A stretch of 62,090 nt of DNA from Candidatus Hydrogenedentota bacterium (GTDB lineage Bacteria; Hydrogenedentota; Hydrogenedentia; Hydrogenedentales; JAEUWI01): positions 1-62,090 of the forward strand of contig JACPGE010000082.1 in assembly GCA_016182605.1 (NCBI GenBank). Reading direction: 5' to 3'. Every line of letters begins with the position of its first letter. Position 1 is the first letter of the stretch. A model generated the notes under the pieces. It was not told the origin of the DNA, ran no database searches, and saw nothing but the letters and a program-made list of their open reading frames with translations. Both the position numbers and the translations under genes were made by a program. Shown here in pieces: positions 1-62,090 of this stretch.

Positions 1-395
1 AGTCTCCTTCGGTTTCGTGGCCGACCCGTCGGTCCACGCCATTCGATTTGCGAATATTGCCCGGAGGCTTCCCACTTTTGCATCTCCGCTTGAAAAAACC
101 ACGCCTATGCATGCTAACAGTCCCCGCCGGTGCGGGCGCACTTGCCTGTTCGCGACCTGCAACCCGTCGGGTACAGTCCCCGGGTCATGCCACGCCGACA
201 ACCGGGTAACAGTCCCCGGAGTTGTTCACATTGCATCCCAAGGGGACTGTACCTCGCCGCTGCACAAAACCACGGCTGGTCACCAAGTCCTCAACGGCGA
301 GGGACCGTACCCGGGAACTCTCGCACGTTGATGCCCCGTCGACATTACTTTGACGCGTCGGTCAACGTCGCCACCCGGGGACTTCTCCTCCCGCG
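1..395. other. Non-coding stretch at the window edge
   Basis: I find no credible gene here. The open frames that cross it are arginine/proline-rich and have no recognisable domain or convincing ribosome site. The stretch lies downstream of the pepF-like gene, which reads toward it, and holds the GTACAGTCCCC-type repeat cluster described separately. The window begins inside this region, so a gene could lie just outside. Confidence 0.6.
116..315. repeat. Cluster of GTACAGTCCCCGG motifs in both orientations
   Basis: Five related short motifs occur in 200 bases. AACAGTCCCC is at 116-125, GGTACAGTCCCCGGG at 170-184 and GGTAACAGTCCCCGG at 205-219. The reverse complement GGGGACTGTACC is at 242-253, and a variant GAGGGACCGTACCCGGG is at 299-315. 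The mixed orientations could form hairpins and resemble REP-like intergenic repeats. No transposase of the RAYT/IS200 type is visible within the window. Function unknown. Confidence 0.6.
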
Positions 396-2201
396 TTAGA
401 CCAGCGCCTCCAGTTCCGTCACCAGTTCGCCGAAACGTTTCATGGCGTCTTCCACGGGGGCGGGTTTGCGCAAGTCCACGCCGGCGTCTTTCAACAGGTC
501 CATGGGAAACTTGGAACCGCCGCTCTGAAGGAAACGCAGATACCGCCCGCGCTCGGCCTTGCCCCCTTCGCGCACCATGCGTGAAAGGGCGATGGCGGCG
601 GAAAGCCCCGTGGCGTACTTGTAGACATAGAAGGCGTTGTAGAAGTGGGGAATGCGCAGGCATTCAAGCTCCAAGGCCTCATCCACCACGAAATTGGGGC
701 CGAAGTACACGTCGATCAACTTGCGGTATTCCGCGCGAAGGGTGTCCACGGTGAGGGGCTGTCCCGATTCGGCAAGTTCGTGGATAACCTTCTCGTATTC
801 GGCAAACATCGTCTGCCGGATGATGGTGCCGCGGATCTCATCGAGTTCGCGGCTGACCAGGCGGATCCTGTCTTGCTTCGTCTTGACGCGTTGGAGGAGG
901 TGGTGGCTGAGCAACTGCTCGTTGAAGGTCGAGGCCACCTCGGCGACGAAGATGGTGTAGTGGCAATAGGTGTAGGGCTGGTGGCGGTGGCTGTAGAAGG
1001 TGTGCATGGAGTGGCCCGCCTCGTGGGCCAGGGTGAACATGCTGTCTTCGACTTCTTCCTTGTAGTTCATCATGATATAAGGCGGTGTGCCGTAGGCGCC
1101 GTAGGAGAAGGCGCCGCTGCGCTTGCCCTTGTTTTCGTAGCGGTCCACCCAGCGTCCGTCGAGAAGGCCCTTACGGAGCACGCCCGTATATTCGCTGCCG
1201 AGGGGGTGCAGCGCGTCGCAAATGGTGTCGACCGCGTTGGTGTAGGAGTTGTTCATCTTCACCGTCTTCACGAGCGGGGTGAAGATATCGTAGGCGCGCA
1301 CCTCCTTGACCTTGAGTGCTTTTCTGCGCACGTCGAGGTAGCGGTACATGGCGGGCAGGTTGGCGCGCACGGTGCCCACGAGGCTGTTGTACACCTCCAC
1401 AGGCACCTTGTCACTGAACAGGGCGGCCTCTAGCGCACTCGGGTAATTGCGCACGCGTGCCTGGTACACGTCCTGGAGTACGCTGCTGCCCAGGGTGGCG
1501 GCGAAGGTATTTTTGTGGGCGTCGTAGGTTTTGTAGAACTTGTCGAAGGCCTCTTTGCGCACGGCGCGGCGCGGCGATTCCAGAAGGGTGCGGAAAGAAC
1601 TCTGGCTCAATTCGATCTCGGCGCCGGTCTCGTCCTTCACGGTGCCAAAGGTGAGGTCGGCGTCGTTCAACTGGCCGAAGATCTGGGACGCACTTCCCGC
1701 CACTTCCCCCTGCATGGCCAGGAGGCGCTCTTCGTTGGTGGAAAGAATGTGGTTCCGGTAGCGGAGCAATTTTTCCAGGCGAAAACGGTAGGGCTCCAGG
1801 GCCTTCTGCTTCATGAAGGCGTCCATCTTCTTTTTGGGAATGGCCTGGATTTCCGGGGCCAGGTAGCTGGCGGTCTCGTTTACCTGGGTGGCCAGGTAGG
1901 TAAAGCGGGAGATCATGGCCTGATACGTGCTGTCGGCGACGTTCTCGGTGGACTTGAGGTAGGCATAGACCCCGAGCTTTTCACCGAGTTTCTCCAGTGC
2001 CTCCTCCACTTCGATGCACTGACGGATAGTGTTTGCCGAACGCCCGAGCTTGCCGCGAAAGGCGCCCAGCTTGGGGGTAAGCCGCTGTAACTGCTTGTAG
2101 CCCTTCTCCCACGCGGCATCCGACGTGAAAATCTTGGTCAGGTCCCACGTATCGCCCTGCGCCACCTGGGCACGCTCCGGAATCAGCTTTTTCTTCGCCA
2201 T
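396..2201 (-). CDS. pepF: Oligoendopeptidase F (M3 family zinc metallopeptidase)
   Basis: This is a cytoplasmic M3-family peptidase expected to hydrolyse short peptides during peptide recycling. The 601-residue length fits the PepF/oligoendopeptidase F family. The zinc-binding motif HEAGH lies near residues 394-398 in the context TLAHEAGHSMHTFYS, and a glutamate that should be the third ligand follows in VAEVASTFNEQLL. The N-terminal half is helical, as expected for the M3 fold. There is no signal peptide. The start is followed by the lysine-rich MAKKKLIPERAQ. The gene diverges from ahcY, with about 280 bases between them. Confidence 0.93.
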   Translation of the reverse strand: MAKKKLIPERAQVAQGDTWDLTKIFTSDAAWEKGYKQLQRLTPKLGAFRGKLGRSANTIRQCIEVEEALEKLGEKLGVYAYLKSTENVADSTYQAMISRFTYLATQVNETASYLAPEIQAIPKKKMDAFMKQKALEPYRFRLEKLLRYRNHILSTNEERLLAMQGEVAGSASQIFGQLNDADLTFGTVKDETGAEIELSQSSFRTLLESPRRAVRKEAFDKFYKTYDAHKNTFAATLGSSVLQDVYQARVRNYPSALEAALFSDKVPVEVYNSLVGTVRANLPAMYRYLDVRRKALKVKEVRAYDIFTPLVKTVKMNNSYTNAVDTICDALHPLGSEYTGVLRKGLLDGRWVDRYENKGKRSGAFSYGAYGTPPYIMMNYKEEVEDSMFTLAHEAGHSMHTFYSHRHQPYTYCHYTIFVAEVASTFNEQLLSHHLLQRVKTKQDRIRLVSRELDEIRGTIIRQTMFAEYEKVIHELAESGQPLTVDTLRAEYRKLIDVYFGPNFVVDEALELECLRIPHFYNAFYVYKYATGLSAAIALSRMVREGGKAERGRYLRFLQSGGSKFPMDLLKDAGVDLRKPAPVEDAMKRFGELVTELEALV

Positions 2202-2265
2202 GCAGAGAAGGTCCTTCTACGGTTTGGCCAACATCAGCCCGGTACCTGGGTTCGAGAAGCCGTAG

Positions 2266-2294
2266 TATATAGGGCAGGCACCCCGGGAAGTAAA
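2266..2294 (-). promoter_or_regulatory. Candidate sigma-70-type promoter for pepF
   Basis: On the minus strand, TTTACT (plus 2289-2294) and TATATA (plus 2266-2271) are separated by 17 bases, a standard spacing. Each box matches the sigma-70 consensus only partly. The start codon would lie about 60 bases downstream. A CCCCGG-N8-CCGGGG inverted repeat at 2281-2300 overlaps the -35 side and could be an operator or chance. Confidence 0.35.
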
Positions 2295-2482
2295 CCGGGG
2301 CGGCCCCGTGGCATCGAGGCAGTCTCCGGGGATGAGGAATAAATGGCCCCCACCGGGCCGTTCTTGCTACAATGTTTGCCATCCCCCAGACGGCAAGCGC
2401 CTGTCTTGGGTGGGGAATCGACGGGTGCGGTACTGTAGAGGGGACCGCGCCCGGAACCTGTGCACAATAAGGAGCGAGATCC

Positions 2483-3943
2483 ATGGCTGTTGTACTGAGC
2501 GAGAATATACCGGGCACCGACACCTCCCTGCCCTACAAGGTCGCCGACCTTTCTCTGGCAAGCTGGGGCCGGAAAGAGATTGAGATTGCCGAGAAGGAAA
2601 TGCCGGGCCTGATGGCCATCCGCCGGCGGCACGCGGCCGCGAAGCCCCTCAAAGGCGCGCGGATCATGGGGTCGCTCCACATGACCATTCAGACCGCGGT
2701 GCTCATTGAGACGCTGGCGGATCTGGGCGCGGACGTGCGCTGGGCGAGCTGCAACATCTACTCGACGCAGGACCATGCGGCGGCGGCCATCGCGGAAGCG
2801 GGCGTGCCGGTCTTCGCGTGGAAGGGCGAAACCCTGGAAGAATACTGGTGGTGCACCTACCAGGCGATCCTCTTCCCCGAGGGCGAGACGCTGAACATGA
2901 TCGTGGACGACGGCGGCGACGCGACCCTGCTGATTCACCGGGGCTACGACCTGGAAGAGCATTTCAACAAGACGGGCGGCCTGATCCCGATTTCGCGGGA
3001 AAACCACGAGATCGAAATCGTGGACACCCTGTTGCACCGCGTGCACAGCGAAGCCCCGAACCGGTGGCATGAAATCGTGGAGAACTGGATTGGCGTTTCG
3101 GAAGAAACGACCACCGGGGTGCACCGCCTCTACCACATGATGGAAGAGGGCAAGCTCCGCACGCGCGCCATGAACGTGAACGACTCCGTGACAAAGTCGA
3201 AGTTCGACAACCTCTACGGCTGCCGCGAATCCCTGGCCGACGGCATCAAGCGCGCGACCGACGTCATGGTGGCGGGCAAGGTGACCGTGGTGGCGGGCTA
3301 CGGCGACGTGGGCAAGGGCTGCGCCGCCGCGATGAAAGGTCTGGGCGCCCGCGTGATGGTCACGGAAATCGATCCCATCTGCGCCTTGCAGGCGTGCATG
3401 GAAGGCTACCAGGTCCTCACGATGGACGAAGCCGCTCCGCTGGGCGACATATTTGTGACGACGACCGGCTGCTGCGACGTGATCACCATCGAGCACATGC
3501 GCAAGATGAAAGACAACGTGATTGTCTGCAACATTGGCCACTTCGACTCTGAGATTCAGATTGCCGCGCTGGAAAAAGAGCCGGGCATTCAAGAGATCAA
3601 CATCAAGCCGCAGGTGGACAAATTCGTCTTTAAGGATGGCCACTCGATTCTCGTGCTGGCGCGGGGCCGGCTGGTGAATCTGGGTTGTGCCACGGGCCAC
3701 CCCTCCTTCGTGATGTCGAATTCCTTCGCAAACCAGACCCTGGCGCAGATCGCGTTCTGGACCGAGCCGGAAAAATACGAAGTGGGCAAGGTCTACGTGT
3801 TGCCGAAGCACCTGGACGAAGAAGTGGCGCGCCTGCACCTGGAGCAACTGGGCGCCAAGCTGGAACGGCTGACGGACAGCCAGGCGAAGTACATGGGCCT
3901 GTCCCAGGACGGCCCCTACAAGCCGGACCACTACCGCTACTAA
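2483..3943 (+). CDS. ahcY: Adenosylhomocysteinase (SAH hydrolase)
   Basis: This enzyme reversibly cleaves S-adenosylhomocysteine to homocysteine and adenosine, using bound NAD, which relieves product inhibition of methyltransferases. At 486 residues it is full length for the family. Seen directly: the substrate-domain segment [16 protein letters not shown], the catalytic lysine context [14 protein letters not shown], the NAD-binding loop [13 protein letters not shown] near residue 270, and the conserved C-terminal KPDHYRY. The start ATG follows AAGGAGCGAGATCC, a good ribosome site. A likely -10 box TACAAT at 2368-2373 implies a leader of about 100 bases. The gene ends just before a bidirectional terminator. 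Confidence 0.97.
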
Positions 3944-3970
3944 TCCCCGCGACCATTGGAAATCAAAAAT

Positions 3971-3998
3971 CGCGCCCCGGCTCTCCGGGGCGCGTTTC
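3971..3998. terminator. Bidirectional intrinsic terminator between ahcY and the aldo/keto reductase
   Basis: CGCGCCCCGG (3971-3980), a CTCT loop and CCGGGGCGCG (3985-3994) form a perfect 10-bp stem. TTTCTGTT follows on the plus side. AAAAAT precedes it, which reads as ATTTTT after the stem on the minus strand. It sits between the converging ends of ahcY and the aldo/keto reductase and could serve both. Confidence 0.85.
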
Positions 3999-4026
3999 TG
4001 TTCAGCTCAAGGAATTGCGCAGCGAA

Positions 4027-5079
4027 TCACGCCTGCGCGAAATAGGTGTGGCTGTTCACTGCGGCGTGCAGGTTCTCTTCGAAGTGCTTGAAGTTCTGCA
4101 TGTCCGCGTTTACGGCATCGATGCCGTGTTCGAGCACATAGGCGTAGGAGCGCTGGTACGGGTTCAGGCCCGACTCCAGGAATTTCTGATCGTAGAAGGT
4201 GTCGAACGCGGTCTCTTCGCCATTGCCGAGGGCGGCCATCTTCGGCGCAAGGTACCGGCCGGCCTTCATCCCGATGAGACCCATGCCCGCCTTTTTCGCG
4301 GCATCGAGTTCAGGCTGGATGTCTTTCATGGCGGCAGTGCCTTCGAGCAGGCTCTTGCTGTCCCAGTCATACCAGCCCGCGGGGGTGATGGCGATCATGG
4401 CGAGGTCGTACCAGCCGGTCTTCACGGCGCTTGCCAGGCACTGCTGGGCGCGCTTGTGGGTGCTGATGCCGAAATGACCGACCTTGCCGGCTTCTTTCGC
4501 CTTGAGGAAGGCCTCGTGCAAGGCTTCGCATTCCACGAGGGCCGGGTCGCCCACGGCCATGAGATAATACGCATCCACGTAGTCCTGCTCCAGATCCTTC
4601 AGGCTGCGATCGAGCAGCTTGGTCCAATACTCCGCGGCGTGCTTCGCTTGTTTCGCGTTGAGGGGTTCGCCCTCTTTGTGCTCGTCGATGATGCTGAGAG
4701 GCGCCTTGGAGGTAACCCACACCTCTTCGCGGTGGGCCTTGAGGAACGGCGCCAGCGCGTGTTCGCTGCCCTTGTAATAGACGTCGGAGCCCACATCATA
4801 GAAATTGACGCCGGCTTCATAGGCCCGCTCCAACAGGCGCACGGCCTTGCCGCCCATGAGCGCGGCGCCGCAGCCGAAGACGAGGCGGCTGGCCCGGAAC
4901 CCGGTGCGCCCCAGCACGCGGTACGGCATGCCCTCGCGCTCGTTGCGCGTGTTGGACAGGGTCTTCCCCGGTGCGGGCACGGCCGAGGCCGATGCGGTCA
5001 CGACACCGGCCGCCGCGGCGGCAGAAACCTGCATGAATCGGCGGCGATCCAGTTCGACAGAATGGTAGCGATCAGTCAT
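4027..5079 (-). CDS. Tat-exported aldo/keto reductase family protein
   Basis: This is a 350-residue NAD(P)H-dependent oxidoreductase of the aldo/keto reductase superfamily. The start at 5079 is preferred because GGAGAACGAGCC precedes the ATG; the frame is open to 5103 but has no ribosome site there. The N-terminus contains DRRRFMQVSAAAAAG, a twin-arginine signal, so the folded cofactor-loaded protein is probably exported. The reductase part begins with MPYRVLGRTGFRASRLVFGCG near residue 50. The catalytic region NFYDVGSDVYYKGSE has D and Y at the expected places, followed by the lysine of VWVTSKAPL. Substrate unknown. It has its own promoter. Confidence 0.85.
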   Translation of the reverse strand: MTDRYHSVELDRRRFMQVSAAAAAGVVTASASAVPAPGKTLSNTRNEREGMPYRVLGRTGFRASRLVFGCGAALMGGKAVRLLERAYEAGVNFYDVGSDVYYKGSEHALAPFLKAHREEVWVTSKAPLSIIDEHKEGEPLNAKQAKHAAEYWTKLLDRSLKDLEQDYVDAYYLMAVGDPALVECEALHEAFLKAKEAGKVGHFGISTHKRAQQCLASAVKTGWYDLAMIAITPAGWYDWDSKSLLEGTAAMKDIQPELDAAKKAGMGLIGMKAGRYLAPKMAALGNGEETAFDTFYDQKFLESGLNPYQRSYAYVLEHGIDAVNADMQNFKHFEENLHAAVNSHTYFAQA

Positions 5080-5123
5080 GGCTCGTTCTCCGGTGCTGCC
5101 CATAGCTTGTTGTACACCCTGTC

Positions 5124-5152
5124 AATCTAACGGAAAGTACACGCACGGTCAA
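5124..5152 (-). promoter_or_regulatory. Candidate promoter for the aldo/keto reductase
   Basis: Minus-strand TTGACC (plus 5147-5152), a 17-base spacer and TAGATT (plus 5124-5129) lie about 45 bases upstream of the chosen start codon. The -35 box matches consensus at five of six positions. Confidence 0.5.
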
Positions 5153-5257
5153 GACAAAGTTCTCTGCCCCCATTGGGACCACGCCGGGGCGATCCGGGTT
5201 TTGGTGGAAATACCCCCCGGATTTTGTTAGCGTGACCCGATACTTGGAGGCTATGAC

Positions 5258-6205
5258 ATGACTATCAGGCTCGCTATCCCCCTGTTCCTGCTGCTTATAC
5301 TGGCGCCCGCCGTCCGGGCTGCCGAAACCGCCGCGCCCCCGCAGGACGCCGCCTGGGAACAGGCACGCATGGACACCCTGGCCGGGTTTGTGACCGATAT
5401 CACCCCTCCGGGCTTCACCCAGACCGGCCCGATCGCGCGCTACACTACGGCGAATCTCTACGACAAGATCAATGGCCGCTCCGAACTGTACAACTCCTAT
5501 GACGTGGTCGGGCTTGCCTTTGTGAGCTTCGCCCTCGAAGGGGCGCCGGAGAAGTTCATCGATATCTTCCTCTACGATCTGCGCACTCCGCTGGGGGCGT
5601 TTGGCGCGTATTCCGTGGAGCGCTGGTCGGATTCGAAGCCCCTGGAACTCGGACAGGGCGGTTACCGGACAGACAAGGACCATTTCTTCTGGACAGCCGA
5701 GTACTACGCGAATATATTTGGGGTGGACGATTCCGCGGCGGTGCAGGAGGCATGCGTATATCTTGGAAAGAAGCTTGCCGGGCGCCTGCCGAAGTCCGAG
5801 GAGATACCGTGGGGCATGAAGCTCTTTGCCCCCGAAGGGCTCTCGACAGAATCGATCCAGTACTTCAGCATAGACGGACTGAGCCTCGATTTCATGGTGC
5901 GGACCTTTTCCGCGCGCTATACGCAGGGCGGCGAAGAGTACCAGGTCTTTGTGTCGCAATCGGACGATGACAAGGCGGCGCAGGCGGTGCGCGATCAATT
6001 CGCGGGCTACCTGAAGAGTTACGGCAGCGATGTAACGGAGCGTTCGGTGGAGGGCACGCAGGTCATTTGCGGGGACACGGGCGGCGGCTACCACGATGGC
6101 GTGTTCGTGCAAGGCCGCTACGTGGCGGGCTTTTCCGCGCTGAAGGATCTGGCCCTGGTGGACACGATAGTGAAGCGGCTGCAAGAGAAACTGAAACAGC
6201 CGTAG
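5258..6205 (+). CDS. Secreted protein resembling DUF6599
   Basis: The 315-residue protein starts with a clear signal peptide (MTIRLAIPLFLLLILAPAVRA, cleavage likely after AxA near residue 21). The mature part contains a LYDKINGRSELYNSYD segment, which resembles the core of the DUF6599 family of uncharacterised exported bacterial proteins. No catalytic motif is recognisable. TTGGAGGCTATGAC before the ATG gives a good ribosome site. It is followed 38 bases later by the phytanoyl-CoA dioxygenase-like gene on the same strand and may begin that transcript. Function unknown; the DUF assignment is from memory of the motif only. Confidence 0.7.
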   Translation: MTIRLAIPLFLLLILAPAVRAAETAAPPQDAAWEQARMDTLAGFVTDITPPGFTQTGPIARYTTANLYDKINGRSELYNSYDVVGLAFVSFALEGAPEKFIDIFLYDLRTPLGAFGAYSVERWSDSKPLELGQGGYRTDKDHFFWTAEYYANIFGVDDSAAVQEACVYLGKKLAGRLPKSEEIPWGMKLFAPEGLSTESIQYFSIDGLSLDFMVRTFSARYTQGGEEYQVFVSQSDDDKAAQAVRDQFAGYLKSYGSDVTERSVEGTQVICGDTGGGYHDGVFVQGRYVAGFSALKDLALVDTIVKRLQEKLKQP

Positions 6206-6243
6206 GAGCGCGGCCACGGGCCGCAACGTGAAGGATGCAGCGC

Positions 6244-7046
<803 letters not shown>

Positions 7047-7050
<4 letters not shown>

Positions 7051-7997
7051 AGAAGCTGCCCTACACCCTGGGGCTCGATGTGGGCGGGAGCGTGGTGAAG
7101 TGTCTCGCATTGTCCCCCACAGGCGGCGAACTCTTCCGCCAGCGGGCGCCGCATTGCGGGGCAGCCCACGCGCCTCCCGGTCATAGCGGCGCGGCGGGAT
7201 TTCTGGATGCGGCACGGAATTGTGCGGCGGAATGCGTGCACACGCTCGAGGCGCCGCCCGCGTGGACAGGAGTGGCTGCTCCGGGCCTTGCGGCGCGCGA
7301 CGGCCGCTCGATCGCCGTAATGCCCGGAAGAATGGCGGGTCTGGAAGGTTTGGACTGGGGCCGTGAATTGGCGGCGCCCGGTTATGCGCCCGTGCTGAAT
7401 GACGGCCATGCCGCGCTCCTGGGAGAGGCCTGGCTGGGCGCGGGCCGTGGATGCCAGAACCTGATCATGTTCACGCTCGGTACGGGCGTGGGCGGCGCGC
7501 TCTTGCTCAATGGCCGGATTTTTACCGGTGCGCTTGGCCGCGCCGGACATCTGGGGCACATCTGCCTCAATCCCGATGGCGCGCCGGGCATCACACGGAT
7601 ACCGGGGTCCCTGGAGGATCAGGTGGGGGAATTTTCGCTCTTCAGCCGCAGTGAAGGCCGTTTCGAAACGACGGCTGCCTTGCTGGAGGCGGTGTACAAT
7701 GGCGATGCGTTTGCGCAATCGGTTTGGCAGCGTTCCATACGCGCGCTCGCGTGCGGCATCGCCTCGCTCATCAATGTGGCCGACCCGGAAGGGGTCATCG
7801 TGGGCGGCGGCATTGCCCAAGCGGGCAGCGCTTTGCTGGAGCCGCTCGAACAAGAGATGAACGCGGTGGAATGGCGGCCTGTCAACACCGGCGTACCGAT
7901 CAAACTCGCGGAACTGGGCGAATGGGCGGGCGCGATCGGCGCGGCCCGCCACGCCATGCTCACCGCGAAGCCGGAAGAGGAGATTCGCACAGCATGA
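7047..7997 (+). CDS. ROK-family sugar kinase-like protein lacking the zinc motif
   Basis: The 316-residue protein starts with GTG inside a GTGA overlap with the PhyH gene, giving MKKLPYTLGLDVGGSVVK, the phosphate-1 loop of the ASKHA/ROK fold. The likely catalytic aspartate is in VLNDGHAALLGEAWLG near residue 115. A second glycine-rich loop is FTLGTGVGGALLLNG, and the C-terminal adenosine motif is VIVGGGIAQAG. The usual ROK zinc-binding CxxGCxE signature is absent: the equivalent stretch reads LNPDGAPGITRIPGSLED. ROK members without it occur, but sugar specificity cannot be predicted. Co-translation with PhyH and two dehydrogenases suggests a joint sugar pathway. Confidence 0.8.
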
Positions 7998-9091
7998 GCC
8001 GCATGTGGCGCGTGGCCGGCCTCAGTTTCGAGCATATGCACATGGGCGACAACCTGCGCATGGCCTTTGAGCATCCCCAGGTCGAGATCGTGGGGGTCTG
8101 CGATCCCGATCGCGATGCCATGCGCGGCGCGACAGAAAAATTTTCGCTCTCCGATTCGCAGGTCTTTACGGATGCGGATGCCTGCATCGAGGCGGCCCGC
8201 CCCGACTTCGTGATTCTGTGTCCCGCGACGGCGCGGCATGGCGAGTGGACGGAGCGCGCGGCGGCGCACGGGGTGCACATGCTGGTGGAGAAGCCCTTTG
8301 CGGCCAATCTGGCGGAAGCCGATCGCATGATCGCCGCGGCGGATCGGGCAGGCGTGCGGCTCGCGATCAACTGGCCGCTGGCATGGCATGCGAGCCACCG
8401 CACGGCGAAGCGGCTGGTGGACGAGGGGACCGTGGGCGAGGTGATCGAAGTGCACCATTATGGGGGCAACCGCGGGCCGCTCTGGCATCTGGCGGACAAG
8501 GTGGAGACCTCGCCGGTCTTCGTGGCGCAAGAGAAATCGAAGAGCTGGTTCTACCAGGCCGCTGCCGGGGGAGGATCGCTGCTCGACTATCTGGGCTATG
8601 GCACCACGCTGGGCACGTGGTTTCTGGGCGGACGCAAGCCGATCGAAGTGACCGCAGTCGTGGACGATCACCCCGGTCTTGAAGTGGATGAGCACAGCAT
8701 CACCGTCGCGCGCTACGCCTTTGGACTCTCCAAGTTCGAGACGCGCTGGGGCACCTTCACCGATCCGTGGACGCTCCAGCCGCAGCCCAAGTGCGGCTTC
8801 GTAATCAAGGGCCGCGACGGCACCATCAGCAGTTACGATTATGCGGAGACGGTGCGTGTGCAGACCCGAAGTTGTCCGGAGGGCAAGGATGTTGCAGTGG
8901 ATGCACTTGTGCCACCCTTCCAAAATCCGGTGCAATATTTCGTGCATTGCCTGGAACGCGAGCTGCGGATTGAAGGCCCGCTTTCCGTGGAGACAGCGCG
9001 GATCGGCCAGCAGATTGTCGACACGGCCGCCGCCAGCGCGCGCGAAAAGCGCACCCTGCCCCTGCTGGGCGAGGAGGGTACGCCACGATGA
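7994..9091 (+). CDS. Gfo/Idh/MocA family oxidoreductase (first copy)
   Basis: This is a 365-residue NAD(P)-dependent sugar or cyclitol dehydrogenase-type protein. The ATG at 7994 overlaps the ROK stop in an ATGA. The N-terminal Rossmann strand reads VAGLSFEHMHMGDNLRMAF and lacks the usual GxGxxG. The EKP motif is intact (MLVEKPFAANLAEAD, near residue 100), and the C-terminal alpha/beta domain follows with GGGSLLDYLGYG. An alternative ATG lies three codons downstream. It partners the second Gfo/Idh/MocA gene, which starts within its stop codon. Substrate unknown. Confidence 0.88.
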   Translation: MSRMWRVAGLSFEHMHMGDNLRMAFEHPQVEIVGVCDPDRDAMRGATEKFSLSDSQVFTDADACIEAARPDFVILCPATARHGEWTERAAAHGVHMLVEKPFAANLAEADRMIAAADRAGVRLAINWPLAWHASHRTAKRLVDEGTVGEVIEVHHYGGNRGPLWHLADKVETSPVFVAQEKSKSWFYQAAAGGGSLLDYLGYGTTLGTWFLGGRKPIEVTAVVDDHPGLEVDEHSITVARYAFGLSKFETRWGTFTDPWTLQPQPKCGFVIKGRDGTISSYDYAETVRVQTRSCPEGKDVAVDALVPPFQNPVQYFVHCLERELRIEGPLSVETARIGQQIVDTAAASAREKRTLPLLGEEGTPR

Positions 9092-10161
9092 GCGACGCAA
9101 GACGCTGCGAAACCGGGGCCGATCGCCTGGCGGAATTCGCGCCCCCGGAACTGCCCTATCTGCCCCGCACGCTCACGCGGCCGGCGCCGGGCATTGCGCT
9201 CATAGGTTGTGGCGGGATAGCAGCCTATCACCTTGCCGCTTATCGGGCCGCGGGCTATCCGGTGCTTGCGCTGTACGACGTGGAATCCGCGCGGGCGGAA
9301 GATTTGCGGGATCGCTTCTATCCCGATGCGCGCGTTACGTCCCGCGTTGAAGAGGCCATTCATTGCCCGGGCGTGGAGGTGATCGATGCGGCGACGCACC
9401 CGGATCCGCGGGTAGCCATCATCGAAATGGCGCTTCGGGCCGGCAAGGATGTGCTGAGCCAGAAGCCCCTCGTCACCGACCTGGCGACGGGTGCGCGGCT
9501 CTGCGATCTGGCCGAGGCGGAGGGGCGGCTGCTCGCCGTGAATCTGAATGGCCGCTGGGCCCCGCATTTCTCCTACATGCGCCAAGCCATCGACGCGGGC
9601 CTGATCGGCGCCGTGAAGGCCGTCACCTGTTCGGTGCATTGGGATCACAACTGGACGGCGGACACGGCCTTCAACACATTGCCAGATCTCATCCTCTACG
9701 ATTTCGGGATTCACTGGTTCGACATATTGTGGTGCTTTTTCCATGGCCGTGCGCCGCGCTCTATTACCGCGTGCGCCTCCGTGTCGCCCGGGCAGCGCGC
9801 CCAACCGCCGCTGCTTGCCAGTGCCACAGTGCAGTTCGAGCGCGGCCAGGCGGCGGTGGTTTTTCACGGGGACACGCCTTACGGCGGCTGGGACACCACG
9901 GTGGTTGTTGGGGAGAAGGGCACGCTCATCAGCGAAGGTCCGGACCTTAACCACCAGTCGGTGCGGCTCTATACGGAGGCGGGCGTGGCTTTCCCCAAGC
10001 TAAGTGGCGACTGGTTTACGAACGGCTTCCACGGCACCATGGCCGAGTTGCTCTATGCGCGCGAGCACGGCGTGACGCCCCACAACAACGCGCGCAGCGC
10101 CCTGGAGAGTCTCGCATGGTGCTTCTCCGCCCGGGAACATGCCCGATCCGGGGCGCTGTGA
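9088..10161 (+). CDS. Gfo/Idh/MocA family oxidoreductase (second copy)
   Basis: The 357-residue protein starts in a four-base overlap with the preceding dehydrogenase. The nucleotide-binding loop IALIGCGGIAAYHLAAY is close to the family pattern. The EKP motif is changed to SQKPLVTD, keeping the catalytic lysine. The C-terminal domain contains DFGIHWFDILWCFF, typical of the family's substrate-facing sheet. It differs greatly from its upstream neighbour, so the pair is more likely two successive or opposing redox steps, as in transient 3-keto sugar chemistry, than a recent duplication. That pathway reading is inference. Last gene of the apparent operon. Confidence 0.88.
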   Translation: MSDARRCETGADRLAEFAPPELPYLPRTLTRPAPGIALIGCGGIAAYHLAAYRAAGYPVLALYDVESARAEDLRDRFYPDARVTSRVEEAIHCPGVEVIDAATHPDPRVAIIEMALRAGKDVLSQKPLVTDLATGARLCDLAEAEGRLLAVNLNGRWAPHFSYMRQAIDAGLIGAVKAVTCSVHWDHNWTADTAFNTLPDLILYDFGIHWFDILWCFFHGRAPRSITACASVSPGQRAQPPLLASATVQFERGQAAVVFHGDTPYGGWDTTVVVGEKGTLISEGPDLNHQSVRLYTEAGVAFPKLSGDWFTNGFHGTMAELLYAREHGVTPHNNARSALESLAWCFSAREHARSGAL

Positions 10162-10514
10162 CACGCCGCATGGCTTGAACGCTACAGGCAGATCCGGATA
10201 ACCCGGATAAATCACGGGCTCCAGCCGACGGAGCCATAACTCTCACTCACACTTGTTGTCGCCCAAACCTTGGATCCGGAAATAACAGACAGCCCGTGAT
10301 TTAGCCTGCCCAGTGAACGCCAGCATCGACGTTACGCTGAGCATATTTCACCACGTTGCCAATCTGAATAGGATCCGGAGGCCGTAAAGTGGTGAAATAT
10401 GCGGGCTAACGCCGCTTCATTCTTGCGGATGCGGGTTGAATTGGGTGTAGAGTTCATGTGGAAGGGTTCTTGATGTGCCATGGGCCGAATGCTTGCCGGC
10501 GCCCCTATGCGCCT
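10162..10514. other. 353-base gap between convergent genes with several inverted repeats
   Basis: No gene is supported. The stretch holds a short hairpin GGCTCC-N7-GGAGCC (10217-10235) without a T-run, which might weakly end the upstream operon. AAATCACGGGCT (about 10209-10220) is repeated inverted as AGCCCGTGATTT (about 10292-10303). It also holds the CATATTTCACCAC inverted-repeat element listed separately. Confidence 0.6.
10341..10409. repeat. Inverted-repeat element, copy 1 (GCATATTTCACCAC / GTGGTGAAATATGC)
   Basis: Perfect 14-base arms at 10341-10354 and 10389-10402 flank a 34-base loop. The right arm extends to GTGGTGAAATATGCGGGCTAA (10389-10409). That 21-mer occurs again, exactly and in the opposite orientation, at 29452-29472, where a second inverted element of almost the same geometry is found. 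This is a dispersed element of unknown function. Confidence 0.75.
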
Positions 10515-11471
10515 TCAGTTGCAATCGGCGTCGAGCGGGCCCGCCAGCTCATTCAGGAAGAAGAGCTTTCCAGGCAGGGTGGGCATAAAGGTGCTGGGGA
10601 TCCAGGGAGTGGGCTTGTGGTGCAGTGTGGCCCACAGCGACATGCCCTGCCACTGCATGCCGCGGCCCAGGGCGCCGTCCGCGCCGCCAATGATACGGTC
10701 CGACTTGAGGAAGAGGCCGGGGCCGACGGTGTTGGCGCGGGTGGATACGAGGGTGGTGCGGCTCTTGAAGCTGGTGATCGCGTTTTGTTCCACGGTCATG
10801 GCGCAAAGTTCGGCGGCGATGCGGTACTCGTCCGCTTTCCACGCATTCACGCTGGCGTAGTCTGCCGCAAAATGGGGCTCCCAGAACGCGATGTGACAGG
10901 CACGGCCAATACCAAATACCGTGATGAGCTTGCCGCCTTTCTTCTTGATGGCGCGGATCTGCCCGCCATACTTCGGCAGGGACTCCCGGGTGGCAAAGTG
11001 GCGCTGGTTCTTGGGTACCGTGAGCTTGCCCAGCGGGCCGTAAAAGGCCTCCTCCATCGCTTGTTGAAAGGAGCCCTTCGCCTTGGCCGGCAAGCTGCGG
11101 CCCTGAGCGTCGCTCCACTCGTCCATATTGAAGCCGTGGACATGTTTGCAGTCGACATTCCATTCCTTGAGGAAGTAGACGGCCCAGCGGTACATGCCCA
11201 TGGGACCGACGGGAAGAATGAAGGCCAAGGGCTTTTTCGCCATTTTCGCCTCCAGGATGGCGTGGGCAATCTCATGGCCCATCATGGTGTCGAAATCGGC
11301 CAGGGCGCCGCACGCGACCGGGGCGAATTTTTTATTCCACCAGGCCTCGGGCTTGGTGATGGACTCCGGGGGCCGGGAACAGAGCTTGTCGAGGCCATCC
11401 AAATCCCAGCCTTCGGGAAAATAGCTTGCCACAATGGAGCCCTGAATCGTGCTCATGAGATCGATCTTCAT
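10515..11471 (-). CDS. Divergent glucosamine-6-phosphate deaminase (NagB)-like protein
   Basis: The 318-residue protein resembles the NagB/6-phosphogluconolactonase superfamily. HGFNMDEW matches the NagB FNMDE active-site segment near residue 115. [15 protein letters not shown] aligns with the NagB GIGxDGHIAFNEP motif, keeping H and E but replacing the catalytic aspartate with alanine. The start at 11471 is chosen because AAGGG lies about 10 bases upstream; the frame opens at 11489. If active it would act on a sugar phosphate, but the altered motif makes deaminase activity doubtful. It converges on the PhyH-ROK-dehydrogenase cassette, which fits amino-sugar or sugar-acid metabolism. Confidence 0.65.
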
Positions 11472-11570
11472 GCCGTGTACCCTTCGCATTTTTGAATTGA
11501 CAGACCGCGATTATTGTACGGTCCGCCGGCGCGGCAATCAATGAACGATCCGCCCATCCATGTTGGCTGT

Positions 11571-11597
11571 TTTACGGTGCGGGGGATGCTCTATAAT
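11571..11597 (+). promoter_or_regulatory. Candidate promoter for glgX
   Basis: A perfect -10 TATAAT lies at 11592-11597. TTTACG at 11571-11576 (15-base spacing), or TTTTAC one base earlier (16-base spacing), is a plausible -35. The implied leader to the glgX start is about 175 bases, long enough for regulation, but I recognise no riboswitch in it. Confidence 0.45.
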
Positions 11598-11779
11598 GGA
11601 CGCCGCGCGAGGCCTCGGCTGGCTTTCGTGCAACGTTGCGTCAGCGTGGCCGCGGAAAAGACCGGTTTACGGGCAGTTTCCCATTCGGGATGGGCCGCGC
11701 GCGCTGAAGCATAAGCAAGTAGCGCGCGGCGCGCGTTTGGCGCCCGAGATGGAACCGGGCTAGACAGCATTCGTATTTC

Positions 11780-13825
11780 ATGCCAAAACTAAACACCGAT
11801 CGCATCTCGGTCACCTCGGGCAGGCCGTACCCGCTGGGGATTTCGGTCATGGATGGCGGGGTGCGTTTCTCGTTGTTCAGCCGCCACGCGACGCGGGTGT
11901 GGGTGGCCCTGTTTGAGGAAGTGACGGATCGCGAACCGGTGTGGGAGTTTGAGTTCAATCCCGTTGCGCACCGCACGGGGGATGTGTGGTCGATCTTTGT
12001 GCGGCGCGTTCCCGAAGGCACCTGCTATATGTTCCGGCTGGACGGCCCGCGGGATCGGAAGCGGGGGCACCTGTTCAATCCCCGCGTCTATCTCCTGGAT
12101 CCCTATGCGCGGGCCTTTTCCGGAGACGTGTCGCTGGGGACCTTGAAGAGTGTGGCCGTGCGCGATTCGACCGAGTGGGCAGGGGATCCGCGGCCCCGGA
12201 TCCCGATGAAAGACACCATCATCTACGAAACGCACGTGCGCGGTTTCACCAAGGACCCCTCCAGCGGCGCGCAGCATCCGGGCACCTACCGGGGCCTCAT
12301 CGAGAAGATACCGTATTTGAAGGATCTGGGGGTGACGGCGGTGGAACTGCTTCCCATCAATGAATTCGGGGAAACCCGCATGGGGCGTTGCAGTCTCGAC
12401 AGCGGGGAAGAGCTGACCAATTACTGGGGCTACAACAGCATCGGGTTTTTCGCGCCAACGAGCCGCTATGCGTGTTCCGCGGAGAGCCGGGGACACGTGG
12501 ATGAATTCCGGGAGATGGTGCGGGCATTGCACGATGCGGGCATGGAAGTGATCCTGGACGTGGTCTTCAACCACACGAGCGAGGGCAACCATCGCGGGCC
12601 CACGCTGTGTTTCCGCGGTATTGACAATGCGATCTACTACATGCTGGACGGCAACGGCAATTACCTGAATTTTTCCGGATGCGGCAACACGGTCAACTGC
12701 AACCATCCGCTCGTGCGCGACTTCATCCTGGACTGCCTTCGCTATTGGGTGGCCATCCGCCATGTGGATGGTTTCCGATTCGATCTGGCGTCGATACTCG
12801 GGCGCGATCAGAAAGGCAACGTGGTGCCGAATTCGCCGCTGGTGGAACGCATCGCGGAGGATCCCGTGTTGCGGGACACGAAGCTGATTGCGGAGGCCTG
12901 GGATGCCGGAGGGGCCTACCAGGTGGGTTCCTTTGGCGATTCGCGCTGGGCCGAGTGGAACGGGCGCTACCGCGATGACGTGCGATCGTTCTGGCTGGGC
13001 ACAGGCGGCATGCGGGGCGCCTTCGCTTCGCGCCTCATGGGCAGTGCCGATATCTATGAATGGGCGGCGCGCAGCCCGGAACACAGCATCAATTTCGTGA
13101 CCTGCCACGACGGCTTTACCCTGCGCGATTTGGTGACGTACACACAAAAGCGGAACTTGGCCAACGGCGAGGCCAACCGTGACGGCAGCGACGACAACCG
13201 CGGCATGAACTGCGGGGTGGAGGGCGAGACGGAGGACCGGGCGGTCAACGCGATCCGGCTGCGGATGCAGAAGAACCATCTGGCCACGCTGTTTCTTTCG
13301 CTCGGCGTGCCGATGCTGCTCGGGGGCGACGAGTTTGGCCGCACACAGCAGGGCAACAACAATGCCTATTGCCAGGACAATGAGATCTCGTGGTATAACT
13401 GGAAGCTGCTCGATCGGCACCACGATCTGCACAGCTTCTGCAAACGTCTGATTGCGTTCCGGAAGGCCAATCCCGCGCTGTGCCGCGCGCAATACTTCAA
13501 GGACATGCCGCCAGATTCCGCCCTGGAGCCGGAAGTGGTCTGGTTCGACGAGAGCGGCGCGGCCCCGGCCTGGAATGGGGAGAATGGCAACACCCTCGGC
13601 TGCAAGATTGCCGGCCGGCTGAACAACGGCGTCACGCTCTGTCTGCTCTTCAACAGCGCGCCCGAGGCCATGCATTTTGCGCTGCCCGAAGGAGAATGGC
13701 GGATTCGCCTGGACACCGCGGCCATCTCACCGATGGATCTGCCGGAACCGGAGCGCGCGCGGAATGCGCACAGGCGCATTACGCTGCCTGCGCGCAGCGT
13801 CATGGCGCTCTCAAAGACGGATTGA
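11780..13825 (+). CDS. glgX: Glycogen debranching enzyme, GlgX/isoamylase type (GH13)
   Basis: This 681-residue cytoplasmic enzyme cleaves alpha-1,6 branches of glycogen or limit dextrin. An N-terminal CBM48-type sandwich (about residues 15-110) precedes the GH13 barrel. Barrel motifs are EVILDVVFNHT (region I), HVDGFRFDLAS with the nucleophile Asp near residue 335, LIAEAWDAGG with the acid/base Glu near 371, and FVTCHDGFTLRD with the third Asp near 440. GDEFGRTQQGNNNAYCQDNEI is characteristic of the GlgX/isoamylase group. The gene stands alone, upstream of the mechanosensitive channel. There is no signal peptide, so storage-glucan turnover is more likely than extracellular starch digestion. 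Confidence 0.93.
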   Translation: MPKLNTDRISVTSGRPYPLGISVMDGGVRFSLFSRHATRVWVALFEEVTDREPVWEFEFNPVAHRTGDVWSIFVRRVPEGTCYMFRLDGPRDRKRGHLFNPRVYLLDPYARAFSGDVSLGTLKSVAVRDSTEWAGDPRPRIPMKDTIIYETHVRGFTKDPSSGAQHPGTYRGLIEKIPYLKDLGVTAVELLPINEFGETRMGRCSLDSGEELTNYWGYNSIGFFAPTSRYACSAESRGHVDEFREMVRALHDAGMEVILDVVFNHTSEGNHRGPTLCFRGIDNAIYYMLDGNGNYLNFSGCGNTVNCNHPLVRDFILDCLRYWVAIRHVDGFRFDLASILGRDQKGNVVPNSPLVERIAEDPVLRDTKLIAEAWDAGGAYQVGSFGDSRWAEWNGRYRDDVRSFWLGTGGMRGAFASRLMGSADIYEWAARSPEHSINFVTCHDGFTLRDLVTYTQKRNLANGEANRDGSDDNRGMNCGVEGETEDRAVNAIRLRMQKNHLATLFLSLGVPMLLGGDEFGRTQQGNNNAYCQDNEISWYNWKLLDRHHDLHSFCKRLIAFRKANPALCRAQYFKDMPPDSALEPEVVWFDESGAAPAWNGENGNTLGCKIAGRLNNGVTLCLLFNSAPEAMHFALPEGEWRIRLDTAAISPMDLPEPERARNAHRRITLPARSVMALSKTD

Positions 13826-13978
13826 TTGGCAGAATATTTCCGCGTTTGCCGTGTTGCGGCAAGCAGGAGTGGCGATATCGCCGGTGTGGCATTGCGGAAT
13901 TTCCTTGCCATGCCTTGTGTGAAAGGCCCGTAATGGGGCAGCATCAAAACGGCTGCCCAACCCAGAGATACACACCTA

Positions 13979-16900
13979 ATGCGGATTCCCCTTGCAGTAA
14001 TGCTTCAGGCGGTGGCGCTTGCCGGCGCGTTTGCGCAGGAGACGCCCGCACCGGACCAGACGCTCGATCCCGTGGCAGTGCAGGATCAACTCTCGGCATT
14101 GCAGGCCCGATCGGATCTGGACCTCAACCTTCAGAACCAGGCAGTGGAAGCCTACAATCAGGCGCTGATCGATTTGGCCACCGCGGCCGACTCGCGCCGC
14201 AGGGCCGAGGAATTCCGCGCGCAGCTTGCCAACGCGCCCGATAGCATGGCGGACCTGAGCGGACGTCTCGCCGAACCCGTGGAGCCTGCTCCGATCGCGA
14301 TGCCCGAGGCGCCAGCGGCAATGGACTACGAGCTGGGCGTGGCGCGCGCCCAGATGGATCTTGCCGCCGCGCAGACGAAGCTCAAGAGTCTGGAGGATGA
14401 AGGAGGCCGCCGTGCGGAGCGGCGCAAGCAACTGCCTCAACTCCTGGCCGAGGGCCGGACGCGGCTCAGCCAGGCCGAACTGCAAACAAGCGCGCCGGTG
14501 GAGGGGGATCTGCTTGCGACCTCCCGTTCCATCGCCTCCAGGGCCCGGGTGGACGCGATCCGGGCGGAGGTCGCTTCCTACGAGCAAGAGTTCCTGAATT
14601 ACGAAGTGAGCGGACGCCTCTTGACCCTCCAACAGGACCTGGCCCAGCGCGAACTTAGCGAGCAGGAGCGCAAGGTGCAGCGCTGGCAGGAAGCCGCCGC
14701 GGCCTTCCGGCGCGAAGAGCTGCGGCGCCTGGACGAAGAGGCCCGCCGCGCGTGGACCGATGCGGCCAAAGTAGGACCCCGGATCCGGGAGTTTGCCGAG
14801 GCCTCGGCCAAGGAGAACCGGGAGCTGATCAATTTTCGGACCGGCGTGGACGGTCCGATCCGCGGCCTGGAGGAGACCACGAAGCTTTTGGAGCGCACCG
14901 AGGGCAGGCTCAACCAGGTGCGGGTGGATTTCAAGGATATACGCAACCGTGTGGAGGCCACCGCGGGGACGGAAGCGCTCGGTTCGATATTGCGATCCCA
15001 GTTGGGCAGCCTGCCCAAACTGGCGGCGCTGACGCGAAGCCGCCAGGAGCGCGCGGCCAAGATAGCGGGCATTCAGGTGGCGCAGTTGGAGCTTCGCATC
15101 AAGCGCGGCGCCCTGGGCGAGCCGGAGAAGACCGTCAACGACTTGCTTTCCCAACTGGACCCAGGCGTTCCCGAGAGCGATCGGGAGAAGCTGCGCGAGA
15201 TCCTGCTGGAGCAGGTCAAGGCGAAGCGCGACAATATGGACGCCCTGCTGAGCGACTACACCAACCATGCGCAAAAGCTGCAAGACCTCGACGGGGTGGA
15301 GATGCAGTATATGGAGGAGGTGAAGGGCTTTCGCGATTATATCGCCGAACGCGCCCTCTGGATACGCAGCACCGATCCGGTGGGACTGGGCGATGCGCGG
15401 CTGATACTGGATGGCGTGCGCGGTTTTCTTCCCGCCGCGTCGTGGAGTTCCGCCGGCCCCTACTTGATACGGGATATTTCGCATCATGGGCTGCTCTATA
15501 TCGCCGCGCTGCTGCCGCTGCTCCTGTGGCTTGCCCGCGTGCGTGCGTTATCCCGGCGCTTCGCGCAATCGGGCGGCGAGGCCGTGAAAAAGAATTGCAG
15601 CTCGATCCGGCCCACGCTGGATGCCGCGGGAATCTCTCTCCTCGTTGCCGGAAGTGTGCCCCTGCCCGCGGGCATGCTGGGCTGGCGGCTGGCCCAGCCC
15701 ATCCAGGAAAACACCGCGCTCTATGCCCTCGGCGTTGCATTGGGCGGCGTGTCGCTGATGGGCTTCGTGCTGCGCTATATAAGGCAATTCACGCGCCCCG
15801 GCGGTCTGGGGCTAAGCCACTTTGACTGGCCGGAGCGGGGCTGCCGCCACCTGCGCCGCGACGTGCTCTGGCTCATGATCCCAGGCCTCCCTCTGGCTGC
15901 CCTCGTGCTCTTTCTGGGTTCCCTGGGGGGAGACGCGTGGCCCCAGTCGCTGGGGCGCGTGTTGTTTATCGCGCTCTTGCTTTGCTTCGCGATCTTCGCC
16001 GCAATCACGCTGCGCCCGCGGCGCGGCGGTCTGGCGCTGCTTTTCGAATTCAATCGAACGCAGACCTGGAACAAACAATCGCTGCTGGCCCTGCTGGGCG
16101 TCGAGCTTGCTTGTTTTGTTCTCGCGGTGCTTGCGCTCCTGGGCTATTACTATTCGGCAGAGCGTCTCGGCGAGATTGCCTTCTTTACCGCCGGCGCCGC
16201 CTTTATGGTCTACACCCTCTTCTGTTTTGGGCAGCGATGGCTCCTCGTGATCAAACGGCGGCTTCACCGCGAACAGCGCCGGAAACGGATTGCGGCAGCC
16301 GGGGACCAGGTTTCCGTGGACGAATCGCTTCTGGAGCAGGAGGCCATCTACCGCATTGACGAGCAGTCGCAGAAACTTTTGCTGATCGTGTGTTCCCTTG
16401 GATTTCTGCTCATCTGCGGCTTTCTCTGGTCGGAAGAGCTGCCCGCGCTGAAAGCCCTGGAACAGATCACCGTGTGGAACACCACCGCGAGCACGATGGA
16501 GCTGGTGAAAGACGAAGCCACGGGCGAGATGAGGGAGCGCGCCGCGATCAAGCAGGTCCCGATCACGCTCCTGGGCCTCACCGGCGCGCTCGCCGTGGCC
16601 GGGTTCGGTTTCCTCATTGTGCGCAATGTGCCCGGCCTCCTCGAAGTGGCGCTCCTTCGCTTCATGTCCGTCGGTTCCGGAGAGCGCTACGCCATCACCA
16701 CGCTCAGTTCCTATGTGCTGGTGGTCGGCATCGTCGTGTGGACCTTCAATACGCTGGGCGTCGGCTGGTCGCAGGTGCAATGGCTCGTTGCCGCGCTCAG
16801 TCTGGGGCTGGGCTTTGGCCTGCAGGAGATCTTCGCCAATTTCGTTTCCGGGATCATTGTCCTCTTTGAGCGCCCGGTGCGCGTCGGCGATGTCATCACC

Positions 16901-17371
16901 GTGGGCGGCCAAAGCGGCACGGTGACCAAGATCAAGATCCGCGCCACCACCATCCGCGACTTCGATCGCAAAGAGTTGATCATTCCCAACAAAGACCTGG
17001 TGACCGGGCAGTTGCTGAACTGGACGCTTTCGGACGCCATGCTGCGCGTGGTCTTTCCCGTGGGCATCGCCTTCGGGTCGGAGGTGAACCGCGCCGAGGC
17101 GATCCTCGTGGAGATACTGAACAATCATCCCTACGTGGCGAAAGACCCCGCTCCCCGGGTGCTCTTCCAGACCTTTGGAGACAACTCGCTGAACTTCGAA
17201 GTGCAAGCCCATTGCCTGGCGATCGAAAATGTGGTGATGCTCCGGCACGAATTGCACAAGCAGATCGAGCAGGAATTCCGGTTGAACGGCATCGAAATGG
17301 CCTTCCCCCAGCGCGACGTCCACGTGCGCGAGCCGATCCAGATAGTTGTAAAGCGGGTGCCCAAGGAATAG
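13979..17371 (+). CDS. Large MscS-superfamily mechanosensitive channel (MscK-like)
   Basis: The 1130-residue inner-membrane channel matches MscK/KefA in size and layout. It has a short signal peptide, then a long periplasmic coiled-coil region (about residues 20-490, rich in E/R/Q/A). About eleven hydrophobic segments follow between about 500 and 960. The conserved MscS pore helix and beta domain are GLGFGLQEIFANFVSGIIVLF, RPVRVGDVITVGGQSGTV and IIPNKDLVTGQLLNW. It should open under membrane tension in hypo-osmotic shock. An insertion around residue 840 (MELVKDEATGEMRERA) lies between two membrane segments. An imperfect hairpin GGGCAGC-N9-GCTGCCC at 13936-13958 precedes the gene. Confidence 0.92.
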   Translation: MRIPLAVMLQAVALAGAFAQETPAPDQTLDPVAVQDQLSALQARSDLDLNLQNQAVEAYNQALIDLATAADSRRRAEEFRAQLANAPDSMADLSGRLAEPVEPAPIAMPEAPAAMDYELGVARAQMDLAAAQTKLKSLEDEGGRRAERRKQLPQLLAEGRTRLSQAELQTSAPVEGDLLATSRSIASRARVDAIRAEVASYEQEFLNYEVSGRLLTLQQDLAQRELSEQERKVQRWQEAAAAFRREELRRLDEEARRAWTDAAKVGPRIREFAEASAKENRELINFRTGVDGPIRGLEETTKLLERTEGRLNQVRVDFKDIRNRVEATAGTEALGSILRSQLGSLPKLAALTRSRQERAAKIAGIQVAQLELRIKRGALGEPEKTVNDLLSQLDPGVPESDREKLREILLEQVKAKRDNMDALLSDYTNHAQKLQDLDGVEMQYMEEVKGFRDYIAERALWIRSTDPVGLGDARLILDGVRGFLPAASWSSAGPYLIRDISHHGLLYIAALLPLLLWLARVRALSRRFAQSGGEAVKKNCSSIRPTLDAAGISLLVAGSVPLPAGMLGWRLAQPIQENTALYALGVALGGVSLMGFVLRYIRQFTRPGGLGLSHFDWPERGCRHLRRDVLWLMIPGLPLAALVLFLGSLGGDAWPQSLGRVLFIALLLCFAIFAAITLRPRRGGLALLFEFNRTQTWNKQSLLALLGVELACFVLAVLALLGYYYSAERLGEIAFFTAGAAFMVYTLFCFGQRWLLVIKRRLHREQRRKRIAAAGDQVSVDESLLEQEAIYRIDEQSQKLLLIVCSLGFLLICGFLWSEELPALKALEQITVWNTTASTMELVKDEATGEMRERAAIKQVPITLLGLTGALAVAGFGFLIVRNVPGLLEVALLRFMSVGSGERYAITTLSSYVLVVGIVVWTFNTLGVGWSQVQWLVAALSLGLGFGLQEIFANFVSGIIVLFERPVRVGDVITVGGQSGTVTKIKIRATTIRDFDRKELIIPNKDLVTGQLLNWTLSDAMLRVVFPVGIAFGSEVNRAEAILVEILNNHPYVAKDPAPRVLFQTFGDNSLNFEVQAHCLAIENVVMLRHELHKQIEQEFRLNGIEMAFPQRDVHVREPIQIVVKRVPKE

Positions 17372-17400
17372 GCCTTTCTTGGCAAATCAGAGCGAAGCAG

Positions 17401-17430
17401 TTGACATCACGGGTCCAATTGTTCCATAAT
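17401..17430 (+). promoter_or_regulatory. arsR promoter (TTGACA-N18-CATAAT)
   Basis: A perfect -35 TTGACA (17401-17406) is followed by 18 bases and CATAAT (17425-17430, five of six matches). The predicted transcription start falls within a few bases of the arsR ATG at 17440, so the transcript is probably leaderless or nearly so. Confidence 0.8.
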
Positions 17431-17445
17431 TCCAGAATTATGGAA
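17422..17445. promoter_or_regulatory. Perfect palindromic operator over the arsR -10 box and start codon
   Basis: TTCCATAATTC (17422-17432), CA, then GAATTATGGAA (17435-17445) form an exact 11-base inverted repeat. It covers the -10 box and the ATG. ArsR-family repressors bind imperfect dyads overlapping their promoters, so autorepression released by As(III)/Sb(III) is the natural reading. Confidence 0.8.
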
Positions 17446-17802
17446 ATAAATAACGCCTTGGCCGCCCTCCAAAGTCTCTCTCACAAAACCCGTCTGTTGA
17501 TTTTCCGTCTTCTGGTGCGCCAGGGACCGGAAGGCATGATGGCCGGGGATATCGCCACCCAACTGGGCGTTCCGGCGCCCACGCTTTCTTTTCATCTCAA
17601 TCACCTCGGCCACGCGGGCCTTATCGAACGGCGCCGGGATGGCCGGACGCAATGGTATACGGTGCGCTTTGAACAGGTTCGCGAGCTATTGGGTTATCTC
17701 GTGGAAGATTGTTGCCAAGGCCGGCCGGAATTGTGTGGCATGGCGGCAGACCCCTGTTGCGCGCCAAATCCGGCCGAACACAACGACGAATGTCATGTCT
17801 GA
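17440..17802 (+). CDS. arsR: ArsR-family metalloregulatory repressor
   Basis: The 120-residue winged-helix repressor is followed by arsenic genes. The helix-turn-helix lies in MMAGDIATQLGVPAPTLSFHLNHLGHAGLIERRRDG (about residues 28-65). The classic ELCVCDL metal site is absent. Instead cysteines cluster at the C-terminus (EDCCQGRPELCG, DPCCAP, DECHV), as in other ArsR subtypes with C-terminal cysteine sites. The ATG at 17440 lies inside the palindromic operator and has no Shine-Dalgarno, which fits a leaderless message; a TTG six codons in is the only close alternative. The stop overlaps the start of the arsC-arsM gene by 8 bases. Confidence 0.88.
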   Translation: MEINNALAALQSLSHKTRLLIFRLLVRQGPEGMMAGDIATQLGVPAPTLSFHLNHLGHAGLIERRRDGRTQWYTVRFEQVRELLGYLVEDCCQGRPELCGMAADPCCAPNPAEHNDECHV

Positions 17803-19159
17803 TCTGTACGGGAACAGGATCAAGGTGCTCTTCCTTTGCACGGGCAACTCGTGCCGCAGTCAGATGGCGGAGGGCTGGGCCCATGCGCTCAAGGGGGAGG
17901 TGCTGGAGGCCTATTCGGCGGGCATCGAGACGCACGGCATGAACCCGAATGCGGTGAAGGTGATGGCGGAGGCAGGGGTGGATATTACGGGGCAGCATTC
18001 CAAGAAGGTGGACACGCTGCTGAGCGTGCCGCTCGACTACGTGGTGACGGTGTGCGGCCATGCGAATGAGACGTGTCCCCGATTCCCTGGCATGGCGAAG
18101 GTGGTGCACGTGGGATTTGACGATCCCCCGAAACTGGCCGCCGGTGCGGCATCGGAAGAGGAAGCGTTGCAGCATTACCGGCGCGTGCGCGACGAGATAC
18201 GTGCGTTTGTCGAGACGCTGCCCGAAAGTTTGATCCCATCCCGAACCCGAAAGGAAACCCTGCCCATGTCCACGATAGAGACCCTCAAGCAACAAGAAGT
18301 GCGCGACAAAGTGCGCGCAGGCTACGCGGCCATCGCGGCGCAGAACACGGAGAGCGGCGCGACTGGCTGCTGTGGCGGGTCCTCCTGCTGCGGCGCGGAC
18401 AACGCGAACGATGCGCAGGCCCTGGCGGCGGCGATCGGCTACGCCACCGACGAACTCACGGCATTGCCCGAGGGCGCAAACATGGGCCTTTCCTGCGGCA
18501 ATCCCACGGCGCTTGCGGCGCTCAAGCCGGGCGATGTCGTGGTGGACCTGGGAAGCGGCGGCGGTTTTGACATCTTCATCGCCGGGCGCAAGGTGGGCGC
18601 GGAGGGGCGCGCGATCGGCGTGGATATGACGCCCGAGATGCTGGGGAAGGCGCGGAAGAATGCGGTGGCCTACACGGAACGCACCGGGCTGAACAACGTG
18701 GAGTTCCGGCTGGGCGAGATCGAGCATCTGCCCCTGGCGGACAATTCGGTGGACGCGATCATTTCAAACTGCGTGATCAATCTCTCCCCGGACAAGCCCC
18801 AGGTGTGGCGCGAGATCGCGCGCGTCTTGAAGCCCGGCGGACGCGTTTCCGTGTCGGACATAGCGCTGTTGCAGCCGCTGCCCGAGGCCATCATGGGCAA
18901 GGTGGAAGCACTAATCGGCTGTGTGGCCGGCGCGGTGACCATGGCGGAGACAGAGCGGATGATCCGCGAGAGCGGCCTGGGCGCCGTCGATCTGGTTTCC
19001 CAGTCGTCTTATATCGACGCGATGACGAACGTGCAAGATCCGTTGTATCAGGAGATTCTCGGCCACTTGCCCGCCGGCGCAAGAGCGAGCGAGTACATTA
19101 CGAGCCTGGCCGTCACGGCGCGCAAAGCGGCCCCATGTTGCTGTGGCGGGGCGTGTTAA
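17795..19159 (+). CDS. Fused arsenate reductase - arsenite methyltransferase (ArsC::ArsM)
   Basis: One 454-residue frame joins two arsenic enzymes. Residues 1 to about 150 are a thioredoxin-coupled Ars[15 protein letters not shown] has the CX5R loop (C15, R21), and [11 protein letters not shown] supplies the two redox cysteines near 87 and 94. From the internal methionine near residue 158 it is an ArsM SAM-dependent methyltransferase. It has the SAM loop [11 protein letters not shown] and the three As(III)-binding cysteines in GLSCGNP, SNCVINL and IGCVAGA. Cysteine-rich tails flank it ([11 protein letters not shown] and PCCCGGAC). AAGGA (18251-18255) lies 10 bases before the internal ATG at 18266, so a separate ArsM could also be made. 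Predicted to turn As(V) into methylated arsenic. Confidence 0.9.
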
Positions 19160-19220
19160 CCCGAACCCCACCCGTGAATCCGATCCATGACCTCGAACGC
19201 AGTGAAGAACGCGGCACACC

Positions 19221-20333
19221 ATGACCACGCCAGCAACGGCCCCGGAACCGGCCAAGAAACTGAATATCTTCGAACGCTATCTCACGGTTTGGGTGGCGCT
19301 GTGCATCATTGGCGGCATTGTGCTGGGCAAGATCGCCCCGGGCATTGCGCGGTTGCTGGACGGCATGTCGCTGTATGTGAATGATGCGCCGGTGGTGTCG
19401 ATACCCATTGCGATCGCGCTCTTTTTCATGATGTATCCCATCATGGTGAAGATCGATTTTTCCGAAGTATTGCGGGCGGGCAAGAGCCCCAAGCCCGTAT
19501 TGCTGACGCTGGTGGTGAACTGGGCCATCAAGCCATTCACGATGTTTGCCATCGCCTATTTCTTCCTGGGCTATCTGTTCCGCGATCTGCTGCCCGGCAC
19601 GGAGATCCTGAAAGACGGCGGCGAGGTGGAGCTTTTCCGCTCGTATATCTCGGGGGCGATCCTCCTGGGCATTGCGCCGTGCACGGCCATGGTGCTGATG
19701 TGGGGCTATCTTGCCCAAGGCAATCAGGGCCACACGCTGATCATGGTGGCGATCAATTCGCTGACCATGCTGGTGCTCTACGGACTGCTGGGCGGGTGGC
19801 TGCTGGGCATCAATGAAATGCCCGTGCCGTGGGAGACGCTCTTGCTGAGCATCGCGATTTACGTCGCGCTGCCACTGTTTGCAGGCTACTTTTCGCGCAA
19901 GTGGATCATCCGCGCCAGGGGTCTGGCGTGGTTTGAAGCATCCTTCCTGCACGTGCTCACGCCCGTTTCCATCGTCGCGCTGTTGAGCACGCTCGTGCTG
20001 CTCTTCAGTTTCAAGGGCGAGACCATCATGGCGAATCCCCTGACGATACTCTGGATTGCGATCCCCTTGTCGATTCAGACCGTGCTGATCTTTGGCGTCA
20101 CCTACGCGCTCGCGAAATTCCTGCGCTTCAGTTACGAAGACGCCGCGCCGAGCGCCATGATTGGCGCCTCGAATCATTTCGAAGTGGCCATTGCCACGGC
20201 CACCATGCTCTACGGGTTGAGCAGCGGTGCGGCACTCGCCACGGTCGTGGGCGTGCTGATTGAAGTGCCGATCATGCTCTTGCTGGTGAAGTTTTGCCTG
20301 GGGACGAAGGGCTGGTTTCCGAAGGCCGCCTGA
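19221..20333 (+). CDS. acr3: ACR3-family arsenite efflux permease
   Basis: This is a 370-residue inner-membrane carrier with about ten hydrophobic segments that exports As(III), and sometimes Sb(III), using the proton gradient. The ACR3 signature segment [19 protein letters not shown], with the essential cysteine near residue 154, is intact, as is the later [18 protein letters not shown]. It starts about 60 bases after the arsC-arsM fusion on the same strand and completes an arsR-arsCM-acr3 operon. The start ATG is preceded only by a weak purine-rich stretch. It converges on the Q/P-rich membrane-protein gene with 15 bases between stops. Confidence 0.93.
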
Positions 20334-20348
20334 ATGGTCACCCCAAGC

Positions 20349-21119
20349 TTAGAATTTGCTGCTGTACTCGCGGAGGGCGCGGGGCGGGTCCAGGATTTCC
20401 TTCATCATGATGCCGTAGCGCACGTTCCTGGCCGTCGAAAACAGGCGTTCCGCAGCGGCCTTTTTCCGGCGCGCGGCCTCCTGCACGGGCGCTGAAGTAG
20501 AACGGCTCGGGGCAGTCACATTGAGTTCGCCGTCGGGGGCTTCAACTTGCCGCACCGGCGGGGATGCCGGGCGCTGTGGCTGTTGTGCGCGGCGCTGCTG
20601 TGGCGCCGGGGCCTGGCGCGGTTGCCGTTGCTGCGCCTGTTGCCACATCTGCTGCATCGTGGTGTGGGTCTGCTGGCGTTGTTCCGGGGGCTTGGGGGGG
20701 CGTTGCGCCTGCGGGGCCATCTGTCTGCGCTGTTCTTCCTGTGCCTTCGCCCAGGCTTCCTGCAAGGTCTGGGTCAACGAGGGCTGGGGTGTGGGCTGCT
20801 TGCGCCGGGGCGGCACGGGGATCTCGCGGTCCACGACTTCCTTTCCGCCGAAAGAGGGCATGGCCACAGGCTGCGCGGGCGGGGCCGAACGCGGGCGGGC
20901 CGTCGGAATCTCCGCCTGGCGCGATTCCTGAGCGCGGCCCGGATTGCCTTCGCTGCCGTAGAAGATCTGGCGGGTTTTCTCGGGCAAATCTTGCGGGCGC
21001 ACACGCTGCGCGCGCCGTTCCTCCCGCTGCTTTTGCTCATTGCGTTGTTCGCGGAGCTTGGAAATGCCGCCGACAATGGCAATCAGGAGAAAGATTCCCA
21101 ATCCGATCAAGTCATCCAT
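20349..21119 (-). CDS. Membrane-anchored Q/P-rich protein of unknown function
   Basis: The 256-residue protein has one N-terminal membrane segment (MDDLIGLGIFLLIAIVGGI), then a charged helix (KLREQRNEQKQREERRAQR). A long low-complexity Q/P/R/A linker covers about residues 60-200, and a conserved-looking tail NVRYGIMMKEILDPPRALRE ends the protein. The arrangement suggests a membrane-tethered scaffold with a short C-terminal docking motif. It is the last gene of the NfeD/flotillin operon, and its first residues and ribosome site are duplicated in the 54-residue gene just upstream. No enzyme motif was seen. Confidence 0.75.
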   Translation of the reverse strand: MDDLIGLGIFLLIAIVGGISKLREQRNEQKQREERRAQRVRPQDLPEKTRQIFYGSEGNPGRAQESRQAEIPTARPRSAPPAQPVAMPSFGGKEVVDREIPVPPRRKQPTPQPSLTQTLQEAWAKAQEEQRRQMAPQAQRPPKPPEQRQQTHTTMQQMWQQAQQRQPRQAPAPQQRRAQQPQRPASPPVRQVEAPDGELNVTAPSRSTSAPVQEAARRKKAAAERLFSTARNVRYGIMMKEILDPPRALREYSSKF

Positions 21120-21388
21120 GCGTCACGATCCTGCCCCTCGGGCGGTTCACGGTCTGGGTCTACCTACGGTCAAGCCGGAGCCCGGTCAACGTGTCCTGGA
21201 ATTTGGATTCTGATTCTGGTCAAGCCGGGCGTCCGTGTTGCGCCCGTCGAGGTCCGCCTCTTCTTGCCCAAGGCGCTTTTTACGGTGCCTCGCGGTGATC
21301 ACGACAACGACGGCCACGAGAAAGATTCCCAATCCTATCATGTCATCCATGCGTCACGATCCTGACTCTCGGGCGGTTCAGGGCCTGG
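21087..21388. repeat. 71-nt direct repeat covering two gene starts
   Basis: Positions 21087-21157 and 21318-21388 match at 65 of 71 bases with an offset of 231. Each copy spans the ribosome site and first codons of a minus-strand gene (starts at 21119 and 21350). This points to a local duplication that created, or left behind, the small upstream gene. Confidence 0.8.
21186..21350 (-). CDS. 54-residue single-pass membrane protein, paralogue of the downstream gene's N-terminus
   Basis: The predicted protein begins MDDMIGLGIFLVAVVVVIT, a membrane helix nearly identical in its first residues to that of the 256-residue downstream protein. It continues with a basic then acidic tail (ARHRKKRLGQEEADLDGRN) and stops at residue 54. 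AGGATCGTGACGC before its ATG matches the sequence before the downstream start. It lies between floA and the Q/P-rich gene on the same strand. It may be a real small membrane protein or a truncated duplicate; the coding reading is supported by the intact frame and ribosome site. Confidence 0.5.
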   Translation of the reverse strand: MDDMIGLGIFLVAVVVVITARHRKKRLGQEEADLDGRNTDARLDQNQNPNSRTR

Positions 21389-21435
21389 ACACCGCAGTAG
21401 TCGCGGCGCCCAGACCCGGTCCATTCGTGCGAGAT

Positions 21436-22440
21436 TTATTGCTTCGATTCCGGATCCTTGTCGATCTTGGAGATGGAGTCCCGCATGTCCGTGTCGGCCA
21501 TGATGTTCTTCATCTTGTAGTAGTCCATGATGCCGAGGTTGCCATTGCGGAAGGCTTCGGCCATGGCTTTGGGCACTTCGGCTTCGGCTTCCGTTACGCG
21601 GGCGCGCATTTCCACGACCTGGGCCTGCATTTCCGCCTCACGCGCGCGCGCCATGGCACGGCGCTCTTCGGCGCGGGCCTGGGCGATCTGCTTGTCGGCT
21701 TCGGCCTGTTTGATCTGCAGGTGGGCGCCGATGTTTTCGCCCACGTCGATATCCGCGATGTCGATCGAGAGAATTTCGAAGGCCGTGCCGGCGTCCAGGC
21801 CGCGGGCAAGCACCACCTTGGAAATGGAGTCGGGATTTTCCAGCACTTTTTTGTGGGTGGTGGACGAACCGATGGTGGTCACGATGCCTTCGCCGACGCG
21901 CGCGATAATCGTTTCCTCGGTCGCGCCGCCGACCAGGCGCTTGAGGTTGGTGCGCACCGTTACGCGCGCCTTGGCCTTAAGCTGAATGCCGTCCATGGCC
22001 ACAGCGGCGACGGTGGAGGAACCCTGGCGCGGGTCGGGACAGTCGATGACTTTGGGGCTGACGGAGGTGCGCACGGCGTCGAGCACGTCGCGTCCCGCAA
22101 GGTCGATGGCGGTGGCTTCCTTGAAGCTGAGTTCGATGTTCGCCTTGTTGGCCGCGATAAGCGCCTGCACCACGCGCTGCACGTTGCCGCCGGCGAGGTA
22201 GTGCGCTTCGAGGTCATCGGTGTCCAGGGGCAAGCCGGCCTTGATGGCATTGATGCGGCTTTGGACAATGGTGGTGGCATTGACTTTCCGCAGCCGCATG
22301 CCGATGAGGCTAGAAAAGCCCACATAGGCGTTGGATAGCCAGGCTTGCAGCCAGAGCTGGAAGAACGACACGACCACGATAAAGAAAATCAGAATAGCAA
22401 CGCCTGCCGCAACGGCAAGCACCATGATCAATGGAGTCAT
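21436..22440 (-). CDS. floA: Flotillin-like protein FloA
   Basis: The 334-residue protein marks functional membrane microdomains. An N-terminal hydrophobic hairpin ([38 protein letters not shown]) is followed by the SPFH/PHB-like domain with [20 protein letters not shown] and [19 protein letters not shown] long helical coiled coil holds the EA-rich repeats expected of flotillins ([31 protein letters not shown]). Length and layout agree closely with FloA/YqfA. It follows the short NfeD gene by 78 bases, the usual NfeD-FloA pairing, and is probably co-transcribed from the promoter near 25.1 kb. Confidence 0.95.
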
Positions 22441-22518
22441 GCTCAGGTCCCTTTCAAGAGGTTTCGTCAGTTCGCATGTATAAAGAAAGACCGGCCCTAT
22501 TCACGGCCGGCCTGCAAT

Positions 22519-23001
22519 TCACCGGCTGCTGTCCGCCTGCTCCACCACAATGCGGTTGCCATGCACTTCCAGCACGCGCACGCTGGCCCCCTGATCGATG
22601 AATGCGCCCTCCGACACGGCGTCGTAGCGTTCGCCCTCGACAACGATGGTGCCCGCGGGCCGCAGGGCGGTCATCACGGTGCCGGTGCTTCCGAGCAGGA
22701 AGAGCGGGCTTTGCTGATTCACGTAGCCTTCTTCGGCCCGCTGTTCCGCCGTGTTGACGAGCAGGTTGCCCCATTTGCCCTTGGTCATGCCGTAGAAGCC
22801 GATGGCAATCGCGCAAATGACACCCAAGACCTCGCCGGCAACGATAAACATGGCCAGGTCCGGAAACTGGTAGATGGCCATGCCCGTCGAGCCGATAACC
22901 ATCAGAATGCCGACGCCGCCCGCAATGCCGTGGGGCAGCAGGAACTCTGCGATGATCAACACGATGCCGCCAATGAGAAGCACCAGCGCAGTGAGCGTCA
23001 T
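22519..23001 (-). CDS. Short NfeD-family membrane protein
   Basis: The 160-residue protein has about four hydrophobic segments in its first 90 residues and a C-terminal OB-fold NfeD domain (LLGSTGTVMTALRPAGTIVVEGERYDAVSEGAFI, GASVRVLEVHGNRIVVE). Short NfeD proteins without the protease domain accompany flotillins and are thought to act with them. The start overlaps the stop of the upstream 101-residue gene by four bases, so the two are translationally coupled. Confidence 0.9.
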   Translation of the reverse strand: MTLTALVLLIGGIVLIIAEFLLPHGIAGGVGILMVIGSTGMAIYQFPDLAMFIVAGEVLGVICAIAIGFYGMTKGKWGNLLVNTAEQRAEEGYVNQQSPLFLLGSTGTVMTALRPAGTIVVEGERYDAVSEGAFIDQGASVRVLEVHGNRIVVEQADSSR

Positions 23002-23303
23002 ACTTTGGGCTCCTTTTGCTGGGTCGATTCGAGGAGCGCAATGAGCTGGCCCACTTCGATCCGGATTTCCAAGAGCACCTTGCTCTTGTCCGCCGGATCC
23101 TTCGGATCCTCTTCCTTCAGCGATTCAAACGTGTCCATGAGGTCGCCGGTGTCTGGAAAGAGCACCTGCGCCTTGAGCATGAGTTTGTTGAAACGTTTGG
23201 CGAAGGGCGCGCAGGTGTAATAGCCCGCGCCTTGAGACTGCACCACATCCATTTCTTTCAAGAGCTGGTGCAACATGGTGATCAGGGAATGATGTTGAGT
23301 CAT
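22998..23303 (-). CDS. Conserved-context 101-residue cytoplasmic protein, function unknown
   Basis: The small helical, charged protein has no signal peptide or membrane segment. It contains one cysteine in GAGYYTCAPFAKRFNKLM and an acidic C-terminal half (SLKEEDPKDPADKSKVLLEIRIEVGQLIALLES). I do not recognise a family. Four-base overlaps with both neighbours place it firmly between the long NfeD protease and the short NfeD, which argues for a role in the same membrane process. Confidence 0.75.
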   Translation of the reverse strand: MTQHHSLITMLHQLLKEMDVVQSQGAGYYTCAPFAKRFNKLMLKAQVLFPDTGDLMDTFESLKEEDPKDPADKSKVLLEIRIEVGQLIALLESTQQKEPKV

Positions 23304-24985
23304 CGGATCGTAGTTTCCTTCTGCGCCGTAACAACGAGACGGCTGCCCTCTATCTGGATGATGACAATGGGGGCGCCGCTTTCAATAAACTCTCCGCGTG
23401 TGACCACGTCCAGCGAGCGGCCCTCGAAGCGGCCCCGCCCCGCAGGCCGTAGAAACGACGTGGCCACGCCCGCCATGCCAGTATGCACGTCCATATCCCT
23501 GGGGGCCACATAGCCGTCCGCGGCCAACTGTTCATGGGCATTCACGAGACTCCTGGCCAGGCGCGTCCGCGGGAAGTAGCGCCAGCTTATCAGTAATAGG
23601 AAGGCCCCCACAATGACGGTGGTCGACATGGTTTGCAGGGCATTGTCGATGCGGTCGAAATCCCAGGAGTATTCGGGGAAAGCCACCCGGGTGAGCGAGA
23701 GGTAAAACCCGGCGAAACACGAGGCAATGCCCAGGGTGCCGATGACGCCGAAGCCGGGGAGCACGAAGACTTCCACCGCAATCAAGGCGACACCCACCGC
23801 GAGGAGCAGCAGATCCACCCATTCGGCCATGCCGATAACCATGTGCGATCCAAAGAAGATGGCGAGGCAGGTAACGCCCACCAGGCCCGGAAAGCCGAAG
23901 CCGGGAGTGCGGATCTCCACATAGATGCCGCCGAGGCCCGCCATGAGGAGCAGTCCGGCGATCATGGGGCTGGTGAGAAAAGCGAAGAGGGCCTCGTCCC
24001 AGCGGGGTATGATCTCGCGCTTTTCCAGCTTGTCCAGGCTGTAGAATTGCAGCACGGCGTCGATGGACTCGAGGGCGATCGGGATCAGGCCAAATTTTCT
24101 TGCCTCGGAACTGGTCAGCGTGAGGAGTTCGCCGTTCGCGCTGATGATCTCGGCGCGCTCCATGATAGCGGCGAATTCTCCCGGCACGGTTGCGGGCGTG
24201 CTCACGGGATCTTCCGGCGATTCTACGGGCGCACCTCCATCGGGGGCGCTCACGGGCGCGGGCTTGCCCACGGCATCGCGGAAGACTTTTTCCATGCCTT
24301 CGACGGCGGCCGCCGGGAGTTCTTCCTTCAGGGTCTCGAAAACTTGCTGGATGGGATCGGCTTTGGCCGTTTCCAGGTCGTTCTTGGTGCTCTCGGCGGG
24401 CCTGCCGTCGCGCACACGGAAGATCACGTACTTGCCATCGTCTCCCAGATAGCCGCGCAGCTCAATGTCCGCATCGACCATGGCTTCGCCAATCAGGGCA
24501 TTGTGGCCATTGGCCTCGGCAAGCGCCCGGTACTTGGCGCGCACAAACGAGTTCGACTTTTCGTCCATGGCGGCGGTGGTTTCCGCGCCGGGCATGACTG
24601 GTGTGGAGGCGCCCATATTGGCGGACGGCGTCATGACAATGATGTCGCAGGCGTAGCTGATCAGGGCGCCGGCTGAAATGGCGCCCATGCCGGTGACGAA
24701 GGCATAGGTGGGGCACTGCGCTTCGAGGATATGATCGGTGATCTTGATCGCCGAGTCCACGCGGCCGCCCGGGGTGTTGATCACGAAGATCAGGGCCTGG
24801 GCGTCTTTGGCCTCTTTGACGGCGCGCTCGACGACGATGGCGACCCCGTCATCGATTTCATCTTCGATGGGGCAAATCACGACATAGCCGCCGGCGGGCG
24901 CATCGGCCGGTGCGGGGGCGTCCTGCGCCAGCGCCATCCCCGAGAGGGACAGTACCAGCGCCAAGCAAGTCCGGAACGTGTTCAT
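23300..24985 (-). CDS. Long NfeD (ClpP-class membrane serine protease)
   Basis: This is a 561-residue exported membrane protease. The start at 24985 is chosen because AGGA lies 9 bases before it and a signal peptide follows at once (MNTFRTCLALVLSLSGMALAQ); the frame is open to 25006. Residues 35 to about 225 are the ClpP-fold protease: INTPGGRVDSA, the likely nucleophile Ser in MGAISAGALISYACD and the likely catalytic Lys in MDEKSNSFVRAKY. An insertion of about 60 residues rich in P/E/A/S follows, then four or five membrane helices (about 340-480) and an OB-fold NfeD domain. The 1510-N/NfeD family cleaves hydrophobic membrane-protein segments. First gene of the operon. Confidence 0.92.
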   Translation of the reverse strand: MNTFRTCLALVLSLSGMALAQDAPAPADAPAGGYVVICPIEDEIDDGVAIVVERAVKEAKDAQALIFVINTPGGRVDSAIKITDHILEAQCPTYAFVTGMGAISAGALISYACDIIVMTPSANMGASTPVMPGAETTAAMDEKSNSFVRAKYRALAEANGHNALIGEAMVDADIELRGYLGDDGKYVIFRVRDGRPAESTKNDLETAKADPIQQVFETLKEELPAAAVEGMEKVFRDAVGKPAPVSAPDGGAPVESPEDPVSTPATVPGEFAAIMERAEIISANGELLTLTSSEARKFGLIPIALESIDAVLQFYSLDKLEKREIIPRWDEALFAFLTSPMIAGLLLMAGLGGIYVEIRTPGFGFPGLVGVTCLAIFFGSHMVIGMAEWVDLLLLAVGVALIAVEVFVLPGFGVIGTLGIASCFAGFYLSLTRVAFPEYSWDFDRIDNALQTMSTTVIVGAFLLLISWRYFPRTRLARSLVNAHEQLAADGYVAPRDMDVHTGMAGVATSFLRPAGRGRFEGRSLDVVTRGEFIESGAPIVIIQIEGSRLVVTAQKETTIR

Positions 24986-25084
24986 CTTGAGGTTTCCTGC
25001 ATACAACCCATGTCTCCTGTCTTCCCCGGCAGAATCGTGCCCGCCAGGAGCGCGTATGGATCATACAATCGGCGATACAGGTTT

Positions 25085-25113
25085 ATTCTATGCCTTGGCC
25101 GGGCCGGGGTCAA
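25085..25113 (-). promoter_or_regulatory. Promoter of the NfeD/flotillin operon
   Basis: Minus-strand TTGACC (plus 25108-25113), 17 bases, then TAGAAT (plus 25085-25090): both boxes match consensus at five of six positions. The predicted leader to the start at 24985 is about 90 bases. No other strong promoter was seen inside the operon. Confidence 0.6.
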
Positions 25114-25204
25114 CGAGGAGAGGCAAATTTTTGGCATGGTTTTCGGGGGCCGGGCGCCCGTTGAACCCGCCCGCTGGCCGTCCCGTTGGCTGGGCGGACG
25201 CCGC

Positions 25205-26050
25205 TCAGCGCCGGGCCTCGCTGCTCGCCTGCTTCTGCAGGGCGGCCTCGTCCTCCTGCCGCCGCGCCTTGTTCTCGGTCATGAGATCGTCGAGGATCAG
25301 CAAGCGTTCGAACCAGATCATGAGCAGGGTGCAGAGGTAGCGCCGGCCCATCTTGCGCAGCCGCAGGTTGGACTGTCCCCAGGTGCGCCCGGACCACGTG
25401 ATGGGCACCTGGGCAATGCGGTAATGGCGTATGAGGCAAGAGAGGGACATTTCGATGGTAATGTTGAAGTGGGCGGCCTGCAAGGGGCTGATGCTTTCGA
25501 TGACGTGGCGCTGGTAGACCTTGAAGGCGTTCGTGAGGTCGTTGTGCCGGGTCATGAAGAGCGCCTGCATCATGCGGTTGACGATGCGGTTTACCACCAG
25601 TTTCACGGGCGGATAGTGGGTGACCTTGCTGCCCTCGATGAAGCGTGAGCCGAAGACGCAGTCGTAGCCCTCTTCGATTTTGCGGTAACACTTCACCACG
25701 TCATCCGGATGGTCGGAACTGTCGGCCATCACGATGGCGGCGAGATCGCCCTCGAAATGACGCAACCCGCACCGGATCGCACGGCCCAGACCGCCCGGTG
25801 GCTGGTTGTGCACGACGCGGATCTCCGGGATCTCGGCGCGTTTCGCCTCCAGCACCGCCGTCGTGGCGTCCTGGCTGTTGTCGTTGACCACGAGCAACTC
25901 GAAGGGGATGCCCTCCGGGCGCAGGGCCGCGGCGAGCCGTTCCACCGTGGGCACGATGTTTTTCTCTTCATTGTACGCAGGAATGAGTACGGTGTAGCGG
26001 AGGGTGTTGCGGGCGAAGGGCCGCAGCTCAGATCCGCCCTTCGAAGCCAT
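25205..26050 (-). CDS. Family 2 glycosyltransferase (dolichol-phosphate-mannose synthase-like)
   Basis: The 281-residue GT-A fold enzyme has the opening strand [18 protein letters not shown], the nucleotide-binding DD-type segment [15 protein letters not shown], and [12 protein letters not shown] at the metal-binding position, where the usual DxD reads [13 protein letters not shown] is typical of polyprenyl-phosphate sugar transferases. No C-terminal membrane helices are evident; the end is basic and charged. It overlaps the upstream epimerase gene by 23 bases and is probably co-expressed for surface-glycan synthesis. Donor and acceptor unknown. Confidence 0.88.
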
Positions 26051-27089
26051 GATAGATCTCCTCCAATATCATCTGGATGTCGTAGCGGCAGGTCCAGCCC
26101 GGATAGTGCCCCTGAAACTTGCGCACGTCGCCAATCCACCAGATGTGATCGCCGATGCGGTTGTCCTCCGCATAGCGCACGGCCATCTTCTTGCCGCAAA
26201 GCGCCTCGCAAATCGCGATGGCCTCTTGCATCGAACAATTGCTGTGCCGGCCGCCGCCCATATTATACACCTCGCCCATGCGGGGGGCGCGGAAAACTTC
26301 GTCGAAACAGGCCACCAAGTCGCGCGAATGGATATTGTCCCGCACCTGCTTGCCCTTGTAGCCGAATATGGTGTACTCCCGGCCGGTCATGGCGCATTTC
26401 ATGAGGTAGGAGAGGAAGCCGTGGAGTTCCGCGCCGGAATGGCCGGGCCCGGTGAGGCAGCCGCCCCGGAAGACGGCGGTCTTCATGCCGAAGTAGCGGC
26501 CATACTCCTGCACCATCACATCCGCGGCCACCTTCGAAGCCCCAAAGACGGAATGTTTGCATTGGTCGATGGACATGCTCTCATCGATGCCATGGGCGCG
26601 GTAAGCATGATCCGGCGCCACTTCCCAGCGCGTTTCCTCCTCCACCAGGGGAAGAAAGTTGGGCGCGTCGCCGTAGACCTTGTTGGTGCTCGTAAAGATG
26701 AACGGGGCGTTGACGGCATGCTGGCGGGTCAGTTCGAGCACATGCAGCGTGCCTGTGGCGTTCACGCCGAAATCCGTCAACGGCTCCTTGGCCGCCCAGT
26801 CGTGGCTGGGCTGGGCTGCCGTGTGGACCACCAGCACAATCTCGCCGCGGTAGCCCTGGAAGATCGCTTCCAGCGCGGCATAGTCGCGAACGTCTGCGTT
26901 GTGGTGCCGGTAGTCCGGGTACTGATCGCGCAGGGCCTGCGCAGCCCACTGTGTGCTGGCTTCCGCGCCGAAATAGTAGGCGCGCATGTCGTTGTCGATG
27001 CCCGCCACGGTGTGGCCTGCGCCGCAAAAATGGCGCACGGTCTCCGCACCGATCAAACCCGCCGATCCTGTTACGAGGACAACCGCCAT
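26028..27089 (-). CDS. NAD-dependent nucleotide-sugar epimerase (CDP-paratose 2-epimerase-like), Tyr-to-Phe variant
   Basis: This is a 353-residue extended short-chain dehydrogenase. The start at 27089 is set by AAAGGGTG upstream and by the Rossmann motif [18 protein letters not shown] immediately after it. The frame stays open another 118 codons, but that part is not protein-like. Catalytic segment: [14 protein letters not shown], then [13 protein letters not shown], where the expected YxxxK reads FxxxK. Loss of the catalytic tyrosine is notable, since other conserved positions ([31 protein letters not shown]) look intact. Resembles the RfbE/CDP-tyvelose epimerase subgroup. Shares a divergent promoter region with the next epimerase. 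Confidence 0.85.
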
Positions 27090-27165
27090 TGACACCCTTT
27101 CGACACCCTGCCTTGCCGCCCCGTTGCCCTTGCTTCCGAGCAGCCTACCCGGTACCCTAATGCCC

Positions 27166-27195
27166 ATTGTAGCGGAGAGCTGCCGGGCACACCAA
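27166..27195 (-). promoter_or_regulatory. Candidate promoter for the epimerase-glycosyltransferase pair
   Basis: Minus-strand TTGGTG (plus 27190-27195), 18 bases, then TACAAT (plus 27166-27171). The -10 is strong and the -35 weak. It lies in the divergent gap between the two epimerase genes, with a leader of about 70 bases. Confidence 0.4.
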
Positions 27196-27333
27196 CCGCA
27201 CAGGCCGCAAGGGTTTATCGGCAGAAAGACTTGAAACTTCAGCAGGCGGATCGATGGGGATTCGCGATTCTTCCGTGAACGTGCAATTCCTGCGGAACCC
27301 AGAACATATCGGCGCCCCATCCGGAGACCTTCC

Positions 27334-28401
27334 ATGAAAACCATTCTCATCACCGGCGGCGCAGGCTTCGTTGGGGCGCATCTGGCGCTTGCACTCAAGC
27401 GGCACCGCGAAGACACCCGGGTCCTCGCCTTCGACAACCTCAAGCGGCGGGGCGCGGAGCTGTCCCTGGCGCGCCTGCGGGCAGGCGGCGTCGAGTTTGT
27501 TCACGGCGATGTGCGGTGCTGGGCCGATCTGGAGGGCGTGGGCGGCATTGACGCGTTGATCGAGTGCAGTGCGGAGCCGTCGGTGCTGGCGGGTTTCGGC
27601 GATGCCCCCAACTATCTGCTGGACACGAACCTCGGCGGGGCGCTGAACTGTCTGGAACTGGCGCGGCGGCACGCGGCGGCCTTTGTGTTTCTTTCCACGA
27701 GCCGGGTTTATCCCATCCGCGCGCTGAGCGGTTTATTGCACAGCGAGGCGGAGACCCGCTTTGAACTGGCGCCGGAACAGATCGTCGCGGGGGCTTCGGC
27801 CGACGGCATCAACGAGAACTTCCCGCTGGCCGGGGCGCGTTCCCTCTATGGCGCCACCAAACTGTCGGCGGAGATCGTGTTGCAGGAGTATGCCGCCATG
27901 TATGGCATGCCCGCCGTGATCGATCGCTGCGGCGTGCTCACCGGACCCTGGCAAATGGGCAAGACGGATCAGGGGGTCATCGTGCTGTGGGCCGCGCGCC
28001 ATTGCTATGGCGGGAGTCTGCAATACATTGGCTACGGCGGCACGGGCAAACAGGTGCGCGACATTCTGCACATCGGCGACTTGACCGATCTCGTGCTGCG
28101 CCAGTTGGACCACATTGCGGATTACCGCGGAGAGATCTTCAATGTGGGCGGCGGGCGTCCCGTGAGCGTGTCGTTGCTGGAGTTGACCGGCCTGTGCGAG
28201 CAGCTCACGGGCAAGTCGATCCCCATAACGTCGACAGCAGAGAAGCGGCCTGCGGACATACCGCTGTACCTGAGCGATACCGGCAAAGTGCGCGCGGCGT
28301 GCAACTGGCAGCCGCGGCGCGGCGTGGAAGAGACATTGGAGGAGATTGTGCGCTGGCTGCGCGACGAGGAAAGCGCGCTTCGGGGGATTCTTGCGCCGTA
28401 G
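27334..28401 (+). CDS. NAD-dependent nucleotide-sugar epimerase/dehydratase
   Basis: This is a 355-residue extended SDR enzyme. Rossmann motif [18 protein letters not shown] is at the start, the catalytic Ser/Thr region is [10 protein letters not shown], and the intact YxxxK lies in [18 protein letters not shown] near residue 175. The C-terminal half has [21 protein letters not shown] and [12 protein letters not shown], as in CDP-paratose 2-epimerase and related enzymes. It runs divergently from the Phe-variant epimerase, which shares the QVRD and LTGP segments, so the two are distant paralogues. Probable role: making a deoxy- or epimerised sugar donor for surface glycans. Confidence 0.87.
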
Positions 28402-28450
28402 CCTGTGCGCTGCCCGCGGCGCTCGCGTCTCTGGATTCATGGAAATAGAA

Positions 28451-28479
28451 ACGCGCCGTTGCGAGGGGCAACGGCGCGT
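28451..28479 (-). terminator. Intrinsic terminator of the flagellin gene
   Basis: ACGCGCCGTTGC (28451-28462) and GCAACGGCGCGT (28468-28479) pair over 12 bases with a 5-base loop. On the minus strand the hairpin is followed by TTCTATTTCC, a partial U-run. It lies 37 bases past the flagellin stop. Confidence 0.75.
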
Positions 28480-28515
28480 GTCGATTGCTCATTAAGGCCA
28501 GGCCAGGGTGGAGGA

Positions 28516-29334
28516 TTAGCCGCCGAGGAGTTGCAACGCAGTCTGCGGAATGATGTTCGCCTGGGCGAGTACCGTCGTGCCCGCGCTGACGAGGATCTGG
28601 TTCCGCGTGAAGCGCAGGGTTTCCTGGGCGATGTCCGCGTCGCGGATGGCGCTTTCGGAAGCCAGCGAGTTTTCTTCTTGCGTGGCCAGGTTGTTGATGG
28701 TGAATTCAAGACGGTTCTGGAAGGCGCCGAAGGTGGCCCGCAGGTTGTTGATGCTGCGAAGCGCAACGTCGATGGTGCTCAGCGCGGATACCGCGCTTGC
28801 GACCGACGAGATGTTCACCGCGCTGACCCGCAAGTCGCTCGACTTGGCGCCGTCCACCGTGATGATCAGCGTCTGGCTGGTCTGGGGTCCGGTTTGAAGC
28901 GTGATGGTTTGTGCGCTGCTCAGCACGCGCACCCCGTTGAACTCGGTGTCCAGCGCGATATCGTCGATCTGCTGCAGCAATTGCAGCACTTCGGCGTTGA
29001 GCGCCTGGCGGTTGTCGGTGCCGTTCGTGCCGTTGGCCGACTGCACCGCCAGCTCGCGGATACGCTGGAGAATGTTGGACGATTCCGTCAGCGCGCCTTC
29101 CGCGGTTTGGACCAGGTTGATCCCGTCTTGCGCATTGCGTTGCGCCACGCGGGAACCGCGCACCACAGAACGGAAACTTTCCGCAATGGCAAGCCCCGCG
29201 GCGTCGTCCGCGGCGCGGTTAATGCGCAGACCGCTGGACAGGCGTTCGAGGGATTTGTTGAGGTCGAGGGTGTTGGTGCGTAAGATCCGGGATGTCGTTA
29301 CGGCAGCAACGTTGGTGTTGATACGAAGACCCAT
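28516..29334 (-). CDS. fliC: Short flagellin
   Basis: The 272-residue filament protein has conserved N- and C-terminal D0/D1 domains and almost no variable middle. N-terminal MGLRINTNVAAVTTSRILR and LERLSSGLRINRAADDAAGLAIAE, and C-terminal ENSLASESAIRDADIAQET and ILVSAGTTVLAQAN, are textbook flagellin. The start at 29334 is fixed by GGAGG 9 bases upstream; an open frame extends to 29436 but runs back to the promoter. No other flagellar gene is in the window, so it is an isolated structural gene. A sigma-28-like promoter and a good terminator make it a single-gene transcript. Confidence 0.96.
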   Translation of the reverse strand: MGLRINTNVAAVTTSRILRTNTLDLNKSLERLSSGLRINRAADDAAGLAIAESFRSVVRGSRVAQRNAQDGINLVQTAEGALTESSNILQRIRELAVQSANGTNGTDNRQALNAEVLQLLQQIDDIALDTEFNGVRVLSSAQTITLQTGPQTSQTLIITVDGAKSSDLRVSAVNISSVASAVSALSTIDVALRSINNLRATFGAFQNRLEFTINNLATQEENSLASESAIRDADIAQETLRFTRNQILVSAGTTVLAQANIIPQTALQLLGG

Positions 29335-29426
29335 GATAACTATCCTCCGTGATGGGGCCTGGCCTCTGCATCCGTGCATTGGCCTGGAGCATCGTTCTAA
29401 TCCGAACTCAGTTGCTCCGGAACCAG

Positions 29427-29454
29427 TTATCGGCACCGCCCCCCGCCAGCTTTA
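29427..29454 (-). promoter_or_regulatory. Sigma-28 (FliA)-type promoter of the flagellin gene
   Basis: On the minus strand TAAA (plus 29451-29454), 16 bases, then GCCGATAA (plus 29427-29434). The -10 octamer matches the FliA consensus exactly; spacing is one base longer than the usual 15. The start codon lies about 90 bases downstream, after a GGAGG ribosome site. Confidence 0.75.
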
Positions 29455-29528
29455 GCCCGCATATTTCACCACATCAAGACTTTTTGGCAGCAAGCTCCTC
29501 TTGGAATGTGGCGAAATATGCGGGGTAG
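29452..29528. repeat. Inverted-repeat element, copy 2, abutting the flagellin promoter
   Basis: TTAGCCCGCATATTTCACCAC (29452-29472) is the exact reverse complement of 10389-10409. After a 35-base loop, GTGGCGAAATATGCGGGGTAG follows near 29508-29528, a near-match of the other arm. Arm length and loop length are almost the same as in copy 1, but the loop sequence is unrelated. The outer end overlaps the -35 of the sigma-28-like promoter. Confidence 0.75.
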
Positions 29529-29605
29529 AGGACGCGATCCGTCGAGATGCAGCTCGCCCGGAAGACTGGCTATACTGCCCCTTTGGCCCAAAGAAGGAAA
29601 CCCCG

Positions 29606-30361
29606 ATGCTTGAACTGTTCACCATGGAAAACGGCGCGGCCATCGTCACCCTGACGGTGCTGGAGATCGTGCTCGGAATCGACAATGTGGTCTTCATCGC
29701 CATTCTCGCGGGCAAGCTGCCCGAGGACAAGCGCGACAACGCGCGGCGCATCGGCCTTTTCATGGCCATGTTCGTGCGCATTCTGCTGCTCCTGAGCCTC
29801 TCCTGGATCATGGGCCTGCAAAAGCCCCTCTTCGAAATTCTGGGCCAGGGCTTCAGCGGCCGCGACCTCGTGCTCCTCATCGGCGGCGGCTTCCTCATCG
29901 CCAAAGCCACCCATGAAATCCACGACAAGCTCGAAGGCTCCAAAGAAACCCTTCACCAGCCCAAGTCCGCCTCCTTCGGATCCATTCTCGCCCAGATCGT
30001 GGCGCTCGATATCGTCTTCTCCCTCGACAGCGTCATCACCGCCGTCGGCATGGTCAAACAGAACGAGGCCCACCCCTGGCACTCCGTCCTCATCATGATC
30101 ACCGCCATCATGATCGCCGTCTTCGTCATGCTGATCTTCTCCGGAGGCATCGCGCGCTTCATCGAGCGCCACCCCACCACCAAGATGCTCGCCCTGTCCT
30201 TCCTCCTCATGATCGGGCTCATGCTCGCCGGCGAAGGCTTCCACCAGCACATCGAAAAAGGCTACATCTACTCGGCCATGGCCTTCTCCATCTTTGTCGA
30301 GTTGTTGAACCTGCGCATCACGAAGAAGCCCGCCGCCGCGACGGAAACCCACAAAGGATAA
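29606..30361 (+). CDS. TerC-family integral membrane protein
   Basis: The 251-residue inner-membrane protein has about seven helices. The start at 29606 follows AAGGAAACCCCG; the upstream extension of the open frame is not protein-like. The paired TerC acidic motifs are present in hydrophobic helices: EIVLGIDNVVFIAILAGKLP near residue 17 and DIVFSLDSVITAVGMV near residue 136. These resemble metal-binding sites and the family is linked to manganese export and tellurium resistance. A possible -10 TATACT is at 29571-29576. It ends 4 bases before the alpha-galactosidase gene, but the roles are probably unrelated. Confidence 0.92.
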   Translation: MLELFTMENGAAIVTLTVLEIVLGIDNVVFIAILAGKLPEDKRDNARRIGLFMAMFVRILLLLSLSWIMGLQKPLFEILGQGFSGRDLVLLIGGGFLIAKATHEIHDKLEGSKETLHQPKSASFGSILAQIVALDIVFSLDSVITAVGMVKQNEAHPWHSVLIMITAIMIAVFVMLIFSGGIARFIERHPTTKMLALSFLLMIGLMLAGEGFHQHIEKGYIYSAMAFSIFVELLNLRITKKPAAATETHKG

Positions 30362-30365
30362 GCCC

Positions 30366-33044
30366 ATGCGCCGCGCCCTCGCTCTTGCCCCGCTCGCATT
30401 CGGTCTGTGGATGCACGGGGCCGCCGCCCTGGAATTGACCGGGATAACCCTGTTTGAATGTGACCAGGCGGGCGAGGTCAATCCGCGGCACCGCTACAAT
30501 TCCGGCCCGGTCGATGCGGCCTGGGATCTCTTTGCCTATTCGGGACCGGAAGCTTCCGGCGAGGCCGCCTGGTTGAACCGGCCGGAGGACCACGGCCTGT
30601 CCCTGCCCCTCACCCCGGGTACCCACACGCTCACCTTTCACATCGAATCGGGGGACGCTTTCCCCTTCGCGGGCATCAACCTGTTTTTCGACGGGAACAC
30701 GGATGCCGCGGGCATTTCCGCCCTGACCCGCATGGGCCAGACCGGGCAGACATCTCGAAAGCTTCGGGAAAATCGCGCGGGAAAAACCATGGGCCTGCCC
30801 ATCGCCGATATCCCCGCCGCCGGCACGCTGGTCTATACCGATGATCAGGCGGGGCTCTGGGATTTCACGGCGTCGACGCAGCGCTTCCGCGTTACCCTGC
30901 AGTCTTTCCACTTTTCCGAGCCCGTGGCGGGGGTGGACCTGGTGGGGCCCCACAGCATCGGCGCAAGTGGCGCCCCGGATCACCTGGGGCAGGTTGTGCT
31001 GCTGGTGGAAGAACTGACCGGGCGGCCTTCGGAGTTGTTCCTCTGGCTGGCCACCCAGGCCGGCATGGGCCTGGGCGGCCCCAACTTGCGCGAAGCCTGG
31101 ACCGCGGCCTATGGCGCGGATGGGGCGCAGGCGCCCTTCTCGTTTCAGTGCGGCGACGAAGACGGGCAGGCCGTGCTGGCGCGCTCCACCCGCACGAGCG
31201 CCGCGCGCGAACTGGACGCCCAGCGCAGCGCCCAGACCCTCACCTATCTGGATCCCAAGACGGGTCTGGAGATCCGGTGGGAGGGCGTGGAGTACCGGGA
31301 CTACAAGACGGTCGAGTGGACGGTCTACTTCAAGAATACGGGCGACCGGGACACGCCGATCCTCTCCCGGGTCCAGGCCATCGATACGTCCCTGAAGTGC
31401 CGTCCCGCCGACGGCTTCACGCTGCGCTACAACCGCGGGGACACCTGCGAAGCCAACGCCTTTGAGCCCCTCACCGAAGTGTTGGAAGCCGGGGAGACCT
31501 TCCAGGCCGCGCCGGAGGGGGGCCGTGGCACCAACATGGCCTTCCCCTACTACAACCTGCGCAACGGCGCTGAAGGCGTCATCCTGGCGGTGGGCTGGCC
31601 GGGGCAATGGGCCGCTTCGTTCACCCGCGACGCGGACCGCGCGCTACACGTCACCGCCGGCCAGCAGACCACCCAGTTCGTGTTGCGCCCCGGCGAAGCC
31701 GTGCGCACGCCCCTGGTGGTGCTCCAGTTCAGTACCGAGGGCGCCTGGATAGACGCGCAAAACGCCTGGCGCCGGTGGATGATCCAATACAACGTGCCCC
31801 GGCCCCGCGGGGAATCCCTTCCCCTGCCCATGTTTGCCGCGTGCAGTTCCCACCAGTTCGCGGAGATGACCAAGGCCGATGAACAGGGCCAAAAGGATTT
31901 CATCGACAGCTACCTGGCGAAGGGCCTGCAGATCGACTACTGGTGGATGGACGCGGGCTGGTATGTGGGCGCTGCGGAAAACAACTGGCCCTTCACCGGC
32001 ACCTGGGAGGTGGACCGGCGCCCCCACCGCTTTCCGAACGGCCTGCGCGCCGTGACGGACTACGCCCACAGCAAGGGCGTGCAGTCCATCGTCTGGTTCG
32101 AACCGGAGCGCGTGGCGAAGGGCACCTGGCTGGCCACGGAGCACCCAGAATGGGTGCTCGGGGGGGAGCAGGGCGGCTTGCTCAACCTGGGCGATCCCGC
32201 GGCCTGGAACTGGCTCGTGAACCACATCGACAAGATACTCACCGATGAAGGCATCGACCTTTACCGTCAGGACTACAACATCGATCCGCTGAAATTCTGG
32301 AACGCGCACGACGCTGACGATCGCCAGGGCATGACGGAGAACCTCTACGTTCAGGGCTATCTCGCCTACTGGGACGAACTCATCCGGCGGCATCCCGGGC
32401 TGCTGATTGACTCCTGCGCCTCCGGCGGCCGCCGGAACGATCTGGAAACCATGCGCCGCGCCGTGCCCCTGCTGCGGAGCGACTATCTCTTTGAGCCCGT
32501 GGGCCAGCAATCCCACACCTACGGGCTCTCCCTGTGGCTGCCCTTCTTTGGCACGGGCTACAACCCGCCCAACAACAAGGGCGGCTGGGGTTGGGGCGCG
32601 GGACAGGTCTCCTACGATCCCTATACCCGCCGCAGCAACATGTGCCCCGCCAATATCGGCTGTTTCGACTTCCGTGAAGCGGTGGACGATGCCTTGATCC
32701 AGAAGCTCTATCGGGAATGGCGCGAGATCGGGCCGAATTATTTTGGCGACTACTATCCCCTCACACCCTACAGCCTGGACCAGGACGCGTGGATGGCGTG
32801 GCAGTACCACCGGCCCGCGGAAGGGGAAGGCATGGTGCAGGTCTTCCGCCGCGCAGACAGCGCTTTCTTCGGCTGCCAGATCCGGTTGCAGGGCCTGGAC
32901 CCGGAACGCAGCTACGACGTGGTCAACTGCGATGCGGAAGGCAGCGTGCAGAAGAGCGGCAGGGAACTGATGGAAACGGGCATCGAAGTGGCCCTTCCCC
33001 AGCGGCCCGGCGCCGCCCTGCTGCACTACAAGGTGATTTCGTAA
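30366..33044 (+). CDS. Secreted GH36-type alpha-galactosidase
   Basis: The 892-residue protein has an N-terminal signal peptide (MRRALALAPLAFGLWMHGAAA). A beta-rich N-terminal part (about 20-250) may be a carbohydrate-binding or NPCBM-like domain, then a GH36 supersandwich, then the catalytic barrel. Catalytic-barrel markers are IDYWWMDAGWYVG near 525, SIVWFEPERVA near 580, the likely nucleophile Asp in DLYRQDYNIDPLKFW near 635, and the likely acid/base Asp in DSCASGGRRNDLETM near 692. Expected activity is removal of terminal alpha-galactose, retaining mechanism. Its start is 5 bases after terC. The downstream sulfatase and hydrolases suggest a sulfated galactan-type substrate, which is inference. 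Confidence 0.88.
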   Translation: MRRALALAPLAFGLWMHGAAALELTGITLFECDQAGEVNPRHRYNSGPVDAAWDLFAYSGPEASGEAAWLNRPEDHGLSLPLTPGTHTLTFHIESGDAFPFAGINLFFDGNTDAAGISALTRMGQTGQTSRKLRENRAGKTMGLPIADIPAAGTLVYTDDQAGLWDFTASTQRFRVTLQSFHFSEPVAGVDLVGPHSIGASGAPDHLGQVVLLVEELTGRPSELFLWLATQAGMGLGGPNLREAWTAAYGADGAQAPFSFQCGDEDGQAVLARSTRTSAARELDAQRSAQTLTYLDPKTGLEIRWEGVEYRDYKTVEWTVYFKNTGDRDTPILSRVQAIDTSLKCRPADGFTLRYNRGDTCEANAFEPLTEVLEAGETFQAAPEGGRGTNMAFPYYNLRNGAEGVILAVGWPGQWAASFTRDADRALHVTAGQQTTQFVLRPGEAVRTPLVVLQFSTEGAWIDAQNAWRRWMIQYNVPRPRGESLPLPMFAACSSHQFAEMTKADEQGQKDFIDSYLAKGLQIDYWWMDAGWYVGAAENNWPFTGTWEVDRRPHRFPNGLRAVTDYAHSKGVQSIVWFEPERVAKGTWLATEHPEWVLGGEQGGLLNLGDPAAWNWLVNHIDKILTDEGIDLYRQDYNIDPLKFWNAHDADDRQGMTENLYVQGYLAYWDELIRRHPGLLIDSCASGGRRNDLETMRRAVPLLRSDYLFEPVGQQSHTYGLSLWLPFFGTGYNPPNNKGGWGWGAGQVSYDPYTRRSNMCPANIGCFDFREAVDDALIQKLYREWREIGPNYFGDYYPLTPYSLDQDAWMAWQYHRPAEGEGMVQVFRRADSAFFGCQIRLQGLDPERSYDVVNCDAEGSVQKSGRELMETGIEVALPQRPGAALLHYKVIS

Positions 33045-33074
33045 CCGATCCCTTTCTTAAGTTGGAGTTTTCGT

Positions 33075-34526
33075 ATGGTGCAGATCGTATTGGGCATGCT
33101 TGTGTTTCTGTGTCTGTTGGCGGGAAACGCCCTGGCGCAAAGCCCCGCGCCCAATATCCTCTTCATTCTGGTGGACGACATGGGCTGGAATGGGCCCGCC
33201 TGCTACGGCAGTGACCTGCATGAAACACCGAACATCGACCGGCTCGCCACCGAGGGGGTGCGCTTCACCCAGGCCTACTCGGCCAGCCCGGTCTGTTCCC
33301 CGGCGCGCGCCTCGATCTTGACCGGCAAGCATCCGGCCCGGCTCCACATGACCACCTGGCACGAAAGCGCCGTGAGCCGCCTCTCCGATCCGGGCACGGA
33401 AAAACTGGCCGAACCGCTGACCGAGCCGTCGCTGGGCCTGGAATATGTCACCCTGGCAGAGGCGCTGCACACAGCAGGCTATCAGACGGCTCACGTGGGC
33501 AAATGGCACCTCGGCGATGCCGAACACTACCCAGAGGCCCAGGGCTTTGACGTGAACATCGGCGGCACGCTATGGGGCGCCCCCGCGACCTACTGGTATC
33601 CCTACCAGAGCGAACGCAAGACCGGCGCGGGCATACTGGAACACCGTTACATGCCGGGGCTGCCCTTTGGCGTGGAGGGCGAATACCTGACGGACCGGCT
33701 GACGACGGAGGCCCTCCACCTCCTGGACAAAATGCAGGGCAAGCCGTTCTTTCTCAACCTGTGTTACCACAATCCCCACACCCCCATCGAGGGCAAGCCG
33801 GAACTGGTGGCCTACTACGAGCAAAAACGCCGCGATGGCATGACCCACACCAACGCCCGCTACGCGGCCATGGTGCACAGCCTCGATCAAAATGTGGGAC
33901 GGCTGCTGCAAAAACTCGACGAATTGGGCGTGGCAGACAACACGATGGTCATTTTCGTCTCCGATAATGGAGGCTTCGATCAGGTGCGCCAGGGCGAGCA
34001 GGTGACGAACAACGCGCCCCTCCGCTCGGGCAAGGGCTCCCTCTACGAAGGCGGCATTCGCGTGCCCTTCATCGTGCGCTGGCCTGGGGTGACGCCCCGG
34101 GGCGTCACGTGCGACACCCCCGTACTCTCCACCGATTTTTATCCCACCCTGCTCGATGCCGCCGCAGTGGACGCTGCCACGGTCTCGTGCGGCGTCTTGG
34201 ACGGTGTGAGCCTGCGCCCCCTGCTGGCCCACCCGGAGCAGCCCCTGTCCCGCGATGCGCTTTTCTGGCACTACCCCCACTACTACTTCAACACGGGTCC
34301 CGTCACCGCGATGCGCTGGCAGGAGTGGAAGCTGCTGGAATATTACGAGGACGGCCACCTGGAACTGTACAATCTCAAAGACGACTTGGAAGAACGGACC
34401 GACCTCGCGGGAGTGCAACCGGAACGCGTGAAGGAGATGCACACCCGTCTCCAGCAGTGGCGGCAAGAGGTGAATGCCCAGGCGCCGGAACCCAATGCCG
34501 CACACGCCAAAGACACAAAGGAATAG
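33075..34526 (+). CDS. Secreted type I sulfatase
   Basis: This is a 483-residue alkaline-phosphatase-fold sulfatase with a signal peptide (MVQIVLGMLVFLCLLAGNALAQ). Metal-binding ILVDDMGWNGPACYG is near residue 37. The formylglycine site VCSPARASILTGKHPAR near residue 75 is a proper CxPxR, so the cysteine needs oxidation by a formylglycine-generating enzyme. VGKWHLGDAEHYP and IFVSDNGGFDQVRQG supply further ligands. It should cut sulfate esters from a polysaccharide outside the cytoplasm. It starts 30 bases after the GH36 gene; its end overlaps the ribosome site of the next gene. Confidence 0.94.
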   Translation: MVQIVLGMLVFLCLLAGNALAQSPAPNILFILVDDMGWNGPACYGSDLHETPNIDRLATEGVRFTQAYSASPVCSPARASILTGKHPARLHMTTWHESAVSRLSDPGTEKLAEPLTEPSLGLEYVTLAEALHTAGYQTAHVGKWHLGDAEHYPEAQGFDVNIGGTLWGAPATYWYPYQSERKTGAGILEHRYMPGLPFGVEGEYLTDRLTTEALHLLDKMQGKPFFLNLCYHNPHTPIEGKPELVAYYEQKRRDGMTHTNARYAAMVHSLDQNVGRLLQKLDELGVADNTMVIFVSDNGGFDQVRQGEQVTNNAPLRSGKGSLYEGGIRVPFIVRWPGVTPRGVTCDTPVLSTDFYPTLLDAAAVDAATVSCGVLDGVSLRPLLAHPEQPLSRDALFWHYPHYYFNTGPVTAMRWQEWKLLEYYEDGHLELYNLKDDLEERTDLAGVQPERVKEMHTRLQQWRQEVNAQAPEPNAAHAKDTKE

Positions 34527-34527
34527 C

Positions 34528-36519
34528 ATGCAATTCAGGTCACTCTGCGCCGCGTTGCTGGTCGTGCTGACCGTTACTGGCGCGTGGGCACAAGTATCCA
34601 CCACGCTGAAGCATCCACCGCTCTTGGCGCCCGTCGTGCCGCCGCTCGATTCGGAAGTGCACCTGAGCACGCCGGACCAGTTGCCCCCGGCACTGCCCGT
34701 GGCGGACACGCCCTTTATGGAGCACGTGCGCGGCGCGCTCACCGGCGAGGAAGAGGCCGCCCTCGGAGAAAAAGCCCCTGTAAGCTCCCCGAAAGGTGTG
34801 GACGCCGTAATCACCACCGCTATCGTGACGCAGGGGGGACTGGCCTGGCTGGGCACGGAAGACGGACTCTACTTCGGGGCGGACGGCAGCTTCCAGCGCC
34901 ATCCCAGCTACGGTGTGGCGGGCCCCCTCTCCAACCGCATAGCCGGTCTCGCGGCAGACACGCGCGGGGTCCTTTGGGTCGCGACTCCGGCCGGCCTGAG
35001 CGCACGGGACGCAGCCGGTGCGTGGCGTCTTCTTCGCGGCCGCGACGGCCTGCCATGGGAAGAACTCACCGCCATTGCCATCGATACCACCGATCGCATC
35101 TGGCTCGGCAGCACGCGCGGCCTCATCCAGTACCGGCCCTATGAACCGGGCCGCCAGTGGTTTTACCGGGCGGGAGAACGCTACCTGCCCGACGACCGTG
35201 TGACGCGCGTGGAACTGAGTGCCGATGGCCGCACCGTCTATGCGCACACCGCCAAGGGCTGGTCAAAAATTGAAGAGACGCCCCGCACGCTTCACGGCAA
35301 GGCGGAGCACCTCTTGCAGCGTTACCTCGAACGCCACCGGCGCCTGGGCATGCCCTCCCCGGCCAACCACGACGACGCCTATGCCATGAACTCGTGGACC
35401 CACGGCCCCCAGCCGAGCGACGGCCTGTGGACCTCCTACCTGGTGACCGCCATGGCCATGGCCTACAGCATCACGGGGGAGGAACGCTACCGCGACGCGG
35501 CCCGGGAAGGCATGGAGGCGCTCTACCTCCTGCAAAATGTGACCGGCATCAAGGGACTCGTGGCGCGCAGCGTGGTAGCGGTGGACGATCCCGGGGCGGA
35601 AAAGCTGCGGGAACAAAAGAACTGGCACGCCACGGCGGACGGCAAGTACTACTGGCGCGATGACGTGTCCAGCGATCAAATCGACGGTCATTATTTCGCC
35701 TTCTATACCTACTACGAGCACATCGCGAAGCACGACCCCGCTGAGCGGGCGCGCCTGCAAAACCAGGTGCGCCAGGTGACCGATTACATCGTCGACAACA
35801 ACTACCAGATTCTCGACTGGGACGGCGAGCGGACGCTCTGGGGCTGGTTCAACCCGGAACTGCTGAACGGCGCCCCCGTCCACTACCTGGAGAGCGGCAT
35901 CTATTCCCTCATGATCTTGTCCTTTCTGAAAGTGGCGCACCACACCACCGGCGAAGAGAAATACGACCGCAGATACCGCAACCTCATCGAGGAACACGGC
36001 TACCTGAGCAACCTGCTCCTGCAGAAGAAGGTGTGGCCCGACGAAGTCAACCATTCCGACGACCAGCTCTCGGCCATCGCCTTCTATCCCTTCCTGCAGA
36101 TCGAAACGGATCCCTATATTCGCAGCGCCGTGCATCGTGCGTTGCGCCGCCACGCCCTGATCGAACGGGATGAGCGCAACAGCCTCTTCGCCATCGTCTA
36201 TGCCAGCGTGGATCCCAACGACGCGGATATCCCCGGCGCCCTCCAGACCCTCCGGGAAATGCCGCAGGACCGCCGGAACTGGCGCATGGAAAACCTCCAT
36301 CGGGCCGACGTCGTGGCGCAACCTTATCCCAACGTGGGGGGCGCCGAAGTGCTGCTGAAGGTCCTGCCGGCCGATGAACGCGATTTCGAACGGTGGAACG
36401 CCGATCCCTTCACCGCCCAGACCGGCGGCGATGGCCGCAGCGAGGGCTCGGGCGAACACTACCTGCTCCCCTACTGGATGGCACGTTATCATGGCCTCAT
36501 CGCCGCCCCGGCGGAATAA
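34528..36519 (+). CDS. Secreted beta-propeller / alpha-toroid protein
   Basis: The 663-residue exported protein (signal peptide MQFRSLCAALLVVLTVTGAWAQ) has two parts. Residues about 90-265 hold two-component-regulator-propeller-like repeats (AWLGTEDGLYFGADG, LWVATPAGLSARD, IWLGSTRGLIQYRP). Residues about 270-660 are helical repeats like an alpha/alpha toroid (SYLVTAMAMAYSITGEERYRDAAREGMEALY; FLKVAHHTTGEEKYDRRY). No kinase or transmitter domain follows. The start is fixed by AAAGGA 5 bases upstream, inside the sulfatase stop region. The toroid may be a glycosidase or lyase and the propeller a glycan-binding module. Catalytic residues were not identified. Confidence 0.75.
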   Translation: MQFRSLCAALLVVLTVTGAWAQVSTTLKHPPLLAPVVPPLDSEVHLSTPDQLPPALPVADTPFMEHVRGALTGEEEAALGEKAPVSSPKGVDAVITTAIVTQGGLAWLGTEDGLYFGADGSFQRHPSYGVAGPLSNRIAGLAADTRGVLWVATPAGLSARDAAGAWRLLRGRDGLPWEELTAIAIDTTDRIWLGSTRGLIQYRPYEPGRQWFYRAGERYLPDDRVTRVELSADGRTVYAHTAKGWSKIEETPRTLHGKAEHLLQRYLERHRRLGMPSPANHDDAYAMNSWTHGPQPSDGLWTSYLVTAMAMAYSITGEERYRDAAREGMEALYLLQNVTGIKGLVARSVVAVDDPGAEKLREQKNWHATADGKYYWRDDVSSDQIDGHYFAFYTYYEHIAKHDPAERARLQNQVRQVTDYIVDNNYQILDWDGERTLWGWFNPELLNGAPVHYLESGIYSLMILSFLKVAHHTTGEEKYDRRYRNLIEEHGYLSNLLLQKKVWPDEVNHSDDQLSAIAFYPFLQIETDPYIRSAVHRALRRHALIERDERNSLFAIVYASVDPNDADIPGALQTLREMPQDRRNWRMENLHRADVVAQPYPNVGGAEVLLKVLPADERDFERWNADPFTAQTGGDGRSEGSGEHYLLPYWMARYHGLIAAPAE

Positions 36520-36591
36520 TACCGGCCCCGGCCGCTTAGACGTGGCGCTTCGCGCCTCACCGAAGTGTGGCTCATCAAGGAGTAACTGCGC

Positions 36592-39216
36592 ATGACCCCA
36601 AGATCAATCCCCATCCGGCTCGCCCTCTGCCTCGCCCTGCTGCTCCTGCCGGGCGCCGTAAACGCCGCCACCTTTCAGAGAGTCCTCGTCTGCCCCGGGG
36701 CGGACGCGGGCCCCGTGGAACAACGGGTGGCCCAACTGCTGGCCGATCGGCTCCAGGAGGTGAACGGCCTGCCTGCCCAGGTTGCCTCTGCCGCACCTGC
36801 CGGGCCCGGTGTATTGCAGATTCTGCTGGGCATCCCTGCGCACCATGCCGGCCTCGCCGCGCGCTTCGACGCGGAACGCATTCCGCCCTTGTCCGATCTT
36901 GCCCCTGGTCCGGAGGGCTTTCTGCTTCAACTGCTGAAGGAGGGCGATGGAGCCACCCTGCTCGCCGCCGGGGTGGATGATCGTGGCTGCCTCTACGCTG
37001 CGGGAGAGATCCTCCGTCAAACTACCTGGCTGGAAGAGGGCATCGCCTTACCTGAAACACTGCGGTTGCGCACGGCCCCCGCTTTCGAGATCCGCGGCAC
37101 CCAATTCGGCCAAAGCAGCGTGGCCAAAACCCTCGCCCATGTGCGCGACTGGACCGAGGCGGAGACCCAGCGCGTCATCCTCGACTATGCCCTTGCCGGC
37201 GCGAATATCTTCAGCACCGGCCCGGGACCCTACTTCGATTTCATCAAGTCCTTCGGTCTCATGACGCAGACGGACTTTGGCGCGAACACCGGCGGAGATC
37301 CAGATCATCCGGAATGGATAGGCTCGGAGTCCATCGGCCGTACCGGCTATGTGTGCCTCTCCGTACCGGAAGCGCGGGAACACATGCTGAAAAAATGCGA
37401 AGCCGAGTTCAAAGACGGACCCACCTTTGACCTGGTGAAATTCCAGGGCGGCGATGGCGGCGGCTGTGAATGCGATCGCTGCGACCCCTATGGCCTGACG
37501 TTCATACGCATCGTGGAGGAGATGGCCGCGATCATCCACCGGCACCACCCCGCCACGCGCATCTATTTCACGAACCAGAAGTTCGACAACGACGACGACA
37601 ACGCCATCTTCGCGTATCTGCAGGAAAAGCCCCGGGACTGGCTCTGGGCGTGGGGTTACGGCCCCGGATCGGACGCCACGTCCTGGCAGCCGGGCCACCG
37701 CCAGACCCATCGCATGGACCTCTTTCGCTACCCCGGTTTTGGCCCCTACAGCCTCTATCCGGAAGAGATTCTGCACCAGCTTCCCCCCACGCAGGCACTC
37801 GTTTACTTCAACGAGATCACCCACTGGAAATACGCCCAGCACGCCTACGTACAGATGTATCCCCGCGCCGACCGCAACGGCGATCTCCCGCCCCATTGGA
37901 GCCACGACATCTACGAACGCCGCCCCGATCAGGCCCTCACCATGGTCTATAACCGCCTCACCTTTTATGCCTGGCCGCGGCAGTATCACCGCGTGTTCAA
38001 CGACCTCATGCGTTATGGCGTGGGCGACATTACCCACTCCAGCGGTCACCACGATCACTTCAATCAGTGGATGTGGCAGCGGCTCCTCTGGGCGCCGCGC
38101 ACCACCGTGGAGGCGGTGGTGGCGGAATACTGCCGCACCTGGTTTGGCCCCGAGGCCGCACCGAACATGGCCGAGGCCCTCTTGCAACTGGAAGAGAACC
38201 TCGAAGAGATTCCCGGACTGCCCATCACCGAAAAGCCCGGCATCGCGCGTTATTACACCCTCGTGAAAGAGGCCGGCCAGGCAATGCCGGTCCGGTATAT
38301 GCGCACCAACTGGCTCTGGCGCATGCATATGCAGAAGGCCGCGCTCGACTGCTACGTGCAGCGCAGCGTGCGGCAGCAGACCGCGCTCCAGCGCCGCATC
38401 GAAGTGCATGTCGCGGCCGCGCTGAAGTCCCAAGACAACAACGCCGCCCTGAATGAAGCGCTCACCTGGTTCGGCACCGTCGAAGAGACTCCCGAAATGG
38501 TCGCACTGCGCGAAGAAGCAGGACGCCTCGGCGAGGAGAGCAACACCCTCTTTGGCGATCGGAGTGAGGGCTACTTCAACCTGGCCCACGACTTCATCGG
38601 ACTCGGTTGGCTCAAGCGCCAGATCGACCGCGCCTTGGCCGCCTCTGGCACAGAACGGACCGAACTGCTCGGCATGATCGTGGACTATGAGAATCCGGGT
38701 GAAGGCGGCTGCTACGACAATCTTGGCACGGCCAATCCTGCGCCCAACGTGGTCTTCGGCTATCCTTACGATCATGGCCAGCCCTACGTGGCGCCCATGC
38801 TGGACGAGGGGAACCGTCCGAGCCAGCGCTCCATGCACTTCACGCAAGACGAGGATCAGGGCGTGACCCTCCACTACCGCAATCTCGATCCCCATGCCGC
38901 GTACCGCATCCGATTCACCCTGGTGCGCCCGTGGTACCAGGAGCGCTATGCCATGCGCATGAACCAGCATTCCCAGTCCATCTACGCCGGCGAACACCTG
39001 CTCGTGAAAGACGTGGAAGTCCCCCTCCAGATGAGCGACTTTTTCACCTGCGCGATCCCCCGGGAGGCCACCCGCGACGGGGAACTCACCATTCGATTCG
39101 AGCGTGCGGCGGATGTTGCCCGCGGCGACCGCGTCTCCGTCGAGCAATGGCGCAATTCGGGCGGCTGGGGCACCATCCTCTCCGAGGCGTGGCTCATGAA
39201 AAGTGAGAAAGAGTAA
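36592..39216 (+). CDS. Secreted DUF4838-type glycoside hydrolase-like protein
   Basis: The 874-residue exported protein has a signal peptide (MTPRSIPIRLALCLALLLLPGAVNA) and AAGGAG before the start. An N-terminal domain ends with LLAAGVDDRGCLYAAGEILRQ, as in the GH20/GH67-type N-terminal fold. The central barrel contains LVKFQGGDGGGCECDRCD, whose paired cysteines are typical of DUF4838 proteins, then IYFTNQKFDN and WLWAWGYGPGSD. A C-terminal jelly-roll-like part (about 710-870) may bind sugar. DUF4838 proteins are treated as putative alpha-glucuronidase- or hexosaminidase-like enzymes. Activity and substrate are unproven. Same strand and probable operon as GH36 and sulfatase. Confidence 0.68.
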   Translation: MTPRSIPIRLALCLALLLLPGAVNAATFQRVLVCPGADAGPVEQRVAQLLADRLQEVNGLPAQVASAAPAGPGVLQILLGIPAHHAGLAARFDAERIPPLSDLAPGPEGFLLQLLKEGDGATLLAAGVDDRGCLYAAGEILRQTTWLEEGIALPETLRLRTAPAFEIRGTQFGQSSVAKTLAHVRDWTEAETQRVILDYALAGANIFSTGPGPYFDFIKSFGLMTQTDFGANTGGDPDHPEWIGSESIGRTGYVCLSVPEAREHMLKKCEAEFKDGPTFDLVKFQGGDGGGCECDRCDPYGLTFIRIVEEMAAIIHRHHPATRIYFTNQKFDNDDDNAIFAYLQEKPRDWLWAWGYGPGSDATSWQPGHRQTHRMDLFRYPGFGPYSLYPEEILHQLPPTQALVYFNEITHWKYAQHAYVQMYPRADRNGDLPPHWSHDIYERRPDQALTMVYNRLTFYAWPRQYHRVFNDLMRYGVGDITHSSGHHDHFNQWMWQRLLWAPRTTVEAVVAEYCRTWFGPEAAPNMAEALLQLEENLEEIPGLPITEKPGIARYYTLVKEAGQAMPVRYMRTNWLWRMHMQKAALDCYVQRSVRQQTALQRRIEVHVAAALKSQDNNAALNEALTWFGTVEETPEMVALREEAGRLGEESNTLFGDRSEGYFNLAHDFIGLGWLKRQIDRALAASGTERTELLGMIVDYENPGEGGCYDNLGTANPAPNVVFGYPYDHGQPYVAPMLDEGNRPSQRSMHFTQDEDQGVTLHYRNLDPHAAYRIRFTLVRPWYQERYAMRMNQHSQSIYAGEHLLVKDVEVPLQMSDFFTCAIPREATRDGELTIRFERAADVARGDRVSVEQWRNSGGWGTILSEAWLMKSEKE

Positions 39217-39347
39217 CCGATCGAACTCAATGACATGAACAAGCTCATTTACGTTGGCGACTGGAATTCCTCCGAGGCCTTCGTGTAGCTTTGCAGAAAA
39301 CCCGGCCCTGACGTGATGCAGTTGCAGAAATCTCACGGAACACATTC

Positions 39348-40193
39348 ATGACGCGATTCAAGTACACGACCGCACACCTTCTCGCACTGGCTATGCTGGC
39401 AGTCTCCGGATCTTCTTGGGCGGAACCGCCCCAACCCGGCGATACGCGTGAAATACTGGGTATAACGTTTGCCTGGTGCCCGCCAGGATCGTACGAGCGC
39501 GGGAACGACGCGCCCGCCGCGAAAATCGCCGAGGAATTCGGCGGTGTGCCGGAGTGGTATTCGGACGCAGATCCAAAGTGCACCGTGAACATCGCATCGG
39601 GCTTCTGGATCGGCATACACGAAGTCACCGCCGCGCAGTGGAATGCGAACGCACCCGATGACCTGAACTTTGCGGTCAATTCAAAAGTGGAGGGCAGCGA
39701 AAACTTGCCGCTTGCAGGGCAGCCGCTTGCAAACATACGGAAGTTCATCGCGGGCCTCACCGAAAAAGGGCAGGGCGCCTTCCGGCTCCCTACCGAAGAT
39801 GAATGGGAATACGCATGCAGGGCAGGCTTGCAGGGCCGGGATTTGCCTGAATACGACGAGACGCTCTACGCCGAGCATGCCTGGTATGCGGGCAACATGC
39901 GCGTGACGGCAAGCGCCCTGCCGGTGCCTGCAGGCACAAAAAAACCCAACAACTGGGGCATCTACGACATGCTGGGCAACGTTGCGGAATGGTGTGACAC
40001 CCCGTACATGAATTACCACTGCCAGGGGCCAGCCAATTCGGATCTGCTGCCCGCTTCCACGGGTATTTTCGTTGTACGGGGCGGGAGTTTCCTGAGCACC
40101 CGGGGTTTCGCACGGGCAGCCGCCCGCGCGGGTCTCGAAGAAACGAAAACCTCGATTTCCCTCGGGTTCCGGCTGGTCGTCGTCACTCCATAA
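39348..40193 (+). CDS. FGE/SUMF1-family protein without the copper cysteines
   Basis: The 281-residue exported protein (signal near residues 1-24) has the FGE-sulfatase fold markers: ILGITFAWCPPGSYERGND, GFWIGIHEVTAAQW, FRLPTEDEWEYACRAG, LGNVAEWCDTPY and FVVRGGSF. In true formylglycine-generating enzymes the stretch after VRGGSF carries two copper-binding cysteines. Here it reads VRGGSFLSTRGFARAAAR and has none, so sulfatase activation by this protein is unlikely. Members of this fold without the cysteines act as binding or scaffold proteins or as unrelated oxidoreductases. Last gene of the polysaccharide locus, about 130 bases after the DUF4838 gene. Confidence 0.82.
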   Translation: MTRFKYTTAHLLALAMLAVSGSSWAEPPQPGDTREILGITFAWCPPGSYERGNDAPAAKIAEEFGGVPEWYSDADPKCTVNIASGFWIGIHEVTAAQWNANAPDDLNFAVNSKVEGSENLPLAGQPLANIRKFIAGLTEKGQGAFRLPTEDEWEYACRAGLQGRDLPEYDETLYAEHAWYAGNMRVTASALPVPAGTKKPNNWGIYDMLGNVAEWCDTPYMNYHCQGPANSDLLPASTGIFVVRGGSFLSTRGFARAAARAGLEETKTSISLGFRLVVVTP

Positions 40194-40203
40194 GCCGCAC
40201 AAA

Positions 40204-41634
40204 TCAGGGCGCCGATCGCTCCCGGTATGCCCGGCCGCGCTCGCGGTAACCGTCCACATTGGACAACACCGCGTCCCGGTTCCGAAACCGCCCCTGCGCC
40301 TGCGTCTGGCTGATCTGCGACCACCCGGAATGGATGCGGTACAGCGCCAACGGTGCGTCCACATACACCGGATCGGTGGCACTGCCGTACTTCAGCATGA
40401 GGTCCCAGTCCTGAAACTGGGGCAGTGCCTCATCGAATCCCCCCAGCGCTTCATAGAGTGCGCGCGTGTGCACGATCGTATTGAGATCGATATAACTCTT
40501 CTCCAGCAGCCGCGCAAAACTGAAATCGCGCGGACGCACGGGCCGGACCCGCTGCCGGCCTTCGTCCCCATGCACCACCTCCACAAAATTTCCATAGGCC
40601 ACCGCGCGATCCGGATGCGCCATCAGTTGCGACAGCATCACCGAAAGATAGAACGGGTGCCACAGGTTGTCGGAATCCAGGTAGGCAATGTACGTGCCTC
40701 GTGCTGCCTGGAGTCCTGCATTGCGCGCCCGCGCCGCGCCACCATGGCTCAGCTTCAAATGGCGAATCCGTTCGTCCTTTTCGGCAAGCACCACGGCCCC
40801 CGTCTCGTCCTCACTGCCATCGTCGCAAACGAACAGCTCCCAATGCGGCCATTGCTGCTCCTTCACACTCTGAATGGCTTCAGCGATAAGGTGCGCGCGG
40901 TTATAGGCCGGCATCACAATGCTGACCAGGGGCCGCTGCGCTTCATGCGGCAACGCATCCAGTGTGCATTTCACAACCTGCTCCCCCCGATGCAGCATCC
41001 ACGCGATGGACGGCCGGCCTTCCCCTTTCAGCGCTGCAGCCAGGTGCGCCGCATAAATCCCCGCGGGCAACGGCGCGGCTTCCCGCAGCGGCGTGCTGGC
41101 TTCTCCAGGCGGGTCCTTCGTTGCCACAACGCCGGAAGTGTGACGCAGGTACCTGCCATGTTCGTCCCGGGCGCGCGTGGAGGCCATCTCGAATTGTGCG
41201 GGCTTCAGCCCGATCACGCCCGTCAGCCGCCGCAATGCAACCCCGGCCCGCCACCACTGCGTTCGCTCCATGGACACGATGAGCGCAAAGTAGACCTCGA
41301 TATCCCCCAGTGCCCGCTCCAAATCCCCGGCCAGCACACCCCCGGAAGGGCCTGCTTCCTCCACATGTGCAAAGTAGATCGCCTGCTGCGCCTGCCAGCG
41401 CTCCCTGGCCGCGGCCGCTGCACGGCGGAACGTGGCGATCTGCGCGCCGTACCAGGGCACGAAACGAAAATACGTCTCCCCCAGGCGCCACCAGCCCAGC
41501 CCCAGCATTTCTTCCATACACTCCGACAAGGCATAAAAATGCCCATCGGCCTCGGCCAGGGCCCTCCCGCACGAAATCCGGTTCGCGCCCGATGCGCCCC
41601 CGGCCATTCCCGATCGATGCACCACCGTTCGCAC
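40204..41634 (-). CDS. Family 2 glycosyltransferase with N-terminal extension
   Basis: The 476-residue protein has about 225 N-terminal residues with no recognised domain (helical, Trp- and Ala-rich). A GT-A glycosyltransferase follows: PLVSIVMPAYNRAHLIAEAI, LFVCDDGSEDETGAV, ARGTYIAYLDSDNLWHPFYL (acidic metal site) and GGFDEALPQFQDWDLML. It closely resembles the first GT2 domain of the 1415-residue fusion at 46-50 kb, sharing the AYLDSDN-WHP and GGFD-DWDL blocks. It follows another GT2 gene by 21 bases and ends facing the FGE-like gene. The exact start is uncertain because no strong ribosome site precedes 41634. Confidence 0.82.
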   Translation of the reverse strand: MRTVVHRSGMAGGASGANRISCGRALAEADGHFYALSECMEEMLGLGWWRLGETYFRFVPWYGAQIATFRRAAAAARERWQAQQAIYFAHVEEAGPSGGVLAGDLERALGDIEVYFALIVSMERTQWWRAGVALRRLTGVIGLKPAQFEMASTRARDEHGRYLRHTSGVVATKDPPGEASTPLREAAPLPAGIYAAHLAAALKGEGRPSIAWMLHRGEQVVKCTLDALPHEAQRPLVSIVMPAYNRAHLIAEAIQSVKEQQWPHWELFVCDDGSEDETGAVVLAEKDERIRHLKLSHGGAARARNAGLQAARGTYIAYLDSDNLWHPFYLSVMLSQLMAHPDRAVAYGNFVEVVHGDEGRQRVRPVRPRDFSFARLLEKSYIDLNTIVHTRALYEALGGFDEALPQFQDWDLMLKYGSATDPVYVDAPLALYRIHSGWSQISQTQAQGRFRNRDAVLSNVDGYRERGRAYRERSAP

Positions 41635-41655
41635 TCCCGCCCCACCATGGGGGAT

Positions 41656-42531
41656 CTACACGAAACGTTCCGAAGGATCGCGCCGCCGGCGCCGCCGCAA
41701 AATATCCCGGACAATCCGGTACGGCTCCAAAAGGATCGCGTATCGGCGATACACAAAACGTATCTTGAACCCGCGATCGCGCAACGCGGCATTTACCGTC
41801 TCGAACACGACGGGAAGCACAAAATTCCGGAATCCAAATGCTTCCTGCTTTCCCGCATTGGCCTCATGGAACCGCCACACGCCGAGAATCCCCGGGTAGG
41901 AATATAGCGGGCCCTGCGAACAGCCCAGCACAAAGAGGTAGAAATCCGGGCAGGCCCGAAGCACTTCTGGTATGGGCATGATCGCCTCAAGCACCTCCCG
42001 GCGGAACATAAGTCCCGACGTGACCATGTTGAAGCCCGTCAGATCGGCGCGTGTCGCCAGATCCACCACCTCCGCGCGCTGCCACGCTCCAAAGAGATCC
42101 CCGCTGGGCAAGAGCCGCCGCAACGGATGGCCCAGGCCATTGTCCATCTGGTGTTGATAGACCCCGCCGCCCGCGTGGCGCGTCATCATCGCCACCATCT
42201 CCGGCACTTTGTCCGGCGCCCACGTGTCATCGCCATCCATCAACGCGATTACCGGCCCCTGCGCCGCATCAAACGCCCGGTTGAGGGCCGCCGCCTGCCC
42301 CAGATTCGCCTGGTGCAGCACCCGCACCGGGACAGGCGCGCCCGCCGCCACAGCCGCCGCAATCCGCTCCCGCGAGTCGTCCGTCGATCCATCGTCCACC
42401 ACGATCAACTCCAGCCGCGGATACGTCTGCTCCAGCACACACCGGATCGCCTCGCCAATGTACGCCCCGCTGTTGTAGCTCGTCAGCAATACCGACACCA
42501 GCGGCATATCGGGGGCCGTCTCCCGCATCAT
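41656..42531 (-). CDS. Family 2 glycosyltransferase
   Basis: This is a 291-residue GT-A enzyme. PLVSVLLTSYNSGAYIGEAI opens the fold, LELIVVDDGSTDDSRERI binds the nucleotide, and VIALMDGDDTWAPDKV gives the metal-binding acidic motif near residue 97. The C-terminus is basic (RRRRRDPSERFV). It is the middle gene of a minus-strand rmlB-GT2-GT2 cluster, 45 bases after rmlB. Donor sugar unknown; proximity to rmlB makes a dTDP-6-deoxysugar possible. Confidence 0.88.
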   Translation of the reverse strand: MMRETAPDMPLVSVLLTSYNSGAYIGEAIRCVLEQTYPRLELIVVDDGSTDDSRERIAAAVAAGAPVPVRVLHQANLGQAAALNRAFDAAQGPVIALMDGDDTWAPDKVPEMVAMMTRHAGGGVYQHQMDNGLGHPLRRLLPSGDLFGAWQRAEVVDLATRADLTGFNMVTSGLMFRREVLEAIMPIPEVLRACPDFYLFVLGCSQGPLYSYPGILGVWRFHEANAGKQEAFGFRNFVLPVVFETVNAALRDRGFKIRFVYRRYAILLEPYRIVRDILRRRRRRDPSERFV

Positions 42532-42576
42532 CGGGCCTGCTCTGTGCCCGGCGCCGGCTTCATGCGCCGCGCGGTG

Positions 42577-43581
42577 CTACTTGCGGTCCGCATACTGCTT
42601 CCGGTAGTACTCCAGGAACTCGCCCGTCTTGATCTTCCGCCACCACCATTCATTGTCCCGGTACCACGCCGCCGTCTGCGCCACACCCTCGTCCCAAGGC
42701 ATCTGAGGCGTCCACCCCAGCCCGCGCAGTTTCGACGCATCGATCGAATACCGGAAATCGTGCCCCGGCCGATCCTTCACCAGCCGGATGAACGACGCAT
42801 CCCGCCCGCACAGTTCCAGCAGTTTGTGGGTCAATACAATATTCTCACGCTCATTGCCCCCCGCCACATTGTAGACCTGGCCCGGCGTCCCCTGCCGCAG
42901 CGCCGTGTCCACGCCCGAAGCATGATCGTCCACCCACAGCCAGTCCCGCACGTTGTGCTCCCCGCCCTGATACAGCGGCACCTGCTCGCCGTCGATCAGG
43001 TTCGTGATGAACAACGGCATCACCTTCTCGGGGTACTGGTACGGGCCATAGGTGTTCGAGCCGCGCGTGATGATAACGGGCGTGCCAAAGGTCTCATGGT
43101 GCGCCAGCGCGATCAATTCCCCGCCCGCTTTGCTTGCCGAATACGGGTTCCGCGGCCCCTGCGGGCTCTGCTCCGTGAACGACCCCTCACGGATGCTCCC
43201 ATACACCTCGTCCGTAGACACCAGCAGCACCCGCGCCGTCCCCAGCTCCCGCGCCGCCTCGCAAATGTTGTAAACCCCCGTGCAGTTCGTCGCTATGAAA
43301 TCCGTCGCACCCATAATGCTCCGGTCCACATGCGTGTCCGCCGCAAAATTCACCACCGCGTCGCAGCCCGCCATCGCCGCCTGTATCGCCGCCCGGTCCG
43401 CTATGTCCCCCTGCACAAAGGTGTGCCGCGCCGGATCGCACTCCTTCACGTTGTCCAGATTCCCCGCATAGGTCAACTTGTCGAAATTGACCACCTGCAC
43501 CTCGGGATACGTCCGCAACTGATACCGCACAAATGCCGAACCAATAAAGCCCGCGCCCCCGGTCACAAGAATCTTCTTCAT
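42577..43581 (-). CDS. rmlB: dTDP-glucose 4,6-dehydratase
   Basis: The 334-residue SDR enzyme converts dTDP-glucose to dTDP-4-keto-6-deoxyglucose, the common precursor of rhamnose and other deoxysugars. The Rossmann loop is ILVTGGAGFIGSAFVRYQL. The catalytic triad region LVSTDEVYGSI holds Thr, Asp and Glu, and YxxxK lies in NPYSASKAGGELIALA near residue 155. C-terminal DRPGHDFRYSIDASKLRGLGW is diagnostic of RmlB. rmlA, rmlC and rmlD are not in the window, so thymidylated precursors must come from elsewhere. Confidence 0.95.
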   Translation of the reverse strand: MKKILVTGGAGFIGSAFVRYQLRTYPEVQVVNFDKLTYAGNLDNVKECDPARHTFVQGDIADRAAIQAAMAGCDAVVNFAADTHVDRSIMGATDFIATNCTGVYNICEAARELGTARVLLVSTDEVYGSIREGSFTEQSPQGPRNPYSASKAGGELIALAHHETFGTPVIITRGSNTYGPYQYPEKVMPLFITNLIDGEQVPLYQGGEHNVRDWLWVDDHASGVDTALRQGTPGQVYNVAGGNERENIVLTHKLLELCGRDASFIRLVKDRPGHDFRYSIDASKLRGLGWTPQMPWDEGVAQTAAWYRDNEWWWRKIKTGEFLEYYRKQYADRK

Positions 43582-43862
43582 GGCGAATTACTAGCCCTTC
43601 CTTCTATCGTGCACCCGCGTTCATCAGACCGCAGCAATCGGCCCGAACAACCCCTAACATGGTACGCAACTTTATGTGGCCGTGTCGACCTCCGGACTTT
43701 GCCTGTAGGTCAACTGAGACGCAGGTTGACTCCGCCTTCGATCACTGGAACTGAGAACATAATTTCGTTTACCATTCATATTCACACCAAATTCAATGGA
43801 ATACACCCTTTTCCCAGTTCTACTTGGCTTTTCAGTCGTCCGAATCCGTGGAGCACTTAAGA

Positions 43863-44951
43863 ATGCAAGAAGCAGCAGTTCCTGTAGGCACCTCCTATCT
43901 GCTTCGATTCGGACGTGCCCTGATTTTCGCATCCTTGTTCCTGGTTGGCTTCTGTGGCGGATTGATTGTCTTGAATCTGACTCCGTCGTCCGTGACCGGC
44001 AAAGAGCTGCAGGCAAAGATCGACTGGATCGACAGGCACAGTACCGAGGTAGACACAATATTCATCGGCTCAAGCCATGTCCATCACCAGATTTCACCGG
44101 CGGTCTTCGACGAAATCACGTTGAAATGCGGCAATCCGACTTATTCGTTCAATCTGGGCTGCTTTGGAATGGTACCTCACGAGATGGAGCGCGTATTGTA
44201 CACAGCACTCACCGAAGGTAAGCGATTCAAGAATGCTTTTGTCGCAATCGGCGTGGGGGCGCCAGGCACCAACTATCCCAATACGCAGCGCGCCATTTGG
44301 TGGCATGATCTCTTTGAAACCAGTATTGTATTGGCAGATGTGCTGAGTTATGACGTCCCATTCCAAACGAAATACGGAATGCTGCAGGACCACTTGCGTC
44401 ATGCAGTTCTGAATATTGGAAAGATGGGCCGCTGGCGCTCACTGTTCCAGCAACCGCCTGATACACCTGATCTCATTCTGGAAGAATTGTCCTTGACACG
44501 GGGCTATTCACCAATCGCCCGCACAGCCGGCAATGAAGAAGAGTACGATAAGCTCCGCCACGCACTTACCGAACGCATGGCCGACTTCGAGCAGACTCGA
44601 AATAAACTTATCGCTCAGGCAAAAGTTGATGACGGAGCACGTGAACTTACTCCACAGGAGCAAGTCTCCTTGAGACTTATACGCCGGATTGTTAAGAGAC
44701 TGGAAAGTCGTTGCGATCGGATCATACTCTTCACTCCCGTTGGATATGGGGCAACCTTTCCTAACTTGGACCAATACCTTGAAGGCAGCAAAGCAGAATA
44801 TTGGGCGCTCAATGATCCGATTCGCTTCGAGCAGATCTACAACACAGACAAATGGGCGAATCTAACGCATCTGAACAAAGAGGGGGCGGAAGAGTTCACC
44901 GAAATCATAGCGAATCAATTCTGCAGCTTTCTCTCAGCGGGAGCCCGATAG
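43863..44951 (+). CDS. SGNH/AlgX-like membrane-anchored protein paired with an MBOAT acyltransferase
   Basis: The 362-residue protein has one N-terminal membrane helix (FGRALIFASLFLVGFCGGLIVLNL), then an extracytoplasmic domain with IDTIFIGSSHVHHQISP-like sequence, matching the GDS/GSS-type SGNH hydrolase nucleophile block. A C-terminal THLNKEGAEEF may hold the catalytic histidine. The start at 43863 is set by GGAG 9 bases upstream; a TTG at 43824 has no such site. Such proteins work with MBOAT proteins in O-acetylating exported polysaccharides, as AlgX/AlgJ do with AlgI. It has lower GC than its neighbours and starts the MBOAT pair. Confidence 0.75.
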   Translation: MQEAAVPVGTSYLLRFGRALIFASLFLVGFCGGLIVLNLTPSSVTGKELQAKIDWIDRHSTEVDTIFIGSSHVHHQISPAVFDEITLKCGNPTYSFNLGCFGMVPHEMERVLYTALTEGKRFKNAFVAIGVGAPGTNYPNTQRAIWWHDLFETSIVLADVLSYDVPFQTKYGMLQDHLRHAVLNIGKMGRWRSLFQQPPDTPDLILEELSLTRGYSPIARTAGNEEEYDKLRHALTERMADFEQTRNKLIAQAKVDDGARELTPQEQVSLRLIRRIVKRLESRCDRIILFTPVGYGATFPNLDQYLEGSKAEYWALNDPIRFEQIYNTDKWANLTHLNKEGAEEFTEIIANQFCSFLSAGAR

Positions 44952-44954
44952 TAC

Positions 44955-46364
44955 ATGCTGTTCTCAGAGCCCCTCTTCTTCGTATTCTTCGCGGCCGCCT
45001 TTTCAGTCTATTGGGTCACCCCATGGAACGCCGCCCGCAAGACTTGGTTGCTGATTGGAAGTTACTACTTCTATGGGAGTTGGGATTGGCGCTTCCTTCT
45101 CCTGATTTTCGCCGCAACGCTTGCAAACTACCTGGCCGCGCTTTTGATGACCGATGCCCGGCCGCAATTCATCCGGAAAGCCGCGTTGTGGTCAAGCGTC
45201 CTCTTCAGCTTGGGTGTTCTCGGCTTCTTCAAATACTACAATTTCTTCGTGGTCTCTGCCACCTCGTCGTTGTCGTGGCTCGGCATAGATCTTGGCGATC
45301 GCACACTCCCCATCATTCTTCCTGTCGGCATCAGTTTCTTTACCTTTCAGGCCATGAGCTACACAATAGACTGTTATCGCGGTGACTTGAAGCCGGTCCG
45401 CAGTTTTCAAGACTTTGCGCTCTTTATCTCCTTCTTCCCGCAGCTTGTTGCGGGGCCCATCGTTCGGTCATCGTCATTTCTTCCCCAGTTGAATGAGAAG
45501 AAATTTCTTTCCAACGTGCGCGTGCGGCCAGCCATCGTCTTGTTTCTCGTAGGATTCATCAAGAAAGTCTGTGTTGCAGATAATCTTGCGCCCTCGGCGG
45601 ACGTCATCTTTGGAGCAGCTGGAGATTACGGTCCGTTCAGCGTGTGGATCGGTGTTTTGAGTTATGCCGCCCAAATCTACTGTGACTTCTCGGGCTACAC
45701 TGACATGGCAATTGCAACTGCGGCACTGCTCGGATACGAACTGGAAATCAACTTCCGTTGGCCTTATTTGGCAAGCAATATTCAAGAGTTCTGGCGCAGA
45801 TGGCACATTAGTCTGTCAACGTGGCTTCGTGACTATCTTTACATTCCCCTTGGCGGAAACAAAGGCAACTCAAAATGGCTCACGCACCGCAACCTGATGA
45901 TTACCATGCTGCTCGGCGGACTTTGGCATGGCGCTTCCTGGAATTTTGTAATCTGGGGGGGCTTGCACGGCATGGCGTTGCTCATGCATCGAATGCTTCC
46001 GGGACTCTCCGCATTAAGTGGCAAGCGCATCGTCGTGATCCTGTCCACGCTGATTACGTTCTATTGGGTTTGTATCGCCTGGATTTTTTTCCGGGCTGCA
46101 ACCCTGCAAGATGCCGCCACGTTGCTCCAATCCTTCGCGTTACTTACATCTGAGGGCACAAAACAAATCCCAGAAGCGAGTTCATTAGCGGTGATACTCG
46201 CGGCTCTGGCGGTTTGCCATTGGATCGAATTCCGGATGCAAATTACCGGCTATGTGTCCAGGTTGCCCGTATGGGCGTTCGCCTTATTCGTGGGATTCAT
46301 GGCTGCCTTAAGCCTGCCCTTTGTGCCGACGGACTATCGCCCATTCGTCTACTTCCAGTTCTAA
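44955..46364 (+). CDS. MBOAT-family O-acyltransferase (AlgI/DltB-like)
   Basis: This is a 469-residue inner-membrane protein with about eleven helices. LFSEPLFFVFFAAAFSVYW opens the family pattern. FFPQLVAGPIVRSSSFLPQL and CDFSGYTDMAIATAALLGYEL are typical of AlgI. The conserved active-site histidine is in LLGGLWHGASWNFVIWGGLHG near residue 320. It transfers acyl groups across the membrane for O-acylation of a polysaccharide. It follows the SGNH protein by 3 bases. Base composition is visibly lower in GC than the flanking genes, which suggests acquisition as a pair. Confidence 0.94.
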   Translation: MLFSEPLFFVFFAAAFSVYWVTPWNAARKTWLLIGSYYFYGSWDWRFLLLIFAATLANYLAALLMTDARPQFIRKAALWSSVLFSLGVLGFFKYYNFFVVSATSSLSWLGIDLGDRTLPIILPVGISFFTFQAMSYTIDCYRGDLKPVRSFQDFALFISFFPQLVAGPIVRSSSFLPQLNEKKFLSNVRVRPAIVLFLVGFIKKVCVADNLAPSADVIFGAAGDYGPFSVWIGVLSYAAQIYCDFSGYTDMAIATAALLGYELEINFRWPYLASNIQEFWRRWHISLSTWLRDYLYIPLGGNKGNSKWLTHRNLMITMLLGGLWHGASWNFVIWGGLHGMALLMHRMLPGLSALSGKRIVVILSTLITFYWVCIAWIFFRAATLQDAATLLQSFALLTSEGTKQIPEASSLAVILAALAVCHWIEFRMQITGYVSRLPVWAFALFVGFMAALSLPFVPTDYRPFVYFQF

Positions 46365-46386
46365 CACCGGTGCCACGAACATGGAA

Positions 46387-49300
46387 TCAAGACTTGTGTG
46401 CCAGCATCTCATTCGCTTTCGCCAACACGATTTCAGGGGTGATCTGAGCAAGACAAACCTGTTCTCCGCAGGCCATGAGCGCTTTGGGATCGGCCACATA
46501 GCACGGGCAGCACGGAATGTCGCTCTGAAGATACCGATTCGTCGCGGAATCCCCCCAAGGGGCGTTCTTTGAAGGCATGGTAGGGCCAAAAATTGCCAGG
46601 ACCGGTGTTTTCATCGCAGCGGCAACATGCATCAGGCCTGAATCATTGGAAATAAACAGTCGGCAGTCCCGTATCAGCCCCGCCGTTGCACGCACATCCA
46701 GTTTGCCAGCGAAGTTGTGCACGGTGCCCAACGGACGACGGGACAATCCCGCGATGACACATTCAGCGTCTTGGCACTCGTCTGGGCCGCCACAGAGGAC
46801 CACCTGATAGCTTTCTGGCAGCATATCCAGCAGCGAAGACCAGTACTCAAGGGGCCATTTCTTCTTCTGCATGTGCGCCGAGCCCGACGCGCCGCAATGA
46901 ATGCCAATTAGATTCCCGTTGAATCCAAGCTTCACTCCGGTTCCTTCATCACACGGGAATTCCATGTCTGGCGTGTCGCCTTCCCATCCCAACTGACGAA
47001 TGATATCGAGGTTGTGCAACACCTCATGACGATGCACAAAATCGACTTTGGGATGGGTGATGTGCCTGGGAATAACCCGCTTCAGATAAGGCGTGGGGCG
47101 GCCAAGATTTGTAAATGGCGGATACAGTGCAACGTCAAACTCTCCTGCGCCAATTCTCTCCTCAAGTTCCATTGGATCTACCGCGCCTGTTGCCGGATCT
47201 TTGCGCTCCAAACTCAATACGCGATCCACCAAATCTTCAATGATCTTGGCTTCCTGTCTGAAGCAGACCATCGTAATAATTGCGTCTGGCAGGTGAGATC
47301 GTAATGCGCGCAACGCGGGAACGAACATCACCATGTTGCCAATGCCGGACGGTTTCACAACAAGAATTCGTTGCGGCGCCACCGTCGGAGCTGAGCTGTT
47401 CGGCATTATCTCGACGCCAACGGGCCGGGAAGATTTGGGAGCGGCGGAAAGGTCTGGCTTCAATCGGGGCACATATGAAGCCGTCACACCGTCTGGTTCC
47501 CTTCCCGGCTTGACATATTCCAGGACCTCGAAACCGTCTAGTTTATAGTACTCGAAGTCATCGGCGCGCACAGCCGCACCCCAACACGCCACAAAGGTCT
47601 CACGGTTGTACATGATGGACTTGCCGCGGCCTTCAGTCTTTCCCTCCAAGTGAAATACCACACTTGCAGGTTCATAGAGCATGGTTTTTCCAAGTTGTTG
47701 CTTCATCCGGAAGCAGAAGTCCATGTCTTCTCCGCCATTGGCGTAAACCGGATCGAGCCCACGAAGCCGTATGTAGTCAGCGGCCCGGATCGCCAGACAC
47801 GCCCCAGTCAGGACTTGGAATGTCCGCGATATATTGACGCATGCCGCATCTCCCGGCGCGCCTTTGTAAATGTGATACGGGATCTTGGAGCGATTGGAAA
47901 ACACGATCCCAGCGTGTTGCACGGTGCCATCTTCATACAGCAGCTTCGGGCCCACTACACCAACATCGTCCTGGTTGGCCAGAGGCGCTATCAACGCATC
48001 CAGCCAACCGGGAGTAACAATAGTGTCATTGTTGAGCAGAACGATGACATCACCCCGGCTTTCGCTTGCCCCGACGTTATTCCCCAGGGAGAAAAAGTAG
48101 TTCTCATAGTTCTCGACCAGGCGCAGGCCCCGGTGTCGGCTTGCAATGCGCCGGAGTTCGTCGCGCGTCTCCTTGTTGCACCCATTGTCCACCAGCACCA
48201 CCTCGAATGAACACCGGGCACTGTGTTGATAGATGGAGTTCACACAATTCTCGGTCAGTCGCGCCTGATTGAACACAGGAATAACTATCGAAACGAGCCC
48301 TCTTATACGTAGAGGCAATTCCGCCTCCAGCGCGTCCCAGTCCACCAGGTGCTTGTTGAGCACTTTGAACTTGAACGTGGGCGCTTCCTCCGCCGTGATC
48401 TGGTTGAGCCGGCGGTGCTTGTTGTAGTCGCAAAGCGCAATGGGGACTTCCACCGGAACATGGTGTTCGGTGTAGCGCAGAATGAGATCCCAGTCGACCC
48501 AGCGCCGCAACGCCGTGTCGAATCCACCCAGTTCCCCGGCAAGTTCGCGCCGGTGCACAAAGATGTTGATGTCGATGTAGTTGTTCTTCAGCAAGGCATC
48601 GCGGCGAAAATGCAATTTGCGGTAGCTGAGCGCCCCGTCCGCGTCGTGGTCGACGATCCGCAGCGCCGCATAGCCGGTCTTCCGGCCACTGAGCGCGAGC
48701 GCATTCACCATATACAGCAGGTAGTCCGGGTGCCACGTGTTGTCGGAATCCAGATAAGCGATCACCGCGCCGCAGCTCTCTTGCAGCCCCCGGTTGCGCG
48801 CCCCGGACACCCCCTCGTGATCGATGCGGACGAAGCGGATGTTCCCGTGCGAACGCTGGTAGCGCGCCACAATCTCCGCCGTCTCGTCGGTGCTGCCATC
48901 GTCGACAATGAGCAATTCCCAATGGCCGTAGGATTGCGCCAGCACGCTCTCCAGCGCCGCGCCGATGGAGGCGGCCCGGTTGTACGTGGGCATGACGACG
49001 CTGGCCAAGAGTTCCTGCGGGCGCTTGCCCAGCTCCGTGCGAAGCCGTTGGAGATCGGCTTCCGGGAGCAGGGTCATTTCCCGGTTCGATTGATCTGCCA
49101 CCGTCCGTTTCAGGATCGTCTCGAAAGAGGCGTCCGAAGGGGGCGCTGCCGCGTCCTCCTTTGGCGGGGCTACGGCGCGTTCAGGCTTTTTTTTTTGGCC
49201 GAGCCCGAAAAGGCCCAGCAGTTTGAGACCCGGCGTTCCAAAACGCAGGAGCCGCCGCACCGCGGGATGCTCCCGCAATTCCTGCACGGATCGCCGCGCC

Positions 49301-50634
49301 TCGGCCCGCTCCCGCTGTGCGTTTTGTATGGACTGATTCAGACGCTTTTCCAGATCCCCGTATTTGACCCAGATTTCCTGAAGCTCATCCAGTTTCCCCT
49401 GAAATCTCCGGTTGCTCTCATCAAGGGGCACGCAGCCCGTCGCTGTTCTCCCGAGCCGGGCATCGGCCTGCGCCAATTGCTGTGCCTGGGCCGCGCGCAC
49501 ACGGCCCAGATCGGCAAGGGTGGCTTCCAGCCGCGCATTCTCCTGTTTGGCCGCCTGGAGTTCATTTCGGAGAGACTCTTCTGTCAGCTTCATGGCATCC
49601 AATTCCCCCTTCAGCGACGCGCCTGCCAGCTTCATGGCATCCAGTTCCCCCTTCAGCGACGCGCCCGCCAGCTTCACGCCATCGAGTTCCCCTTTCAGCG
49701 ACTCGTTGGCCGCCTTCAGGGTGGCGTTCTCACACTTCACGGCCATCAACTCCAGGGTGACGGCCTTGCTCTCGTTAACCTGCGCCTGCAATTGCTCCAG
49801 CGTGATTCCGGTCTTCCCCTCGCTCAGGTCCTGCAGATGGCTCTCCAGCGTCTTGATGTGCCGCCCCTTCACCGCCTGATCCGTGCGCACCTCCTTCAGC
49901 TTCAACTGCAAAAACTTCAGGTGCGCGTCGCTCGTGATCAACCCGGCCCAGCCGCGCCCAATCGCCTCCTCCGCCTTCGCGCAAACGGCCACAAAGAACT
50001 TCGCGTGGTCGTGCCCATAGGATCGCCATTCACGGACATCGGCAAGATTGCCCGTGCCCGTACCAATCGTCGTGAGCAGATGGATCTGCTGCGGTTGAAT
50101 CAGCACATGGGGAAAGGTGTCCCGCAACAACTGGCCGAAGGTGTCCCGCGAATACTCCGTAACGTGGTGGGGGTTCTGGTTGTCCAGCTCGAAGGGGTAA
50201 TCGATATTCGGCGTCGATACCAGGAATACGCCGTCCTCCGACAGCAGTTCCTGCGCGATACGGAAGAGCCTCAGGGGTTCGTTGATGTGCTCCACGATTT
50301 CGAAGGCCGTGATGCACTGAAACGGCTCGGGATGCACCTCCTTCACGCGCGCAATGAAATCGTCCGCACAAAGGTCCGCGCAAATGAAATTCACATTGCT
50401 CCGGCCGAAACTGTTGCGCGCGTATTCCACCGCCTCCCCGGAAATGTCCGTGCCCACCACCGACCGCGCAAATTCCGCCAGCATGCTCGCCCCGTAACCC
50501 GCCCCCGTGGCCAGGTCGAGCGCGTCCCGCCCCTGGGCATATTCCAGAGCAAGGGCATAGCGCACCCGGTGCTCAAACTCGAGCAGTTCCAGCCCGCGCT
50601 TCCCGGGGATACAGCGTTCTCCCGTGTACTCCAT
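46387..50634 (-). CDS. Five-module protein: methyltransferase - coiled coil - GT2 - GT2 - GT9
   Basis: The 1415-residue fusion begins with a SAM methyltransferase (about 1-230; ALDLATGAGYGASMLAEF binds SAM). A coiled coil (about 245-480) includes three 14-residue repeats. Two GT2 domains follow, near 540-760 (SVVMPTYNRAASIGAAL, AYLDSDNTWHP) and 775-1010 (SIVIPVFNQARLTENCV, VLLNNDTIVTPGW). Last comes a GT9 heptosyltransferase-like domain (about 1085-1415; ILVVKPSGIGNMVMF, HCGASGSAHMQKKKW, ISNDSGLMHVAAAM). Start 50634 follows GAGAGAGGTGAACGC; an open frame runs to 50718 through a palindrome. GC drops after about residue 775. Likely assembles and caps a surface glycan before export by the divergent ABC pair. 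Confidence 0.88.
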   Translation of the reverse strand: MEYTGERCIPGKRGLELLEFEHRVRYALALEYAQGRDALDLATGAGYGASMLAEFARSVVGTDISGEAVEYARNSFGRSNVNFICADLCADDFIARVKEVHPEPFQCITAFEIVEHINEPLRLFRIAQELLSEDGVFLVSTPNIDYPFELDNQNPHHVTEYSRDTFGQLLRDTFPHVLIQPQQIHLLTTIGTGTGNLADVREWRSYGHDHAKFFVAVCAKAEEAIGRGWAGLITSDAHLKFLQLKLKEVRTDQAVKGRHIKTLESHLQDLSEGKTGITLEQLQAQVNESKAVTLELMAVKCENATLKAANESLKGELDGVKLAGASLKGELDAMKLAGASLKGELDAMKLTEESLRNELQAAKQENARLEATLADLGRVRAAQAQQLAQADARLGRTATGCVPLDESNRRFQGKLDELQEIWVKYGDLEKRLNQSIQNAQRERAEARRSVQELREHPAVRRLLRFGTPGLKLLGLFGLGQKKKPERAVAPPKEDAAAPPSDASFETILKRTVADQSNREMTLLPEADLQRLRTELGKRPQELLASVVMPTYNRAASIGAALESVLAQSYGHWELLIVDDGSTDETAEIVARYQRSHGNIRFVRIDHEGVSGARNRGLQESCGAVIAYLDSDNTWHPDYLLYMVNALALSGRKTGYAALRIVDHDADGALSYRKLHFRRDALLKNNYIDINIFVHRRELAGELGGFDTALRRWVDWDLILRYTEHHVPVEVPIALCDYNKHRRLNQITAEEAPTFKFKVLNKHLVDWDALEAELPLRIRGLVSIVIPVFNQARLTENCVNSIYQHSARCSFEVVLVDNGCNKETRDELRRIASRHRGLRLVENYENYFFSLGNNVGASESRGDVIVLLNNDTIVTPGWLDALIAPLANQDDVGVVGPKLLYEDGTVQHAGIVFSNRSKIPYHIYKGAPGDAACVNISRTFQVLTGACLAIRAADYIRLRGLDPVYANGGEDMDFCFRMKQQLGKTMLYEPASVVFHLEGKTEGRGKSIMYNRETFVACWGAAVRADDFEYYKLDGFEVLEYVKPGREPDGVTASYVPRLKPDLSAAPKSSRPVGVEIMPNSSAPTVAPQRILVVKPSGIGNMVMFVPALRALRSHLPDAIITMVCFRQEAKIIEDLVDRVLSLERKDPATGAVDPMELEERIGAGEFDVALYPPFTNLGRPTPYLKRVIPRHITHPKVDFVHRHEVLHNLDIIRQLGWEGDTPDMEFPCDEGTGVKLGFNGNLIGIHCGASGSAHMQKKKWPLEYWSSLLDMLPESYQVVLCGGPDECQDAECVIAGLSRRPLGTVHNFAGKLDVRATAGLIRDCRLFISNDSGLMHVAAAMKTPVLAIFGPTMPSKNAPWGDSATNRYLQSDIPCCPCYVADPKALMACGEQVCLAQITPEIVLAKANEMLAHKS
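49187..49196. repeat. Ten-base homopolymer inside the fusion gene
   Basis: Ten consecutive T on the plus strand are A10 in the coding strand, encoding the lysines of GQKKKPE near residue 480. The tract sits between the coiled coil and the first GT2 domain. Such runs are prone to polymerase slippage and would separate the modules if shifted. Confidence 0.8.
49585..49710 (-). repeat. Three 42-nt in-frame repeats in the coiled coil
   Basis: Positions 49585-49626, 49627-49668 and 49669-49710 are tandem copies, the first two differing at two bases and the third more diverged. Each encodes a 14-residue unit like ASLKGELDAMKLAG, exactly two heptads, so copy-number change would lengthen the coiled coil without shifting its register. 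Confidence 0.85.
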
Positions 50635-50686
50635 GCGTTCACCTCTCTCCAGGGACACCGCGTGCCCCTCGACCGTCAACTGGGCC

Positions 50687-50726
50687 AAAGTATACTTTAC
50701 ATGCGAAACAAGGATCATGTAAAGTA
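50687..50726. promoter_or_regulatory. Overlapping palindromes between the fusion gene and the ABC exporter
   Basis: AAAGTATACTTT (50687-50698) is a perfect 12-base palindrome. It overlaps the left arm of TACTTTACATG (50693-50703), which pairs with CATGTAAAGTA (50716-50726) across 12 bases, an exact 11-base inverted repeat. The minus strand also has TTGACA (plus 50732-50737). The location between divergent glycan genes suggests an operator controlling both, but no regulator is identified. Confidence 0.55.
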
Positions 50727-50874
50727 AGCCCTGTCAAAAAGGCGGCTAAACCGGCCCGTTTGAAGCATTTGCCGGGCACGCGCCTCCCGCGGGACGCCGG
50801 GCCGCGCCGCGCGGATGGCCCGCTCCCCTCACCGGCCGCGCCGGCACAAGCTAAGGACTGAAAAACGTAACACG

Positions 50875-51654
50875 ATGCGCTGCATTGCCGCCGTCTGGAC
50901 ATATCGCCACCTTATCGCCCACAAGTCCTGGGCGGATTTCCGCGCGGAATCCCAACGCACCTTCCTCGGCATCGCCTGGTGGCTCCTCGATCCGGTCATC
51001 AACGTCATTATCTACTACCTCTGCTTCGGCGTCTTCATGAACCGCGCCGGAGGCGACTACATCCCCTATCTGACCACGGGAATCATCGCCTGGATGTGGT
51101 TCTTCTCCGCGCTCACCACCGGCGCCTCCGCCATCTGGAACAACGCCCAGGTGATCCGCCAGGTCGCCCTGCCCAAGATCATTTTTCCAGTCGCCCAGAT
51201 CGCCGTCTGCACCTACCGCTTCCTCTTCTCCCTCATCGTCCTCTTCAGCATCCTCTTTCTTTGGGGCTACCGCCCCGACGCCTACTGGCTCCTCCTGCCG
51301 CTCCTCATGGCCGTCGAGCTGCTCTTCATCGCCGGGCTCACCTTCGTATTCGCCGCATTCGTCCCCTTCGTCCCGGATTTGGCCAACTTCATCCAATATG
51401 CCTTCCGGCTCATCTTCTTTCTCTCCTGCGTCATGTACAAGCTCGAATCCCTCTCGCCCAACGCGCAGGCCTGGCTCCGCTACAACCCCATCGTCTACCT
51501 CCTCGACGCCTACCGCGACGTCTTGATGTACCACACCCTGCCCAATTTCGCCGCCATCGCTGCCATCAGCCTCTTTGGGCTCGCAGGCGCCGCCGCCGGC
51601 ATGCTCCTCATCGACCGGCTCGGGCCCATCTACGCCAAGAGAATCGTGCGATGA
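50875..51654 (+). CDS. ABC-2 type polysaccharide exporter permease (Wzm-like)
   Basis: The 259-residue protein has about six membrane helices. The cytoplasmic N-terminus YRHLIAHKSWADFRAESQRTFLGIAWWLLDP is the standard ABC-2 opening, with the amphipathic segment before the first helix. RYNPIVYLLDAYRDVLMYH near residue 210 is characteristic of O-antigen/capsule exporters. The start at 50875 fits family length; the frame is open from 50815, and no strong ribosome site was found. The stop overlaps the ATPase start in an ATGA. Together they would export an undecaprenyl-linked glycan across the inner membrane. Confidence 0.92.
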   Translation: MRCIAAVWTYRHLIAHKSWADFRAESQRTFLGIAWWLLDPVINVIIYYLCFGVFMNRAGGDYIPYLTTGIIAWMWFFSALTTGASAIWNNAQVIRQVALPKIIFPVAQIAVCTYRFLFSLIVLFSILFLWGYRPDAYWLLLPLLMAVELLFIAGLTFVFAAFVPFVPDLANFIQYAFRLIFFLSCVMYKLESLSPNAQAWLRYNPIVYLLDAYRDVLMYHTLPNFAAIAAISLFGLAGAAAGMLLIDRLGPIYAKRIVR

Positions 51655-52793
51655 ACCTGGAAACCCAGCACGAAACCCTTCTCTCCTTCCGGAACGTCGG
51701 TGTTTCCTACTGGCTGAGGCAGAACGCTTTCAAGCGCTCCCGCCACTTCGCCCTCAAAGACGTAACCTTCGACCTCAACCGGGGCGACTCCCTCGGGGTC
51801 ATCGGGCGGAACGGCTGCGGCAAGAGCACCCTGCTCCGCCTGCTTGCAGGGGTCATGGCGCCCGACCACGGGAAGATCGCCGCCAAACCCGGCCTGCGCG
51901 TCTCCCTCCTCACCCTGCAACTCGGCTTCGTCGACTACCTCTCCGGGCGCGAAAACGCGATCCTCAGCGGCATGTTTCTCGGCATGAAAAAACGCGACAT
52001 CATGAACCGCCTCAACCTCATCATCGAGTTCGCGGAACTCGGCGATTTCATCGATCAGCCCCTCTCCACCTATTCCTCCGGCATGCGCGCCCGCCTCGGC
52101 TTCGCCGTCGCCTTTCAGATGGATCCGGACATCATCCTCGTCGACGAAGTCCTCGGCGTCGGCGACGCCGACTTCCAGGCCAAGTCGGTGGAGATCATGC
52201 AGGAACGGATCCAGTCCGCCAACAGCACCGTGGTTTTCGTTTCCCATTCCGCCCCCCTCATCAAGAAACTTTGCAACCGTGCCATCTGGCTGGAAAACGG
52301 CGTGGTCAAAGAGAGTGGCGAGACCGCGAAGGTGGTGGACTTCTACGAGACGGCGCTCGCCGAGCACTACGTGCGGCAGATCGAGACGGAGATCAAGCAG
52401 GGCCTGCCCGTATTCATTCGCGCCAAAGGGGCCAACACCATCTACATCCTGCGCGATCGAAAGGTCCTGCCCATTCGATCATGGGACGAGTTTATTGCTC
52501 TGGGCGGCCGGACAGAAGCCATTCGCGTGGTGCTTCCAGACATATTCGCGGCCCTCCAGGACGCCCGTCAGGTCGATCGCGTGATCCGGCAGCTTGAGGC
52601 CAACGTTTTTTGCTTTGTCCGCCCGCAGGGCAAAAAGGCCGTATTCGCCATTCGAAACGGCAAACTGATTCCCGTTGAGTCGCCCGAAGATCTCGCACGG
52701 CTTGGGGGACACCCTGGGCTCATCCGCGAGATTACCCTGGAACAGTTTTTTGCAATTCGCGACGAGGGCATTCAGGGCGTACTCGACTTCTAA
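51651..52793 (+). CDS. ABC polysaccharide exporter ATPase (Wzt-like) with a duplicated C-terminal domain
   Basis: This 380-residue ATPase drives the Wzm-like permease. Walker A is VIGRNGCGKSTLLRLLAG near residue 55. The signature YSSGMRARLGFAVAF is near 143, followed by Walker B PDIILVDEVLGVGD and the H-loop VVFVSHSAP. Family C-termini are usually a beta-sandwich that binds the O-antigen end. Here two repeats of about 50 residues take its place: KGANTIYILRDRKVLPIRSW with DEFIALGG near 255-300, and QGKKAVFAIRNGKLIPVESP with EDLARLGG near 320-365. This repeat resembles DGKKRPI-type segments of extracellular proteins and may read the exported glycan. Confidence 0.9.
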   Translation: MNLETQHETLLSFRNVGVSYWLRQNAFKRSRHFALKDVTFDLNRGDSLGVIGRNGCGKSTLLRLLAGVMAPDHGKIAAKPGLRVSLLTLQLGFVDYLSGRENAILSGMFLGMKKRDIMNRLNLIIEFAELGDFIDQPLSTYSSGMRARLGFAVAFQMDPDIILVDEVLGVGDADFQAKSVEIMQERIQSANSTVVFVSHSAPLIKKLCNRAIWLENGVVKESGETAKVVDFYETALAEHYVRQIETEIKQGLPVFIRAKGANTIYILRDRKVLPIRSWDEFIALGGRTEAIRVVLPDIFAALQDARQVDRVIRQLEANVFCFVRPQGKKAVFAIRNGKLIPVESPEDLARLGGHPGLIREITLEQFFAIRDEGIQGVLDF

Positions 52794-53346
52794 GGCCTCG
52801 CGCCAAAATAAATCTAACAAGACGTGTTCGGATGGATTCGATATACGCGCTATATCCACGAACAAACTTGGTACAGTAATTTTGATCAAAGGCCAAAGGA
52901 TCTTGGACATTCCTGTCCGAGCGGGTCTGTGCGAGGACGGGGAAATAAAAACAAACAAGCGAAGGGGATGTTCGATTATACCGGGCGTGCCGAAGGCCCT
53001 GGGGCTCCGCAAAGCCCTTGAACGCGACCTCGGGGATACCTCGGACGGGAAAGCCCAAGAGCTTCTAGGAAAGACTCGGACAAGAATGTCCAAGATCCTT
53101 TGCGGGACTCGGACAGGAATGTCCAAGATCCTTTGTGGGGCTCGGACAGGAATGTCCAAGATCCATTCGGTGTCAATATTGGGTGGGCTTGAATTGGGCC
53201 GTTACCAGCGTACAGCACACCGGGGTGTGAATACGTAGAGAGGCACAGCGTTTGGCTCGCCACAATCACCCCACTTGTTACAATTAAATTGGCGCGAGGT
53301 CTAAGTCAATCGGGACGCGCCAAAACCCTTCCTTCAAAGCTTCACC
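52794..53346. other. 553-base gap with inverted and tandem 33-nt repeats
   Basis: No gene is supported. The stretch separates the ABC ATPase from the convergent large membrane protein. It contains the 33-nt tandem repeats (53040-53170) and one inverted copy (52896-52920). Local GC is lower and more mixed than in the genes. Long open frames read through it on the minus strand only because the 33-base period keeps all frames open. Confidence 0.65.
52896..53170. repeat. 33-nt tandem repeats with an inverted outlying copy
   Basis: CTCGGACAGGAATGTCCAAG with ATCCTTTG and a short G-rich end forms a 33-base unit. Copies start at 53075, 53108 and 53141, exactly in register, and a degenerate copy starts near 53040. 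An inverted copy, AAGGATCTTGGACATTCCTG, is at 52896-52915 and continues TCCGA. Each unit contains the near-palindrome GGACAGGAATGTCC, so each could fold into a hairpin or bind a dimeric protein. There are no unique spacers between units, so this is not a CRISPR array. Confidence 0.85.
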
Positions 53347-55860
53347 TTAAGGTACAGCGCGCAACACAGGCCCCTTCACCGCGAACACCACCCGCCGCGG
53401 CGATTTCGCCTTCACGACCTGCACCGTCAGCGAATGAGAGCTTGGGCTCGTGCGAAAGGAAACCACCCGCTCCTCGAAATCCGCCGTGAGCGCAAAAGAC
53501 GGCGCCGCAAGCCGGTTCTGGTCCTGGTCGTAGACGGCGATGTGCAGCTTCACGCCCTCATAACCCTCCACCCCCTTCAATTGCGCGCGCACCTCATAGG
53601 CGGTATCCGGCGCGCATGCAAGGGACGATACCTCTGAATCCGAGTCTCCGCCATAGACCACGCCATCCCAGTTGCCCGGGCCCGTGAGGCAGCGCACTTC
53701 GTCCGCACCTGCCGCCAGCGCCTCGCATGCGCTCGCACCCACGCTCCGCCAGGGCTGCACGGGGCCTTCCCCGGCCCCGCTCTGTGCGCCTGCGCGCGCC
53801 AGACGGGCATCCCGCGCAAAAAAACGTATCGGTGCGCCGCCAGGATTGAGGAGCGAGAGTGCCGCGGCAGCATGTTCCGCCCGGTACCCGGCGTCAACCG
53901 CAAATTGTTGGGGTGTGGAGTCCAGATGGGCAACCGTAAACGCGTTCTCGCTGTCTGCCGTGTCGTGGGAACCCACCACCAGGATCACCTTCCCCGGTGT
54001 GTCGCTCCAGAGCCACACCTCGCCCGTCGATCGGTCCCCGGGGGCCACCGGGACAGCATCGGCCTGGAGAATCGAAGCGCCGGGGGCAAGCGTGAGGGCG
54101 GCCGTATTTGCATTGGCTGCCGTCTTGACGCTCACCGCGCCACTGCGGCGCCAAGACGCGTGCCCAAAGTCATCGGGCGCGGCGAGGTGGTTGTATCCCT
54201 TGGAGAACCACTCCGAAAAGTGCCAGCGCCGCCCAAGATACCAGCGGTCCAGCGCCACCCGGGGCACTTCCTTGAATCCGCGCGCAATGGCCAACGTGGC
54301 GGATTCGGGATAGTTCTCCGCATTGAAAGGCGCGGAGGTTACGGAGAAGAAGTGCCCGTACCGCGAAAGAAACTCCTCAAAGCGCCCTTGTTCCGGCGGC
54401 GTATTCATGTGCACGGCGTAGGACGCGCGCTGGGCATCGGGCCCTCGCAGACCCCGGAAATACATGCCGGAATACCAGACGAGCTGATCGTATACGACCG
54501 CGGTGTCCCGCGGCGCCGACTCCACGCGCTGCATTCCGCCGCGCCACGACTCCCGGTATGCGTGGGAAGCCTGTAACGTGTTCAATGTCATGAAGGCTTG
54601 TCCCAACAGAAGCGGCACGCAGGCGCTTCCCGCAAGCCCGCGGCCCACGAATAGCGTGGCTGGATGCGCCCGGAAATCGGGAAAGCCCGCTTTCTTGAAA
54701 AACCACGCGAACAGAGAAAGGGCGTCTGCAATACCGAGAACGGCCATGAGCAAGACAGGCATATGTATAAAAAGTGCGTAGCGCGGCTCGCCAAAAGCAT
54801 AGAGTCCCGTCAGCCCGGTCGTGAGCAGCGCCAGCAGCGTAAGGGAAAGATACACGGCCAAGCGGAAACGATGCGATGCATAGAGGAAGAACGAGCGAAT
54901 CAGCCCCACGTGAAACAGCGCCAACACAAGCGGAAGCAACTGCGGGAACTGTCCGTGAAGCGGAAAAAAGGGGGAGGGCGCGAATGCCTGCGCGAGATAG
55001 CCCGCGTAACGGGACACTGCGAAAGACACGGCCCCGTGCAGCGATTTCGGATACTCCGAGAAGGGGAAGTAAAGGTGGTGTATCTCGTCTCTGGGCTGCA
55101 AATACTCTGCATGTGTATAGACCGCCATCATTGACAAGCCGCAAACCAGCATGGGCAGACCCATTGCCAGCCCAAGTGCCGCGCCCCGGCCTGCCGCGCG
55201 CAGCGAAAGTCCCCGGCCCAGCGCAAACAGCAGGGCCAGCACGGCAATCAGTATTGCGCCTGGCAAAAGGATCCTCACGGAGATCAACACGAGCGCCAAT
55301 AGCCCCGCGCCGATCAGCACCCCCAGCCTCCTGGGAAAGGGCTTCCCAGTGTCTTCCCAAAGCAATAGCAGGTGCAGGAGCACGGTAGAGCTCACCACAT
55401 CCATGGCGTAGGGAATCATGGCCCAAGTGCCAAACGTGTGTACAGTCTGGTTCACCCCGTAAAAGACTGCAAATACCAGAAGCCAGAGACCTTCCAGCAG
55501 ACCATGGCGCCGGACCAGCCAAACTGCGTAAAGCATGCCGGAGAGGCTGATACACACCGCAATCATGCGCAAGGGAACGATGTTCTCAAAATCGAGCTGC
55601 ATCAATTTCACGGGATAGTAAACGGACAGCCGCAGCACGACGCCAAACCACGGAATGAAGTCTTTGAAATCCTTGCTGATGTGGGAAAGCACGTGGGCCG
55701 TATCCGTATCGTACGGCTGGCCACTGGCGGCGAGTATCGAGAGCATCGCAAAAAACTGCGCCGCCGCGGCCCCCAGCCCCGCGGCAAGAAACCAGGCGGC
55801 GCCAGTGCTCACCGCCGTATCGTGCGGAGCAGGCAGGCGTTGCCCAATCCTTTCGCCCAT
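53347..55860 (-). CDS. Polytopic membrane protein with a periplasmic C-terminal region
   Basis: The 837-residue protein starts at 55860, where GGAGG lies 9 bases upstream; the frame is open to 55989 without such a site. About eleven to twelve membrane helices span residues 15-450. A soluble region (about 460-837) follows with DTAVVYDQLVWYSGMYF and beta-rich segments such as GDRSTGEVWLWSDTPGKVILVVGS and KLHIAVYDQDQNRLAAPSF. The layout resembles GT-C (PMT/ArnT/Wzy-like) lipid-linked sugar transferases, but I cannot point to a definite DE/DD motif in the first periplasmic loop, though YDTDTAHVLSHISKDF is a candidate. It sits beside the glycan-export genes. Confidence 0.75.
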   Translation of the reverse strand: MGERIGQRLPAPHDTAVSTGAAWFLAAGLGAAAAQFFAMLSILAASGQPYDTDTAHVLSHISKDFKDFIPWFGVVLRLSVYYPVKLMQLDFENIVPLRMIAVCISLSGMLYAVWLVRRHGLLEGLWLLVFAVFYGVNQTVHTFGTWAMIPYAMDVVSSTVLLHLLLLWEDTGKPFPRRLGVLIGAGLLALVLISVRILLPGAILIAVLALLFALGRGLSLRAAGRGAALGLAMGLPMLVCGLSMMAVYTHAEYLQPRDEIHHLYFPFSEYPKSLHGAVSFAVSRYAGYLAQAFAPSPFFPLHGQFPQLLPLVLALFHVGLIRSFFLYASHRFRLAVYLSLTLLALLTTGLTGLYAFGEPRYALFIHMPVLLMAVLGIADALSLFAWFFKKAGFPDFRAHPATLFVGRGLAGSACVPLLLGQAFMTLNTLQASHAYRESWRGGMQRVESAPRDTAVVYDQLVWYSGMYFRGLRGPDAQRASYAVHMNTPPEQGRFEEFLSRYGHFFSVTSAPFNAENYPESATLAIARGFKEVPRVALDRWYLGRRWHFSEWFSKGYNHLAAPDDFGHASWRRSGAVSVKTAANANTAALTLAPGASILQADAVPVAPGDRSTGEVWLWSDTPGKVILVVGSHDTADSENAFTVAHLDSTPQQFAVDAGYRAEHAAAALSLLNPGGAPIRFFARDARLARAGAQSGAGEGPVQPWRSVGASACEALAAGADEVRCLTGPGNWDGVVYGGDSDSEVSSLACAPDTAYEVRAQLKGVEGYEGVKLHIAVYDQDQNRLAAPSFALTADFEERVVSFRTSPSSHSLTVQVVKAKSPRRVVFAVKGPVLRAVP

Positions 55861-56039
55861 CCTTTGCAGATCCTCCGTGGTTCCAAAATGCCCCGGAGGC
55901 ATTATGGCATCGCAACGATCTGGTGCGCCATATCCCGCGAGACGTGCAGATTGCCCGTGAACCGTTTCCTTCGACTGCCACATCCCCAAAAAACGCCCTG
56001 CTGGGGCGGCTCATATCGAAATCCAGTCCCGCGGAAATC

Positions 56040-57431
56040 TCAGTCGCTCGGCCCAATCATCTTGCTCGGGTCGACAATCTTGTCGAATTCCTCCGCCGTG
56101 AGCAGCTTCAGGTTCACGGCCTCTTCCTTCAGGGTGGTGCCGTTCTTGTGGGCCGTCTTCGCAATCTTCGCCGCGTTGTCGTAGCCGATGTGGCGGTTCA
56201 GCGCGGTGACCAGCATGAGTGAATTGCTGAGGTGCTTCTGGATGTTCTTTTCCAGCGCCTGAATGTCCACCACGCAATGCTCGCGGAAGCTGTCCGCCGA
56301 GTCGGCGAGCAGCCGGATGCTCTGCAGCACGTTGTAGATGATCACGGGCTTGAAGACGTTCAACTCGAAGTTGCCCGAGGCGCCCGCCACGTTCACCGTC
56401 ACGTCATTGCCCAGCACCTGCGCCGCCACCATGGTCATGGATTCACACTGCGTGGGATTCACCTTGCCCGGCATGATGCTGGAGCCCGGTTCGTTCTCCG
56501 GCAACTGGATCTCGCCGATGCCGCTGCGGGGCCCGCTCCCGAGCCACCGCACGTCGTTCGCAATCTTCATGAAACTGCACGCCACCGTCTTGAGCGCGCC
56601 GGAGGTCATGACCATCGCGTCGTGCGCGGCCAGGGCCTCGAACTTGTTCGGCGCGGAACTGAAAGGCAGTCCGGTCAGTTCGGCAATCTTCGCCGCCACC
56701 TTCTCCGCGTAGCCCTTCTTCGTGTTCAGGCCCGTGCCCACCGCCGTGCCGCCCAGCGCCAGTTCCGCCAGCAGGGGCAGGGTCTGGTTCACGCGCGACA
56801 CGCCGTTCGCCACCTGCTGCGCGTAGCCCGAGAATTCCTGGCCCAGCGTGAGCGGCGTGGCGTCCATCAGGTGCGTGCGGCCAATCTTGATGATGTCCTG
56901 AAAGGCCTCGGCCTTGTCCTCCAGTGCATCGCGCAACTCCTCCAGCGCGGGAATGAGCCGGTGATGAAGCTGCTCCACCGCCGCGATGCTCATGGCCGTG
57001 GGGAAGGTGTCGTTGGAGGACTGCGACATGTTCACGTGATCGTTCGGGTGCACGGGCTTCTGGCTGCCCAGTTCACCGCCCAGGATTTCGATGGCACGGT
57101 TCGCGATCACTTCATTCGCGTTCATGTTGGTCTGTGTGCCGCTGCCCGTCTGCCAAATCACGAGGGGGAAATGCTCGTCCAGATCCCCGGCGATCACCTC
57201 ATCGGCCGCCTGGCAGATGGGTTCGCACAATTCCGCCTTCAGCAGCCCCAGGTCCTGGTTGGTGAGCGCGGCCGCCTTCTTCAGAACGCCCAGCGCGCGG
57301 ATCAGCTCGCGCGGCATGCGCTCCCCGCCGATCTTGAAGTTCTCTATCGATCGCGCCGTCTGGCAGCCATAATACCGGTCGGTGGGCACCTTCATCTCGC
57401 CCATCGTGTCGCGTTCTATGCGGTATTCCAC
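56040..57431 (-). CDS. fumC: Class II fumarate hydratase
   Basis: The 463-residue oxygen-stable, metal-free fumarase interconverts fumarate and malate in the TCA cycle. [22 protein letters not shown] opens the family pattern. The catalytic SS loop is in [15 protein letters not shown] near residue 317, and [18 protein letters not shown] and [20 protein letters not shown] supply substrate contacts. The neighbouring aspartase branch is possible in principle, but [14 protein letters not shown] and length favour FumC. The ribosome site GGAGAACTGCACC precedes the start. Single gene, same strand as the upstream PIN gene but 24 bases apart. Confidence 0.96.
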
Positions 57432-57455
57432 GGTGCAGTTCTCCTGTGTCGAAAA

Positions 57456-57956
57456 TTATGGTCTCAGCTTCGCCAGAAACGACGCCAATACGGTTTCGTT
57501 GATGTATCCCGGATTGAGAGCGTGCATACACAACGCCCAGGCAGCCGACTCTTCGCACGTGCATCGGCCCGCGGATGTCAAGTGCAGCAACATCTCCAAT
57601 CCCCAGATTCGCTCCACGCCACGTTGGCGGCATGCCTCACGCAGGCGCCGGTCGTTGGTGATGCAGACTGCCTGCAGATCTTGAGTGGCAAGAACGATCA
57701 CCCAATCGTAGAACGACAGACTGCCGCTTTCCGACAACCGGGACGCTTCAAGAAGTATAGCGTGTGGAGGTTCGTGGAAGGAAATGCCGCAAGCGAGCAA
57801 TTCTTGCCGGGACATGGACGGATCCGCGATCTCCTGATCGAAGACGGTATCAAGAACAACAACCCGCTCCACGTGCTGATGCAAGGCTCGCAGTATGTCT
57901 GGAGAGGTTTTCCAGTAGTCGAGCAGTACGCAGGTATCGGGTATGCAAACCTTCAT
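57456..57956 (-). CDS. PIN-domain-like protein (candidate toxin)
   Basis: The 166-residue protein begins MKVCIPDTCVLLDYWKTSPD, with the first PIN acidic residue at D7. A second acidic patch, VFDQEIADPSM, follows. LSFYDWVIVLATQDLQAVCITNDRRLREACRQRGV near 100-135 supplies the remaining D residues of a PIN nuclease site. It ends in a helical tail with two nearby cysteines (GRCTCEESAAWALCMH). Its start overlaps the stop of the XRE/ImmA-like gene in an ATGA. The order regulator then PIN nuclease resembles toxin-antitoxin modules in which an Xre-COG2856 protein is paired with a PIN protein. RNase activity is inferred from the fold. Confidence 0.75.
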   Translation of the reverse strand: MKVCIPDTCVLLDYWKTSPDILRALHQHVERVVVLDTVFDQEIADPSMSRQELLACGISFHEPPHAILLEASRLSESGSLSFYDWVIVLATQDLQAVCITNDRRLREACRQRGVERIWGLEMLLHLTSAGRCTCEESAAWALCMHALNPGYINETVLASFLAKLRP

Positions 57957-59113
57957 CCAAGTGCGGCGGGCTCGGCGGCGTGCCAGGTTCGGATGCGCTC
58001 TCGCATGGCCTGGAGCGAAATGCCGGTATATTCCGCGGCCCTGGATACGGTGATAAGTTCACGTTCCAGAGCCATACGAACGAGGCGCCGCATTTCTTTG
58101 GGCATAAAGTCCACGGCCTCCATGCCAAAGGGCTCATTTCGCGTCATGCTCACACAGTATCTTGACGCGGGACAACGAGTTTCCTGTTCCTTGCCGTTAA
58201 CGAGACTCTTCCCATACGTTTCCCTGAAAATCCCAGCGAAGAGTTCGTCTGCCTCGTTCGAGACAAGACCTTCCTCTTCGAGCCGCGCGATCACGAGCTT
58301 CCAGCTCACGCGAAAACGGCGCTTCATTTTCAGGATGCGATCTGCCAGGCCAAGGCCATCCAATTGGCCCCAATGGTAAACCAGCGCCTCGCTGGGGGCC
58401 AGTAGAAGACCCGCGAATTCACACGCCTCTCGCTCGATTCTCTCGACGTCTTCCTGGGTGGCGGCTCCTGCTTGAGGCGCTGCTGGATTCCGGCATACGT
58501 GGGCAAAAAGCCGTGCAGCATCAAAGACCCAGCGCTCGACCGGAAGGGAGGCGTGGGTATTTAATACAATGGCCGGTCCGCCATCCTCCGTGCCAACGGC
58601 GAGGCCATGAAAGGAACTCGATTCGACGGCCAGGCCAAGCACCTTTATGCCCGCATTCTCAAGCCGTCCACACAGGTCATCTACCGGTTCCTGCGGCTGC
58701 AATTCGAGGATGTGCCGCATTGCTTCGTGCCACGCACCGTTTGAGGACAGCCGGGCCTCCACAGAACGTTGCTCGAACACATCGCTGGATCGCTGATTCA
58801 GTAGCCCCTCCAGATTCGTGTACTGTTTCAACCAGATGGCCGTCTCGTTCAATATCCAATCGCGTTTCTTCAGCGGACGCTCGGACTGAAAATACACATT
58901 GTTCAAGACCTTGGGCTCCCGCACCAGCGCGTGCAGGGGCTCGTTCAACGCATGGGAAATTGCGCTTAGCGCCCGCGCTCGGGGCATTTGCAGGCCGTGC
59001 TCTATATTTCGAATGCTGCTCAGCGACAATCCAGACTGCGCCGCCAGTCCCTCCTGGGTCATCGAATGGGCCATGCGAAACATACGAACGTTTTTTCCCA
59101 CAGGGCTGTCCAT
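57953..59113 (-). CDS. XRE-family regulator with a degenerate ImmA/IrrE-like domain
   Basis: The 386-residue protein has an N-terminal XRE helix-turn-helix (about 5-60; SMTQEGLAAQSGLSLSSIRNIEHGLQMP). A middle region follows, then an ImmA/IrrE-like (COG2856) domain around 150-260. The zinc-protease HExxH expected near residue 205 is missing: the stretch reads WVFDAARLFAHVCRN. Peptidase activity is therefore unlikely, and the domain may only sense or bind. A second possible helix-turn-helix lies near 345-375 (ITVSRAAEYTGISLQAM). GGAGG lies 10 bases before the ATG. It is co-translated with the PIN gene and probably represses its own AT-rich promoter. Confidence 0.8.
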   Translation of the reverse strand: MDSPVGKNVRMFRMAHSMTQEGLAAQSGLSLSSIRNIEHGLQMPRARALSAISHALNEPLHALVREPKVLNNVYFQSERPLKKRDWILNETAIWLKQYTNLEGLLNQRSSDVFEQRSVEARLSSNGAWHEAMRHILELQPQEPVDDLCGRLENAGIKVLGLAVESSSFHGLAVGTEDGGPAIVLNTHASLPVERWVFDAARLFAHVCRNPAAPQAGAATQEDVERIEREACEFAGLLLAPSEALVYHWGQLDGLGLADRILKMKRRFRVSWKLVIARLEEEGLVSNEADELFAGIFRETYGKSLVNGKEQETRCPASRYCVSMTRNEPFGMEAVDFMPKEMRRLVRMALERELITVSRAAEYTGISLQAMRERIRTWHAAEPAALG

Positions 59114-59134
59114 GGAATGGCGCCTCCAGCCGCC

Positions 59135-59175
59135 AAACTAATTATACACATATTTTTTCCAAATACAATTAGTTT
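59135..59175. promoter_or_regulatory. Promoter and palindromic operator of the XRE/PIN pair
   Basis: AAACTAATT (59135-59143) and AATTAGTTT (59167-59175) are exact inverted arms 23 bases apart in a strikingly AT-rich patch. On the minus strand, TATAAT (plus 59141-59146) and TTGTAT are spaced by 16 bases inside it, giving a leader of about 20 bases. The arms flank the promoter core, as expected for an autoregulated toxin-antitoxin-type operon. Confidence 0.6.
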
Positions 59176-59224
59176 TGAAATTCCGGCAATGCGCCAACGG
59201 GCAACCCTTTGCTAAACTGCTGGC

Positions 59225-60799
59225 ATGTCAAGAGTTTTGCTCATAGGCCTCGATGGCGCCGACCCCGCGCTGCTGTCGCAATGGATGGACGCGGGTCTGC
59301 TCCCGCACCTCGCGGCACTGCGCACACGCGGCACTTTCTGTCCCCTCACCACCACCCGGCCGCCAGTCACGTTTCCCGCGTGGACCACCTGCGTCACCGG
59401 GGTGAACCCGGGAAAGCACGGCATCTTCGATTTCACAAGGCAGCAGCGCGGCGCCCACGCCATCCGCTTTATCAACAGCACCTACCGCCGGGTGCCCGCC
59501 CTGTGGAATATCCTCTCCAGCGCAGGCAAGCGGGTATGCGTGGTGGGCGTGCCCGCCACCTATCCGCCCGAGCCGGTGAACGGTGTCCTCGTGGCCGGCT
59601 TCGATTCGCCCGTGACCACGCGCATCGACGCCTCCTTTGTGTACCCCGAATCGGCCTGGGCTCAGGTGAAAGACTGGCGCTTCGCCGATTTTCAGGAAGG
59701 AAACATTGGCGCAGGCTGGCACGACCACGCCCATCGCAAGCTCCTCGAAGGCATAGCCACGAAGGAAGCCATACTGCTGCGCCTGATGGACCAGGAACCC
59801 TGGGACTTCTTCATGGCCGTCTTCGGTGAGGTGGACACGGCGTCCCACCATTTCTGGCTCTTCCACGACGAAGCCTCGCCCCGCCACCGGCCCGGTCCGA
59901 AGGATGCCCTGCGCGAGGTGTATGTGCGGCTCGACACCGCCGTTGGCAGGCTCGTTGCGCGTGGGGGAGAGGACACCCACGTGCTCGTCGTCTCGGATCA
60001 CGGCTTTCAGGGGGCGGGCACCGGCGTCGTCCATCTCAACAATTGGCTTGCCGAACTGGGTTGGCTGCAATTCACCCCGGCGCCCCGCAACACGCTGAAG
60101 TCCCTCGCGCTGCGCCTTGTGCCGCCTGCCCTGCGCGGCGCGCTCTTCCGCCGCTTTGCCCCGCTGGTGAACCGAGTGGAGAGCCAGTCGCGCTTTGGCG
60201 GCATAGACTGGAGCCGCACCCGCGCCTGGTCGGAAGAACTCAATTACTTTCCCGCAATTCGGCTCAATCTGGCCGGCCGCGATCCCGCCGGTGTCGTGCC
60301 ACAGAACGACTATGACGCAACCGTAGAAGCCCTCTGCGCCGCGTTGATGCAATGGGAACACATCGCCCACGCCTGGCCGCGCGCCGCCCTCTTCGACGGC
60401 CCCGAGGTGGAGCACGCTCCGGATATTGTGCTCGAACTCGCCACCGAGAACGGCTATGCGCACTCGTGCCTGCGCAGCCGTGGCGGGCCCGCCTTCCGGC
60501 GGCTCGCGCCGGGCGAATACTTTGGCGGCAAGGAAAAGGGCACGAGCGGGGTGCACCGCGATCCGGGCATCCTCCTCAGTTCCATGCCCGTCAACGCGGA
60601 GATACCGCACATCGCGGATATCGCCCCCACCGTGCTCCACCTGCTCGGCGTGCCTGGACCGCCCATGGACGGCGCCAGCCTCACGGGCGGCGCGCTATCC
60701 CCGGGCGCCGTCGCAGCCCGTCCTGCCCCCGCGCCCTACACACCGGAAGAAGAGGCCGTGCTCGAAGAACGCCTCCGCGCATTGGGGTACCTGGAATGA
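59225..60799 (+). CDS. AlkP-superfamily phosphohydrolase/phosphodiesterase
   Basis: The 524-residue protein resembles type I phosphodiesterases/COG3379 enzymes. RVLLIGLDGADPALLSQW gives the first metal Asp. RPPVTFPAWTTCVTGVNPGKHG carries the nucleophile Thr near residue 49, VFGEVDTASHHFW gives D and H, and VVSDHGFQGAGTGV the D-H pair. There is no N-terminal signal peptide, so it may be cytoplasmic. It is joined to the downstream GT4 by an ATGA overlap. COG3379 genes often sit with glycosyltransferases in O-antigen-type loci, which suggests a role in a phosphorylated glycan or lipid-linked intermediate, not proven here. Confidence 0.86.
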   Translation: MSRVLLIGLDGADPALLSQWMDAGLLPHLAALRTRGTFCPLTTTRPPVTFPAWTTCVTGVNPGKHGIFDFTRQQRGAHAIRFINSTYRRVPALWNILSSAGKRVCVVGVPATYPPEPVNGVLVAGFDSPVTTRIDASFVYPESAWAQVKDWRFADFQEGNIGAGWHDHAHRKLLEGIATKEAILLRLMDQEPWDFFMAVFGEVDTASHHFWLFHDEASPRHRPGPKDALREVYVRLDTAVGRLVARGGEDTHVLVVSDHGFQGAGTGVVHLNNWLAELGWLQFTPAPRNTLKSLALRLVPPALRGALFRRFAPLVNRVESQSRFGGIDWSRTRAWSEELNYFPAIRLNLAGRDPAGVVPQNDYDATVEALCAALMQWEHIAHAWPRAALFDGPEVEHAPDIVLELATENGYAHSCLRSRGGPAFRRLAPGEYFGGKEKGTSGVHRDPGILLSSMPVNAEIPHIADIAPTVLHLLGVPGPPMDGASLTGGALSPGAVAARPAPAPYTPEEEAVLEERLRALGYLE

Positions 60800-61911
60800 A
60801 GCTGCGCATCCTCATGCTGGGCGCCTGCAACTACCCCGTGCCCCAAGGCTCTCAGGTATTCCTGCGCGACAATGCCCTGGCCCTGGCCGAGCGCGGCCAC
60901 GAAGTGCAGCTCGTCACCTACGGCTATGGCGTCGGCCGGGATCGCAGTGGCCTCAAGATCCACCGGTGCCGCCGTTTTCCAGGCGATCGGAAGACAGCCG
61001 CAGGGCCCTCGTTTGCGAAACCTTTTCTGGACTTGTTCCTGGTGGGGCTCCTGAAGCGCGTCTTCCGCCAGGAACGCATGGACATTGTTTACGCCCACAA
61101 CTACGAGGCCCTGCTCGTGGCGCTGCTGGCCGGTACCCGCCCCATCATCTACCACGCCCATAACGCCATGGCCGATGAACTGCCCTATTACTTCCCCATC
61201 CACGCGCTGCCGCAGAAGATCGGAAGCTGGCTCGACCACACCTTTCCCCGCCGCGCCGGCGCCATCGTGGTGCCCCACCGCCGCCTGGCCGGCCACCTCA
61301 TCGTGAAGGGCTGCGACCACACCAAGGTTACCATCGTGCCGCCGCCGGTGAACCTCAAGTCTTTCTTCCCTTGCACCGTTGAGACCAAGATACCACCGGT
61401 GCTCTACACAGGGAACCTGGACGCCTACCAGAACCTGGGGCTGCTCTTTGCCGCCATGGAGATCGTGCAGAAACGTATTCCCAGTGTAGAACTCATCATT
61501 GCCACGAACGAAGACGCGGACATACCCGGCGCGACGGTCATGCCCATCAAAGGCTTCGACTCCCTGCAGCAACTGCTCGCGAAGGATCACGTCATGGCCA
61601 TGCCGCGCGTGTCGTGGTCGGGCTATCCCGTAAAGCTGATCAACGGCATGGCCGCCGGAATGGCGATCGTCGCCTGCGAAAGCGCCGCCTATCCCCTCAC
61701 GGATGGGAAGAACGGCATCATCGTGCCCGATGACGATGTCGAGGCCTTTGCAGCAGCGCTTGTTCGTTTGTTGTTGGATCACGAACTGCGCAGGCGTCTG
61801 GGTAAACAGGCGCGCAAGACGATCGAAGACGAACACCGCCCGGAGGACGTGGCGAAGAAACTGGAGGCTATCGCCATCGCGTTGCTGGAGGCAAAGCGAA
61901 ACGCTTCGTAG
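60796..61911 (+). CDS. Family 4 glycosyltransferase
   Basis: This is a 371-residue GT-B fold retaining glycosyltransferase. MKLRILMLGACNYPVPQGSQ opens the acceptor domain and IIYHAHNAMADELPYYF lies in its core. In the donor domain, VLYTGNLDAYQNLGLLFAA and VMPIKGFDSLQQLL precede SGYPVKLINGMAAGMAIVACES, where the usual E-x7-E nucleotide-sugar motif is weakened. Start and stop overlap with the upstream phosphohydrolase gene is ATGA. The substrate is unknown; it probably adds a sugar to a surface-glycan precursor. Confidence 0.9.
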   Translation: MKLRILMLGACNYPVPQGSQVFLRDNALALAERGHEVQLVTYGYGVGRDRSGLKIHRCRRFPGDRKTAAGPSFAKPFLDLFLVGLLKRVFRQERMDIVYAHNYEALLVALLAGTRPIIYHAHNAMADELPYYFPIHALPQKIGSWLDHTFPRRAGAIVVPHRRLAGHLIVKGCDHTKVTIVPPPVNLKSFFPCTVETKIPPVLYTGNLDAYQNLGLLFAAMEIVQKRIPSVELIIATNEDADIPGATVMPIKGFDSLQQLLAKDHVMAMPRVSWSGYPVKLINGMAAGMAIVACESAAYPLTDGKNGIIVPDDDVEAFAAALVRLLLDHELRRRLGKQARKTIEDEHRPEDVAKKLEAIAIALLEAKRNAS

Positions 61912-62090
61912 ATTTCCCAGGGTATTCAGGGTATGTCGATCCAACTAAATCTAACCCGAAGTTCCAGCGCGAATTTAAGGCTAACCACTTCTGGCGCAAT
62001 CGCTTAGGCAAATTTCAAATGCGTGGTTACTGGGTACGTGTGTCTACGGTTTGAGTCCGAGCAATCCGAAGACGTGTGCCTGGAAGGGCG

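Follow-up and report, generated by a model that had tools for sequence, protein, structure and literature searches.

A fused methyltransferase, coiled-coil and glycosyltransferase protein in Hydrogenedentota, a putative polymerase, ruler and terminator with a poly-A tract at its internal border

The window (the whole 62,090-nucleotide stretch of Candidatus Hydrogenedentota DNA that was analysed) encodes a 1415-residue protein in which a methyltransferase, a coiled coil and three glycosyltransferase (GT) domains are joined in one chain. Its gene lies head to head with a Wzm/Wzt pair, 180 bp away. The features of the locus are listed below, with the evidence for each in brackets.

40204-41634, reverse strand: GT2 protein related to the first GT2 domain of the fusion protein (Pfam, sequence search)
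46387-50634, reverse strand: fusion protein, methyltransferase - coiled coil - anchor - GT2 - GT2 - GT9, 1415 aa (open reading frames, Pfam, alignment)
46399-47373, reverse strand: GT9 domain, residues 1088-1412 (Pfam, PDB sequence, motif)
47635-48294, reverse strand: second GT2 domain, residues 781-1000, with LNNDT and GGEDMDF (Pfam, motifs)
48415-49002, reverse strand: first GT2 domain, residues 545-740, with VDDGSTD and YLDSDN (Pfam, motifs)
49187-49196, reverse strand: A10 tract (T10 on the forward strand), a putative slippery site at the border between ruler and polymerase (sequence, genome-wide counts)
49198-49269, reverse strand: conserved segment HPAVRRLLRFGTPGLKLLGLFGLG, residues 456-479, read as a membrane-interface anchor (alignment)
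49273-49929, reverse strand: coiled coil and putative ruler, residues 236-454 (heptad test, AlphaFold helices, length variation)
49581-49702, reverse strand: tandem repeat within the coil, 42 bp x 2.9, 91% matches, each unit being 14 aa or two heptads (repeat search, translation)
49969-50634, reverse strand: class I SAM methyltransferase domain, residues 1-222 (Pfam, AlphaFold and structure alignment, motif)
50815-51654, forward strand: Wzm, ABC-2 permease (Pfam)
51651-52793, forward strand: Wzt, ATPase with an unusual C-terminal part (about 52371-52790) of two alpha/beta repeats (Pfam, model)

The initial annotation had described this order of five modules, with the methyltransferase/coiled-coil front end joined to the transferases opposite a Wzm/Wzt pair, and both points are confirmed: the former by the frame, Pfam, structure alignment and the heptad test, the latter by the divergent orientation and short spacing of the genes. 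The open frame extends over 1443 codons (46387-50718, reverse strand). We place the start at 50634 because the alignment of orthologues begins at MEYTGER and a GAGGTGA-like ribosome site lies upstream. The methyltransferase domain has a Pfam match at about residues 32-171 and the glycine motif ATGAGYG at residue 42, and its AlphaFold model aligns with SAM methyltransferases with Z scores of up to 19.6 over residues 22-222 (VIA-align). The 60 structures listed for the methyltransferase profile are general SAM methyltransferases and do not include WbdD, which does not speak against kinship with it. Chondroitin synthase GT2 structures align to the fusion protein in a sequence search of the PDB. 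In the GT9 domain, the best Pfam stretch covers residues 1242-1379 and a heptosyltransferase/GT9 structure aligns over residues 1088-1360. This domain has an Asn (in GIGNM) where the four other GT9s compared carry an Asp (GD), and the Asn is common to the window, genome G049 and a relative outside the phylum (L054). We take the replaced Asp to be the catalytic base, so the window GT9 domain may be inactive or altered.

The heptad periodicity of the window coil (mean score 0.44 versus 0.28 in shuffles) was reached by none of 500 shuffles; that of the G047 coil is weaker (22 of 500 shuffles reach the real score). The proline fraction is 0.0 over residues 234-455, and AlphaFold places helices at residues 236-271, 279-393 and 404-454 (mean pLDDT 65.8, eight sequences). 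The coil is the variable part of the chain: between the conserved ends SDAHLK and HPAVRR it spans 58 residues in G049, 84 in G047, 110 in G017, 118 in G022, 132 in G016 and 222 in the window, i.e., it varies up to fourfold between relatives. The hydrophobic and basic segment that follows suggests an anchor at the membrane interface. We tried the hydrophobic moment as proof of such an anchor and rejected it: at 0.33-0.43 it is only moderate and not exceptional within the proteins (80th to 94th percentile within each).

We searched for orthologues in a phylum sample of 68 genomes (class- and phylum-wide searches gave the same 68 as the order). For the fusion protein, 8-10 candidates were initially scored in each genome, and homologues were accepted at E 1e-60 or better. 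The fusion was found in 8 of the 68 genomes. It is complete in a single frame in the window, G016, G017, G022 and G047, lies in two overlapping frames in G049, and is represented by its C-terminal part at a contig start in G054 and by its N-terminal part at a contig end in G059. The modules are thus fused in other genomes too, and are not always separate genes in the orthologues. The alignment shows the same N-terminal order throughout, with few gaps in the methyltransferase and GT2 domains. The C-terminal GT is swappable: it is a GT9 in two of seven orthologues (window, G049) and a GT4 in five (G016, G017, G022, G047, G054). The GT9 end given in the initial annotation therefore holds for the window and not as a general trait, GT9 being one of two C-terminal choices. 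In G047 and G049, a second methyltransferase stands at the extreme C-terminus, after the GT4 or GT9 (L040 5549-10300; L043 5404-8889). Outside the phylum, L054 encodes a GT2-GT2-GT9 cassette that is 40-47% identical to that of the window, with a different N-terminus. The nearest named loci among the matches listed (L055-L058) encode GT2-GT2-GT4-like polymerases without a methyltransferase, and the methyltransferase of the fusion protein was not found in their flanks either.

The A10 tract stands directly after the anchor, in the context GGCC-A10-GCC in the window. An exact A10 occurs at this border in four of six orthologues (window, G047, G022, G049) and in neither G016 nor G017; in each of the four genes it is the sole A or T run of at least seven. 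The architecture does not require it, as the two orthologues without a tract show. G016 and G022 are sisters in the tree (support 97/98), so the tract holders are not a clade and the tract was lost or gained repeatedly; G047 and G049 group together at 100/100 and are not independent cases. Exact A10 runs are rare genome-wide: counting the one at the border, there is one in the window genome (6.76 Mb), one in G047 (7.0 Mb), two in G049 and five in G022. Runs of at least nine number 11 in the window genome, 10 in G047, and 5 and 26 in the other two (G049 / G022). None of the other A10 runs (one in G049, four in G022) lies in a frame tied to glycan genes; those of G022 are outside frames or in doubtful ones, and that of G049 (L172 1196-1205) lies in a 448-aa frame, just past a signal-peptide-like N-terminus. 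Among 16 of 80 distant GT protein loci, the search for slippery runs gave one A8 and none of at least nine.

A change of frame at the tract would end the protein almost immediately. With A8, A9, A11 or A12 the window gene would give 483-488 residues, with a stop 1-5 codons past the run, and the same lengths would give 352-355 residues in G047 and 382-386 in G022. In G049, the A10 itself gives a 326-residue methyltransferase-coil-anchor protein; a run of A9 or A12 would lead into the downstream frame. Of the two alternative frames, the one that stays open longer closes 5 codons from the tract in the window, 4 in G047, 3 in G022 and 5 in G049, and such closeness is found at 0.99%, 0.75%, 0.08% and 1.24%, respectively, of the codon positions of the same gene. 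Genes known for slippage show comparable features: Thermus thermophilus dnaX has an A9 run and makes about half of its product in the short form because stops lie close behind, and the A11 run of Citrobacter rodentium tssM yields two forms whose ratio matters, as described in PMC1088944 and PMC4256274. As in these genes, a poly-A run (at least nine A or T inside the coding sequence, here A10 in four of six orthologues) is combined with near stops in the other frames (within five codons in the window, G047 and G022), which would give short and long products. The proteins are otherwise unrelated, and slippage, measured in dnaX and tssM, is only predicted here. No outstanding RNA structure was found in the 70 bases past the tract (z -0.7 to 1.2 versus mononucleotide shuffles). 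We thus rejected ribosomal frameshifting driven by a stem-loop and favour plain slippage.

The tract might instead have arisen neutrally, from a basic patch rich in lysine that follows the anchor, with only the full-length fusion mattering. Given the amino acids and the codon usage of the gene, the probability of an A10 is 0.037 in the window, 0.0024 in G047, 0.125 in G022 and 0.025 in G049, so that, for each gene taken singly, its presence at the border is not particularly improbable. In G017, arginines occupy the corresponding position, such that basic charge may be what is kept. The tract is nevertheless unlike usual lysine triplets, as there is a single A10 among 583 KKK-like 9-mers in the window genome and a single one among 542 in G047 (409 and 520 such 9-mers in the other two tract genomes, overlaps counted). 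Moreover, the first base of the run falls at codon position 2 in the window, 3 in G047, 1 in G022 and 3 in G049, i.e., in three codon phases, and the alternative frames that close within 3-5 codons at the tract stay open for 59 (G016) and 107 codons (G017) at the equivalent place of the tract-less orthologues. We therefore regard a neutral origin as somewhat unlikely.

The association with the exporter extends beyond the window, although not as adjacency. In G017, the closest Wzm and Wzt homologues (53% and 66% identical) lie about 8 kb from the fusion gene on the same contig; elsewhere they are on other contigs, and in G016, G022 and G047 the contigs bearing the fusion gene yielded no ABC-2 permease. 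Adjacency to Wzm/Wzt thus fails as a conserved mark in these three genomes, and the arrangement emphasised in the initial annotation is that of the window. A matching Wzt (E 1e-65 or better; 11 of 68 genomes) is present in seven of the eight genomes with the fusion and in 4 of the 60 others (Fisher p 2.6e-6, uncorrected for kinship). The link holds outside family f11 (3/3 versus 1/48, p 1.9e-4, again uncorrected for kinship) and is weak inside it (4/5 versus 3/12, p 0.06). In G026, a genome without the fusion, a methyltransferase-coil protein ending in HPAIRRLARFNWFGLKLLG is encoded 3 bases after wzt (L171 7583-8731), and its coil is closed by the same kind of segment as that of the fusion protein. 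This layout is a separate-gene, WbdD-like form of the putative ruler. Both results support a link between the methyltransferase-coil unit and an ABC exporter.

They also bear on the possibility that the methyltransferase only decorates the glycan, the coil being a scaffold and export taking another route. This would fit the distance of Wzm/Wzt in several genomes, the flippase-like gene next to the fusion in G047 and the lack of a carbohydrate-binding module (CBM) on Wzt. It accounts poorly for the co-occurrence with a specific Wzt, for the stand-alone methyltransferase-coil protein directly after wzt in G026, and for the G023 protein next to Wzt (L046 2552-5995, reverse strand), a divergent methyltransferase-GT2-GT2 chain in which a coil-like stretch can be made out by eye. 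We consider this explanation unlikely.

On the window Wzt, Pfam finds the ATPase only, and the beta-sandwich CBM was not recognised. The terminated systems described in PMC11231755 carry a CBM on Wzt, so the system is not assignable to the exporters in which a CBM gates export of capped chains. The model of the C-terminal part (three sequences, mean pLDDT 77) shows two alpha/beta repeats, and its comparison with the PDB gave no match at E 0.001. In the sequence (52371-52790), each repeat is about 48 aa long (FIRAKGANTIYILRDRKVLPIRSWDEF...) and is modelled as a beta-beta-beta-alpha-beta-alpha unit; together the two replace the domain that Wzt usually carries. The repeat unit is present in one copy in G017 and G054, and in none in G022 and G047, whose Wzt stops near the ATPase.

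Parts of this architecture have precedents. The combination of methyltransferase and GTs in one chain is known from Geobacillus WsaE, and a protein that extends, measures and terminates a chain has already been shown in Klebsiella pneumoniae O12 WbbB and O7 ORF6, as described in PMC2943079 and PMC11231755, respectively. Close in layout is O7 ORF6, described as methyltransferase-kinase-CBM-coiled coil-GT2-GT2 (PMC11231755), which shares with the fusion protein the N-terminal methyltransferase, the central coil, the two C-terminal GT2 domains and a Wzm/Wzt exporter. Compared by description, the fusion protein differs in that its methyltransferase and coil lie too close together for an intervening kinase or CBM, and in its extra C-terminal GT9 (or GT4), its A10 tract and its series of coil lengths. 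O12 WbbB likewise unites polymerisation, a coil ruler and termination in one polypeptide, but is described as terminating with a Kdo transferase and not a methyltransferase (PMC11231755). In the WbdD proteins of Escherichia coli O9a and O8, the methyltransferase, alone in O8, is set apart from the polymerase by a coil that bears it (PMC3482155, PMC5082667); there, unlike here, the polymerase WbdA is a separate protein and the O9a WbdD has a kinase. The stand-alone protein of G026 is nearer to this WbdD/WbdA layout than the fusion is. Finally, WsaE has a methyltransferase, two GT domains and Wzm/Wzt alongside, but, compared by description, makes a rhamnan on an S-layer protein (PMC2943079). Three parts of the layout of coil-based terminators are found here: the putative terminating enzyme sits N-terminally, at the distal tip of a long coil (methyltransferase 1-222, helices 236-454; a likeness of layout only), the presumed polymerising domains (GT2, GT2, GT9) are at its other end, and Wzm/Wzt belongs to the same system (adjacent in the window and matched in seven of eight genomes with the fusion).

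We propose, as a slightly probable reading, that the fusion protein is a one-chain polymerase, ruler and terminator of a glycan exported by the neighbouring Wzm/Wzt, with additional control by slippage at the A10 tract. The observed architecture, orthologues, coil variation, Wzt co-occurrence and tract with near stops would be combined as follows with predicted activities, oligomers, anchor, ruler and slippage. The GT2, GT2 and GT9 domains at the membrane would extend a lipid-linked chain, while the conserved GLKLLGLFGLG segment would anchor the coil, which would hold the methyltransferase at a set distance. Once the chain end reached the methyltransferase, methylation would cap it and Wzm/Wzt would export it, such that chain length would scale with coil length. 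In E. coli O9a, coil insertions are described as lengthening and truncations as shortening the modal chain (PMC5082667). The earlier suggestion of a ruler is supported by the variable length of the coil, by the separate methyltransferase-coil gene behind wzt in G026 and by the co-occurrence with the matching Wzt; the measuring of chain length is what we infer from them.

The A10 between anchor and GT2 would make the RNA polymerase (or DNA replication) slip, and the slipped product would end just past the anchor, as methyltransferase-coil-anchor alone. Terminator-only and full-length subunits would then form mixed oligomers, in a ratio set by the dnaX-like slip site. In E. coli O9a, polymerase occupancy and coil length are described as setting O-antigen size together (PMC11231755). 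A strict fusion fixes occupancy, which a slip site at the border would free, and slippage would restore a variable polymerase occupancy as in the O9a size distribution. It is quite possible, if a little short of probable, that the conserved slip site yields two proteins from one gene, a full enzyme that extends, measures and caps and a WbdD-like cap-ruler, with slippage frequency setting occupancy and the coil, tuned by two-heptad repeats, setting distance.

The same tract could instead serve phase variation: the A10 would mutate by replication slippage, and cells would switch between the fused polymerase-terminator and the terminator alone, changing the surface glycan. The halves of the G049 gene are out of frame at the tract, long homopolymers are described as prone to hypermutation during replication (PMC1088944), and switching by an intragenic tract is reported for the pili of Bifidobacterium breve (PMC9187656). 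Yet all four holders, each species being represented by a single genome, have a tract length of 10, and in three the halves are in frame, which makes this quite unlikely. Lastly, it is highly improbable that unrelated genes were joined or split by errors in assembly or sequencing, because, even if all genomes are drafts and the G049 split sits at a homopolymer, the same N-terminal order occurs in one frame in five assemblies (complete in G016, G017, G022 and G047 besides the window) and the A10 tract recurs in four.

If the proposed slip site is real, a single gene would encode the two factors known to determine O-antigen size, a fused polymerase-terminator otherwise locked at one to one would regain an adjustable stoichiometry, and recoding would be linked to the control of glycan length. 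A search of an open-access collection of papers, judged by title and the start of the abstract, did not find slippage in glycan assembly. What is new here is the coil as the variable part of the chain, together with the separate methyltransferase-coil gene after wzt in G026, and the A10 at the border between coil and polymerase. The variable coil provides a natural series of putative rulers, 58-222 residues long, on a shared conserved framework, which makes the ruler model testable across evolution, and not by engineered coils.

Other genes of the window were noted as well. Relatives of the GT2 protein at 40204-41634 occur in all eight genomes with the fusion versus 1 of the 60 others (matches to the first GT2 domain, E 1e-30), and longer relatives adjoin the fusion gene in G017 and G054. 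Among the glycan genes of the window, 43824-46364 (forward strand) encodes a DltB-like acyltransferase of the MBOAT family and a partner of 375 aa that has no Pfam match; third-position GC is low in this region (0.55-0.64), suggesting that it may be a recent arrival. Beside wzt, 53347-55989 (reverse strand) encodes an 880-aa protein that is N-terminally membrane-embedded by eye and has no Pfam match. Farther away, at 17639-19159 (forward strand), a single 506-aa frame unites a low-molecular-weight phosphatase with a methyltransferase.
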